Shown here one piece after another: positions 1 through 64,000 of a stretch of DNA of 64,000 bases; the stretch's first letter is position 1, and every line of letters starts with the position of its first letter. The notes beneath the pieces are model-generated. The model ran no database searches, was not told where the DNA came from, and saw nothing but the letters and a program-made list of their open reading frames with translations. The translations under genes were made by a program, and so were the position numbers. The stretch is from NCBI GenBank assembly GCA_026545225.1, contig CM048852.1:55435146-55499145 (forward strand). The letters are read 5' to 3'. The DNA is from Cornus controversa. Taxonomy: Eukaryota > Streptophyta > Magnoliopsida > Cornales > Cornaceae.

Positions 1-426
1 TATTAAATTTTATTATACTTTTTTAACTTGAAAAATTCATAATTTTTTTGTTTTAAGTCAAAAAAATAGCCTAAGTAGTACTCAAATTAAAGCTCTCGAA
101 ATTATCTTTCTAACAGAATTAGTTTCATCAAAAAATTCAATTTGTAGTATGCACAGACTCCTATAAAGGTGAGAACAAAAAAATAATATAATAAGCCGTT
201 GGTTCGTTATATGGTTGGCCAAATCCAGCCATCCATTAAGCGAACCAACTATGGGTCTCGCAAATTTAGCGAATGTGTTGTTTGGCTACAGTAATTAGAC
301 TTGTGTTTGGCCAACCCATTGATCATGCTCTAAGAGAGTTAGAACTCTCGTGAGTTTAAAAAGATGCAATAAACATTTTTATGTTATATTTTGAATCATA
401 TCACTCGAGAACATTTGTAAAAGAGA
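1..426. other. No gene; presumed NPF intron
   Basis: AT-rich. The stretch at 196-330 (GGTTGGCCAAATCC.. and TTTGGCCAACCCATTGATCATGCTCTAA) has short inverted GGTTGGCC/GGCCAACC motifs and may be a small DNA transposon remnant. No NPF exon was found. The interval 1050-1690 likewise holds nothing coding. Confidence 0.5.
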
Positions 427-1049
427 GTAAACTACCATTTTTTTTTTTTGTACATATTCATCTTTTCTATGATCATTTTACCATTTTTATTATTATAAAA
501 AATAAAGAACAATAGATAGAAGAGATATTTTTTTATTATTTAAGAGGAGTTTTTTTTGAAAAAAAATTTCAGAAATAATTTACGGGGAAAAAAAACTAAA
601 TATGCACAACTGCTTAATAAAAAAATTTCAATTTTTTTTGTTTTTTGGAAATTGTTTCCAAAATTCCATTAGAAAGAGAGAAAATTTATGAAAATAAATT
701 TTTTTTTGAAAAAACAAATTTTTTTACTATTGTGCATATTTTGTTTTTTTCCTGGAAAAAAACTCTTGTTTTTTTTATTAAAGTAAAGAAAAACTTAATA
801 TAAAAAAAATCTCTCTTTCTAATGAAAAAAATTTTGGAAAACAAAAAAAAAATCCCAAAATTTTTATTATGTAATTGTGCATTTTTAGTTTTTTTTGGGA
901 ATAAAACTTCTATTTTTTTTATTTAGGTAAAAACAAAACTTAATATACAAAAGCCATCTCTTCTCTCTATTTTTCTTTATTTTTTTATAATAATAGAAAT
1001 GGTAAAATGGTCATAGAAAAAGAGAAAATTTGCAAAAAGGGTTACTTTG
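427..1049. mobile_element. Foldback element with long inverted arms
   Basis: The left arm (about 427-650) and right arm (about 830-1049) are reverse complements over about 200 bp. For example, TTCTATGATCATTTTACCA on the left pairs with TGGTAAAATGGTCATAGAA on the right, and the A/T-rich AATAATAAAAAT.. and GAAGAGAT motifs follow in order. It is non-coding. No clear TSD was found. Confidence 0.7.
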
Positions 1050-1690
1050 ACAAAGGTGAGTGTGTGATATAATCCAAAATATAGCATCGGGGTTTATTGC
1101 TCCTATTTAAAACCACATGGGGTTTAAATAAATTGAAGATTTGTCATTATTTCTTTTTTTTGCACAAATTAAAAAATGTAAAGGATTTTGCAAACAACAG
1201 AAATCTTTGCACATTTTCTATACGGCAAACGTTTTTTTTTTTTCACCTTATCTTTATTATTATTGTAAATAAAATTAATGGAATTTAGTAAAATCGTGCC
1301 GTGAAAGTCATAGACATTTGGAATATAATAAAAGAACCAAATCAAATCATCTTAAACCATCATTCTCATCTTAAATATTGATACATCTTTTCCACATTAC
1401 ACAGAAACTACATGGAGAGGGTATTCAATCTGTACTAGTGCATTATTAATAGAGAGAAGTGGATCTAGCTACATCTTTTCTAATGAAGGAGGAATGAGAT
1501 GAGAGAGAATTCTACTTAATTGTTTGCTGTGAACGTACATTATAACGGAATTACTCACGTAATTAGGAAAATGTAATGGGTGCTTTAAATTTCTTTAATT
1601 TCCATGCATTACATGTAGTCCTTGCCAAGAAAAAAGTTTAATTGGATGTTAATTAGTTTAACAACGTACGTACTGTATTTAATTTTGTAG

Positions 1691-2204
1691 GGATTGGTAC
1701 TACTCTGGGTTGGAGAGGTGGATCTAAGTCATAGAACCAAAGTTGAGTTATTTTATGTGGCAATGCTGCTAATAGCTTTGGGTATAGCAGGAATAGATGC
1801 CTCTTTGAAAGCATTTCTAGCAGATCAGTTAAGAAAGCAGGAACCTGCAGACTCAAATATAGATGAGGAACGAGTGGAGGCTCGCAGAAAAGTTTGGTGG
1901 CGCTTCGCATGGTTCTCAGGAGCTGCAATATCTGCATTTACACTTAAAGATGAAAATTGGGGATATAAATTCATGATATCAGCCATTGCTACAGGGGTCG
2001 CATATCTATTGCTGTTGTCAGGCACCACCTTCTACTACCGCAAAAAACCAACAGGCAGCTTCCTTACCATTGTTTATCGAGTATTCAAGGCCGCTATTCT
2101 TAAGCAGCATCTTGACTACCCAATTAGGCCTGAGCAATTTTTCAACAATGATGGCAAACAATTACGCTTGTTGCCTCACATTCCATTCTTCAGGTGCATA
2201 TATA

Positions 2205-2235
<31 letters not shown>

Positions 2236-3315
2236 AGATATAGATATAGATACCTCTGATCATTTAAACACTTGTCTTAGAAGCTAGGGCTTGGTTGGTG
2301 CATATATTGCAGGTGGCTGGACAAAGCTGCAATTGTAGAGACATCTTCGATCAGTCAATTAGAAGAAGAAGAAAAGAAAGGAAAGATTTGTAGAGTTGCA
2401 CAAGTGAGTAAAGTAAAAGTTCTACTAACAATGGGGCCAATGTGGACAACCTTCCTTGTATACAGTCTTGTGGAGGCAACAGGGAGCACTTTCTTTATTG
2501 AACAAACTACTAGCTTGAATGATAAAATTAGTATTGGCAATAAAGCATTCACTGTACCAATTGTCACATTCTTAGCAATCAAGTCCTTTTCAAGCTTCAC
2601 AATCTCTTATATGTATGACTTACTTGTTCCAAAGCTGTGGGGTGGAGCAAATCTACAGCGTACTAGGCTTGTGAGAATTGGTAGTGGGATGGTTTGTTCA
2701 ATATTATGTTGCATTAGTGCTTGGCAAGTTGAGGTCCACAGGTTGCATTTAGTTGCGATAGAGGGCCTCGCAGACGACGACAACTCAGAAAAGACCATTT
2801 CCATGAGCATATTTTGGTTAGCTCCTCAGTTCTGCCTATTGGGGCTTATGGAAGGCCTTGCTGAAGAAGGGCTTGAAGAATTCTTCAACCATCATGTTGA
2901 TGAATCGACGAGGAGCTATGGGCCACCATGCATAATGGGCATTGGAAAATTCCTAAGCATACCTTTTGTGCTTGCTTTTAGAGGCTGGTTTAAGGACACT
3001 ATAAATAATAGTCATTTGGATAGGTATTACGAAATGTTAGCAGTGCTAAGTGTTGGGAACCTCTACTTTTACTGGTATGTCTCAAGAATGTATGCGTTTT
3101 ATAAGGAAACTACAGTAGAGGAGGTGGAGCTTGATCCATTCCTGGAAGAATGTTTTACAAGCTTAGCAACAAAAGTAGTTGTCCCTGTTGAGACCAGCTC
3201 TCACCATAGATATCGATCCTTGAGCTGGACTACTGGAATTCTATCATCCTGCAATCCATGCTCTCGTTACAAAGTTGCAAAGGTGCTCCCTATTCGCTCC
3301 AATACGTTTAGCTGA
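1691..3315 (+). CDS. NPF: NRT1/PTR family (NPF) transporter, 3' exons only
   Basis: Two exons, 1691-2193 and 2313-3315, join in frame (AG|G arginine codon across a GT-AG intron) and encode about 501 residues ending at TGA 3313-3315. The reading frame is open through the acceptor TTTTGTAG at 1690, so the start lies upstream: the first roughly 100 residues of a usual 570-600-residue NPF, including TM1 and its ExxER motif, are missing from the window. Recognisable NPF/PTR2 (MFS) features are the block ALGIAGIDASLKAFLADQL early on, the cytosolic loop after TM6 ending in LPHIPFFRWLDKAAI, and the C-terminal helices with WLAPQFCLLGLMEGLAEEGLEEFF. Family members are proton-coupled importers of nitrate, peptides, hormones or other solutes at plasma or vacuolar membranes; the substrate cannot be told here. 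The usual GTGGIKP-type motif reads GIAGIDA and FGADQF reads FLADQL, so it is a diverged member. Subfamily 5 is my best guess. No frameshift or stop was seen. Confidence 0.87.
2199..2252. repeat. (TA)n(GATATA)n microsatellite in the NPF intron
   Basis: About ten TA units pass into GATATA units inside the 119-bp intron 2194-2312, six bases after the donor. It makes up nearly half of that intron. Confidence 0.95.
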
Positions 3316-4809
3316 AAATTGTACGGAGAGTATGGAAACAAAGCTGATGACCATTTCTATCTCAACGTACCAATTTTAGCATATCCCATTTTTGAACTAC
3401 TGGACCACTCCCTTTTTAATTCAATATCTTATTTTATGTATTAAATACTCTATCTAGAACAGTTTAATTCATGATTGAAAACTTGTCAAACCATTTTCTT
3501 TTCACAATCAAGTTTCATCATTCGTTTCGGACTTCATTTTTTGAAATATTTTTTAGATCAAGGTCGAATTTTTTTTGGAATTACCAGCATATATATATAT
3601 ATATGTGTGTGTGTGTGTAGTGTAGTGCGGAGCATATCCATACAGTATTACAGTTATCACTTATCAATAATACATATTCCAGTTTTTCTCTGCAAATTGT
3701 AATTCTCATTATATTAAATATAATTTTCCATTTAACTTTGGCTTCGTCATTTTACGTACAAGCATAATAATATGGGTTTAGTTATTGTTCTAAATGTACT
3801 TCGTAATGGGGATTTGTGAATAGTATAAACATTGTTCCCACAGTCACAGTAATTTGACATTCATCTACAACTCCATATTACCACCAAATATTAGCCTTCA
3901 AGAGTTCAAGTCCCCCGTTCTCACAACGGGGGGTTGTGTGACTGAAAAATTGGGCTCAGCTTATAAGTTAAAACCCAACACAGTAATTTAGAGTGTATTG
4001 CTCTTGGGCCCCTATCAAATTTAACTCAAACTATTAGGTCCAAACACGCCTCCTCCCATGTTTGCTAGATGATTAATCCTTCCTTTAGATCACTCCAAAC
4101 TTTATTCCCTAACACATTTTATACAACATTTATGGTGAAATTTTTTGTGCTATGCATTTTATGTCATTTTTTTTTATATTATTATAATTTTTATTATTAT
4201 TTCTATTATTATGTGTAGTTTATTCTAGAACTTTAAATTTTATGATACCTAGGAAATGGCAATTTGTGCTGTCCCCCATTTGCCCCTCTAATGGGATGGG
4301 TTTGGAGAGAGATTAAATGTGATGGGGGCAGAAATAGGGAAGGAGTCCTCCACCCTGCCCCGTTGATGTATAAAAAACTAAAATAATATCATTTATTTTA
4401 AAATTTATTAAATACATTTATTTTAGAGTGTATTGCAACTGAATCTGAAATACCATATGTTTTTGTCACTTGTTTGGGCCATTTGGACTCCTAGTTTACT
4501 TGGCCTTTTTGTACAAATTTACCTCATCAATACATTGCTTAACTTTTCGAAAAAAAAAAAAACATATATGGGCTTCTCAGTTTCCCACAGTCATGTCCAC
4601 TTACTCTACAAGCTTAACCCAACATCTTGGACCCATTCCGAGTCCAACCACGGGCCTGAAATAGGTTTGTCATGGTATAAACCAACCCAAACCAACCTCA
4701 AGTTGATTCTTCACAAGTCAAATCCACAATTGAAGAAGACAATTAATCAGACCAAACGCTCCAAATCGGATTACACGACCAACGCTTTCTTACAGTATAT
4801 TACAGCATC
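3316..4809. other. NPF 3' flank, no gene
   Basis: Low-complexity AT-rich DNA with a (TA)(GT) microsatellite at 3589-3620. A GGGGGCAGAAATAGGG-containing stretch near 4260-4370 resembles common dispersed plant repeats. No coding evidence. Confidence 0.5.
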
Positions 4810-4966
4810 GGTAATGCTACTCAGGCAAAATTCGCATGTAGAATTCATAGGCACAAAGTTTTACATCCATTGGATGCATGTGGTGAGTGTATGTGATGGG
4901 GCCTGCCACATGCATCCAATGGATATAAACATTCTGCCTAAAAATTCTGCCTAAATAGTATTACCC
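4810..4966. mobile_element. MITE family 1, copy 1
   Basis: Inverted ends GGTAATGCTACTCAGGCA and TGCCTAAATAGTATTACC, with an inner ACATCCATTGGATGCATGTGG palindromic core, are shared with 28360-28550. It is 157 bp and non-coding. The TIR resembles that of family 2 (AATGCTA), suggesting MULE affinity; no clear TSD was found. Confidence 0.7.
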
Positions 4967-6263
4967 TTATATTATTTTAGAATAATTAATTAATTAATTC
5001 GGACATCGATCTTAAAACTTGTTTTAAACGTATGATGATAGTATTTGACTCTGGCATAGCATATATGCATTACTCTCACTATTAATATTCGACTTAACTT
5101 CCTTTTTAACTCATGTCAACTGATGATCTATCCAATTGTCTATTGAGTTTTCAACATTAGTCCTTGTTATACAAAAAGTACAAAAATTTTCGTTCTCAAA
5201 CTCTAAAGTAAATCCCGATGAAAACAAACCCTACAAATTAAATACAAAAATTATATATAATCTAAATAATAAGCAACGCACAACCACAGAAAAAATAAGG
5301 GTGAATAACATAAATAAATAAGACGAGAAAACTAATTAATATGAAAAACACCTAAAAAATGGGAGAAAAATAGTTGTCAAGTGTCAAACAACCTTTTTTT
5401 TCTATGTTAAAATTCATATATTAATAAATATTAGGGTTAAGTGCATAAAACATTCCGCTATATATAAATATGTGCAAAAAACACCCTCCAATTTAGTATG
5501 TTCATATCACCCCCATTAGTTATCTCCGATGTGCAAATACCCCTCCGACTAGTTGACCGGCATATTTGACTTAAATTTCTTTTAAAATTCCATAGTTGAC
5601 CGGCATTTTTTTTTTAACCTAGCAATACCACTGAGCTACCATTACAGTAGTCATTTGATATTTATCAAATTTCAATACCAGAAACGGTTAGTTCAAGCCC
5701 CGTGCGCACAATGGGTATGTGACTGGGAAATTGGGCTGAGCCTATACTCGATCATTAACTCTCTTCCTAAGGAGTATAAGGTCATATTACAAAATACATG
5801 AATATGGCCCAGCTTAATCCACAAGCCCAATGGATTAGACAAGCCTAAAGTCTAGACTTGGGTAAGTCCAATTTAATATATAGCCTTATTCTCCACAGTC
5901 CCACACATATATATGCACAAATTAACATACTTAATAGTTTTTTTTTTTAACTTGATGGAGCTTATATATATGGGCTTTTACAAATTACTAGTAGTTTGAC
6001 TTTTTGAGTCGTCAAAAAATTAAATCTGAGAATGTGGACGCAACTTGAAACATGTGATGGTGGGCGAATCCACTAAGCAATTTCTTGTGTTGACTTTGCT
6101 TGGAATCTCCCTTTTCTGTATACAAATTTCGGATGGAGTTTCGTATGGATTTCTTGATGTCTTCCACAATCTCTACAATCCCACTCATGTCAGGGGAAAA
6201 AAGAAGTCCTTTCTAAAGTGAAAAGACAATAAGGAAAAGAAATTATAATGGAGGAATACATCC

Positions 6264-6283
6264 TATATATATATATATATATC

Positions 6284-6316
<33 letters not shown>

Positions 6317-6436
6317 CGCATGAAGCTCAGTTTCATTCATTAAAATACAAAAAACCAAAACCAATAAACATGAAACACGAAAGGAACTTCCCATTTGGCT
6401 ATTTTTAATTCCAAACATCTGTTTCATTTTTTTCAC

Positions 6437-6469
<33 letters not shown>
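6264..6469. repeat. Compound (TA)n(GA)n and a second (GA)n microsatellite
   Basis: (TA)n with one C interruption runs into (GA)10 at 6264-6316. A second (AG)n lies at 6443-6469. Confidence 0.93.
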
Positions 6470-9400
6470 TTCACATGTACATGCACCATATATGTAAAGT
6501 AAAAGTGTAGTAGGCCATCCCCCACAATTTGTTGATAGCAAATGTGAAAGACAATCACTAATTCCATTTTGTCAGAAAGCTAAGCTCTAAATTAACTAAC
6601 CCTATAATTAAAAAGAGACAATCAGGATACTAATTTGCAATCAAGGATGGAATCCAAGGCATATGGAACCCAATTTGTACACTCCAATTCCACACTTTTC
6701 CAAGAAAGCAAAACCAACTCTTTTAAAGTCAATGAAATAGAAAGTGTATACTCGTATATAGAAATTAATATTATCACCAGACAACAATAATTCAATTACA
6801 AAACCTTCCTCTCACACACTCTCTCTCTCTTAGAGAAAGTCTTAGGTATATTAGTATCTAATTTTATGCTTTAATGAACCAAAATCAAGAAAATAAAAAG
6901 CGGATCGAGGACCAGGTGATCAATAATTTGGAGTGACTGGAGTCATATATATATATATACACTACTACACTTACGATGTAGAAGGATAAATCTAAAATGA
7001 ACGGAAAGCTAGACGAAAAGAAAGGAAAAGGGAAAGAGGATTTGGGACTGCACGTGTAAAGCTAAAGAAAAGTTTTTTCCTTCTCTTTTTTTCTTTCCTA
7101 CTTTTGTAATCATATTTTTGATCTACTTTCAATTCTCTCTGCTAAATTGAAGCTCCATAGCAGTAATAAAGTTTCAGATTCTCAAGTTTCCGATCCTAAG
7201 GAAACATAGAAAAAATTAAGGGTGGTTAGACCTACAACAACTAGCTAGCCATATAAAGCTTTTCATTAGTGGTTCACTATGTGGTGTTTTAGAATATGCT
7301 TGCCCAATGTGCATGCTATTTTCAAAGGCCATGTAATCAAAACACTCGTATAACTATAGGATTTCTCCATAATATGCTTTTCACTTGTCTCTCAACCATT
7401 TCCAGATATTTTGAGAGCCCAAATACCTCTTTTGTGAGGGGGTATCGGCCGTATCACAAGTTCAAAAGCGCTCATATATATATATATATATGTATTTTTT
7501 TTTTTTTTGTCTTTAGCATAATACACTTGTTGTCTTTGGGAGTATCGAATCGGTGCTTTAAAAGAATAGGAGATACCACTAGACGAAGTTCAAGGTGACG
7601 ATTCGATACTACCAAACATGACATTAGAAGACTCAAAGTCTTTATCTTTTACTTTGAAAAAGGAGAGGAGATACTATTAAATTAGCGGCAAGGTGGTCAA
7701 TTTTTTGTGTAGATAGTATTGAATGTGATCCTTTAGATAGTCTAACACGATGAATGATTCATTGGATCAAGTTCATATACCAGGCCTATCCAATATGATT
7801 TGCTGGCCCAATCAACATTCGTTTGGAAAACTGTGGTGTTCCAACTTGAAAGAAAAGTCTTGTTTGAAATGTGAGCACGTACATGTTTAATGCATTTTAT
7901 TTTTTTAATTATTAACAGTTTAATACCCAATTCTCTAACCTAACTTTTGAGGAATTATTTTATTAGTACATCTTTTACTGTTGCCTACTGCAACTGTTGA
8001 AGAACCTAATTGAATCGGGTATATTGCAATTCAAACACTTATGCTTAGTAAAATAAAAATTACGACCACCTAAATCCTTTGATTATGTTAGCAATTGAAA
8101 AAAGAAATTGTGTTCAAAATAGGTACCTAACCAACCTGCTAAAGCTAATAAAAACAAACAAGTAGATTCTAGTTTTCAACTTTCAACAGCCATAGCACCA
8201 AATCATAGAAAATGAAGCCTCTTCCATTTGAATTGTGATAGGTCCCACCATGCACCAATTTTTCAAGTTCTTGAGGAGAAAGGCAGTGAATTGAGACTAG
8301 TCGTGGTGAGTCCATTTTCAGTGGAATGCATTATCACGTGGTTGGATCCAATTACATGAAATGTGAGAGCACAGGAGGAGCCCAGAGAGAGTAGAGAGTA
8401 GAGAGAGAGAGAGAGAGGATTAATTTGTTAGGCAGCTGTCTTTTGTCATAGGAGGGGTAGCACGTGACGTGCACGAGGGTCCCCTTAGAATGTCTGTCTT
8501 CGATGCCTCCAAATTTAAGAACTCAACCCACCTCCCTCTTTTATCTCCTATGATCATCAGAAGTTCCATTTTCATCATTAATGGTTGAACAGCTTCGGTA
8601 TTTCAATACCCGAAATTGCCCCCGACAGAATACACAAAATTACCCACAACCCACCTCCCTAATACAGCAACTGCAATAGAGAGAGTGGACAAAGCTGTAA
8701 TTTAATTTAGATCCTGTAGTTGGCATTGGGTCCTATGAGGTCGAGGGTGGGCTACCCCGCTTAACAGCTGCACACACACACACATGACACAAAGAAATAG
8801 CCCTTATCTTCCATATCTAAGTGGGTCCCTATTTATTTGGTAGGTCCATCCTATTTCCTACCACAATCAACATGCCCCCATGCTTTGACAGTGGCCACAC
8901 CCTCATTCATTGACCACTAGCCCAAAATGGGGTCTTCATATTTAATCCTCCTTCCATCCCTCCTAAACCTAAACCTATGTTTATGTTTGGAAGGACTATA
9001 TCACATACTATAAAGGATTATGGCCACATGATTTCAAGAATTTCAATGTGTCCTTCCTTGTATGGTGAATCAAGTCATCAGGGCAGGTACAAACTTTAAA
9101 AGATTGATGCAAACTCAAATCTGACTGTTTTTCTTTCAAAACACAATGTTACTATCCAATTTATTTTATCTATTTAATAATGTGGATGTTAATATGAGAT
9201 TCACCTTTTTGAAAAAATATTCATACTGTATTCGAATCAATGAAAACTTTCAATTTATCTTGATAATAAAAAATAACAATTTACTTTTGGCTAGAGTTAC
9301 TGAAGTTACTGTACTCGTGTAAGTGCCTGTTGAGAATAAATCAAAAATTAAAAACACAAACAACAGAGAAACAATTACACAAAACACACAAATTTACACG

Positions 9401-10065
9401 ATTAATTTGACAAAGAACTTTGCCTACATTCATGGAGCGAATTGAAATATTCACCGTCAACAATAATTGAGATTTACAATGGACAAACTCTTTGAAACTT
9501 CATAAGAAACGACTGTCTCTCTCTACATAAATAAAACCTATATGTCTATATACATACGGCACTAAAAATTATAAATTTGGACCTAAAAGTCTACAGAACA
9601 GTATTTGTGCCACAATAAGAATTCTGATATTCGTAAAGTGACAACATAAATCGAACTTAGTGACTAGACATCACAACCTCAATAATACCTGATAACTTTT
9701 TTTTTTCTTCCTCTTTCATCCCTTTAATCCCAGACTTGAAGAGTCATGTTCAGATTTAGCTTTTCTCACCACCACACAAACTGATCCACTCTCTCCACTG
9801 AACAATAAGGTGCAATGAATTCTGCTCTGAGTAGACAGGTGAGAGACATATGCTGCTGGTTTTTCAAATTTTCCAGCTGAAGGTGGAATGTGTTAGGGCT
9901 TAGATTTACACCTTGAAAGGAACACGAAACTAATACAACCTTTCTTGTAGGGACTATTTGTTCCCTGAGGTTCCAAAGCAAGATAAATAACATGCGGTTA
10001 ATTAATTTTACATTAGCATCCATTATGTTTCCTAGACTATTTTTTTGAATTCATGTTATATTTAC

Positions 10066-10204
10066 AGTTTGTATGTTATCAAGGATCAAATCCTATAATT
10101 TTAAAAAACTTTTAACTTCGAAGTAGTAAGGGCCAAGTTTGTATGTTATTAAGGATCAAATCTCATAATTTTAAAAAACTTTTTAACTTCAAAGTAGTAA
10201 GGGT
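10066..10204. repeat. Tandem duplication, two 70-bp units
   Basis: Units start AGTTTGTATGTTATCAAGG (10066) and AGTTTGTATGTTATTAAGG (10136) and end AGTAGTAAGGG. A few substitutions and one A/T insertion separate them. Confidence 0.9.
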
Positions 10205-10910
10205 CTCCTCATTAACAACAAACCTGTATCATGCATGTGTGTCCTGCACACACACACACATATATATATTTATGTTTTGCTACATGTAATGCTCAATCAT
10301 GAGCAATATATCTTAATGCCAACTCGATCATATAATAGATACATTCAGTAGGTAAAAGCGATTCAATCCTACTACTTTAATAAATTAAGTTCTGCATGTT
10401 AGTAGCATAATTGGTTTAGCTAATTATGAAGCAATAATAATATTAACATTAAGGCATAACTAGTCTCTACTGTATAGATCATAATTAGTCTATTCATCAA
10501 CTGTACGGACATGTGATCAGTATACACCTAATTTCATATTTAAAGGTATCCGAAGTTCTGTCAATCTATATGCTACAGTTTTCTGTTAACATGGTGGATC
10601 AATTTAGGATTTTCTTAATTGACAGAGACCATCTAACAAGGACTTCCAGATATTTTGTTTTTCTTTATGCAATTCAAAATCGTTGTTTGCAAATAAAAAA
10701 TAAAAATAAAAAAATCAAGCGAAAACTGAATTAATTTCTGGCATTGGCTTCATGGCCATTATTTAATCAATAATCAGGATTGGACAATTTGCATATCATT
10801 ATTTAAGATAAATTAACATCAAAATCTCACATGCATGCTTACATTGCTTGATGAAACAAATATATATTGTATCTAAACGGGATCAAAGATGTGCGAATAT
10901 GTCAACTTAC

Positions 10911-10943
<33 letters not shown>

Positions 10944-11562
10944 TATCTACATGCTACTATGTATTTTATACTTAGTTTTGTTGGTCTTGAATTTGGTGAT
11001 CTGACTGTCATTTAACTGAACTTTTTGGTTTTAGCAAGATTTGGAGTGAAGCAATCTATGATTCGATGGATTGACTTGTAACCTCTAACTCTGTCAACTA
11101 CGAGAATACAGATTGTAGAAAACATATTTCGTGTTTTTTTAGTTGAATAAGCATTTATATATATAATCATTTTAGGATAATTTTTTTTCCCAAAGTGCAC
11201 TATACTTGTCAAATACTTGATCCATTATCTTTAGCTTACAATAATTTTTAACATACATAAAATGTGGTGATCCCACTTTGCAGAAAATTAAGGGATAAAT
11301 ATATGTGTCATCTTATCAATGTCTATTATTTTACTTTACTACTAGTATTTAATTAGTTCAGAAATTTTCCTTAATCATTTGTTTACATTATTTGAATGCA
11401 TAAAAGTAAACCTATTAACGGATCGGTTTGAATTTGGACCAGATTTGGCCTGATTTCATTCGATTTGAATCCAATAAGGAATATATGTGATCGATTGGAT
11501 CCCATACTCAGATGGATTATCTGTTATTCAATTCATATCTGATTATCTGATAATCCTATTTT

Positions 11563-11780
11563 TTAAAGTTTGTAATTTTTCATTAAAAATTTTAAAATAT
11601 AAATTAGAAAAAAGTGACAGAAAGAAAGAGAAGACCAAAAAAATATGAACAAGGAAAGAGAATAAATCGTATTTGTTAAAGTTGTAATTTTTGTTAAAAA
11701 TTTTAAAATATAAATTAGAAAAAAGTGACAAAAAGGGAGAGAAGACCAAAAAAATATGAACAAGAAAAGAGAATAGATGT
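11563..11780. repeat. Tandem duplication, two ~113-bp units
   Basis: TTAAAGTTTGTAATTTTT...GAGAAGACCAAAAAAATATG is repeated from 11676. The antisense ORFs here are repeat-derived. Confidence 0.88.
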
Positions 11781-12486
11781 CAAACATTTACTTTAAAGAA
11801 AAAATAATAAAGAGTGAAAAACACAACATAGGGAAGAAAATAATTAAAAAGTGAAGAAAAATTGAAATAACAAAAAATTTCAATTCTATACGTGATATAC
11901 ATGATGAATTCTCAATTGATGAGAATTTACGTGGCGGACTCTATTTATATGATATTAAGATAAGGATGATGAAATAATATATTTTATTATTTTTATGAAA
12001 TGCACACCAATTGAATGAAAGATGATATATGTATAGCAAATTATATATTATATTAGTTTGGTCGGATTTGATTGACCATCATTAATTTATATTCGATTTG
12101 TTACCTAAACAAATTATTAAATTTTCAATTATTAATAAATTATCGAATTAAATATCAAATTCATATCGAATCATAACCAGATTATAATTCTATTGATTAA
12201 GAGGTGTACCTAAAAGTTGAACTATCATACTTGATCATGAGATCAGAGTGATATATGTTCAAAATAAAATAAAAGGCTGTTGGGTAGATTCTAAAGACCC
12301 ACATGGCTTCGGAAGTGAATTAAGCTCATAGATGAAGACAATCACTGACTGAAACCTCCATGTCCTATGTTTCACACAAGAACAAGGGAACACTTGAAGG
12401 TTGCCAAGTTGTGGCAGCCCCTTTTTCGGCGTGCAACTAGGGCCAAACTTCTCTCTCTATTCCCCATGCTTCCAAATGAATTCTCT

Positions 12487-12489
<3 letters not shown>

Positions 12490-12526
<37 letters not shown>
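12490..12526. repeat. (TA)n microsatellite
   Basis: About 18 uninterrupted TA units. Similar pure tracts occur near 14754-14782, 20384-20417, 49688-49712, 53132-53162 and 59552-59574. Confidence 0.95.
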
Positions 12527-13266
12527 TGTATACATGTCTATGTATCATCTCTGTGCGTGCGTGTAAAACTCTCAGTGACTCATAAGCAGATGGTATGTAT
12601 GCCATACGCACCCCAAACAGAATTCACATGCCAATGTATCCATAAAGCCAGGCATCTGACATTTCCCTCAACAATTAAAGCCCTCATTATTACCTTTTCA
12701 CTCATCCAAAGATAAATGTTTGTCATCACTTCCCATATGTAATTCTCTTCACTCCAACTCAAAGCTAGGCTTCAACCAGTTTTGACAAACCTCAATACCC
12801 TAATCTTGTCAAGAAAGTCAACTTTCTCCATGCACGTTACTTTTAGCAAGTTGCAATAGTAGATTGCAATGTGAGCGCAAGCAAACTCATCGTGAGAGCG
12901 CTCTAATCATAGTACTACTTTAAATATATATTATATAACAAAAGAAATAATATCTATGTGTGTGTATATATATATAAATATATGTGTGTGTGTGTGTTTG
13001 GCTCCCCAAGTAAAACTTTCGGGGTTCACCCTGAAACACATCCCATTCTCTTGTAGAAGAAACGGGACGTACTGTTTAATTTGATGCGTGTTAAATAGGG
13101 TTTTGGGTTTTATGTGGAACCACCTTATCATATCATCTCACCCACTGTGGAACTGTTGCCTTTAATAATCACCAGATAAGGATTACATATTCTTCCAATA
13201 CCAATTTTCATACATGACTCATCGATACGAGCTAAGCTAGCAGTGGGCCAAGTCCTAGTTTATTGA

Positions 13267-13320
13267 TGTGTACGTGTACGTGTACGTGTACGTGTATGTG
13301 TATGTGTATGTGTGTAGTGT
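13267..13320. repeat. (GTGTAC)/(GTGTAT) compound hexanucleotide repeat
   Basis: Four GTGTAC units pass into three GTGTAT units and (GT)n. A (TA)n(CA)n tract follows at about 13352-13384. Confidence 0.9.
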
Positions 13321-14750
13321 AGCCAGTTGTGATTGCAAGTATTGGAGCACTATATATATATATATATAGACACACACACACAAATTGTATTGTGTCATCA
13401 CCTCTGCGTTGAATTGGTGGTTGACATAGCTGCCTGTAGTTTGACATATATTGTGCACAGTTGAAGAGGAGGCCCACCAGAGTGCATTTGATTCATATAT
13501 ATCAATGCATGTGTGTTGCATATGTACTACTTTGAATAGCAGCACCACAGCCTCAATGGTTCCCAGCTCCTACCACCAGACAAGCTCCTCATAATGTTGT
13601 GCTAATGGCCCCTCTCTCCGTATATATGCAATTTGAGTCATAATAACTTCACATCTAACCAGAAACTTCACAGAATCCGTACGAGCGATCTCAAATATTC
13701 TCACTATGTATTCATATGTTCACAAGGCCCAGCTACTTTAGTTGTACAGTACAAGATGCGACCTTCAATATTATGTAAAATAGGACACTATATATGACTA
13801 ATGTAACAAGATAATTAATTATAACAAAAAACTACTTTAAGAGAACTCCTATTGATCATTTTGGATGTTAGACTGCTTTTGATTACTTCCAAAAGATTGG
13901 TTCACTCCCTTGCCAAATAGGCAAATATATATATATATATATATTAGAAATTGGTTTCCAGAATTTGGTTTATTGTAGTTATATATGATGAACAAAACAT
14001 GATTGCTCTTGAATGAATGTCCAACTAATGGCTGCTAAAGTTTGACAATACTTAGAGCGCTAATTTAATTAATATCATTGGAAAAAAAATAATGTTCATG
14101 ATCTTTGTGTTCGGTTTCCAAGTTGGACCATGGCAAGAGAATTTAGAGGTGAAATTAAAATAAAAATAAAAATAAAGTAGTGAAGAACAAGAAAAGGCCA
14201 ATAAACTAATAATCTATCCGTAAAATCCAAATGCTTGAAGGGAGTCAAAGTTTAAGACTTCACTCCAACATTGGTAAATTAAAATACCTTTGAAATAAAT
14301 ATCAATCAAGAATACCAAGAAAGATTATATGCGTTAAAAATCGTTGCTTCAATTTGGGGAAAACCACAACAGGTTTTGTCGGTCTAGTTTTCCGGGAGGG
14401 GGAATTTCATGGATTGGTGGTTACACTATCGATGGCGTTGCCGCCGTTGGTGGTTTAGGAACATAGGCAGCGGAGCAGGAGGCATTAATCATTTCCACCC
14501 CCTCGCCCTCCTTCATATTTTATATTTTTTAAAATTCAATAAGCATTTGTTTAAGTAAGCTTTGAACTTACATTACATATATATATATATATATATAAAC
14601 ACACACGCACCCCGTACCATTTTTTAAGTATAATACAAGTTGTTTGATGAACTTCTCTTCCAATGAACGTTATGCTTTTGTCACATGCTATTTAAAGCAT
14701 TATAGGCATTACGTTTGGTTAGGGACACGTCATAATAGTTCTGTCACAAT

Positions 14751-14783
<33 letters not shown>

Positions 14784-16888
14784 CAAAAGCTAATAGTAAT
14801 TACTTATTAGTAATTAATTAATTTGCTACACTAATCAGTCTAATCCTGAATAGCAGCAGTCCATCATTTTGTTGGGGTGGCTTAGTGTGAAATCATGTCC
14901 TAGAATTCCCTTGAACCCCCCACTAATCACAAGAGATTCTAAAGAAGAGAGAGAGAGAGAGCTAGAGGGGAAAAAAGCAATGGGAAGTAGCATAAATATA
15001 TTGTAAAGGAAGACCCTTGGCTCGCTCTTCGCTTTTGCTTTTTTTTTTTTTCTCATCTCTTTTATTTATCCAATACCATCATATGATGATTTTTGTTCTA
15101 GTGATAAACCTTAGTAGCTTTTTAGGATATGGATGCCCACAATTTTCACCTTTTTCATTCCACTTAGAATCTTGTTTATGTATTAATAATTTATGTTGTA
15201 TAGTCATGATTTCACTTCTTAATACAATTGATTTATACAAGACAAATTAAACTAGCTAGCTCCCATATGTTATCCCAAACGTCATGCTGACATGGTGTAT
15301 ATATACACAATATATATACACACATACATATATACTAGGATTCCATAGAAATGGTGGAGAGTATATACTTTTTTGGACTGGCAGTCACATGGGTTGATAT
15401 GCATGAGGGATTTTGGACCCACCATGGATAGTTTGGCATGGATTAAAGTGGCTTCTTCTTTAATTGCAAAGCATATATCTGTAGTAATAATATCATACCT
15501 ATTATTAACAACACTATTCTCCTTAAGAAATTTTTTAACATGAAAACTTTGCTGAAATGATAATTTTACTAGGACCACTGCTCAATTTAGCTACATTAAA
15601 CTCAGGTGATGACATGCCTGCTAAAGATTGGAGTGCTTAAAATGTTAACTTTAGCTGTCCACTTGCTATAAGTAGTCCTTTTTTTTTTTTTTTTTTTTGT
15701 CTTCCACGCATTTCTATGCATGTGAAAAGAAGTCGGTCATAATTAAGGATTTCCTTGACTCGTGCAAAGCAATAGAAAAGCGGGAACGCAAAATTCGTAA
15801 ATTCTATGTTACATAAAAAGGAGTGACGAAACAAGAGAGTTACTCATTTAAAAGAATTACGTGACTTAGAGTTTTACCTCTTAAAATCACTTAAGAGCTA
15901 AAATTTGTTTATTTGATTCAGTTTTGTAAACCTAGTTTGTTTTCAAAGAATAAAAATAAAAAATTTAAATGATTAGATTGAGTGATTGGCAGTTTTTTTC
16001 TCTTATTAAAAACGAAAATATATAGTCTTAAACATTTATTTATTAGGGTTTTGCTCTAAATTATATCTGTAATCTAGCTAATTTTATGTTCATAGGAATT
16101 TATACTAAACAAGGCGACACACGCATGAATCCAAATTAGACAAAATTTAAGGACACTAAGCATTAAAACCATGTTTTGTAGTAGCTCAATGTCTCAATCA
16201 AACACGAAATTAAGGTTATGCTCACACTGAAATTAATTTAGTGGCAAGCTAGCAACTTTGTATTCAATTTTAGAGCTTGATGGTACGAGTCCAAGGAGTG
16301 GGGACTGTGACTTGACAGTTTGCTATAAATAATATTCGGAGCGAATTTTTTAGGGGTCCATTTGGCACTGATTCGTCCCTTGTCCAAATTCCTTTTTAAG
16401 TGTCTGGTCATTTATCACCAACTATTAAAGAGTTACTCCTAAGCTGTAAAATAAGGCTAGGACACCCCTCAAGGATACAAGATAGATAGATCTATGGTAA
16501 AGCGAAAGAACACCTTTTTTTTTTTCTTCTCTTTTTTTCTTTTTAAACTCTGTGAATTTCATTGTACTTGTATATTTCCTTTTCTGTTCATATATTAATT
16601 ATAATTTATTAATATGGGTGCATATATACTAATATATTTCACAAACTACGTACAATCTAAGGCAATTTTTTGTTCCAATATATTAGAGTTGATATATACT
16701 AGCATCGAAGTATGAATGGTGGGTTGTACTGACTGCGCAAGTCATGATCACTACAAAGTGGATGGTAGAGTGCAAATTGATTGTATTAGGGCTTTCTCTT
16801 TTGAGTAATTTTATTGGGTGTAATACCCATCTCATAAACATTACTCATAATAATTTGGCTAATAATTTAATCTAAATGATAACCCTTA

Positions 16889-17380
16889 GGCTTCGTTTGG
16901 ATTGATGGATTTGAAAGGATTAGGAGAGAAAAGAAAAGAAAGGATAATGATTTTTGTGTTTGGATAACTAATGTGGAGAGAAAAGAAAGGATTGGGAGAG
17001 ATTTGGAGGGATAACTTATCCCTCCAAATCTCTCATTTCTTATTCCTTCAAAAATGAGAAGATTTGGAGAGAAATGATAGTTGGTAAGTGATACTTTTAT
17101 AATACCGAAATTACCCATAACATTTTAGAATAAAACTTTTTTATGATATCTGAATCTTAACTTAAGATATTAGGGTATATCAGTAAATTAGTTAGAATAG
17201 TTTCTTTTCTTTTCTCTCCTTTAGCTTATCCAAACAACAATGTTATCATTTCTTTTCTTTTCTTTCATAATTTATCCAAACACAAATACATGTTATCCTC
17301 TCATTTCTTTTCTTTTCTTTTCTCTCATAACTTAAGTTATCATTTCTTTTCTTTTCTCTCTTCGTTATCCAAACAAGTCC
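16889..17380. mobile_element. Tourist-like (PIF/Harbinger) MITE flanked by TTA
   Basis: Ends GGCTTCGTTTGGAT and ATCCAAACAAGTCC are inverted repeats (GGNNTTGTTTGGAT class), with TTA on both sides (16886-16888, 17381-17383). Subterminal (AGAAAAG)n/(CTTTTCT)n arms are also inverted. It is 492 bp and non-coding. The ORF on its minus strand (16867-17118) is a by-product. Confidence 0.8.
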
Positions 17381-17383
17381 TTA

Positions 17384-20380
17384 AGGCAATAAATTGGTGT
17401 AATACACATCTCATATAAATGTTCCCTAAAGATTGATACAATATCCCCTGGATTCTTGAAGTCATTACCATCAATTTGGCATGTTTGGCATTCTTTACAG
17501 TACTACTTCTTTTTTATTATATACGGAGTACCATTTATCTGTCCTAGGAGCTAAAAGAACTTGCAGTCCATGAAAGTCAATATATCTGTTGTTTGTGATT
17601 AAAGTGAGTCCAATCATTTGGAAATTTTATTTATTGAAACTAAATTTGCTACTCATAAAAGAGTGGTGCAGAGCTCAAGTCGAAGGAAACCTAGTTCTAA
17701 GAAAGTTATTCAAAAATACTTTTAATAAATAATATTAATCAGTCAAATTTGTAGCGGTTTGACCACAAATAGACTATGTGATTGTGAGTTGCGCGGTACA
17801 TAAATGGTTTCAAAAGTTTGATTAAAATCACATAGAGGGCATAAATAAGTGTACTAGCCCCCGTTGGCTGGATTTTTCATAATTTTTAAATTTTACCAAA
17901 ATAAAAATTGCATTATACAAATAAAGTAATAAACAAATAGAGTAAGAGATGATATCAACATTTTACATGAAAATCCTAATAGGAGAAAATCATGGTGAGG
18001 CTGTAATTTCGAAGCAAAAGATCCACTATCTCGATGTAAAGTACAATAGACTCTGTATTAGTCTTACAGTTAGTCACACTCTACCATGAACCAGTTGCTA
18101 ATCGCCTCAAACTTACTCTTGCGACTTACATCCAATTGCTGTAGACTTCAAACTTGCTATTCAGTCTTTGTAAAAGAGTTGCTAAAAGAAACAAATGCTC
18201 TGTGAATACTCTGTCCCTTTCGTAGTACGATCTAATATATCTTCCTCAAAAACATGAAGTTGAAAGGAATAAAAATAAATCATGTAGAAAAATCAATGGA
18301 GAAAAATCTACCCTAAAAATACTCTCAAAAACTTTCTCTTTCTAAAAATAATAATCTTATCAAACATAATTTGTAAAAACATAGAACAATATTTATAGAT
18401 GAGAAAGCTTATTCTTACCGGACAAATAAGTAAAAAAAACTAATTCAGGAAGTTTCTCAAAGTTTCAAAGCAAAAGGAAACAAAAATAAGTTTGAAAACA
18501 CTTTTCCTTTTCATACTAGAAAAGTATGACTGGTCAAACACTTTTATTTCCGCAGTTGGAAACCAGAAAGATTTTCGACCAGTCGTGCATAGTGTATTGT
18601 GTACTCAAATACTATACCAGCTTTGAATGATGTTCTCATTGAATCGATGGTATCCATGCACTTATTTATCAACTTCAAGATTGAGACTCAAATTAAACTG
18701 AAAATTATAACTCGATTAATCAAGTTTTGACACCAAAATTTGCTAATATACAAACAATATATCTCATAGCGTTGAGTCCCAACTAAGAGTAACTAGAGTG
18801 GAGTTGAGGAAGTGCCCCAGACTTAACTCAATACAACCTAAGTCCAACTTAACACAACTTTCAACCGAAGTTCAACTCGTGTTTAAAATTTTGAATTCAA
18901 GTTAAGCTTAGGTGAAAAAAAATACTAAAAATCAGGTTGATCAAGATTCAAGAAATCAGGATTTCAAGAAAAATAAACTTGAAAAAAGAAGATTGATTAC
19001 ACTTATAAATACATACATACATCATTTTTAAAATTATAAAATACAAAAAACTATAAAATAATGTTATAATATATTCAGATGCAGGTTAAACTTGAATTGT
19101 CAACACCTCAACCTGAGCTCACTCAAACTAATTTGATTTATAATTTTGCAACTTAAATCCAACCGTGGTTAAAAATCAATCTCATCTTAGTGCTTATTCC
19201 AATTGATTAAAAAGGAGGTTAGACTCGGGCTAAGTTAGGATTAGCTCATCGAAATTGCACCTCTACCCATAACCATTGAATTAATACTATTTCTAGAGGT
19301 TAGCTCATGTGGAAGAGGATCTACTCCTCTGCGTGCCCGTGAACCAAAATGGTGCACATCCCACACAAGAGGGAATTCGGATCCTATTTCATGTGGACCC
19401 ACATTACTGGCATGAGAAAAAAATTTCATTTGCAAATGGACCACCATCGCTATTGTTCATTTTAAAATATTTAAGTCGAATGAAAACGCCTTTTTTTCTA
19501 ACGCAAGCAAACTTTTACTTGCATAGTTCATTATTAAGTTGACAAATTGAATAATTTTTTTTCTTCCCTTGGCAAGAAACATACTTACATATCTATTTTG
19601 TTTTTATGAAAATTTGAACTATCCATCTTTTATTTGTGAAAACAAAAAAGTATTACTAAACTACAACAATTGATAAAATTGAATAATTTAAATTTTAAAT
19701 ACATACGTGTATGAGTTGAGGAAGGTTTTAAAGAATAAAAAGAGAAAAATAAGGTGTGAATGATTGAATTTGAGAATTCGAAATGCGCGTGAGAAATGAA
19801 GATGCAGATGAGATCTCAAAGTGGAAGCGGTGATCGCGGGGCCCTCGTGAGTGGCATTGATGTAACATTTTCCGAGTTTTGATGGATGCAATGCCAATGC
19901 CAATGCCAATGCCAATGCGGGACCTCAAAAGCAAAATTAAATTACATCCTTAATCATTGCTTCCCCCACTAAGCACCCCAAAATTAAAAAATCTAATTTA
20001 TTGTTGACACTTGACCATATCTAAAAGCCCTTCTCTTCTCTCATTGGCTACTACCACTTTCATTGTAGTATTCATCCACAAAACACGTAAGTGAATTCTA
20101 GAGACAATAGATAAAAAAAGAAGGGTATTTTTGAACATTTCCAAGTGGAGAAATAAGAAGCCGGCAAATCCCGGTTTCAACGGGACAACTTGGAGTTTTG
20201 TACGGAATATAATAGTACTAAGAACTAAGGGGCTTTCTTTAGGGAAATTTCCTTTTCTTTTTTTTCTTTTTCTTTTTCTTTTTATACTTTCTCTCCTTTT
20301 TTTTTTCTAAGTCAAAAGTTCCACCGGAAATCGTCCGCCGTGCGGCCGCCACCACCTTTCTTTTTAATGGTGACTTTCAC

Positions 20381-20423
<43 letters not shown>

Positions 20424-22722
20424 AATTGGTGAAGTAAATGAGTCAATTGGTCATCATGGGATGCATGATCAATAAGCATCGATGCATGCGAATAGGCCGG
20501 TCACTTTCGTGACTCTATCTTAATATTTAGAACCCCATTTGCCATTTGTCTTTTACCTAGTTTTGATTGATTTTGAAAGGATATGAGGCAATATAGTTTC
20601 ATTCAGAAAAATATAGAAATTGTTATTCTTTTCTTATAAATTTGATTGATTTTTATTAAGAGTGTAAAGTAATATGGTATTGGTTTCGAATTGACTAAAT
20701 GATACTATCCTGCATATCACAGAGTCAAACTGTGAAATATTAAATTCATGATTTCCAATCAAGTTCGAACAGCAAAATAATGAAACAGTTTAGAGGGTGA
20801 TTTAAATGAGCTAATTTCTTTTCCTACATATAATTATATCCACGTTCTCATGAAAAATACAATATGATATTTTCTTTCATCTTTTTTATTTTTATACATA
20901 ACTTTTTTAAAGTTTTTAAATTTCAAATTATTCTGTTTTTGGATTAAACAATTGAAGAAGACCTATCAGTCTATAGATTCTTTCTTTTCTTTTCTTTTTC
21001 TTTATTTTGTCTTTGTTGAGATGGTCTTTTTCTTTCTTCTTCTTCTTTTTTATTTATTTTTTATTTTTTCATTTATATCTTTTAGTCAGTTCCAATTTTC
21101 CAAACTAGCGACCCAAGTGGTCTTCAATATTATTATTATTTTCTAAAACGAGAAAGAAAAGTGAATTTGCACGTTTAATTAGATGAGTGGGACCCAACGG
21201 CCACGTCCAGCCGTTCGTTAAAAAGAGTATCTTTTCCCTATTGTGAGCCGGCGGTGAATGGGATTAGGGTTGATAGTGCGCGTTTTTTACCTTTTGAAGC
21301 GTGCTAAAGATTGTGGCCGTCCGACTTGTATTGAAAAGACTCAGGATTATCATAATGGGCCTCCAATCTTAACGACTGCTTGGATTGGCAGGCCCACAAT
21401 ACACAAATTCTTTTTCTTTGTTTTTTTCTTATTTTTTTTTTAAGGGCGGGAAGGGCTTTTTTACCCCCCTCTTTAATGCCGTTCTCCCTGCTGCGTTTTT
21501 TTTCATCACATTTATTTTGGAAATTCATCATGTAGTGGTAAAATTCTAAATATAAAATAATATCGTTTTGAATTTTGATAAATGATTGGTGTGATGTATT
21601 GTGGACCGTTTGATTTGCACCCTTAGAGGAGATTTTGATCTGTATTCTTTTTTTCCTTCCTTCTATCCACTTTTTTTATTCCTGTGCCTAATATAACAAA
21701 TTACACCATTCGCCTCCAAAAAATTGTGTGAACAAAAGGAAAAATAAATTGAAACTCTAAAAAAAGTGAGAGGCGCTTTAGTTCTTAAATCATATGTCAT
21801 AAGTAAAAATAAGAAGTAAAACAAATATTTTTTATGTTTAAATTAAAGGGAAATCAAATTCTTGAGACATGAGTTGTATCACACACACACACACATATAT
21901 ATATATATAGAAAATGGAATAGGTAATGAATTTTAAGTACTCCTCTTAAGTATTAGCATGAATTCTGTTCACTTCATCTTTAAAGAGAATGTTGAAATTA
22001 GATAAAATGAGTTGTGTAAGTATCTTCTTTCCTGTACAAAGAAAATATGAGGGGTATTAAAGCAAATTCTTAGGATAAATAGATCAAGGGCTATAACTTA
22101 AATTGTATTTTTCGTTACCTTTTAAAGTAAAAAAGTGAAAAATTCAAGCCTTCATAGATAAAGTGGGTATGTGAGTGTCTTGTTTAGAAAAAAATCTATC
22201 CCTACCAAGAAAAAAAAAAGTTATTTGAAAAGAACTAATAATCCTATAATCATCATAGAATGGATTAGTCAAATGAATTTTTTCATTATTTTCTATTTAT
22301 ATACTATATGTTTTCTAATATTTAATTTTTTAAAATTATTTTTAATTACTTGAGTAATTTTTAGTCCGCATCTTCAAAAAAAAAATGTAACATGGAGTCT
22401 AAACAATTTCTCCTTGCGTTGTATTATAAATGTTCTTCATTTATTTTGACATGTACAATACAAATATCCCCTTCAAAAGTTATGGATTGTATTTTTTTCC
22501 ATGAAAAATATCGAGTTTTGTAATCTATAAATTAACAATGTAGTATATTTTTAAAAGTAATTTTTAAAATTAAAAGGAGATATATTAATCGAATTTGGCC
22601 AACTTATATATATATATATATTATTGCAAAAGCATGTTTAATTATCTATTTTTTTCCTTAATCAATTTTTTAAGACTTAATTATGTTGGGGCCGTTAAGA
22701 GTGTTATTCGCTCGATTGCTTC
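17384..22722. other. Gene-free interval upstream of the AUX1-like gene
   Basis: No coding sequence. 18780-19260 carries dispersed-repeat-like text (AGTCCAACTTAACACAAC, GGGCTAAGTTAGGATTAGCTC). (CTTTT)n tracts lie at 20245-20300 and 20975-21070. The relatively GC-rich 21185-21490 may be regulatory; no gene was seen. Confidence 0.5.
19886..19918. repeat. (ATGCCA) hexanucleotide microsatellite
   Basis: ATGCCA is repeated four to five times. Being a multiple of three it leaves open frames on the minus strand that are not genes. Confidence 0.9.
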
Positions 22723-22730
22723 TATATAAA
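22723..22730 (+). promoter_or_regulatory. Candidate TATA box of the AUX1-like gene
   Basis: TATATAAA in the context tcTATATAAAgg lies about 0.9 kb before the AUX1-like ATG and is followed by a pyrimidine-rich stretch typical of a plant leader. It is the best core-promoter candidate upstream of the gene. Transcription would start near 22755 if it is used. This is inference, because (TA)n tracts are abundant nearby. Confidence 0.5.
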
Positions 22731-23386
22731 GGAGCTTCTCTATCGAGTCCTTGGTTACAGATAGATGAGAACCAAGTCTCTGTCAAAAAACCTCTTGATT
22801 CTCTCTCTACCAGAAGAAGACCCAAGAATCGAATTGGTAGTGGAATACAGTGAATTGGATTTTTCTTCTTCCTTAAAGCGAGTGGAATTTCAAAAGCCAA
22901 ATTGAAAAAGGATATATACATACACACACATACACATCAGTATAAATATTTATTTGCTTATATATATATATGTGTGCTTGAATAGGTGCGAAAAGGGTTC
23001 TTTCAGCTCAGTCTGTAGTTGTTGCTCTGAATATTTATCATTGAAGAAGCTCTGAATTTTGCTACTTTCGAGGTGTCGCCGCCTTTGAGTTTCGGCACTG
23101 CCTTTTTCTCTGCAGAAAAAAAAAATGGGGTTCGGGTGGGCTAGCTAGGTGTGATTCGGCAGATTTGCTAGCTGAGCTCTTGCAATTATTTCTGGGTGGC
23201 ATTCAATGCTCTGTTTCTCTCTCTAGCTCTGCCAAATCATGGAATGAATAATTCCTGAAGTACTTTTACTTCCTTGTTTTTGCCTTGCTTCCAAAAACAA
23301 AAAGGAAAGATCAGAAGAACTCGCTCACTCTCACTCAAGGACTATTTTCAGAGATCTGGATTCGAGAAAGAGACCTCTCTAACAAG

Positions 23387-23575
23387 GTAATAGTACTATT
23401 AGAAATTTGGAAATATCCAAATAAGTCTCTTTTCTTTGTTTTTGACATTTTGTTTTCTTGTTTTTAGTTTCTTTGATTTGTTCTTGGATCTGGGTTCTCA
23501 TTGTCTTTCGTTTTCCGAAGAAGGGTTTGGTTTTTATATAGATTTGTCTCATTTAGTGTCTTTTTTGTGTCTCAG
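23387..23575 (+). other. Candidate 5'UTR intron of the AUX1-like gene
   Basis: A donor AACAAG|GTAATA, a T-rich body and an acceptor TGTCTCAG|ATCTG lie between the leader and the ATG at 23620. Splicing would leave a 44-nt exon before the ATG. Upstream in the leader is a seven-codon ORF (ATG 23125, stop ending 23148, MGFGWAS) that could act as a uORF unless it is itself removed. RNA evidence is needed; both calls rest on splice and ORF signals only. Confidence 0.45.
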
Positions 23576-23619
23576 ATCTGCCTGAATTCAAACTTCGCCT
23601 TTAGAGAAAAACGAAGACA

Positions 23620-26600
23620 ATGTTGCCTCAAAAGCAAGCAGAGGAAGCTATTGTCTCCAACTTCAACGAGACAGAGCATGAAGGGAAGGAAGAAGAGAAG
23701 CAAGAAGATCATTCTGTTTTCAGTGTCAAGAACGTCCTCTGGCATGGTGGTTCAGCCTGGGACGCTTGGTTCAGTTGTGCTTCTAATCAAGTATGTATAT
23801 ATATATATATATATATAAACAACCACAAAAATACCCATTTCAAATTCTAAAAATCAAGCCATTCAGTAATTATCTAATTAACCATCGATTTATTGATTAT
23901 GTTCATTCATTTCAGGTAGCTCAAGTACTGTTAACACTGCCATACTCCTTCTCTCAACTGGGTATGTTATCAGGCATTTTGCTACAGATATTCTATGGTC
24001 TGATTGGTAGCTGGACAGCATATCTCATCAGTGTTCTCTATATTGAATATCGAAGCAGAAAAGAGAAAGAGAATGTTAGCTTCAAAAATCATGTCATACA
24101 GGTAATTTAATTTTCTTCTAATTAGTTACCACCATTACTGATTCATTAAAACCAAAACTAAACCCATTTTGATTGTTTTTTGAGTTGCAGTGGTTTGAAG
24201 TGCTTGATGGGTTACTGGGTCCTTACTGGAAGGCAATGGGTCTAGCCTTCAACTGTACTTTCCTTCTCTTTGGATCTGTCATACAGCTTATAGCTTGTGC
24301 CAGGTAAGGTTTATGTTGAGCTTTTCACACTTAAATTGGAAAAATATGAAATGGGTGTGTGTTTAATTAGATTGTTATGGTTGATTCTTAATGAGAACAG
24401 TAATATATACTATATCAATGACCGATTGGACAAGAGGACATGGACATATATATTTGGAGCTTGCTGTGCTACAACTGTTTTCATACCCTCCTTCCACAAC
24501 TACCGGATTTGGTCTTTTCTAGGCCTTGGGATGACCACTTACACTGCCTGGTACATGGCCATAGCAGCTTTTATTCACGGTCAGGTAAAACAAACATCAA
24601 CAATTTTTATATAAATGTGTTATATATATATATATATACATATACACACACACACACACTGTTCAATTACTTTCTTGGGTTTCTCTGGATGTAAGCCATT
24701 AGTATGAACTTTTTGTTCTGTTTTGGTGAGTGTTTGTTTTCAGTGAGTAAAGTTAATTTGTCCGGTGGTTGTGTTCTTTTGCAGCATGATAGTGTGTCAC
24801 ACTCGGCTCCGGAGAAGCTAGTTCTGTATTTCACCGGCGCCACCAATATACTATACACCTTCGGTGGTCATGCTGTCACTGTGTAAGCCTTTTCTGTGTG
24901 TATGTATATATATATACTGTACATGTAAAAATATATATATGTATGATATATGTACTGTACTGCTGTGTATGCATGTATATGCCGTATAATATCTTCTCTT
25001 CTTTCTACGCGGCTTCTCTTTGCAGCTTTTGCCGGCCACCTCGGGTTTGAGACTACTGACAGAATCATGGAAATCATTTCTGTTTGTTTGCCTGGAAAAT
25101 AGAACATTACCCCCACATTTCCCTTAAACAAAAGTAACAGTAAACTGGCTTTCTAGTTTCCTAGGACCCTTCTCTCGGTTCATCTTGATTTAGAACTTGA
25201 TCTTGTTCTCCATTATTTAATTTTTTGGCTCCACCAAAAATTATTGATTATTTGGTACTTTGATGATACCAACAATATAGGACCTAGTAAATAAACTATT
25301 TTTCTGGTGCTAACATAAATAAATAAAATAAACTATTTTTCTTGTTAATAAAAAATAATCACTCCCCTATTTGAAACACTACATTATCATACCTTGGGCA
25401 TACTTAGATAATTTCTCCACCTCCAAATCATTTTAGTGCTACCGGAATTCAATTGTCTTTACAAATTTAATCCAAGGGTATTTTGGTCATTAATATGTAC
25501 CTTCCAAGCATCCAATGCCCCTGAGTATTCAGATCATTTAAAACATCATATAATACATACTATTGTTGCAGTTTTTAAGTAACATACTCATAATTGACCA
25601 ATGTAATTGTTAGACTGATTTTTGTTAGTTTCGCCATTTTATATATACAATTGATAGTAATGTTTGGAAGCAATAACAAAATGTTACTTTTTTTTTATTT
25701 TTTTGACGCAGTTAATTTAAATCTATTTATGAATTGAATTCTGATCAATGGAAGCTCGTGGAAAATGTTACAGGGAAATTATGCATGCTATGTGGAAACC
25801 CCAAAAGTTCAAGTACATATACTTAATAGCCACACTCTATGTCTTCACACTAACACTTCCGTCAGCTTCAGCCGTCTACTGGGCATTCGGTGATGAGCTC
25901 CTCAACCACTCCAACGCCTTCGCCCTCCTTCCAAAAACTCGTTGGCGTGACGCCGCAGTTATTTTAATGCTAATTCATCAGGTTGGTAAATGTATTTTAA
26001 GTTCAATAAATTAAAAAATAAAGCAGCGAGAAGTGACATCCAAATAATTTTTTGCCTCACTTACCCAAGGAAGAAAAAAAAATTGTTACATCCATATTAC
26101 AAGTAGCTTATTTTAATTTTTTTTGTGGGTTGTTTATGATAGTTGAAGTACATAAATGTCCTTGTTGGAATGACATTTTTATTGGGGGATTGTGTGGATT
26201 TTGGTGCAGTTTATTACATTTGGATTTGCGTGTACTCCTCTGTACTTTGTGTGGGAGAAAGTTATAGGGATGCATGATACAAAGAGCATATGTTTGAGAG
26301 CACTTGCAAGGTTGCCCGTGGTTATACCAATATGGTTTTTGGCCATTATCTTCCCATTCTTTGGGCCCATTAATTCGGCAGTTGGGGCTCTCTTGGTTAG
26401 CTTCACCGTCTACATCATTCCAGCTCTTGCCCATATGCTCACTTACAGAAAGGCCTCTGCCCGCCAGGTCTCTCTCTCTCACTCTCTTCTCTCTATTCAT
26501 ACATAATAAGCACATATACATACATATATGTCTATCTATATATATATATCTATCTTTCCAGCATTATAGCATTATCCTGGTCCATCCATTGAGACACATT

Positions 26601-26854
26601 TTATAAATAACAAATCTTCATATATATGCCCTCTAAGTTTATTTTCGTTTAGTTACAACAATATCCTTGCATGCTTGATTTGCCACTCTATCATGTAATG
26701 GTATCTTGGCAGTTATGTTGACATGTTAGTGGCATATTGGTCATTGGAAATTATGTGGGAACCCCACGACCTTGTTGGAGAGATCCATATTCCATCAGTG
26801 GTGATATAGAGTAGTATTTATAGGTGAGGGGGTACAAACTTATCCTAGCATTAA

Positions 26855-26885
<31 letters not shown>

Positions 26886-27328
26886 AGAGAGATTGCTGGA
26901 TTGGTGGAATGTCCATTTCATTTAGTTATATGCTGCAGTCATGGTGTGATGTTATGTCTGAAATGAGCTGGCTTCTTGTTGACTCATTTGTGTCCAAAAT
27001 TGATGGGGTCTATAATCTATTTACCATATTCTCTTATGATCTCCATCACATTTAACAACCTTAAATATCAAACCTATTTGGACTCACTTGTCAACTCAGT
27101 CACTAAACATTGCTTATTTTGCAGAATGCGGCTGAGAAGCCTCCGTTCTTTATGCCGAGCTGGACGGCCATGTACGCGTTAAACATCTTCATTGTGGTTT
27201 GGGTGTTTGTGGTTGGGTTCGGGTTCGGTGGATGGGCTAGCATGACCAATTTTGTGAGGCAGGTTGACACATTTGGGCTATTTGCCAAGTGCTACCAGTG
27301 CAAGCCTCCAACACCGACTCATCACTGA
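23620..27328 (+). CDS. AUX1: AUX1/LAX auxin influx carrier
   Basis: Eight coding exons with GT-AG borders: 23620-23790, 23916-24101, 24191-24303, 24401-24584, 24785-24882, 25774-25981, 26210-26467 and 27125-27328. They sum to 1422 nt, 473 residues plus TGA, close to the usual 470-490. All phases close. The protein is an AAAP-family H+/indole-3-acetic acid symporter of the plasma membrane, which drives auxin uptake in polar auxin transport. An acidic hydrophilic N terminus (about 1-38) is followed by the invariant WHGGSAWDAWFSCASNQ (41-57), then the hydrophobic core with LLTLPYSFSQLGM, NIYYINDRLDKRTWTYIFG, ILYTFGGHAVTVEIMHAMW and GPINSAVGALLVSFTVYI, and the terminal DTFGLFAKCYQCKPP. Variable positions (RLPVVIPIWF, NAAEKPPFFMPSWTAMY) favour the AUX1/LAX1 clade over LAX2/LAX3. 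The start is the first ATG of the frame, with the expected short acidic leader. Intron 5 (891 bp) and intron 7 (657 bp) are largest; intron 7 holds a poly-G run. Confidence 0.95.
26858..26885 (+). repeat. Poly-G run of 28 bases in AUX1-like intron 7
   Basis: An uninterrupted run of 28 G lies on the coding strand inside intron 7, followed by a short (GA) stretch. It is the only long G homopolymer in the window, where A/T homopolymers dominate. On the RNA it could fold into a G-quadruplex. The exact length may be affected by sequencing error. Confidence 0.95.
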
Positions 27329-28190
27329 GTTGACTCGCATAAACTCAGTCAGATTTCAGCAAATAGTCACCCAACTCTCTCTTTCCCCTTTTTTTTTTTT
27401 TTGTATCATACAAAGGGGAGGTAGCAATATTTTCCCTACATGCATGTGATGTGTGTTTCATTTCCCCTTTTACATTTTCAATTTTTTTCTTAATTTACTA
27501 GATATAAGTGTTGTGTTGAATTGTGATGATTCCTTTGCTATACCAAAGCATAGGCTAATTAAATCATTATATGTTTAGTTTTAATTTTTTTATTTGACCC
27601 TTTTTTTGTTGGAATATTATCATAGTCACATTCATGCTTCTTGTTGTTGTTAAATATGTGTATATTTTAAAGGGCTACATAGCTTGCAATGCCATTATTA
27701 CTAGCATGTTTCCAAAGTATTATCCTCTTATAGAAATGCAATGGTGTGGGTTGCTTGTGTTATTTAATGCAATGTGGGCTTGATCTATCTATAAAGTTGG
27801 ATGTGGACATTTCCGAATGACCATTCTGACCTAGATTCTCTTTGAGGAAGTGGGCCGTGGACACTCCTTCATCTGTTCACATGGGCTGCACGTGAGTTCA
27901 TCCTCTTTGCCACGTGACACTCTTTCCTCGCACTCTTTCACTAGATGCATGTATATAAATCCCAAGACCTTTGACCCTATTTTCCTAATTAATATTTGAT
28001 TTCTCTCCATCACATGAAGCTAGTTAGTATTAGGGCGTCGTGTTGCTGTTTCTTGATACACTAAAGAAATAAAAGTGATTTAATGTGCCCTTTCATGGTG
28101 CTGACCGACTAACGAAAGTTGGGACAATGTATGTTTACACGAACATATATATATATATGTATATTTATATTTATATTTATATTTATATAT
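27329..28190. other. 3' region of the AUX1-like gene
   Basis: The 3'UTR presumably lies in the first 300 bp; AT-rich TAATTAAAT and ATTAAATC motifs near 27555 are possible near-upstream elements. After that no feature until the (TTTATA)n tract at 28155-28188. Confidence 0.4.
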
Positions 28191-28354
28191 AATTATATTT
28201 CAGTGAACAACTGCATAGAAAGAAATGTGGAGTAAAATTTGTTTATTTCATTTGACCGGTAATTTGATTTTCAATTATATTTCAGTGAACAACTGCATAG
28301 AAAGAAATGTGGAGTAAAATTTTTTTATTTCATTTGGCCGGTAATTTGATTTTC
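28191..28354. repeat. Tandem duplication, two 82-bp units
   Basis: AATTATATTTCAGTGAACAA starts both units (28191, 28273). They differ at about three positions, so the duplication is recent. MITE family 1 copy 2 lies six bases beyond the second unit. Confidence 0.92.
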
Positions 28355-28359
28355 AATCA

Positions 28360-28550
28360 GGGTAATGCTACTCAGGCAGAATTCATAGGCAGAATCATTT
28401 ACATCCATTGGATGCATGTGGTGAGTGCATGTGGTGGGGCCTACCACATACATCTAATGGATGTAAATGATTCTGCCTATGAATTCTACCACATATATCT
28501 AATGGATGTAAATGATTCTGCCTATGAATTCTGCCTGAGTAGCATTACTC
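28360..28550. mobile_element. MITE family 1, copy 2, with internal duplication
   Basis: Ends GGGTAATGCTACTCAGGCAG and CTGCCTGAGTAGCATTACTC are near-perfect inverted repeats extending about 38 bp inward. Flanks TTTCAATCA and TTTCATGGA agree at 6 of 9 positions, compatible with a worn 9-bp TSD. Inside, a 45-bp unit is duplicated in tandem (28441-28485, 28486-28530), carrying an extra copy of the subterminal repeat. Confidence 0.8.
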
Positions 28551-28718
28551 TTTCATGGAGTAGAGTAATTAAGGTTAAAGGAATTTTATGATTGAATATA
28601 ATAGTATTTGGATTTCCTTGCATAGAGCCTTTTTTTTTTTTGGTCCAACACGTGTTTCAATTTTTAATTAGGGTGACGGTGAGATTCGAACTCAGGACCT
28701 TGCCTACGGCAGAAACCT

Positions 28719-28831
28719 GCTCTGATACCATGTTAACAATCATCTACTCTAAAAGCTTAAACTGTTAATCATCTACTCTAAAATCTTAAGGTGTTAGAGA
28801 GGGTGCAACTTAAATATTTAAATCCTCAACA
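28719..28831 (-). mobile_element. Short (101 bp) LTR and PBS, TRIM-like
   Basis: On the minus strand TGTTGAGGAT...TTGTTAACA (28831-28731) is followed directly by TGGTATCAGAGC (28730-28719), a perfect tRNA-Met primer-binding motif. The LTR contains an internal repeat (TTAGAGTAGATGATT twice). It abuts the end of the copia remnant. No matching 3' LTR is seen downstream. Confidence 0.6.
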
Positions 28832-30470
28832 CATACCACCATTAGTAACCATAACATAATCATTTGATTGATACCTTTTGGATGGTTGATGCGGCCGATT
28901 TGATCTCCTTCTTGGTGGCAAATTTGGCTCTTCAAGCTCATTTGTGTCTTCAACACCACCCTTATCAGAAGATGATGAAGAAGGTGGTGATGATGGAGGT
29001 GATGGAGATGGCGGGCTAGCATCTTCACTTGGTTCTTCCAGTTCTTCGTCAAGCAAAATTGGACTTTACTTTTCATTTTCATTCCACTTCCAATATTCTT
29101 CTTCATTGAATTTCACATCCCGACTAACAATGATTTTGTTAGTTAGAGGAGGATTGAATAACTTGTATATATGCTTTGGATTTCTCACTATATATATATA
29201 TATATATATATATCCAACAAAAATGCATGCCACAGCTTCTGCCCAAAATTTGTTAGGCATTCGTTTGGCTTTCAACATATATACTTCTAGCCAACTCTAT
29301 AATTATTCTGTTTTCCCCTCAGCAACCCCATTTTGCTGTGGGGTGGACAGTAAAATGATGCCTGATACCATTTTAATTCTTTCAAGAAAAAAATCAAATT
29401 CATCACACGTATACTCACCTCCTTGGTCAGAATGCAAAGTTTTTAATATGTATCCACTTTGCTTTTCAACTAAGGCCTCGAACATTTTGAAATGTCCAAA
29501 CACTTGTGATTTATGCTTGAGAAAATACACCCATGTATTTCTACTATAATCATCAATTAAAGTGAGAAAATAACGATTACCTCCAATTACACAAAGATCA
29601 TCCTCAAAATGAACGCCATGCCCTTTTCGAAGAAGCTGGCCAACACTTAAGAGATTGTAATTCAAATCTGGAACATAGAGCACATTGGAGATCCGCTTTC
29701 GTTCTCATTTCTTTGAAAGAAAGAGAATTTCACCACATCCTCTGGACAAAAGTTTTTATCATCACCGATTTTGACTTGAGACAGAATCATTTTATCAAGA
29801 TTGATAAATGCTTCTTTGTTTCCAGTCATGTGGCCTGGCTGCTGTAACCACTATCAAGATACCACATGTTACCTTGAGAATTTTCATTCACACGTTCACT
29901 CTAGATCTCGATCATTTGGTTGACAAGAGAGATTACCCGATTGAAATAATCTTCAACCGATTCGGACTCCTTCATTTGCAGCATGTCAAATTCTCCTAGA
30001 AGAGTTGCAATCTTGCAGTTTTCACTTTATCTTCTCCTTTGTATGAAGCCTGAAGTGTGTCCCAATCTTGTTTTGCCGACAAAGCTGATGAAATTCTCTC
30101 AAAAATAAATTCATCTACTGCTTGGTAGATGAAAAACAATTCCTTCTTGTCTTTTCTTACCATTTTCTTTCAACTCATTGAGTTGTTGTGGAGTGAGAGT
30201 TGTATGATCTGCTAGTTCTGTATAACCAGTTTCAACAATATCCCATAAATCTTGGGATCCATACAACACTTTCATTTGGATGGATGCTCCATTGAGATCC
30301 ATATATACAACACTTTCATTTTAATGCAGGATGCTCCATTGAGATCCATACAATACTTTCATTTGGATGCTCCATTGAGTATATTTCTTTGCATTGAATC
30401 TTGGAAGTTGGGGATGCATGCAACATGTTGTTGGTAGCCATTAATCTTGAAACAGGCTCTGATACTACTT
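28832..30470 (-). mobile_element. Decayed Ty1/copia retrotransposon body (gag-PR-INT)
   Basis: Reading on the minus strand: a PBS matching tRNA-Met (30469-30455, TAGTATCAGAGCC), gag start MATNNMLHAS at 30441, gag blocks LWDIVETGYTELADH and DTLQASYKGEDKVKTAKI (frame-shifted), a protease remnant WYLDSG near 29860, the pre-integrase motif LYVPDLNYNLLSVGQLL (29680-29630), integrase TLIDDYSRNTWVYFLK and LHSDQGGEYTCDEF with TPQQNGVAEGK, then MLKAKRMPNKFWAEAVAC. The frame jumps from there to FVGY and KIIVSRDVKFNEEEYW, losing about 75 residues, with a (TA)n expansion at the join (29190-29213). Sequence ends in the linker before reverse transcriptase; RT and RNase H are absent. Many frameshifts and stops make it dead. 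Confidence 0.88.
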
Positions 30471-30790
30471 TGATGGATAAAACTCAATAACAATGGAGCT
30501 TTTAAGAGAGAAAAAAAAAAAATGAAGGCCAACTATATTATGTCTCGAAGGGTTTGATTTCACTTGTACATCTTGATTTTGAAAATGGATACAAGCCTCT
30601 ATAAATAGGCTACACCTTTAATATGAATTTACTCAGATTCATCTCCCTTAACAAGGTTCATCTCCCCTTACATAATTCATTGAACAACCATTATTGTAAA
30701 CCAGAAGTCTCAACTGAAAATACATTAACCACACTCAAACATGCATGTATGTAGGAAAATTAACAAAGGGAACTAGCTTAACTCTGTAAC
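30471..30790 (-). mobile_element. Probable 5' LTR of the copia remnant
   Basis: Immediately upstream of the PBS, the minus strand ends ATCCATCA as an LTR should. A TATA-like TATTTATAG lies near 30600 on the minus strand with a plausible leader after it. The outer end is uncertain; ACA near 30789 is one candidate. No second LTR is found to compare. Confidence 0.5.
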
Positions 30791-31835
30791 ACTACTTGCT
30801 TTGGATGCCATGATCACGAAAGATCGATCTCAGGCAGGAGGAAGAGGAGGAGGACTAGTTTTGGTTGGGTTTGAGCACTCGCTTTTATCTTTTATGAACA
30901 TCGATCCATCAGCTGGGCTAGCTAGCTGTGGTGCTCATCACACGTCATAATTCATTCCCTCTTAGCTAGAAACAAAATTCGATCTAGAAATTTTAATTTG
31001 GGAGAGCTCAAATTTGTGGTATATAATTAAAATTTGAAAATTTTATAAACCAATTGTAATATATATTTTTTTAAGTATTTGTAATACTGTATATACTTTG
31101 AAAAAATTCAAAATTGAGAGAAATGTAGCTCAAATAATTAGACGAAAAATTAATATGAGAAAGAAAAATATTGTGAAGAAACAATCGGTTACAACTATGA
31201 AAATTAAGATGAGGTAAAGAAAGAAAAAACAATTAATTTTTCAGTTTTTCAAAAATTTATTTTTTGAAAAAAAGGTTTTGAGTACTTTGATTCCACTTTG
31301 AAAAATATATATTATTCTTACCTAGACGAAAGATTACCAAAAAAATAATGATTTTAACTAAAAAAAATTTCACAAAGTTTTAACAAAAACAAGATTATTA
31401 CTTAAGTAATTTATACGAGTAGTCATAGAATTTGTTATTTACCACACTTAAAAGTATTATCGCGCATATATGATAAAGTTACAACACTTGTTTCTCCTTT
31501 AGCCACATTAAAAGTATTAGCATATATGATATCATTATTGTTGTTGATAATCTCACAAGTTACGACACTTGTTTCTCCTCTTGCCAGATGCTTCCGTGGC
31601 TTGTTAGTAGATATTGATATATAATTCTAGATATTTTTCTCGTAAACACTATTTTATAAAAAAAAAATTGACTAAAAAAGTTGATGCATTTTTATTAAAC
31701 ATGAAATCACTGCCTATCGGATGATAACCATTGTTGAAGGCATGGCGAAGTTCCATGTCCATAAACCAATCTGCAAGTAAGTGAGTACTGTTGTATAACA
31801 TTTAGCTAAGAAGTACGAACTTTTCGAATCTGTTA

Positions 31836-32165
31836 ACCTTTCTTCAAAGGAATTGAAAAGTATATGTCACAGCTAAGATGTCTGATCCATTGACTTGAGA
31901 AATTAAAACAATAATTGCATTATACAGATTGGATTTATAGGCTGATTGAAATCTCAAACTGTAGTTTCTGGTCTTTTTTTTTTTTCTCTCTCGAAAAAAG
32001 ACTTTGCAAGGAGTAACCACACAACTAAAGTGAGGGGAAAAGGAAAACAGAGCAAGCCAAAAGGCTAACCAACCAGAAAACACTGGGAAAACGCCTAACC
32101 CCCCCTCAAAGGCAGAACACAGAGGGTCACTATAATCTGAAAGTCGATCATATGGAAGCCAAACA
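31836..32165. repeat. Duplicated block, partner of 46076-46539
   Basis: Shared ordered runs include AACAATAATTGCATTATACAG, TATAGGCTGATTGAAATCTC, AGAGCAAGCC.AAAGGCTAACC and ATATGGAAGCCAAA. The first part (31836-31880) also matches 34335-34385 beside a DUF247 fragment. No coding sequence was recognised. The partner block is interrupted exactly after GAAGCCAAA by a short LTR. Confidence 0.7.
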
Positions 32166-32387
32166 AACAAAGGAGCAGACTGTGACGTTATGGCCCCAAT
32201 TTTGTTTTGACTTGGCTCGCAACACCAATAAGTTGATGTGAAGGGCTGAATGAGGGATGAGAGAATGAAGCTGGATAGAAAGACCTTTGATTGGATCATT
32301 GGATTTGAAACCCACGATCAACTTCTTTTTCTTTCCATCTAACAAATTTAATTTCACAAGTAAAAGAAAATTAAATAAAAATAAAGA

Positions 32388-32634
32388 ACAATGCTACAAT
32401 TCATGAAATTATTTTTTGATATTGTATCATGAATGATATGACAGATAATAATTCTATATTTGTAGGAATTCCACTAACAATAAATTTCTATTTTTTATTA
32501 TTTTAGGAAATAAAATTAAATGGTGAATTAGTATTGATGAGATTTCTCCCGTGCACGGAATTTCAATGGTATTATTACATACCACATCATTCATGATATA
32601 AAATCATAAAATAATTTCATAAAGTGTAGCATTT
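32388..32634. mobile_element. MITE family 2, copy a (diverged, enlarged)
   Basis: Ends CAATGCTACAATTCATGAAA and TTTCATAAAGTGTAGCATT are inverted, with the inner CATGAATGAT/ATCATTCATG arms seen in other copies. The middle contains an extra AT-rich stretch. It also has the shared core GTGCACGGAATTTCAATGGT. Confidence 0.7.
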
Positions 32635-33133
32635 TTTAAAAATAAAAGGTTTACGAGACCATTTAGCCATCTTTGACTTCTTTTAAAGTTTTATACATGT
32701 GTCAAACATTTATCGGTTCGAATCTCATATTAGAAGCAACTTCTTTCTTATATGGTGTGTGAGAAGTATTTTCCAAATTGAGGGCAATGCCACCGTTTCT
32801 ATATTTCTAATGCCACTATAACAAATTTGCCAGTTTTTCTGTGGCCATTCTAGCAAAACAATTCTCTAATAGGGCTCTTCTGTGTGACTTTCATCGCCAG
32901 CTTTAGCTCGAATTCAAACACATGGCCGACTCAAAATTTTTGAAAACTTAAATCTGCAGCTTAATGGCCGGAGAACAAAGAAAGAAAGAAAGAAAAGTGT
33001 TCTTACATCAAGACAAAATATCTACAAGAAGTTTCTTGTTAAAATAGAAGGTTTCAAAGAGTACGTATTGATAATAAAAATCATTCAAAGAATGGACAAC
33101 ACAATTTATTCGGAAATGATATGAATTTTAAAA

Positions 33134-33787
33134 GTGTAAAGTACATAAAATTTTCCTTTAGTTTAAAAAATGTGTTAAAAATTATTTTCATATTCCCTTT
33201 GCATCCATATAGTTTATATTTTGTACAAATCAACCATTCTGAGCTAAAAACACTCTTTAAATTTCAATTTTATCCTTATACCAAATTTCTTATTATTTTC
33301 AATAATAGCAAATTTATTGTTTTTTATATTTTTAAAATATTAATTTAATTATAAATTATTATCATTTCGTGGCCGAGCCAAAATAAAATAAAATAAAATC
33401 TTCGTTTTTAACTTTTTTTTGGCATTGTTTAAAAAAAAAATGCTGGCAAATGTTTTTTTTTTGAAGTGAAGATTTTTTTTTAATTTTCGGCTTGACCACA
33501 AAATAATAATAAAACAAGAATATTTAATTTATAATTAAATTAATAATTTAAAAAAAGTATATAAAAATAATAAGATTTCTATTGTTGGAAATATTAAGAA
33601 ATTTAGTAGAGGGGTAAAATTGAAACTTGAAGAGTGTTTTTAGCTCAGAAGAGTTAATTTGCACACAATACAAACTACATGAGTGCAAAGTGAACATGAA
33701 GGGTGAGTGCAAAGTGAATATAAATGAAAATTTTTTTTTTCCACATTTTTAAAACTAGAGAAGAGTTTTATGCACTTTAATCCTATT
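33134..33787. mobile_element. Foldback element with about 270-bp arms
   Basis: Left GTAAAGTACATAAAA...CTGAGCTAAAAACACTCTT...AATTTCAATTTTA pairs with right TAAAATTGAAAC...AAGAGTGTTTTTAGCTCAG...TTTTATGCACTTTAATC. The arms stay alignable almost to the centre (CGTGGCCGAGCC / GGCTTGACCACA). A similar AAGTGCATAAAA end occurs at 5438. It is non-coding. Confidence 0.75.
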
Positions 33788-34257
33788 CTAAAATGAACAA
33801 AAAACCATAAAAACAAGGATAGACAATATCGAGAGATATATTTTTTCTTACATAGAAACATACATGGAATCACAATATTCAGAGATATATTTATTCTTAC
33901 AAACAGTAATACGATTCTAACACGATCAAGGGATATTTCAAATTAGAAAAATGTCTGCTATCGGGAGTCTTTCTCATAACTTGACGAGTCCTGAACTCTC
34001 TTTCTCTTTATTTGCCATCGAATTCATAAATTTATTATAACTTTTTTTTTTTGATTTTTATTTCCTTCTTTAAAAATAAAAAAAAAATCATAATTCTCTG
34101 AACTTGTTTCAATCTAATGATAAATAAAGAAGAGAGCTAGATGCTTGTAATGAGAGAGAGCATTAGAAAACCAAGACATGGTCGTCCACATTATTATTGC
34201 ATACCTGAAGTGAAATGATGATATATGGTTGGTTAAAAAAAAGGACGCATGGTGTAG

Positions 34258-34375
34258 CTAGATGGTCTGCAGGAAGGTGAGGACGAAAAGAATTGCAGCC
34301 AAGAGAGAGATTCCTGTCCATGAGATACGAAACTTCAAAGGAATTGAAAAGTTTCTGTCACAACTGTGATATGTG
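34258..34375 (-). pseudogene. DUF247 C-terminal helix fragment
   Basis: The minus strand reads SWTGISLLAAILFVLTFLQTI followed by a stop, matching the copy A tail (SPWTGLSVIAAFILFILTLLQTM). Only the last 35-40 codons are recognisable. Part of its upstream sequence recurs near 31836-31880. It is too short to be a gene. Confidence 0.75.
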
Positions 34376-34534
34376 ATCCATTTATATGTATATCTATCAA
34401 AGATGAATTTTTAGTAAAAGGGAAGAGCTTTTGTTTTTGTTAGTTGCTTAATTAGAAAAAAAATGAATAAGGAGAGAGGTTTTGCATGATTGGATTAATG
34501 GTTAAAAATCAAGTTTTATTCATTAAAAGAGTGT

Positions 34535-35874
34535 GACGTATATTTTTGTAATTGATAATCTTTAGTGCCAAAACTAAACATGATCGAGTTGTGCTCCTGA
34601 AGTTAATTATATTCTTGTCATTGATCATGTAATTGAAGTCTTAGAGTGAGCATGAAATTCTACATCAGCCATGTAAGGGTTCGTCAAATAATGAAGCTTG
34701 AATCTTCGGCAGAAGCCATCAAAAGTCTGAAAAAGGATTCGATCGTTTAAAGTTTCGATATGGTTATGGATGCATGAGGACATCGTTGTTCACATATGAA
34801 AGTCACGTAATTCAGGTAAAGTCGTAAGAACACATATATTTCAAACTGGGAGGTTCCGACTTTGAAAAGAGGGGTTCTTAAGCAATTAAGTGAAACTTTC
34901 AAGGTTGGACCGGTCCAAGTGAAGGCTGGACCGGTCCATAGGGTCTCTAGATCTCACACTGAGATTGCTACAGGGCATGGACTAGTCCAACTTATCTAGT
35001 TTGCGAATTTTGACATGTTTTTACCCGAATTTGACCCAGAACATTCTAAAATCGCGGGGACTTGTTTCCTATTAAATTTTAAATTATTTTTTTTAAAGAA
35101 AAATTAGGATTCTTAATCTCTATAAAAATCTTATATGATTTTTTTCTCCTTACGCTTTCAATATACAAGAAATTAATACTTTTAGAGAGAAAGAAAATAT
35201 TGAGATATTTTTCTAAGCAGATAATTTTTCTCTCAATTCTTTTTTTATATTTTTGAGAGCACACAAATATTCAATGAGTGATTTAGGGTGTTCTCTATTT
35301 GCTTGATCAACTGTTCGAAGATTACATTGAAGATTTCTTCGTGATCAAGTTACTGGATTAGTTTCTTCTACAACTATTTCGTTGGTGAGGAAGGAGAAGA
35401 AGTTCGAACTACGAAGGGGACATAATATTTGTTGAGTGTTCGTGTTTTTTCAGTTACCATTATGAGAGAATTTTGACATTAGCCGGGAATTTGCAGTAGT
35501 TGGACGAGGTAGTCGTAATTGTAAGAATGTGATGTTATGCATCAGAGTTATTGTTAGAGTGGAGTGAGTGTGAGTATATGATAAAGTCTGTTGTACTTTG
35601 CTTCGACAATAAGTGAATTTACTTCTCTGGGGCTACAAAGTCTCACTCGTAATTTTTTTCGATCTGAGTTCTTCACGTATATCTCGTATGTTCGTATACT
35701 TTACTTTAGTGCTCTTTATTTATTTACTTGCTTTGTGGGATTATTTTAATTTTGAATCAGACTTAAAATTGAATAATCTGAAAGATTAAGCAAAAAAACG
35801 AGTAAACTTAATCACCCCTTTAAATTTTAAATCTAATTTTCGCAATCGTTTTTGCACCGCACAACTTACAAAGA
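34535..35874. mobile_element. Probable LTR-like insertion inside the DUF247 duplication
   Basis: About 1.3 kb absent from the paralogous interval 49846-49944. It has two GGACCGGTCCA motifs (near 34903 and 34926), a TATA-like AT-rich stretch and a leader-like region (35100-35650), but no coding frame. Its composition resembles a long plant retrotransposon LTR. No TG...CA ends or target-site duplication could be fixed, so the class is inference. Confidence 0.4.
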
Positions 35875-36480
35875 CATCATCCCCCTATGTCCATAAAATA
35901 TAAGAATTTGGATGTAAAAGTTGCTCATTAAGCAAGTAGAGGTACGTTGCATTTAAAGAAATTCAACGAGTTTTGAATAAAATCACAATTACATAGTAAG
36001 GGTTGATATGGTCGGGAATCAAACAATAATGGTAATAAGAGTCATTCAAATGTTCTATAATAAAGACCTTGTATTGGAATGACAAAGTTGGTTCTTTTGT
36101 AAATGACAAATCATAAATACGTCACCTATAATTTTTTTTTTTTATCTAGACTACTCATGAGACAGATTAATAGGAACCCAAACCTAGTTAATAATAAGAA
36201 AGCATGGTGCAAGTGTAAATGGTCTGCAACAAGGTGAGGACAAAAAGGATAAAGACAGTAATGACTGATAAGCCTGTCCGTGGACTACCAAAATAATCAT
36301 CTGAGTTTTGTTAAACATTTTCGCCACCTGCTTGCACAGCTTAGTGAAGTAGAAAACACCTACCGAAACATTCTTGCATTGCAGAAATATGCCGCCTCTT
36401 CATTGGAACTCAAATAATTACGAATCACTCCGACTTTTACAGGCAGATCAACATCCTCTGTAGAGTTGATGAGTTTATCA
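35875..36480. repeat. Segmental duplication of the copy A 3' half and flank
   Basis: This block parallels 49945-50545: shared runs include GGTAATAAGAGTCA, CTTGTATTGGAATGAC and ATGACAAATCATAAA in the same order, then the DUF247 3' coding part. A second collinear block, 34395-34535, parallels 49716-49845. In the intact locus the two blocks are about 100 bp apart; here they are separated by about 1.3 kb of extra sequence. Confidence 0.8.
36189..36480 (-). pseudogene. DUF247 3' fragment related to copy A
   Basis: The minus strand encodes DKLINSTEDVDLPVKVGVIRNYLSS-type sequence, then a frame-broken version of the copy A tail (KCLTKLR, stops, remnants of the last helix). A deletion of about 26 bp and several stops are present. 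The similarity to copy A continues beyond the stop codon into its 3' flank, so this is a piece of a genomic duplication and not a processed copy. No DUF247 sequence was seen on the 5' side above 36480. Confidence 0.85.
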
Positions 36481-36713
36481 CGAGAAAAGAACGAAATTTG
36501 AAAAAACAAAAAGTAATTTACTCGGGAAAGTTGAAAATTGTGGCCAGCCGATCACCATGGTGCTAGTTGAGTTTCTTTCTTTTAATTATTTTATTATATA
36601 AAATATTATTTGCTTAAATAGTGAAAGAAATATGATAATTAAAAAATAAAAAGCAAGTGAAAAAGCATCAAGAAGAGGGACAAGAGAAAAATGAATGGCT
36701 GTGTGATTTGCTA

Positions 36714-38361
36714 CAGGGGTGCATACGGTCTGGATCGGTCCAGTTCTGGCCTTTTTTGAAACCAAACCGTATGGTTCGGTTCCATTAAAAATGAAACCAG
36801 ACCGAACCGTTTAACCGTATGGAACCGGACCGAACCGAACCGTGAAGAACCGGTTTGGTCCGGTTCGTTTCCACGGTTCACCAACCTGTATCAACATATT
36901 TTAAGCCTTAATTTTAAGCCTACTGCAAACTAATTTTAAGCATCAATTTTAAATCTTTTAAAGCTACTATTCCTCAAGTGTCAACCTAATTAAATCATGA
37001 TATAATTTATTTAAAGAACTACTAAAAACTAACACAAGAAGTACATGATATAGGTACACAACTTCACAACCATAAAGTGAAATCATTTCCTCATAGCTAA
37101 GGACCTTAAAGGTTGTACGTGTCCCACAGGGCCGGCCCTGAAATTCAAAAAATGTTGAGAGGCCTTAGGCGGACTTTCAAATGAGGTTCTTTCTACCTAA
37201 AGTTTCACGTGCGGATAAATTCTATAAGAGTGCAAAATTTTTATTAAAATGAGACGATAAGCAAATAAAATATATTAATGTTGAAAAAAAACCCTGGTCT
37301 TGGTGCTTTATAAATAGCACGATCTAGTTCACATAAAAAAATTAAAAAAAATATTCAATACACCTTAGCCACAAAAATTAAAATTGAACTTCATATCAAA
37401 GTAACTGTGATCGTCTTGTATTTTGAGCTGCAAAATTATCAATTAAAGTGCTCACAATCCCTAAAGAAAAGTTGTTGCCTTGCTACCTACTGCTACTCGT
37501 TGTGAAGATAGAAGAATAAAAGAAAAGGAGTTCTAAAAAAAAAAAAATGCCTAAGACAAATAGTTAGTAGTAATTTGTTTTTTTTTTTCAAATGAGGCCC
37601 AGACCATTGTATTGGACTATTGTCATTATTTTTTAAATGAGGCCCACTTTGTTACTAAAGTTTGGGCCAGACTAGTGTATTAGATTGTTAGTTACTATTT
37701 TTTTTAAATAACATCTAGTGGGCTTGGTAGAAATTTGGGCTCTCAAAAAATAAAAAATTTGGGGGCTCTAGGCAACCGCCTGGGCCGCCTAGGCCCAAGG
37801 CCGGCTCTGGTGTCCCATAAGACCCACATATCACTACCCTGTATTATCAGTTCCTTAATATTTCTTCTATGCTCAAGTTAACAACTGCCATGCAGAATGT
37901 AAAAAGGAAATAAGGGTTAAAAAGAAAAAAAACGAACACCAAAAAGAAGTAACATGCATCATAAAGATGTGTGCCTGTAAGCCTGTCTTTTACAATGTTG
38001 AGTGGAATAGTGGATGATTAGCTATTTTAAGTTTTTAACATATTGTAGTTATATTATAGTGGATGATTAGCTAATCTGATAAAACGAATCAACACAGATT
38101 GGAGTTATATTATAATTATAATAATATAAGTATATTATAAGTATAATATTTAATATTAAATATAATATATTTTATATTTATATATATAGAAACGGTTCGG
38201 TCCGGTCCTGAGGGACCTGAAACCGTAACCGAACCGTTACTACACGATTCCAAAAAATTGGAACCGTGTCGAATCGGACCTCGAAAAAATTGGACCGAAT
38301 TGTCCGGTCCGGTCCAATTCAGTTTGAATTTTTGGTTTGGACGGATTTTTGTGCACCTCTA
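36714..38361. mobile_element. Non-autonomous hAT-type element with 8-bp TSD
   Basis: Terminal inverted repeats are CAGGGGTGCA at the left and TGCACCTCTA at the right (YAGRGGTGCA). Flanks are ATTTGCTA (36706-36713) and ATTTACTA (38362-38369), an 8-bp TSD with one mismatch, as for hAT elements. Subterminal regions are rich in CCGAACCG/CGGTTCGG on both sides. There is no transposase frame. A second element is nested at 37127-37809. Confidence 0.8.
37127..37809. mobile_element. Nested hAT-type MITE with perfect 8-bp TSD
   Basis: Ends CAGGGCCGGCCCTG and AAGGCCGGCTCTG are inverted repeats. GTGTCCCA occurs on both sides (37119-37126 and 37810-37817), a perfect 8-bp TSD. The element is 683 bp, non-coding and lies wholly within the 36714-38361 element, so it inserted later. 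Confidence 0.88.
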
Positions 38362-38806
38362 ATTTACTATACAGAACTAGCTCTCTTGCCAGCCTTTGGA
38401 GCTAGCCCACTTGTAGCTAGCTCCATGGACCCAAATGCTGACTACATTCAGTGGGTAGCTGGCCCAAACGTCAGTAGCTAGCTGGCCCAAACGCCAGTAT
38501 AGCTCTTGTTCTTAGTTGATGTATCGGTGAAAAGATACTTGACATGGAGAAAAGAGAAGCACAAATTAGAGCCTATTGCTATTTTCAAGGAAGTGGGGTG
38601 GGTGGATTGGGTTCTGAATAAATGGGTAAGTAGCTTAATGGATTGGACACTCATGAAGCACAAATCAGGCCCTAGCTAATATCATGGAAGTGTCTGACAA
38701 AAACTATATATATCATGAAACTGGTTGGAGAAGTTACAAAACATGAGACACTTGTCAAAAAGTTGAACAGTTTAATTACTTAATGGGAAAACAAAGCAGT
38801 GGAGTT

Positions 38807-39140
38807 GTCACGTACCCAAATTTAAATATAAGGAACTTTAGTCCAGTACTTGAATTTGGTGTGCGAATTAAAAAAAAACATTCATCATACCATACATTTA
38901 TCCAATATTTACATATTACAATCAAAATATGATCATCTATTACAAAAACTTCATCCAGAGACCTCATCCCTCATCTTGAGCACATCTACATATAATAAAA
39001 AATATAATTACTGTCCTGTCCCGTGCCTCTATTCACTCGGTACCTGAAAATAAAATGGGGTGAGCTCAACAATCTCAGCAAGAACTGCAAAATACTATCA
39101 TTGCTCAACAAATTAACGTAATTAAAAAGGTATAGTCTAT
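38807..39140 (+). mobile_element. Gypsy-type LTR fragment
   Basis: It starts TGTCACGTACCC and includes ACCTGAAAATAAAATGGGG and GGTGAGCTCAACAATCTCAGC, motifs characteristic of many plant gypsy LTRs. A LINE interrupts it at 39141; the sequence after 39692 may be its remainder, but its 3' end could not be placed. Confidence 0.5.
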
Positions 39141-39684
39141 AAGTTCTCTCTTGCTGCAACTGTCTACAACATTTGGCGTGAAAGGAACCGGCAAATCTAT
39201 CAGAAGAAATTTCTTAACTTGCATGCAGTCCTTCATAGAACTATTCAGTCCATAAGACTAAAATTATCATCAACCTCTCTCGTTGATTCTCTTAGTGCCA
39301 GAATTATTGCCTCTGACTGAGATCTGTTACCCTGCGTTCTTCGCCCTCCAATAAGACCACTCGACTGATCGATTGCAAGGATGGATGATCCTTGCTTCTT
39401 ATTGCTACCAGATTGATTTGTTCGTTGGTGAAAGCTAACAGTCGAATTTGCCTTGGGGCTTTTGATTCCTCTAAGAATGATTTAATGCGGGGTGGGCTGG
39501 GTTGGGCCTAATTGGTATGTTATGTTTAATTTGGTTTGGGCCCTCTATTGGGATTCAACATAGGCTTGCCTCTTTGGTTAAGCTTGACTGGTTGACTTTC
39601 TAAATTTGCCCTTATGGGGGCTATATAGTTTGTTACCTATATATTTATACAATTAAACTTTAACCTTCAAAAAAAAAAAAAAAA
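39141..39684 (+). mobile_element. 5'-truncated LINE (L1-type) with poly-A tail and TSD
   Basis: 39150-39320 encodes the last 56 codons of an L1 ORF2, including TVYNIWRERNRQIYQKKF and a TGA stop. A 3' untranslated part ends in about 17 A at 39669-39685. AGTCTAT occurs immediately before (39134-39140) and after (39685-39691), the expected target-site duplication. No reverse transcriptase remains. Confidence 0.85.
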
Positions 39685-39691
39685 AGTCTAT

Positions 39692-42600
39692 CGGCCAAAT
39701 CATAGAGACATTTGTTTGACATCCTTTCCGTCTACTATAGACTTTGGCCCTATAGATTCTGACACACTTTTTGATGGACTCCTTCTCAGCCTTACTCATT
39801 CACTCAAATGACTCTTAAGATGGTTGCCAAGTGGCGCCATATTTGGGTGCCAACACTCGTGTGTCACACTTTATTTTTTGGCAAGACTCTGTCCCACTTT
39901 CATTCTTCCATGTTCCAAGTAATCAATATATAGTCAAACAATATGCTCCTTATCTTGCCAAACGACTGTGAGAGTTGGAGTTGATCAATATTTGAGGTTA
40001 AAACAAGTATAGAACGAAAAAGTTGAAAAAATAGAAGTGGTATTAATTAAGTTGGGGTGAAGCTAGATCTACCCATTTGATCAAATATAGGATGTAAATG
40101 TCAGTTATTGTGGAAATGATATTCCACAGCTGTTTGGGCTACTTGGAGAGAAGGGAATATGAGAGAATGCAGCAAGGCTGTCATCAGGATGCTTTACAGT
40201 TGCTAGATCCATTATGTTTTGAGAGTTATGGATAATGGGCTGCTTGCTATTTAAAAGGTTAATGATCCCTGTACTCAATTATAGACTTGTTTTCTTTTTA
40301 TCCTTAGATTTGCTAGCTTCCATGTCTATTGGAAGTCGTCCTTTTTCAATATATCTTTGGCTTCAAGTTGAAGTAATAGGGAGGGTATACGTATACCCTC
40401 TTTTTTTCAACAAAACAAAATGTAGTCCTAATTCCTATTGACTCGTGTCCTTCACATTGGAAGTGCCATACATGCATGCTTTTTCATTATTTTCGCTGCA
40501 CCATTTGTTAAAACCATGTTGTAATGCTTCAACAGCACAAAAACACATGAAAACATGTGCTTCACATTGTGTCCGAGCGAATCAATTATATTCTTTGCCT
40601 CAATCAGTGTACACTAAAAAGAAATTCCAACACACACCTTGCCTCAATTTGTGTAAAGTAAAAGGAATATCGAATGTACTTTGCCTCAATCAGTGCACAC
40701 TAAAAAGATAACCAACACATACATACCTTGCTTCAATTAGTGTAAAGTAAAAAGAAATATCATAATGTACTTTGCTTCAATCCGTGTACGCTAGAAAGAA
40801 AATCAAAATATACCTTGCCTCAATCACTGAATAATAATAAAGCCTTGAATATGCTTACACTTTGCACATTAACATTTTCTGCACAATAAGTGCTGATACC
40901 AATTTATTTGTAACTGTAATCTAGCTACGTTAATTAGATGAACTATACGAGTTTTGATTGCTAAGTGTTTTATTTTTTTTGGTAACTGAGTGCAAGTGTT
41001 TTTCATTCTAAATCTATCTTAGGATACGAGGTAGACTGATTGAGGCAAATTACATTCTAGTTTTTCTTTTACTTTGGTCTGGGCCGGGCGAACCATACCC
41101 AATGTCTGAGCGTGGGTTCGAATCCCTCCACTAGACAAGTTCGAGATTAATCTACATGTTTGAGGAAAAAGTGCGTGAGATATACCGAGTGAAGATTGTA
41201 TTTTAAAGGATTAACCACTGAGAATAATCTTCCTTGAAGTTAATCATTTCTCTCATGATACAAGAGATTGAATTTGAATAGACAAATTTGCACAATAATT
41301 AAATATTTCATATGTTATATAACAATGTAATGCAAAATGTTATTATTTTTTAATGATATTTAATTCAAATAAAATGAGATGTTGCGAGAAAATGGACTTT
41401 TATCAAGGGTGGAACCCTTCAAATTTTAGCTTTTCTTCTCCTTTTGTCATCACATTCAGAAGATCAAAGATGTTTGGCTTGGGTTATGCATGTGACAGAT
41501 ATTTATGAATAGCAAAGTTATGTTTTATTAAACAACTTAAATTAAGATATATAACTAAACTCTTTGAATATTAAGGATTAATGCGAAGAAAAATAAAATA
41601 CTAAAGTAGAAGGTTAATGACTCAAGTTTCCTAGAGGTAAAGTGTGTGTGAGTTTCTAGCATGGAAAAAAAATCTCATTGATATGACATAACAATTCGTC
41701 CTTCGGTTGGCAATTAAAATGTATTTTATTTCTTTTTTTCCAAAAAGTAGTTGACTAATTAACTTCAACTATTAAATCCAAGTGTTTGTCACTTTCCTAA
41801 AGAAAAAATGAGAGTTCAATTCTTAAAGAAATAATAATATGATGCATGTGTCAACGGCAGAGCTGTAAAACGTAGCTAGCCAAGGAGCAATGCTCTCACA
41901 TTTCTCTTGCTCTCACAGGTGGCAACCAGTTTAGGTATTATTTACAGAGTTTTAAACCTTAAATAATGAGTACTTCTTTAACAAGAAATTTTCTAAATTA
42001 ACAAAATAAAAGTCTAAAATAATAGAATTAGAAAATTTTGAAAAATTACAAATACTTGTACTTTTGGAGGGCAAATTAAAAATACATGTAATCAAAGTAA
42101 ACGATTTTCAAAATATTGTATTTGACCCAAAAGTTAAAGTGGACATGGAAAAACATTGTTCACTTTTTCAAATAATCCTTTTTATTTTGACAATTTGAAC
42201 TAAATTTTAATCACCGGTAGTCAAACTGAATTGCACAAAAATGTCATTTGTATAACAGAAATAAAAAATAATTTGACCTGGACTCAAAGAAAACATATCA
42301 CCTTGATATCTTACTAAAACATTACATATCTATTTTGAAAATATGAAAAGGAAAAGAAATGGCATGAAAATGCTCAAAGGGAGAAAAAAAGACAAGAAGT
42401 ATGTGAGGCAAAAACTTGTTATATAATTATTGATTTATTATGTTCCATAATTCTTCTGGACACACAAACTCAAACAAAGATAACATTTACAAATTTAAAA
42501 AAAAAATTTAGTTCAGGTATTAGTTTGTGCAATAAAATACTATATTTATACATCGGAGTATCACTTTTTGTGGATAATGTACCAGTTTTTGTGCACACTT

Positions 42601-42897
42601 TTGATTACCCGTGATCAAAATTTAGTTCATTTTTTTTTATTATCGGTTGTCAAAAGAAAAAAAGGACAATTTGGGAAAAGGAAACATTGTTTTTTCATGT
42701 ACACCTTAACTTTTAGATCAAATAAATGATTTAAAAAATCGTTAACTTTAATTTTTAATCACATGTATTTGTAATTTTTCCAAATTCCTCACGGTGGTTT
42801 TCCATATTTATTAATTAACAGGGAGTAGCTCCATCGGCTTTTGGTCTATCTTAAAATTTTAAACAGGAAAGGTAAACTAATATAATATAAAAGAAGT
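39692..42897. other. Gene-free interval with dispersed-repeat text
   Basis: It holds the 40.6-kb tandem repeat and a TGGGTTCGAATCCCTCCACTA stretch near 41112 that resembles a Pol III B box but lacks a cloverleaf. The rest is AT-rich without recognisable coding sequence. Confidence 0.5.
40594..40832. repeat. Tandem repeat of ~88 bp, about 2.7 units, with half-unit structure
   Basis: Units begin at 40594, 40680 and 40771 with TTTGCYTCAATC.GTG. Each holds two diverged halves, CTTGCCTCAAT..GTGTAAAGTAAAA and TTTGCCTCAATCAGTGTACACT. It is not coding. Confidence 0.85.
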
Positions 42898-42906
42898 TAA
42901 ATTAAG

Positions 42907-43087
42907 GAGCAATGCTACATGTCATGAAAATATTTCATGAATTTTTATCTTGAATGATGTGGCAATTAAATGGTGAGTTAGTATTGGTGGGATTCCTCCC
43001 ATACACGGAATGTCAATGATATTATCACTTGCCACATCATTCATGAAGATAATTCATGATAAAATTTCATGACATTTAGCATTTCCC
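42907..43087. mobile_element. MITE family 2, copy b
   Basis: Complete: GAGCAATGCTACATGTCATG...CATGACATTTAGCATTTCCC. It has TAAATTAAG immediately left (42898-42906), which reappears as the reverse complement left of copy d. About 14 bp separates it from the half copy c. Confidence 0.88.
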
Positions 43088-43101
43088 TAACAGCTCCAGA
43101 A

Positions 43102-43208
43102 GAGCAATGCTACATGTCATGAAAATATTTCATGAATTTTTATCTTGAACGATGTGACAATTAAATGATGAGTTAGTATTGGTGGGATTTTTTCATACAC
43201 GGAATGTC
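43102..43208. mobile_element. MITE family 2, copy c (half element)
   Basis: It starts GAGCAATGCTACATGTCATG, the same orientation as copy b, and stops in the core at GGAATGTC. There it is fused to the DUF247 pseudogene at the gene-strand sequence TTTCTATT. The other half is missing. Confidence 0.88.
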
Positions 43209-44026
43209 AATAGAAAGATGTTGCGGAACAGCATTTTTGCAAATACCGTTGAAGATTCGCAACACGGAATCACTGGGGAATCACTGGTACCCAATTGGTT
43301 AGATATGACTTGTGCTTTTTCAAGCAATTTAACGTCCTCCACCGAGTCCATGAGGATATCCATAAGGAAAGCGTGTGACGTGAAACAACTCTCTAAGAAA
43401 GGACAACACTGCTCAAAAGCGATGACGTTTCTCAAGAATGAGTCGGTGAAATTACCGACCGAGAAACGTGGGATTTCAAGACAAACTCTCCAAAAATAAG
43501 CATAACTATCACAACGCTTAAAATCCACTTCAAACATATATGTTGGATTTATTTAGTTTCCGCAACTTGACTCCTTCGTATCCCGCGGGTGGTTGCTGCT
43601 GTATTACAGCATCAGCACGGCGTCGACAGTCTGCAAGAGGTTGGTAGCAAATGTGTAACAGATGGAGTAGATGATAAGGATCGGAGTAGGAGCCCCTTCC
43701 TTTCTTGTTATGTCAGTAATATCTTCTTCTAACCCCATTATATATATATATCACCAAAGAATGGAGGGAGACATCCAATATTTGTTTTCTCTGTGAACAG
43801 GCCCTATAGATACCACGTAGCTAGCTCTTTCATTTTCTTCACGAACCATATTTGGGACACTTCTTATCACAGGGTACCTTGGCCACCATTCCCCGTAACT
43901 TCTCCGGAACTGATCATTTTTTTTCTTGTCTTCAATCTTCTTATCTAGACAAATCCTAAGCTCATCCGCCATTTTCTTCTCAGATATCATGGAAGAACTA
44001 GAACCTACTTCGCTCTCCAACCGCAT
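43209..44026 (-). pseudogene. DUF247 pseudogene, inverted 5' and middle part
   Basis: On the minus strand, 44026-43751 encodes a DUF247 N terminus (start MRLESEVGS; then PRYPVIRSVPNMVREENERA and VSIGPVHREN). It then jumps to FFGDI..MGL near 43750, losing about 170 residues relative to copy B. Frameshifted remnants run through 43540-43740, and 43537-43209 encodes FSVGNFTDSFLRNVIAFEQ, FTSHAFLMDILMDSVEDVKLLEKA and, after a frame change, RIFNGICKNAVPQH. It stops at 43209 against a half MITE. The remaining C terminus is on the opposite strand at 44469-44662. The large deletion, frameshifts and split make it non-functional. Its residues are closer to copy B than to copy A. A (CT)n tract (GA-rich on the gene strand) precedes the ATG. 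Confidence 0.9.
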
Positions 44027-44286
44027 CTCTCTCTCTCTCTCTCTCTCTCTCGTTTTGTGTTTGTGTAACTGTAGAAATTCACTGTGAGAACATATATGTT
44101 CATATATATAATCGAGTTACTGTTCTGTATACAAGTAGTGGCGTATTATCAACAAATTATCTATATATATCAATACTGAGAACCTGGCTAGCTAATAAAG
44201 TGTACGTGACACCTTTAAGAACTAATACGCAAACAAGGCATGTCATTTTCGACTCTTATTACACTGTTTATTGCTAACTTAATTTA

Positions 44287-44467
44287 GGGAAATGTTAAAT
44301 GTCATGAAATTTTATGATGAATTATCTTCATGAATGATGTGACAAGTGATAATACCATTGACATTCCGTGTATAGGGGGAATTCCATCAATACTAACTCA
44401 CCATTTAATTGTCACATCATTCAAGATAAAAATTCATGAAATATTTTCATTACATGTAGCATTGCTC
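44287..44467. mobile_element. MITE family 2, copy d
   Basis: Complete, inverted relative to copies b and c: GGGAAATGTTAAATGTCATG...ACATGTAGCATTGCTC. Left flank CTTAATTTA (44278-44286) does not match right flank TTTCTATTA (44468-44476). Each instead matches a flank of the b/c pair, the signature of exchange between two elements. Confidence 0.9.
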
Positions 44468-44468
44468 T

Positions 44469-44662
44469 TTCTATTACGATCAACTCTGGAAGGAGATGAA
44501 GGATTCCCGCAAACCTTGGCGACAAGAAATGGGAATTGTCAAACGTAATTGTGCTGGTAATCTATGGATAGTCTTATCAATCATTGGTGCATTTGTCCTT
44601 TTTGTCCTCACACTTTTGCAGACCACATACACCATGATTTCCGTACATCATCCTAAACCTTA
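44469..44662 (+). pseudogene. DUF247 pseudogene, C-terminal part on plus strand
   Basis: One open frame on the plus strand reads YYDQLWKEMK, then IVKRNCAGNLWIVLSIIG and the membrane segment AFVLFVLTLLQTTYTMISVH, ending PKP-TAA at 44662. This is the DUF247 C terminus; compare IETVKRNCAGNLWIRLTIF in copy B. It begins directly at the right end of a complete MITE (44287-44467) with TTTCTATTA, and the missing upstream part lies inverted at 43209-44026. Before the inversion the gene would have been on the plus strand. Confidence 0.92.
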
Positions 44663-46075
44663 ATTAATCATCATCATCATCCTCATCCTCATCCTCCATC
44701 TATTCTGTCCTCAAAACTGCTTCATTTGTTATCCCCTAGTTCTGTGTTTTCTATTCCTATATATTCCTTTGCTTCTCATGTTTTCTTATCATCATTATCA
44801 TCATCTTAATTATCATGGTTTCTGCTGGAGTGTGCAATAAATTAATTTGGATGCCCGATTGATGCCTTAATGATATCTACTGTGTAGCCTCATATCGATC
44901 GGTCTACCTAGATCAGCATCAGTAATCTGTCTGCATCGAGTGGAGTGGAGTGGAGTGGAGTGGAGTCTTTAATTACACCATATTATACTACTACCTACTA
45001 ATTGGATCACTACTTGTGTTATCTACTGTCGACATCTTTATGCATGATTTCTCCTTTGCATTACATTGGCCTAGCTTTTTTATCTGTGTATCTCTATATA
45101 TTGTGTGATTTGTCACCCTGCATTAAGACCTTTAATTGTATTATCTGTATCTCTATTGTCTTAGTGTGATTCTCATTAATTATGATTAGTCTTTGATTAT
45201 CCACTACTCATCTTTATCCATACTTTCTACATCATCTTTTATTCCTTCTTGAGACCGCAAAAGCTAAGTGGTCATTCGGTAACATTTCTGTTTATGTGTT
45301 TACTATTTACTACTCCGTATTTGTGTTTACGGGCTTTTTGTTTATTTTATAATTCTCTGAAAACAAAATCTGCTTTTGGTATGTATATTTGTTTCTTGAA
45401 TTTTGTAAATAGTAAACAAAATAAAATATGTTTGGTAATGACATGTGTTTAAAGTTGAAGTACTTCAAAGTTTTTATGAAATATCAATATTAATTATACG
45501 GATTGACTTAATTCTGTTACTCATCCATTCAGATCCGATTTCATAAACTGTCAACTTTATTAAAGTTCAGATTTCATAAACAGAGAACCAATCCGTATCA
45601 AATATTTATAATATATATACATGTGGTTTAGGCAAAAACATAAAATAGTGGTCTTATTTGGAAGTGTTACAGCACCAAATGAGTCAATAATCAGTAATTC
45701 TTGTTGGATTTGGGAACTAGACATGTACATACAGTGATGCTATTAATCTCTGGAAAAATTTTGACCACGTTTGTTTTTTGGTGTGTAGTAGGTGAACTAA
45801 ATGAGATCACTTCCTAATAAATGAACATATTTATAAATATAGTCTTGTTTACGTTCATAAACAAGTTAAAACGATCTTGAACATGAGTTCAAATTGAGCT
45901 CGAACAAATTTTGTATTTAACAAGCTGAGTCCGAACATTTCAAAATAACGATGAGCTGTGTCCGAACTTAACTTTTCCAACTTGTCACGAGCCCAAGCCG
46001 AGTTCACAAACAAACAAGTTCGAACCAGAATAGACTCAAATCCGGCTAAGCTCAACTCGGTTCATTTACTACCCT
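44663..46075. other. Gene-free interval; probable dispersed repeat at its end
   Basis: 45840-46075 contains GAGCTCGAACAAATTTTG, CAAGTTCGAACC and CTAAGCTCAACTCGGTTCA, typical of abundant non-autonomous plant repeats. Otherwise AT-rich; no gene. Confidence 0.5.
44938..44966. repeat. (GGAGT) pentanucleotide microsatellite
   Basis: GAGTG is repeated over five times without interruption, downstream of the broken DUF247 gene. Confidence 0.95.
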
Positions 46076-46539
46076 AGATCCATTGACTTAAGAAATTAAT
46101 TAAAACAATAATTGCATTATACAGATTTAATTTATAGGCTGATTGAAATCTCAATCTGAAGTGGTCTGGCAAGCTTGAGGTAAGTAGTTTTCTGGAATAT
46201 AGTAACTAGTTCGGAGTAAGTTATTAATGTGAATTATCCATTGACTTAAGAAAAAACAATAATTGCATTATACAGAATGAATATTTAGGCTGAAATCTAA
46301 AACATAAGTGGTTAATTAAGTGAGAACACAAAAGTGGGTTTTTTTTTCTTTTTCCCAGTAATTGAAATTTATTGAACAAACAGGCTATGTACAAGGAGCA
46401 AAGCCACACAAATAACATCAGGCGAAAACAGAGCAAGCCGAAAGGCTAACCAACCTGAAAACAATGGCAAAAGGCCCAATCCACCTCAAAAGCAGAAAAC
46501 AGAGCATCAGTATAATCTGAAACGCATATGGAAGCCAAA
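46076..46539. repeat. Duplicated block, partner of 31836-32165
   Basis: It contains the same ordered motifs as the 31.8-kb block; part of it (CCATTGACTTAAGAAA..AATTGCATTATACAG) is present twice, near 46080 and 46235. It ends at GAAGCCAAA, immediately followed by the TG start of a short LTR. The 31.8-kb partner continues CAAAC at that point and represents the empty site. Confidence 0.7.
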
Positions 46540-46681
46540 TGTTAGAGGAGGTAAATTATCACCGATCGGATTCAGATCAGGAAGGATTTGAGCATAAAAG
46601 GGTGGATATGCAACACTATCCAATAAATTAGATTTTTGAGTCATTGGTAAAAGTCTGGCCCGTTACATTTGGTATCATAGC
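46540..46681 (+). mobile_element. Short LTR (128 bp) plus tRNA-Met primer-binding site
   Basis: TGTTAGAGG...CCGTTACA (46540-46667) is followed by TTTGGTATCATAGC. TGGTATCATAGC differs at one base from the canonical TGGTATCAGAGC primer-binding site complementary to initiator tRNA-Met. The tiny LTR suggests a TRIM-type element. Its internal region is interrupted eight bases after the PBS by the solo LTR at 46690. No 3' LTR was identified. Confidence 0.65.
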
Positions 46682-46689
46682 AAAATCTA

Positions 46690-49371
46690 TGTCATACCCC
46701 GGACTTTTGAAGAGAAATCCGAGATGTGAAAGACGAATAAAATAAAATAAAAATAAAAATAAAAGAAAGGAAAATCTAAAGTTTTCAAATAGTCCCTTAA
46801 ATACATAAGTCTTGTACAACTTCTTTCATCGGAATGAAATGTTAAATACAATTATTCCTTACAAATTTTCACAATAAATAATTTGTCTCATATATTGAGC
46901 AGAAAATAAATATTTAATGAACCAAAAGAAATACTAATGGATCAACTGTTACCTCTTCGACCGATACTATCATGTCCCGTAATTGTCCTCATGTCAGCAT
47001 CCTAACCTGCAAAGTTTAGGAGAGAGTGAGCTCAAAGCTCAACAAGAATATGCTGAACAATCTTCTATTGTTGCAAGTTGACTTTTGTGTCATAATCTCA
47101 AAGTAATTTAATTTATATTTAAATAAGTAAAACAATCCAACATTACAATTTAATCATATAACATTTAACATTCAATGAATTTAAATGGACAAAAACATAT
47201 CGGCAAGTACAAGCAACCGTGTGCAATTTGTGCACATAACATGATTTAAATGCACCAATTATACATCCACAGATACAAATATCAATGACCATTGTATACA
47301 TAAAATGATTCAATTTAAATGCACAATTTAATCCACGAGCACATTTAATTGACAAGAAAAATTAACAAGTACACACACACATCAACAAATAATGCAGATA
47401 CAATAATACACTAATTACACTGAAATATAAAACACGTATATAAATTACAACACAATCACATTTATCAGTCACAATTTAAATTGCAAAACATAATCTCAGA
47501 TAAAGCAAGTTAAATCACCACGTCCATAGTCATCCATATATACATATATATATATTCATACACATAATTATTTATAATATATATATTATTATATATATAC
47601 ATTTAATGCAAGTATTTAATAAATGCAAACACATCCAATTTATATATACATTTATATATATAAATTTATACCCAATAATTCACGTATGCACAAATATATA
47701 AATACACTTAAATTAAATATACGAATAAAAGAAAAGAGCAGGTATCAACTTGCCTCATGCTTTCGCTTTTAATGAGTCAGAGCCAGCAAAGCGGCCAAAT
47801 TTCGATCCCGACCATCACATTTCCTTTTAAAATGACAATGGGCCTATTTTTAATTTTCAGCCCAGTCCATTATCAATACCCATAAGAAAATCCAGATGGC
47901 TCAAATTAAATTTGTAACTCAATCAAATTTAAAGCCCAGTCAAAGTTGGCCCAAATCGAAAACCATTAACACACAATCCAAACATCACAATGTAAGTTTG
48001 TTAGTGTTAGCAATTAGTTGGGGAGGGGGAATCGGCGGGCAGCACAAATGTGCAAGCTCCTAATCACTGGGGCCACAAAGCCACGCCTCAAATATCAACT
48101 GTCTAGCCCATGCGAAGACTATTGCCTAAGTCATCAACACCGATCAACCAACCAAGACTCAAAACAGCAACAGCAGATGAAGCCTTGTGAAACCACCACA
48201 GACCCATCTCACTCACCTTCACTATTGGCACGAACCCAGTAGCCGAACCACCTAGCCATCGTAGTCCACCATAAGTGGCCGAAACGGCGAAACCACCATC
48301 ACCCAAGCCACACCATGGCAGTAGCAACATGAAGAAAACCCACAACTGCTACAACATCACAACCATGAAGCCAGCACAACCCAGCACATAAATGAACCAA
48401 CTTCAATTTTTAGCCTTTTAAACCGACTGTCCACCATCATAATTCACATAAAAAATATTTTTACTACTTTATTGATATATATATATATATATAAATTTAT
48501 ATATCAGAACTTTCATACAAATATCCCATCAAAACTCAAACAATAACCAACCTATGAAACAACCCACTAGCTTCTGGCCACCACAATCGTTGCCGAAACC
48601 ATGGCCACCAACCTTAGCCATATTGCCATCCACGCAAACCGTGACCATGCACCAACATGAAGACCCACCAACACAAGCTTCTACACCCAAACCACCTTCA
48701 TCTTTATCAAACAGTCACCACCATGTATCATCGGGCAACCAATAAAGACTCATGAATGTAGACCCAAACATTTTACCACTGCCATGCACTGCCGACTCAA
48801 ATGTATGCCACCATTCCCGACACGGCGACACCTTCCTGGCCGAAACTCTCCTATGGAAGCCATGGATGCTGCCACCATGGTAGCCTACTCTTCAAGATGT
48901 AAACTCCATCATGAAGATCACCTTCTTAAACCTCAACACGGTGAAGTCTACACTGCCACCTTGGAGCCAATGCCATGGCAGCCACCACAACCTTTCTCCC
49001 TCTACAGTTCTTTCACTCTCTCTCTCTCTCGGCTGCTCCACTTTCTCTCTCTAAAACCTCTCTCTCCCTCTCTCGCGAGAACCCCCAAACCCTATTCCCT
49101 TTTTCTCTTTTTTTTTATTTTTTATTTTCCTTTAGAGAAAAACAAATAAAATCTTAAAAAGAAAAAAGAAAAAAAAAGACAAATAAATAAATACATAAAA
49201 ATGTACTTAGCCCACTCCAAATAGATCTACAAGCCCAAATTTTAAAAAATTATAATAGAACATAATTCAGCTCAACTCAATAATCTAATTCAAACTCAAA
49301 TTAAAATTAAAATTAAATAAATCTCAAAATTAAGAGGTATTACATTCATGTGTTAGGAGGGAAGTGTTACA
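46690..49371. mobile_element. Solo LTR (2.68 kb) with 5-bp target-site duplication
   Basis: It begins TGTCATACCCCGG and ends AAGTGTTACA, and is flanked by ATCTA at 46685-46689 and 49372-49376. There is no PBS, gag or pol inside. It contains AT-rich arms, a C/A-rich Pro-codon-like stretch (48000-48990) and a CT-rich, TATA-distal region near 49010-49130. Size and TGTCATACCCCGG start suggest Ty3/gypsy. The short ORFs within it (for example 48554-48745) are not considered genes. Confidence 0.8.
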
Positions 49372-50240
49372 ATCTAGTTGAGAAGGGCCCGGCCTGCATG
49401 AAGGAGGCATTCTAATGCTAGATCATTCATAATGAAAATTGTCTGCATCATTTCTCTTTATACTAGCATCGCCCAAACCACATTTTATTCTGATACCACA
49501 AAACACAACTGCACCTTTTTCGTATCTTATATCACTATGGAATGACTAAACTCCCGCAGTTGTGCATCTGTGACATGATGGATTCGCTCTCGAGGAACTC
49601 CATTGCTTTTAAAGCAGTGTACGTAGGAGAGGGGTTTATGATTCAGTTGGTACAAAGGTCAAAAATTGGATAAAAAACATAGGGGAGATATATATATATA
49701 TATATATATATATTGTTAGAAATAGGGAAGAGCATTGGTTTCTGTTATTTGCTTAATTAGAAGGAAATGATTAAGGAGAAAGATTTTGCATGATTGGATT
49801 GTTATAAACTAAATTTCATTCATTGAAAAAACATCTTTCAAATATAAAAGTCAAACATGTCCGACTCTCTAATTCAAATGAAGGATGAAGATGAAAATTA
49901 ATCCCAATCATATTTCATTATATGGAGTTTCTTCTGAAAGTTTATCATCTCCCCATGGGCAGTAAATGTAGGCATTTGGATCTAAAAGTTGTTCAATAAG
50001 CAAGTAGAATGTTTCATGTAAAACAATTGAGCGGGTTTTCAATGAAATTACTTCCTTGTTAGGGTTGAGCAGGGATTAATCAAACTATAATGGTAATAAG
50101 AGTCAAACAACTGTTCTATAATAGACCTTGTATTGGAATGACAGAAAGGTTCTAGCGTAAATGACAAATCATAAAAGATCAGATTATATATTTGTGATGA
50201 TCTAGACTGATGAAACAGATTGATAGGAACTTAAACCTAG

Positions 50241-51626
50241 TTAATGATAAGAAAGCATGGTGTACATGGTCTGCAACAAGGTGAGGATAAAAAGGATAAA
50301 GGCAGCAATGACTGATAAGCCTGTCCATGGACTACCAAAATAATCACGTCTTAGTTTTGTTAGACATTTTGGCCAGAATTGCTCACAATAATCACTCACC
50401 TGCTTGCATGGCTTAGTGAAATAGAAATCACCTACATAAACATTCTTGCAAATATTGTTGTAGAGATGTGCCACCTCTTCACTAGAACCCAAATAATTCC
50501 CAATCACTCCGGCTTTTACCAGCAGATCAACATCCTCTGCGGAGTTGATGAGTTTATCCATGAGGAAAGCATGAGATGTGAAATAACGAAAAGTAATCAC
50601 ACGAGAAAATTGCTCGAAAGCAATGAGATTTCTCAAGAATGGCTCGGTGGAGTAAGTAATGCGGAAAGGTGGGATTTCAAAACAATCTCTTCTACACAGC
50701 CTGAAACAAGAACGATGTTCAGTAGTACTAAACTTCACGTCGAGTAGATTCACCTTGTTACCTGCCTGCAACTTGACTCCTGCCAAGTCAAGTTGGGTTG
50801 CGGAATATTTGAATCCGGGCTCTTCTGTGACCTCCAATGAAATACCTGCCTCATAAGGCAGGTAGCAATCGTGTAAAAGATGGAGTATATGAAAGGTAAA
50901 TGTGCTGCTCTTATTTTCTATACTAGCTTTTCCTAAGCCCATCATGTCTCCAAAGAATGAAAGGACACACTGGGTCAGGGAAATTTGCTCGCTATTTTCA
51001 GGAATCCAATGCACTGTTAGGCTGAACAATCTTTGAAGAACAGGAAAGGGGATTTGGTTCTCGAGTCGTAGCAAGTCATGTTGCACTGCAGACATCATGG
51101 AATGGTTGTCCAAAATGGGGTCTCCAATAAAGCCACTGACACTCCTTTTGAAATTCCTGTACATAAGTTCAATGATGAAGCAAGCATCAATGAGCATCAT
51201 TTCTGCAAACTCGATCTTTCTTGCATAAGAATTGTCATTTCCCAATTCCACACATGACCCTGAATAAGATGACCTAGCAAAGCATTCCATCTCTAACATA
51301 GCGGTGACACAATCATCTCGTGTGCGCTCAAAGTTGGGTGTTCGATGAAATAGGAAATGCATGTAGCTCAATTTGTCTGCCTCCATTGCTTGAAGATTTT
51401 CCTTTCCTCTGTGGAGAGGTCCAATGGATACGAGGGTAGGGGTATAGGCGCCTTCATTGAGCTCACGAGTCTCATCAGGAACCCTGAAAATAAGTGAGGC
51501 CCAGGTATGCCAGTAGTTCTTCAGGGCCTCAATCTTGTGTGTGTTGACAACTATCTTTAACTCTAGGGACTTCAATAATTCAGACTTTGCATCTTCAATT
51601 GGGGCACCAGTTTCTTCATTAGCCAT
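50241..51626 (-). CDS. DUF247 (UPF0481) protein, intact copy A
   Basis: An uninterrupted single-exon frame of 461 residues, usual for the family (about 420-550), ends in TAA. The start is the ATG at 51626 (MANEETGAP); two codons upstream the frame reads TTG-ATA, which is not a likely start. Typical DUF247 blocks follow in order: a short N-terminal region, GAYTPTLVSIGPLHRG (about 59-74), LIDACFIIELMYRN (about 145-158), DLLRLENQIPF (about 184-194), LTQCVLSFFGDMMGL (about 217-231), FHILHLLHDCYLP, ATQLDLAGVKL (about 276-286), PFLRNLIAFEQ, YFTSHAFLMDKLI, and a C-terminal hydrophobic segment (about 434-457) that should anchor the protein in a membrane with a very short tail. No biochemical activity is established for the family. 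The 3' half and 3' flank are duplicated as a pseudogene near 36 kb. Confidence 0.9.
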   Translation of the reverse strand: MANEETGAPIEDAKSELLKSLELKIVVNTHKIEALKNYWHTWASLIFRVPDETRELNEGAYTPTLVSIGPLHRGKENLQAMEADKLSYMHFLFHRTPNFERTRDDCVTAMLEMECFARSSYSGSCVELGNDNSYARKIEFAEMMLIDACFIIELMYRNFKRSVSGFIGDPILDNHSMMSAVQHDLLRLENQIPFPVLQRLFSLTVHWIPENSEQISLTQCVLSFFGDMMGLGKASIENKSSTFTFHILHLLHDCYLPYEAGISLEVTEEPGFKYSATQLDLAGVKLQAGNKVNLLDVKFSTTEHRSCFRLCRRDCFEIPPFRITYSTEPFLRNLIAFEQFSRVITFRYFTSHAFLMDKLINSAEDVDLLVKAGVIGNYLGSSEEVAHLYNNICKNVYVGDFYFTKPCKQVSDYCEQFWPKCLTKLRRDYFGSPWTGLSVIAAFILFILTLLQTMYTMLSYH

Positions 51627-53129
51627 TATCAAATGCTTTCTTCAACTCTAATTGCTGAAATTGAAGAATAATGGCTTGATTAAAGAAGAGAAATGCACAA
51701 TATTTTGCAGGGAGTAAAACAAAATTTGAAGAAGAGTAAAAAAAAGGAATTAGACAGAACTTTAGACAGTAGAAATTTTACGGGGCTTTTTTAAAATATT
51801 ACATGCATAAATGTAAAAATAAAAAAAATTCATAAAATACTGTTTGAGTAAATGTTCAAAAACTTATGTTTCTTGGGAAGTATTTGTTCTTAGGTATAAA
51901 AACAGAACACAAAAAAATAGTAATGTTTTAATTATGGTGAAGGCCAACATGACACTTGTGGGAGCTTGACGATGTATGTAACCTAACTGTGTTGATTTCA
52001 TAATAAAGTCTAATTTTTGCTAAGTAAAAGAAATTATAGTTAAGGCCATGCGACATTTAAGAACAAAAGCTCCAGTTTGTTCAGACAAGGCTTCTTTTCC
52101 TTTTTTTCTGGCAAAGTAGAATGATATATTTTACTAAAATCATCAAAATCCATAATATTTTTTCAATTTTCAATTTTTCACTTCGCATATTTTTTCCCAC
52201 CTAAATGAAATACTAATTGGGAGATAGTATTTTTTTTAAGGGTAATTGGGAGATTGTATTGATAACGATCAAACAACTCTGTAAATTAAATAAGCAATAA
52301 TATTTATTGTGATAGAAACGCATAGCTACGTCTAGCGCTAGAAAGTAATTAAGTAGTTGAGTATCATGTGAAGCATTTCTCACTTTAAATGAGCAACTTT
52401 TATTGTGATAGAAAGGCATAAAATCATCTTCACCGGTTATGTAACACGAGATTCTTTAAGGAATGTGATCCTCCTTTGCAGTAATGTGATCCTCTGGTTG
52501 TAAAGATAAAAAAAATCCAAATCAAACTCACACATTGGACAAAATTGATTAAGAGATTAAGTTACAATTTAACAACAACGCACGTGAATACAAAACACAA
52601 TTATGACATAGTGATAAAAATTAATTAACTAATTGAGCTATCATGTCAAGCATTTCTGATTATGGTGAAGGCCAACATGAAGAATGTCTGAGAAGTGTCG
52701 GAAAAAAAAATGTCAAATTATGATACAAATACAACACCCTTAATAAAATGTCCGATACTTATGATAATACAGTAGACGAGATCAACTCAACTATTAGTCA
52801 AGCAATTGTCTCCACACTACAGGTGCTACTTTTGTGTTAGGTAAGAGGGGTTCTCTTCGAAAACATAGGTCAAGGGTTATGCCAATGGTTCTTTAATTTT
52901 GAAATCGAAACCGTCAAATTCGGTTCGATTCTTTACAGTTCTAGTTTTATATTTTATATTTGAAATATAATATGAAATTCAAAAAATATGCATTCTCATA
53001 ATATTTGGTTGACATTTTATGTGATATTGTTGCATGATTACATGAAATCACACTTATTCCAAGTGTCATTCTTATATGTTAACATTGTATAGGAGCTCTT
53101 ATTATTATATGTCAAAAACTTAGAGAATA

Positions 53130-53164
<35 letters not shown>

Positions 53165-56100
53165 TCTTCATGGTTCCGATTTTTGGACTAATAACCGAAT
53201 TGTAATGAATTTGAAACTGAAATTAGAATAGTAGTAAATATATATTATATATGTATATATTAATGGGGCCTCGTTTTGCCAAAATGCATCAGATTACATA
53301 AGTTTGATTGTTGGGCCGTAATTTGGCACGGAGCATGAGAATTAGTGGTCATACAATGCTATATTTTATTTTATATTATCTTCGAATATTTACAAGCACA
53401 CATCTAAAGTACCATATTATCATTTTTATTGAGATAAAATTGTGTATAAGATTATAAAACAGCTACAAGACAACAAGTTGTGACATAACACTTTTTGGGA
53501 TCCATTTCCTCAATCTTTCTTTCTGAGATAATTTTGATTAATGGGCCACGTTTGGGTGGGATGTATGAGCATGAGAGTCTAAAGACTCAAACTTAAAAAT
53601 TGTCCTTCTATTGGACCAATTAGGGTGCAATATGTGTCAAGTAGAGTCCAAGCTTAGAAATTAGAACCCTAGGCGCAAGCCCAGCCCACATCATTTTGAC
53701 GGGCTGAACAATAGCATGATTTGATGGGCCAGGCTAGGGTTGGTTTTGCAGCGTCATGCTTTCGATGAAGACTTTTGCCTGACTTGTATCATCATCGTTA
53801 CCGTTATTTGATTGTTTAGATGTTTAGCTGTCTTCAATTGTTTACATGTCTGTGACTGTGACAATGCATTATGGTTTAAAAGTAGGGCATTTTTTAATTT
53901 TTTCAAAATATTTTATGTTTTATTGAGAAGAAGAAGAAGAAGTTTTTGTAATCCAACTAAGCCTAAACCAATCAATCGAAAATTAACCTGAGCTTAAAAT
54001 AAGATTGTGCTAGAGTGTTTTAGACACTATTTTTCTATAAACCCATTGCAGAAAATTTGGGCAAAGAAACCACGAGGCGGAGAAGGCAAGATAAAGTGGT
54101 AGATGCCATGGTTAATTTCCAGCCTTGTGTTTCATTCTTCTCCACCTAAATGTTGAGATAAAGTGATGCTCATTTCAATCATGGTAATGCAAGCCATCGT
54201 CATTATCAAATATCACAGTTACACCACTTCATTGACGACCCTACTTGAGTTTCCAACTCTCTCTTATGTCAATGAACATGTATGCATACTTCATTTACTT
54301 TATCCCTTGTTTTTCAGTCATTTGCCAATTTGCCTCATTCATGTATTGGATGACTCTTTTCTGTCACTTGAAAGTGTCACAAAACCCTCCCTAACTAATA
54401 AATAATTTGACCTAAAACTCCTCTCACTATTCAATTATTGCAAAAATTCCCCTGGCATTTGAAAATTACCAAAACCACCCGGACTTGTTGAAATAAAGTC
54501 CATGGAGATTTTATGGACTCTGTCCTAATAAAATATTTTATAGAATTGAAATTTACAAAGAACTTTAATTAATATCCATCGACGAAACAATGTTAGAATT
54601 ATTTTTCAATAATAAGATTAAAATTAATACAAATGGCAAATCGTAAAAAAACTCATCTCGTCCATCTCTGATTAGCAAAAAAAAATCCTCTTGCGTATTT
54701 TTTTGGAATCAAACCTCCCTCAACTAATAAAAATCTCGTGAGAAGGTTATTATGACAAAAATGCCCCCTTCACTAGCAAAAAATAGAAGAAAATATAGAA
54801 AAAATAATTACCAAACTTTTTAAATAAATATATGGACTTATAATTTACATTTATCATAAAAAAATATATGGACTTGCAATTTATAAATTAATAATTACTT
54901 ATGCTAAATGCTTGGATGTGATTGGTGAATAAGTTATATATTATTATGCAACGAAATATAATAAACAATATAAATTTAACTCAAGCTACTCACCTCCAGA
55001 TTTTCTACAAGTCATTTATAATTTTTGGGACTAATGTAACCCACCCACCACCATAAAAAAATTGTGTGAAGCATAAGAATATAAATTAGTTTGGTTTGGT
55101 TCGTTAGAAAAAAAAAAAACTTAGTTTGGTTGAACCATATTGATAAGTGTACAAAGTTTGTTATTTTATATTCTAAAATAAGTCTTTAATTACTCTTTTT
55201 ATTTTATTTAATTGCTCTTATCTTTGCATTTTTTATTTTATAGGGGTTGATTTTCAAATGAGAAGAAAAACAACAAAGGCAGAAAATGATATATATAGCC
55301 AAAGATGAACATAAGAATTGTTAGAGAGATGGTATTATACACAAAATACTCCAAAAGAAGGGTCTTAAGTTTAAAACTTTAGAAAATAATTATTTACATA
55401 GCCACGTCAGCAATCCAGAATTCAAATTGAAGATATAGAGATCAAATCTTAGATATTCAAATTTTGTATTTTGAATTTTTCTTTTTAAAATTTTGTATTT
55501 TATTTTTTTTTAAATTCTTTTTTCCACCTAAACCATTCCCTTATAACTCTATAAATAAGGGATCTTAGGGGTTGGTGAAGGAGCTAGAAATTTAAGAAAA
55601 AAATAAAGTATAGTAGAAAATATTTTCTGGTATTCGTTTTTTTTTTTTTTTTTTTTGTAAACACTCCTCTCAAGGGAGTGATAAAGTTACTATGATAAAA
55701 AATAAGTAAGTTATTTTACATTATTGTATAATTTTTCTTTCCAAAAAGGATTCTTTTATTCTTCTATTCTGAGTTTTTATTTTCAAAAGAAAATTAGAGG
55801 GAGGATTCTTCGTGTTTACCAAATAATAGTAATTCGAATAATGCCTACCTCTATTTATCTAGTAAATGTACAACATATTAAGCAAAAAAATGCTTTCTCA
55901 TATATAATCAAGTTTGCTTTTTATACCATATTTTTCTTCATCTTCTCAAGTTGTAATTGGATTGGTGAAGTATATTGTTTATTGGAGAAAAATAATATAA
56001 GAATAATAGAAGATTTATTTATCTGGATCCGTGGTGGTGGATTCCCTTCCCTTGAGATTTATTTTATTAGTGTTAGTTTTATTTATTCTATTATAATTCT

Positions 56101-56589
56101 AAAATAAAAAAATATTTTAAAATATTCATTTTTATCCCATAAATTAGTGTGTGAATTCGAGCTCATTCGAAATCTCACTTGAGAATGGTTCGACCCTGTT
56201 TATGACTATAAATTATTTTTAGTGAAGTATTTGCAGATTTATTATTCTTATACGAAGTATAAAGAAACAACAAATATCCACAATCATCTGAATCTACATT
56301 CGTCGCATATATTATTTTTAGAAGAGTAAAGTGCAAACAAATCTCGAAAAATTTGCAAATATCATACTATTGTTCGCAAAATCCCTTATATTTTTAAATT
56401 TGTACAAATAAGGACAAATCTTCAATTTGGAATAAATTAATCAATAAACTTACTAAAGTGCCCTTACTTTATAAAAATGTTAAATGATTATTCAAAAAGA
56501 GTGCTTTTAGTTTTGAAAAAATTCTGACAATTACAACTTTAAGAAAATGACAATCACAATTTATATTGCCACAATGGCCAGTTCGTGGC
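51627..56589. other. 5' flank of DUF247 copy A and gene-free DNA
   Basis: No coding sequence recognised. A (TA)n tract lies at 53132-53162. The 127-codon AT-rich frame at 55724-56107 has no family likeness and skewed codons, so it is not called. Confidence 0.5.
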
Positions 56590-57332
56590 TTTTTGCCAAA
56601 TGGGGGATAGACTCAATATGACCACTTTCTAAAGCAGCCAACAACAAATTATGGAGCAATATTATCTGTCATTTTGGTTTTGCCAGAATCTATTATTATG
56701 GATAATGTCAAAATTTTTAATAATCAATCAAAACATAGGTTCTTCAAAGAATATGGGATCAACCAGAAGTTTTATCAAGATCGTACCTATAAGGGAATAG
56801 CCAAGTAGAGATAACAAACAAGACCATCTTTGGATGTATCCGAAAGAAGTTGGAAGCTCGAAAAGGAAAATGGTTGGAGGAATTGCCCAAAGTACTCTGG
56901 GCGTCCTGAAGAACCCCAGACAACCAACTAGAGAAAGTATGTTCTATCTGGCCTACAGATCTGAGGTAGTGATACCAACTGAACTCTCTACTTCAACGAT
57001 TAGGCCAGAAGTGTTAAAGAGGGGGGCATAACAATCAACAACTAGAATAGAGCCTAAACTTGTTATAGAAAAAAAGAGAAATGACTCAAGTTGGTTTCGT
57101 ATCAGTGAACGAACGAAAACAGCTAAAACAAGAAAGTAAAGCACCGAGTGTTTAGAGTTAGAGATTGGGTATTAAGAAAAGTCACTGACAATACAAAAGA
57201 GCTCAATGCTGAAAATTTTGGAGCAAATTGGAAAGGACTGTATGAAATCACTAGAGTAATTGAAAAGGGGGCATACAGGCTCTGCAAAGTCATCAACAAT
57301 ATGTCAATTCATAAGTCTCAAAACACACACTG
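56590..57332 (+). mobile_element. Decayed Ty3/gypsy integrase C-terminal region
   Basis: Across frames, the plus strand reads PESIIMDNVKIF..FFKEYGI (core remnant), QVEITNKTIFGCIRKKLEARK, WLEELPKVLWAS, FYLAYRSEVVIPTELST and the tail domain FRVRDWVLRKVTDNTKE..WKGLYEITRVIEKGAYRL. These match the integrase end of plant gypsy polyproteins (VEVTNRT.., SLAYGTEAVIPVE.., GPYRV..). Stops and frameshifts are frequent. Upstream pol and both LTRs are not recognised. Confidence 0.8.
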
Positions 57333-59552
57333 AGTGCAAAAGAAATTAGTAAATTAGGATTGAAAACAATGAATACAAGGATCAAGTTTTGAGTTGTGCA
57401 CATGAACTCGAATGCTTGAGGGTGGTACCTAAGAATTGAGTTTAGTTGGTTGCTTAGAACAAGCTTTTTGCAATTCATTATGGAAATGGAATATGGATTA
57501 TGTAGTTGTACTCAATTGTTGGAATGTAATTAATGCTTAAAGATGATGAAATATAATTATTTCAGCACTTGGTTAATACTTAATTCGGGATAATAAGTGT
57601 TTTGAGTTGTTTGATTATGGAGCGCAAATTTCATGAATTTTGAATTAATTGAATATTGATTTCATGCATGTTTTGATTATATAGTGTGAAGCTTCTGAAA
57701 GTAATTGAGCTGTCAGACTTGGTTAGGATAGAAAAGAAAAGATAACAACAACTTTAATTTATATTTATGTTTGGATAAATTAAAAAGAAAGAAAAATTTT
57801 TGTAGTATTTTTGTTTAGAAAAAGAAAAATAAGAGAAAAGAAAATAAATTATTTTAATCAATTTATTATCATCCATTTTGTTAAGATAGAATTCAAATGT
57901 CCTTTCAATTTTTTTTTTCTCTTAAATGTTAAAATTATTTTCGATATTATGGAAGTTTTACTCATCGGTTATCATTTATCTCCAAACTTATACTTTTGGA
58001 AGGATTACAAAGGAGCAATTTGGAGGGTTAAGTTATCAAATTCCTCTAAATCTTTGCTTATCCTTTTTTTTCTCTCATTTGTAGTAAACTAAACATGAAA
58101 ATCATTATTACTCTGTTTCTTTTCTTTTCTTTTATTTTTTCTAATTTCATCGATTCAAACGAGGCTTGGAGATGCTTCAAAAATGTTTTAAGGACTTTGA
58201 ACAACTCTATTGAGCCCCTGTTTGGATTGACTTTTGAAAAATGGGAGAGTGTTTCGATTGGTAAGGTGAAAGAGTTTTGGAGTACAAAAAGAACGTTTAA
58301 AGGAGCTGGTGGGTACAAGTTTTTTCATTTAAATTTTGCTTCTCATTTTCTACTGCATAAAAGACGGAGCAAAAGTTCTGTCAAAGAACACCTAAGAGTC
58401 ACTAATAAACTAATAATTCTTGAAATCCGCCGCATAATTTTATTTCTTTACTATCACTAGGCTTATCCGAGGCCAATGAAGTCGGTGGAATACCATTGAT
58501 AAAAAATTCAATTTGAGGCTGGTTAAACCCAAAAATACAAGCTGTCCAGAGGTCCTATCTATACCTAATAATTGAAACAAATTAATATAGACTTACAGAC
58601 CATGAATTTATATTATATGCTCATCCATTGAATCTACCTACTGTCCAATTGTAATCAGCGACTGTAGTTGAAGTGGATGTTCCTGTCTTTAAGTGTCCAG
58701 CATCTTTGAATGTAGACCAGTGTTTAAGAAAAGTGCAACATCGATCCATTCAATAATTATAAAATTTATCCTACTTGCAGAACTAAGTACGAATGGGAGA
58801 GATGCAATGTGCGAGAGTGTTTCTTCAATATAAATTGATTTAAGTAATTCTTTATTTGTATAGAGGGGTAGGCGAATAGATCTACATACTGTTTAATGAC
58901 TGATCCTCAAACTTCCGGTACCAGATCTTCAACGGCAAAGCCATCACCTTCTTTTGTCCCTGCAATGTTGTGCCTCATCGTGTCACCATCGCTGATCTCT
59001 GTAACCTCTTCTCTAGCCATAGTTTTAGCCGTCGATTGGTCTGGTCATGGCATTGGCTATGTTAGGGCTTGGGAAGAGCATGAAGGGAAGAGAGATGCGT
59101 GTGACAGAGGAGTTGGAAAGTTAAGTTTTGAAAATTACGTAAATGTGCAGATTTTTATGAGGTGACAGAGTTTAGTGAAGATATTTTTATACAATAAATA
59201 AAATGTGAAAAGAATTGCTAACCTCCAATTCTTAGTTGGGTGAGAAAAAAAATTTTATTCATACTTTGATTATTGATCACTAGATTAAATCTAACTGTCA
59301 TTAAGCAAATTCACTTATCTGCTTTATTAAAACTAAAAAATTACTATGTTTTAAATTTTAGAATATTAATATTACACCAATTTTTTTTCTAATGTAAAAA
59401 AAAAAAAATTGTAATTCCTTTTCTAATGTAAAAAAAAATATTTAATATACTAAAACAAGTAAGTGGATTTGTTTAGTAGCTGTTAGATTTAATCTAACGG
59501 TCACTAATCAAAGTGTGGATAAAATATTTTGCTCACCACAAGAGATTAGTAC

Positions 59553-59583
<31 letters not shown>

Positions 59584-59989
59584 ATTAAAATTCACTTATT
59601 TTAAGATTTGGCATAATTAAGCGGAGGAGCTTCTTTATAGTTTTATCTTTCACACCACCTGATCTCGTCTTAGTGGAATCCTTTAGTTTCTTTTAGAAAA
59701 TTTTGTTAACCTACTATTTGACCCTCTCCTTAAATTTGAAATAACTTACCATTATCTAAATATAAATGATACTCAAATTGATCTGATTTATTGTACTTAG
59801 TAGTTTTTATAATTATGTTTCATCTATATTTTTTTTCTTAATTTTTAGAGATAGTGTGATTTTGAACTTATTTTTAGATTTCATTATGCTTTTTTTTAAA
59901 TTATAAATAAGAATAACATTTCACTATTCATTTTTTCCTAAACTTGGTGATTCAAAGTTGTTGCTTAACAGCCTTTGAAAAAAAAAAAA

Positions 59990-60025
<36 letters not shown>

Positions 60026-60290
60026 AGAAGGGACTGTACTGTAGTTGTGAAGCTTCGTAATCAAAATGAACATACAGATTACAGACACACTAAAAACGAG
60101 AAGTAAGATGCTGTAATAATTAACGCGAATAAGAAAGCATAACAATAATCACATTACATTACTGGTGACCCATTATTACAAGTACTAATATGTTCCAAGT
60201 AGACGCAATATTTATTCCATGTTGATTACTGATGGTGATCTACCGAGATGGACGAAGGAGAAAGATGATTCTGGCAGGGTAGTAGTGGAT
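57333..60290. other. Gene-free interval downstream of DUF247 copy B
   Basis: 57700-58240 has TTTGGATAAATTAAAAAGAA and CCCCTGTTTGGATTGAC motifs like the Tourist element at 16.9 kb, but paired ends could not be set. Nothing coding was accepted. Confidence 0.45.
59988..60023. repeat. (TAA)n microsatellite
   Basis: About eleven TAA units about 0.3 kb downstream of the copy B stop. A comparable (TAA)n is at 10911-10943. Confidence 0.95.
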
Positions 60291-61748
60291 CTAGGCTTTA
60301 CGAGGTCGATGATAAGAAATCATAGCGTAGAGGGTCTGCAAAAACGTAAGGACAAAAAGCACAGTAGCAGCGAATATTGTTAACCTTATCCATAGATTAC
60401 CTGCACAGTTACGTTTCACTGTTTCAATTTCTGCTCGCTGTGGGGTGCAGAAAAGCTCCATGGTATTAAATAGCTTATTGTAATAAAAATGATGTGGAAC
60501 AGCATTCTTGGAAATACTGTTGAAGATTTGCACAACCAATTCAGTTGAACTCAAATGGTTATGTATGATTCCTGCTTCTTCAAGCAATTTAACGTCCTCC
60601 ACAGAATCTATGAGGATATCCATCAGGAAAGCGTGGGACGTGAAATAACTCCCAATCCAAGGGCAATAATGCTCGAAAGCCATGAGGTTTCTCAGGAATG
60701 ACTCAGTGATATTAGAAACGGTGAAACGCGGGATTTCAAGCCTACCACTTCTCCAATCCATAACAAAAGGAGTCCTAAATGTCAAATAGAACAGGTTCCC
60801 TATTTCACGTTTCCTGAGCTTCACTCCTGCAATCTCGAGTTGTGTTGCTGTGGGTTTGTAGCTGCAGGGATGCTCTTGGTCACGTGGAATAAATCCTCCT
60901 AATTCTTCCTCATATCGTTCAGCAGGTTTGTAGCAATTGTGTAGGAGATGGAGTATATGAAGAGGAGGTTCGCGACCTTTTTTTGAGATGTCACCATCTT
61001 TTAAGCCCATTATATCACCAAAGAAGGAAAGGACACATTGAGTAAGGGTGAGCTCGAGGGTGGATCGACGACGTTGGCTTCTATTTGCTGCTGCTGGGGT
61101 AGGCAAAGGACGTTCCACATGATGATGATGATTATGAAAACGTTCCACCGTAAGCGTAAACAATTCTTCAAGAGCAGAGAAGGGAATCTGGTTCTCGAGT
61201 AACAGCAAGTCGCGTCGGATGGCAGACAACTTCAAAGAATCCCCCAAGATGGGGTCATCTGCCACTTCCCCTGTGGAATGCCTATATAGAAGTTCGATAA
61301 TGAAACAACTATCAATAGCCACTGCAGGAACGACATCTTCATCCGGCCCCACTTCTGGGTAGCATCTCTTCAAAGTGTTTTCCATCCTACGCAGAGCTGC
61401 CGTACATTCTTCTTTTGTTTGCTCGGAATTTCCTGTTCGTTCAAATAGTTTAGACATATATGTGAGTTTTTCCTTCTCCATTTCTGTCAGCTTATTTGAC
61501 TTCTCTCTGTGAAGAGGCCCGATTGATACGTCACTAGGAGTATAAGCTCTTTCATTTTCTTCACGAAGGACACCGGGGACACTTTTTATGACTGGGTTCC
61601 GTGGCCAGGCATACCCGACCACTCTCAATGAGTTGCTCCTTTCTATCCAATCACTGAGAGTATGGGATCGGTATCCACCAATGATTGAGAGAGACTCCTG
61701 CATCAATTCCCACATTATTTCGGTAGTAGCACTAACTAAGATTTCCAT
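60291..61748 (-). CDS. DUF247 (UPF0481) protein, intact copy B
   Basis: A single-exon frame of 485 residues runs from ATG 61748 to a stop ending at 60291. DUF247 blocks are all present: NPVIKSVPGVLREENERAYT (about 51-70), DVSIGPLHREK (about 73-83), AIDSCFIIELLYRH (about 144-157), DLLLLENQIPFSALEELF (about 180-197), LTLTQCVLSFFGDIMGL (about 233-249), LHILHLLHNCYKPAE, ATQLEIAGVKLRK (about 301-313), RLEIPRFTVSNITESFLRNLMAFEHYCP, YFTSHAFLMDILIDSVEDVKLLEEAG, and a C-terminal membrane segment (about 451-476). A His-run and basic/Ser insert (HNHHHH... NRSQRRRS, about 205-229) is not in copy A. Function is unknown for the family. The promoter side (above 61748) carries (TA)n/(ACC)n microsatellites, a tandem repeat and two MITEs. 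It is the closest intact relative of the broken copy at 43-44.7 kb. Confidence 0.92.
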   Translation of the reverse strand: MEILVSATTEIMWELMQESLSIIGGYRSHTLSDWIERSNSLRVVGYAWPRNPVIKSVPGVLREENERAYTPSDVSIGPLHREKSNKLTEMEKEKLTYMSKLFERTGNSEQTKEECTAALRRMENTLKRCYPEVGPDEDVVPAVAIDSCFIIELLYRHSTGEVADDPILGDSLKLSAIRRDLLLLENQIPFSALEELFTLTVERFHNHHHHVERPLPTPAAANRSQRRRSTLELTLTQCVLSFFGDIMGLKDGDISKKGREPPLHILHLLHNCYKPAERYEEELGGFIPRDQEHPCSYKPTATQLEIAGVKLRKREIGNLFYLTFRTPFVMDWRSGRLEIPRFTVSNITESFLRNLMAFEHYCPWIGSYFTSHAFLMDILIDSVEDVKLLEEAGIIHNHLSSTELVVQIFNSISKNAVPHHFYYNKLFNTMELFCTPQRAEIETVKRNCAGNLWIRLTIFAATVLFVLTFLQTLYAMISYHRPRKA

Positions 61749-61867
61749 TTTGGCCTGTTATTAGAGCACTGACCTTTGAATTTCTATTCGAACACGATCC
61801 AGTGGGCAATCAAGTCTGGATCAACAATGAAACTCTGAGATTTTATATGTGCTTGCGGGATATCACC

Positions 61868-61893
61868 ATATATATATATATATACCACCACCA

Positions 61894-61937
<44 letters not shown>
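61868..61937. repeat. (TA)n-(ACC)n-(TA)n compound microsatellite
   Basis: TA tract, four ACC units and a second TA tract of about 19 units. It lies 120-190 bp upstream of the copy B ATG, where it may have replaced or disturbed core promoter sequence. Confidence 0.93.
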
Positions 61938-61939
<2 letters not shown>

Positions 61940-62270
61940 TGAATGTATGTTTTATGGGTGGTGACAAAAAACTAACAAAAAATATTTTAAGTTTTTCAAG
62001 ATTTAAGGGTGGTGAAATGTAAATTTAAGAGTAGTGAATGTATGTTTTAAGGGTGATGAAATATGGATTAACAGTGTTGATAAAAAAATTTCAAGTTTTT
62101 CAAGATTTAAGGGTGGTGAAATGTGAATTTAAGGGTGGTGAATGTATGTTTTAAAGGTGGTGAAATATAGATTAACATTGTTCACAAAAAACTAACAAAA
62201 AGTATTTCAAGATATAAGGGCAGTAAAATGTGAATTTAAAGGGTGATAAAATGTAGATTAAAATTAATAA
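61938..62270. repeat. Degenerate tandem repeat upstream of DUF247 copy B
   Basis: GGTGAATGTATGTTTTA-type units begin near 61938, 62033 and 62137, with shared TTTCAAGATTTAAGGGTGGTG and GGTGAAATRTRRATTAA modules. Unit length is about 95-105 bp. It lies about 190-520 bp upstream of the copy B ATG. Confidence 0.85.
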
Positions 62271-62401
62271 AAAATTGAGGCACAAATAAGACCTTGAGCC
62301 GATAGGACAGAGGGTCCTGGCTGGAGATTCCTGTAAGAAGCATTGTACATTTTCTTATCACGTCCAGTCAATTCTTTCATGTCCGATGAGCAAAAAATAT
62401 T

Positions 62402-62614
62402 GAGAAATGCTAAACGTCATGAAATTATTTCATGAATTTGTGTCATGAATGATGTGGCAGGTAACGTGCAGGATTAATATTGGTGTGATTTAGTAATAAT
62501 ATTATGGGATTATATGTATGAGGGGAATCCCACCAATACTAACTCTCCACGTTACCTGCCACGTCATTCATGATACAAATTCATGAAATAATTTCATGAC
62601 GTGTAGCATTGCTC
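62402..62614. mobile_element. MITE family 2, copy e, with perfect 9-bp TSD
   Basis: Ends GAGAAATGCTAAACGTCATG and CATGACGTGTAGCATTGCTC are flanked by AAAAATATT on both sides (62393-62401, 62615-62623). A 9-bp duplication is characteristic of Mutator-like (MULE) elements and assigns the family. The arms pair over about 65 bp. Confidence 0.9.
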
Positions 62615-62698
62615 AAAAATATTATGATTAAAAAGGACATATGTACAATTACTGATGCCAGCTATACTTAATTATGTCAGTTAATTATGATCCGTAAA

Positions 62699-62878
62699 GG
62701 GAAATGCTAAACGTCATGAAATTTATCATGAATTGTCTTCGTGAATGATGTGGCAAGTGATAATATCATTGATATTTCATGTATGGGGGAAATCCCACCA
62801 ATACTAACTCACCATTTAATTGTCACATCATTCAAGATAAAAATTCATGAAATATTTTCATCACATGTAACATTGCTC
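62699..62878. mobile_element. MITE family 2, copy f, with perfect 9-bp TSD
   Basis: GGGAAATGCTAAACGTCATG...ACATGTAACATTGCTC is flanked by ATCCGTAAA at 62690-62698 and 62879-62887. It is 180 bp, the standard length of the family, and closely matches copies b and d internally. Confidence 0.92.
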
Positions 62879-62887
62879 ATCCGTAAA

Positions 62888-64000
62888 ATACCATATTATT
62901 TTATTAACATGACATCCCAATCGTAGGTACGGGAAATCCATACCAAGTCCATTCGTTTGATTTGGTTCACATTCTGTGCATGAATTTGGCATCCTTCCTA
63001 GTTGTATTCCATCTTGTGTGTGTATTAGTGGTAAATTACAATAATTGATTACTTGTTGGCAAATTGACTTTTGTCGGCATGTATTATTTTTTCCATTTTT
63101 ATATTATTCACGCCCAATCTCGAATTTTCAGCTAACCTCAACATGACAATTTGTAAGCTACAAATCAATAGTTAAATCCAACCCTTTTTGGTATAAAAAT
63201 AGAACTGTTCTCATAAACTATCTCTTTGCACAATAATTTTTGGTATAAAAATAGAACTGCTCTTGTAAAATTAAATCAAGCAAAACCTTAGTTTTTACTT
63301 TTTTTGTCCCTATTTCTTATAATAAGTGATTTACAATTTTACTCTTATTACTCACAAAATAAAATATTTTTTCTTTTCTTCTTTCTCCGTTATCTTTTAC
63401 AAACCCGATTTAAACAAAATAGAATAACAAATGAATGAACACTATTCTTTTCTTTTTTTTTCTTTTTCTTATAAATACTGTTTTTTTTTTCCTCATATAC
63501 AACCTGAGAAAAATATAATGAAAATTGGAAAAGTAAATACTATATATAATATATATTATCACTTAATTTCATATTCCTTAGACATGTGAAATGACCAATT
63601 AGCGAGTAAATATTGTTTTCCTTCTACTTTTCACAAGAAGCTATCCATTATTAGTTGACGGCTATATGAAGCCATTCATCTATAATTAAGGAAAGGTTAA
63701 TTTAATTTATGATCACTTCTGGTGGCCTAATGGCACATATGCATTAATTTTTAAATAGTATATAGTCAAAAAATAATTTTTTAGAAGTAATTACAAATAT
63801 GACAATTTATACTATTTGGATCTAAATTTCTCTTAAGAGCTTTTTAAACCATTATACAAATACCCTTCACATATCAGTTTAAACTAAAACTTTTACGGTA
63901 CAATGTAATTGGTTTACTACATTTAAATAATACTTTAACTGTATGATGTTATAATTGTATTATACAAAACATTAAGCAGTGTACCATTTTTTGTAAAAGT
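62888..64000. other. Window end, no gene
   Basis: AT-rich DNA with the 33-bp direct repeat at 63185-63269. No coding sequence or mobile-element end was recognised. Confidence 0.5.
63185..63269. repeat. Direct repeat, two 33-bp copies 52 bp apart
   Basis: TTTTTGGTATAAAAATAGAA starts at 63185 and 63237, followed by CTGYTCTYRTAAA in both. Confidence 0.85.

Follow-up and report, generated by a model that had tools for sequence, protein, structure and literature searches.

The window, by which we mean the whole 64,000-nucleotide stretch of Cornus controversa DNA analysed here, has 33% G+C, contains zero N and has the look of plant nuclear DNA. It carries a local cluster of genes of DUF247, a plant family according to Pfam. 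Two DUF247 genes are open over their full length, 50244-51626(-) and 60294-61748(-), and both cover positions 1 to 401 of PF03140, with 343.2 and 286.1 bits, respectively. Two DUF247-like relics find their best match in the 50-kb gene. One of them, at 36191-36533(-), consists of two pieces matching at 47% and 78%; the match of the other, at 34261-34320(-), is weak (67% over 21 residues, E 0.013). With the split pseudogene described below, the total for the window comes to about five DUF247 genes or remnants. Elsewhere in the window, 1691-3315(+) matches a POT-family transporter, 26174-26506(+) an amino-acid transporter, and 29303-29704(-) a retroelement integrase, the last fragment being taken for copia-like. 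Viral contigs were also scanned with the 60-kb gene for stray plant DNA, which gave two pattern matches and no relative.

The DUF247 pseudogene lies between 43 and 45 kb. The sequence-only reading had described it as a gene in opposed pieces, with the 5' and middle parts on the minus strand and the C terminus on the plus strand, and tblastn with the intact 60-kb paralog (g60k), which served as the ruler, bears this out. Residues 42-82 of g60k match 43903-43787(-) with 64.3% identity, residues 246-403 match 43741-43280(-) with 39.7% identity, stops and gaps, and residues 402-421 match 43274-43215(-) with 55% identity. Residues 421-483 are found at 44469-44657(+), with 58.7% identity. The pseudogene thus changes strand at residue 421, the single g60k residue at which the minus and plus pieces abut. 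The coordinates of all features are collected in Table 1.

Table 1. Features of the split DUF247 pseudogene, the MITE copies and their flanking 9-bp footprints (positions in the window).
Feature	Position	Strand	Description	Basis
T1, left copy	42898..42906	+	TAAATTAAG, outer side of b	reverse complement of 44278-44286, 9/9
MITE copy b	42907..43087	+	181 bp, complete, GAGC end left	blastn, arm pairing
Spacer between b and c	43088..43101	.	14 bp	
Half MITE copy c	43102..43211	+	GAGC end to middle	blastn
T2, remains	43208..43216	-	in-gene target, on the gene's 5' piece at the broken side of c	8/9
DUF247 pseudogene, middle part	43217..43741	-	frame changes	PF03140 73.3 bits, tblastn
DUF247 pseudogene, 5' part	43787..44026	-	apparent ATG at 44026	43787-43903 matches g60k residues 42-82
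Pseudogene upstream region	44027..44277	-	within the inverted segment	by position
T1, second copy, inverted	44278..44286	-	CTTAATTTA, left flank of d	9/9
MITE copy d	44287..44467	-	181 bp, complete, inverted relative to b	blastn
T2, copy on the gene's C-terminal side	44468..44476	+	TTTCTATTA, right flank of d	8/9
DUF247 pseudogene, C-terminal part	44469..44663	+	up to stop codon	58.7% to g60k residues 421-483
MITE copy g	32386..32637	+	control, own 9-bp TSD AAAAATAAA	
MITE copy f	62402..62614	-	control, own 9-bp TSD AAAAATATT	
MITE copy e	62699..62878	-	control, own 9-bp TSD ATCCGTAAA	
Intact DUF247 paralog g60k	60294..61748	-	used as ruler	Pfam, tblastn

The pieces are unequal in what they retain. 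The middle piece passes the Pfam cut-off for PF03140 (24.8) with 73.3 bits; the C piece (18.2 bits) and the N piece (10.2 bits) each fall below it alone, and a fourth piece has no match. Of the four tested pieces, three are nearer to g60k than to the intact 50-kb paralog, counted as identical over aligned residues: 27/38 against 22/56 for the N piece, 45/67 against 44/90 for the middle piece, and 37/63 against 26/60 for the C piece. The fourth, of 21 residues in an out-of-frame translation, gives 4/15 against 5/15 and is uninformative. The decay of the gene is considerable. Residues 83-245 of g60k, about 163 in all, have no tblastn counterpart in the pseudogene, which also contains stops and more than one frame change. 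The internal gap (43740-43787) coincides with a short (AT)n run, which is possibly the site of the deletion. A comparison of the pseudogene's upstream and downstream DNA with that of the two paralogs gave, at best, stretches of 57 bp (75%, E 0.002) and 19 bp (95%, E 0.003). The remaining flank matches have E 0.027 or worse and are largely AT-rich repeats, and none is usable.

Short MITEs are common near plant genes. One MITE family was found by blastn at six places in this window, three of them at the pseudogene. The arms of copy b, 42911-42965 and 43029-43083, pair over 55 nt with 85% complementarity and form long terminal inverted repeats. The unrearranged copies e, f and g are each flanked by a perfect 9-bp TSD (three of three), in agreement with what had been noticed for the family from the letters of the DNA. 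In Mutator-type (MULE) elements the TSD ranges from 9 to 11 bp. The combination of 9-bp TSDs with 55-nt imperfect terminal repeats is one that we take to fit a Mutator-type MITE and, as judged from sequence features, the 181-bp element is probably of that type. Compared with b, d and e, copy g is longer by about 70 bases beside one arm. Copies e and f run in the same direction, 84 bp apart; the open 60-kb DUF247 gene has them in its upstream DNA, at a distance of about 650-1130 bp.

The two complete copies at the breaks of the pseudogene, b and d, have opposite orientations and are identical at 171 of 181 positions, so that the earlier statement that inverted copies of one family lie there is confirmed. 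The longest exact stretch common to both is 38 bp. Half copy c points in the same direction as b and begins 14 bp after it; its last three bases, AAT (43209-43211), are common to the centre of the MITE and to the T2 footprint. No second exact occurrence of the 14-mer at 43089-43102 is present in the window, where near-matches stay at chance level, and the window offers no evident source of the spacer. A further element-like inverted repeat, at 42034-42786, ends 120 bp to the left of b and has 83-nt arms that are 80% complementary, in addition to shorter outer and inner arms.

The footprints beside these copies are arranged crosswise. No TSD of their own was recovered for b, c or d when the ends were slid by 4 bp, the best agreement being 4/9 for b, 5/9 for c and 5/9 for d. 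The flank TAAATTAAG on the outer side of b is the reverse complement of CTTAATTTA beside d at all nine positions (T1). The flank TTTCTATTA to the right of d agrees at eight of nine positions with the reverse complement of 43208-43216, at the gene end fused to half copy c (T2), the offset at c having been picked after inspection. Both pairs had been pointed out in the sequence-only reading, and both hold. When the 12 flanks were compared pairwise, directly and as reverse complements, the 132 comparisons gave values of 8 or 9 for only the two crosswise pairs and the three own TSDs. The chance level was estimated from 200,000 draws of random 9-mers from the window, one of each pair being reverse-complemented; 9/9 occurred at 2.5e-5 and at least 8/9 at 3.75e-4. 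On both strands of the window TAAATTAAG occurs five times, two of them being T1 itself. The occurrence at 41538 has no MITE match adjoining it by blastn within the window and is taken as chance.

The locus appears to preserve, in clear form, the remains of a familiar type of accident, in which the front of a decayed gene was turned around between MITEs. That an inversion involving these MITEs happened is, in our judgement, very probable, a confidence obtained by adding up three mechanisms that would each produce it. When the flip is undone in a script and exactly one 9-bp copy is removed, tblastn with g60k returns one ordered set with a sum E-value of 2.5e-45; in the sequence as it stands, the minus pieces have 8e-28 and the plus piece has 2.7e-19. 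Against this restoration, the reading frames of the coding pieces are offset by two bases once a single TSD copy has been strictly removed. The original strand of the pseudogene would be plus, unlike that of the four other DUF247 genes and relics in the window, all of which are minus.

Some readings of the locus dispense with such an event. That b and d were inserted independently, and later, next to an inversion that already existed was considered and is rejected, since both copies would then have TSDs of their own, which they lack. The presence of a gene fragment between inverted copies of one element also recalls a Pack-MULE, in which the fragment would have been picked up between MITE ends and would have entered the locus together with them. 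The outer flanks of such a unit do not match here, whether it is bounded by b and d (TAAATTAAG against TTTCTATTA) or by c and d (GCTCCAGAA against TTTCTATTA), so an outer TSD is absent and the capture is rejected; moreover, the gene resumes with its C terminus immediately beyond, at the very residue where it broke off. We consider a Pack-MULE origin extremely improbable. A third reading places the error in the assembly. If the segment between the inverted MITEs had been laid down backwards, the true order would be a gene on the plus strand with a MITE at each site, and a wrong flip between inverted repeats yields the same crosswise pattern in the only sequence examined. Since b and d have at most 38 exact bases in common, overlaps longer than 38 bp tell them apart, and an artefact of this kind is quite unlikely.

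For the inversion itself, the sequence-only reading had proposed that one MITE sat upstream, that another had inserted in the gene and that the DNA between them flipped. The residue-exact split, the absence of own TSDs and the crosswise matches give the inversion good support; the two-insertion history is not unique, since a transposase-driven event starting from MITEs in the gene alone, described below, gives the same order and the same matched pairs, and in its simple form the two-insertion history does not account for half copy c or the 14-bp spacer. Under this history, which is the simplest one, a first MITE would have entered TAAATTAAG, some 250 bp before the apparent start codon, and a second one the coding sequence at TTTCTATTA. 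Ectopic recombination between the two would then have flipped the intervening DNA, a segment of about 1.06 kb (43217-44277) that carried the 5' and middle parts of a DUF247 gene, then on the plus strand, along with its upstream region. We give ectopic recombination between the two inverted MITEs an even chance of being the mechanism. The right junction, T1-d-T2, has zero bases lost or added, and a crossover inside the elements yields such a junction without further assumption. Against recombination, a simple two-MITE model does not predict half copy c or the 14-bp spacer. These may have been part of the in-gene insertion, or may have arisen independently at that junction, by repair or template switching, AAT being shared at the break. 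In addition, an exact stretch of 38 bp would be little for homologous recombination, if b and d were equally diverged at that time.

A close parallel is provided by the Galileo inversions of Drosophila buzzatii. In the study of these (PMC2775673), opposite orientation, exchanged TSDs and chimeric elements are used together as criteria for ectopic recombination. The first two are found here, b and d being inverted and the TSDs lying crosswise (9/9 and 8/9). As in Galileo, opposite copies of one cut-and-paste element occupy the breaks. The two cases differ in that the fly study demonstrated chimerism and sequenced chromosomes lacking the inversion (PMC2775673), whereas one assembled sequence was analysed here; and in that Galileo made natural chromosomal inversions with 7-bp TSDs, whereas the present one is a 1.06-kb inversion in a plant, with 9-bp TSDs and an extra half element at one junction. 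PMC2775673 also states that the outcome of a one-site hybrid model is strikingly like that of ectopic recombination, differing only in whether the copies are identical or chimeric, and that sampled uninverted chromosomes may simply be without the parental insertions.

A transposase, rather than recombination, may have made the inversion by hybrid-element or reversed-ends transposition. The only MITEs would then have been those in the gene at TTTCTATTA, arranged in direct tandem (half c, 14 bp, b, d) or present on the two sister chromatids. Two ends, GAGC from b and GGGA from d, would have moved jointly into an empty upstream TAAATTAAG, which would have been duplicated as a new TSD. Such an event gives exactly the observed order, T1-b-spacer-c-T2-gene 5' part-T1-d-T2-C terminus. 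Half copy c and the spacer would both belong to the original insertion, and only the truncation of c at the T2 side is left over. The 9/9 match of T1 fits this origin as well as recombination and does not discriminate between them. An active transposase and a composite or sister configuration are demanded in return, and we regard this origin as a tentative alternative, distinctly less probable than ectopic recombination.

The relationships among the copies bear on the same question and on the third criterion of PMC2775673, chimerism of b and d. Among the five full copies, neighbor joining (NJ) places b with d in 87% of 300 bootstraps, as would suit a transposase-driven origin, whereas IQ-TREE does not and groups d with e (support 48); the trees disagree and the copies are few. 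When the half common to all six copies is used, the best NJ group containing b is b with c, at 49%, which resolves little. The distances are 10 (of 181) between b and d, 11 (of 180) between b and e, and 16 between d and e, from which it follows that d changed more than b. This speaks against the transposase-driven origin, in which copies identical at the event need not have changed unequally.

Alternative transposition has precedents in plants. For reversed-ends events, PMC8225341 describes copies in direct orientation whose facing ends move to a target, so that the adjoining segment is inverted and the DNA between is lost. A gene-only ancestor with b, c and d all in one direction would have the arrangement required there. 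The inversions made by Ac/fAc at maize p1/p2 resemble the present case in having matching TSD copies at the element termini on both junctions, as T1 has here; they differ in that the elements are Ac, the TSDs measure 8 bp and the inverted fragments 80.9 to 81.8 kb (PMC8225341). As a point against such an origin, alternative events are described there as rarer than standard transposition. In Arabidopsis met1, two nearby VANDAL21 elements gave rise to inversions of the spacer, some with an extra duplication and deletion, and the authors regard alternative transposition as plausible for them (PMC12312487). These spacer inversions between two closely spaced elements, in a pseudogene-like region, are a close precedent for a transposase-driven event here. 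They are unlike it in being somatic, in arising in hypomethylated mutants from head-to-head elements about 200 bp apart, and in having TSDs that were not fully resolved. Inversions made by transposable elements are thus known in plants (e.g., PMC8225341), and exchanged TSDs have been documented in flies (PMC2775673). Among the matches listed from the open-access literature, none by its title concerns a MITE-bounded DUF247 inversion, which is no proof of absence.

A single event might also account for the half copy. Replication-based template switching, of the type named FoSTeS or MMBIR, could have made the inversion and copy c together at the inverted MITEs, c being a partial direct repeat of b that follows a 14-bp insert and ends at the common AAT. 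The divergence of c from b, 6 of 110 sites, is similar to that of b from d (10/181) and of b from e (11/180), so that c does not give the impression of having been freshly copied from b. A clean right junction at full MITE ends also argues against template switching, and we hold this mechanism to be improbable.

The earlier description of a gene broken by an inversion is well supported as regards the inversion and overstates the cause, a deletion and frameshifts being present as well. With about 163 residues missing and frameshifts, the inversion need not have killed the gene, and the in-gene MITE would already have severed the C-terminal hydrophobic stretch. The effect of the inversion on the gene was probably small, since it concerns a decayed member of a local DUF247 cluster in which two genes are open over their full length. 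Inversions mediated by transposable elements are of a known kind; the present case is new, very small and well marked. Both sets of 9-bp footprints are still readable, and the case suggests that two elements of 181 bp are able to flip part of a gene. The case offers a clean test of recombination against transposase, through an occupied or empty upstream site and through chimeric or sister elements. If the hybrid or reversed-ends origin were true, the locus would be a germline, base-readable case in which Mutator-type MITEs underwent alternative transposition. GGAGT units follow one another at 44940-44966, downstream of the C-terminal piece.
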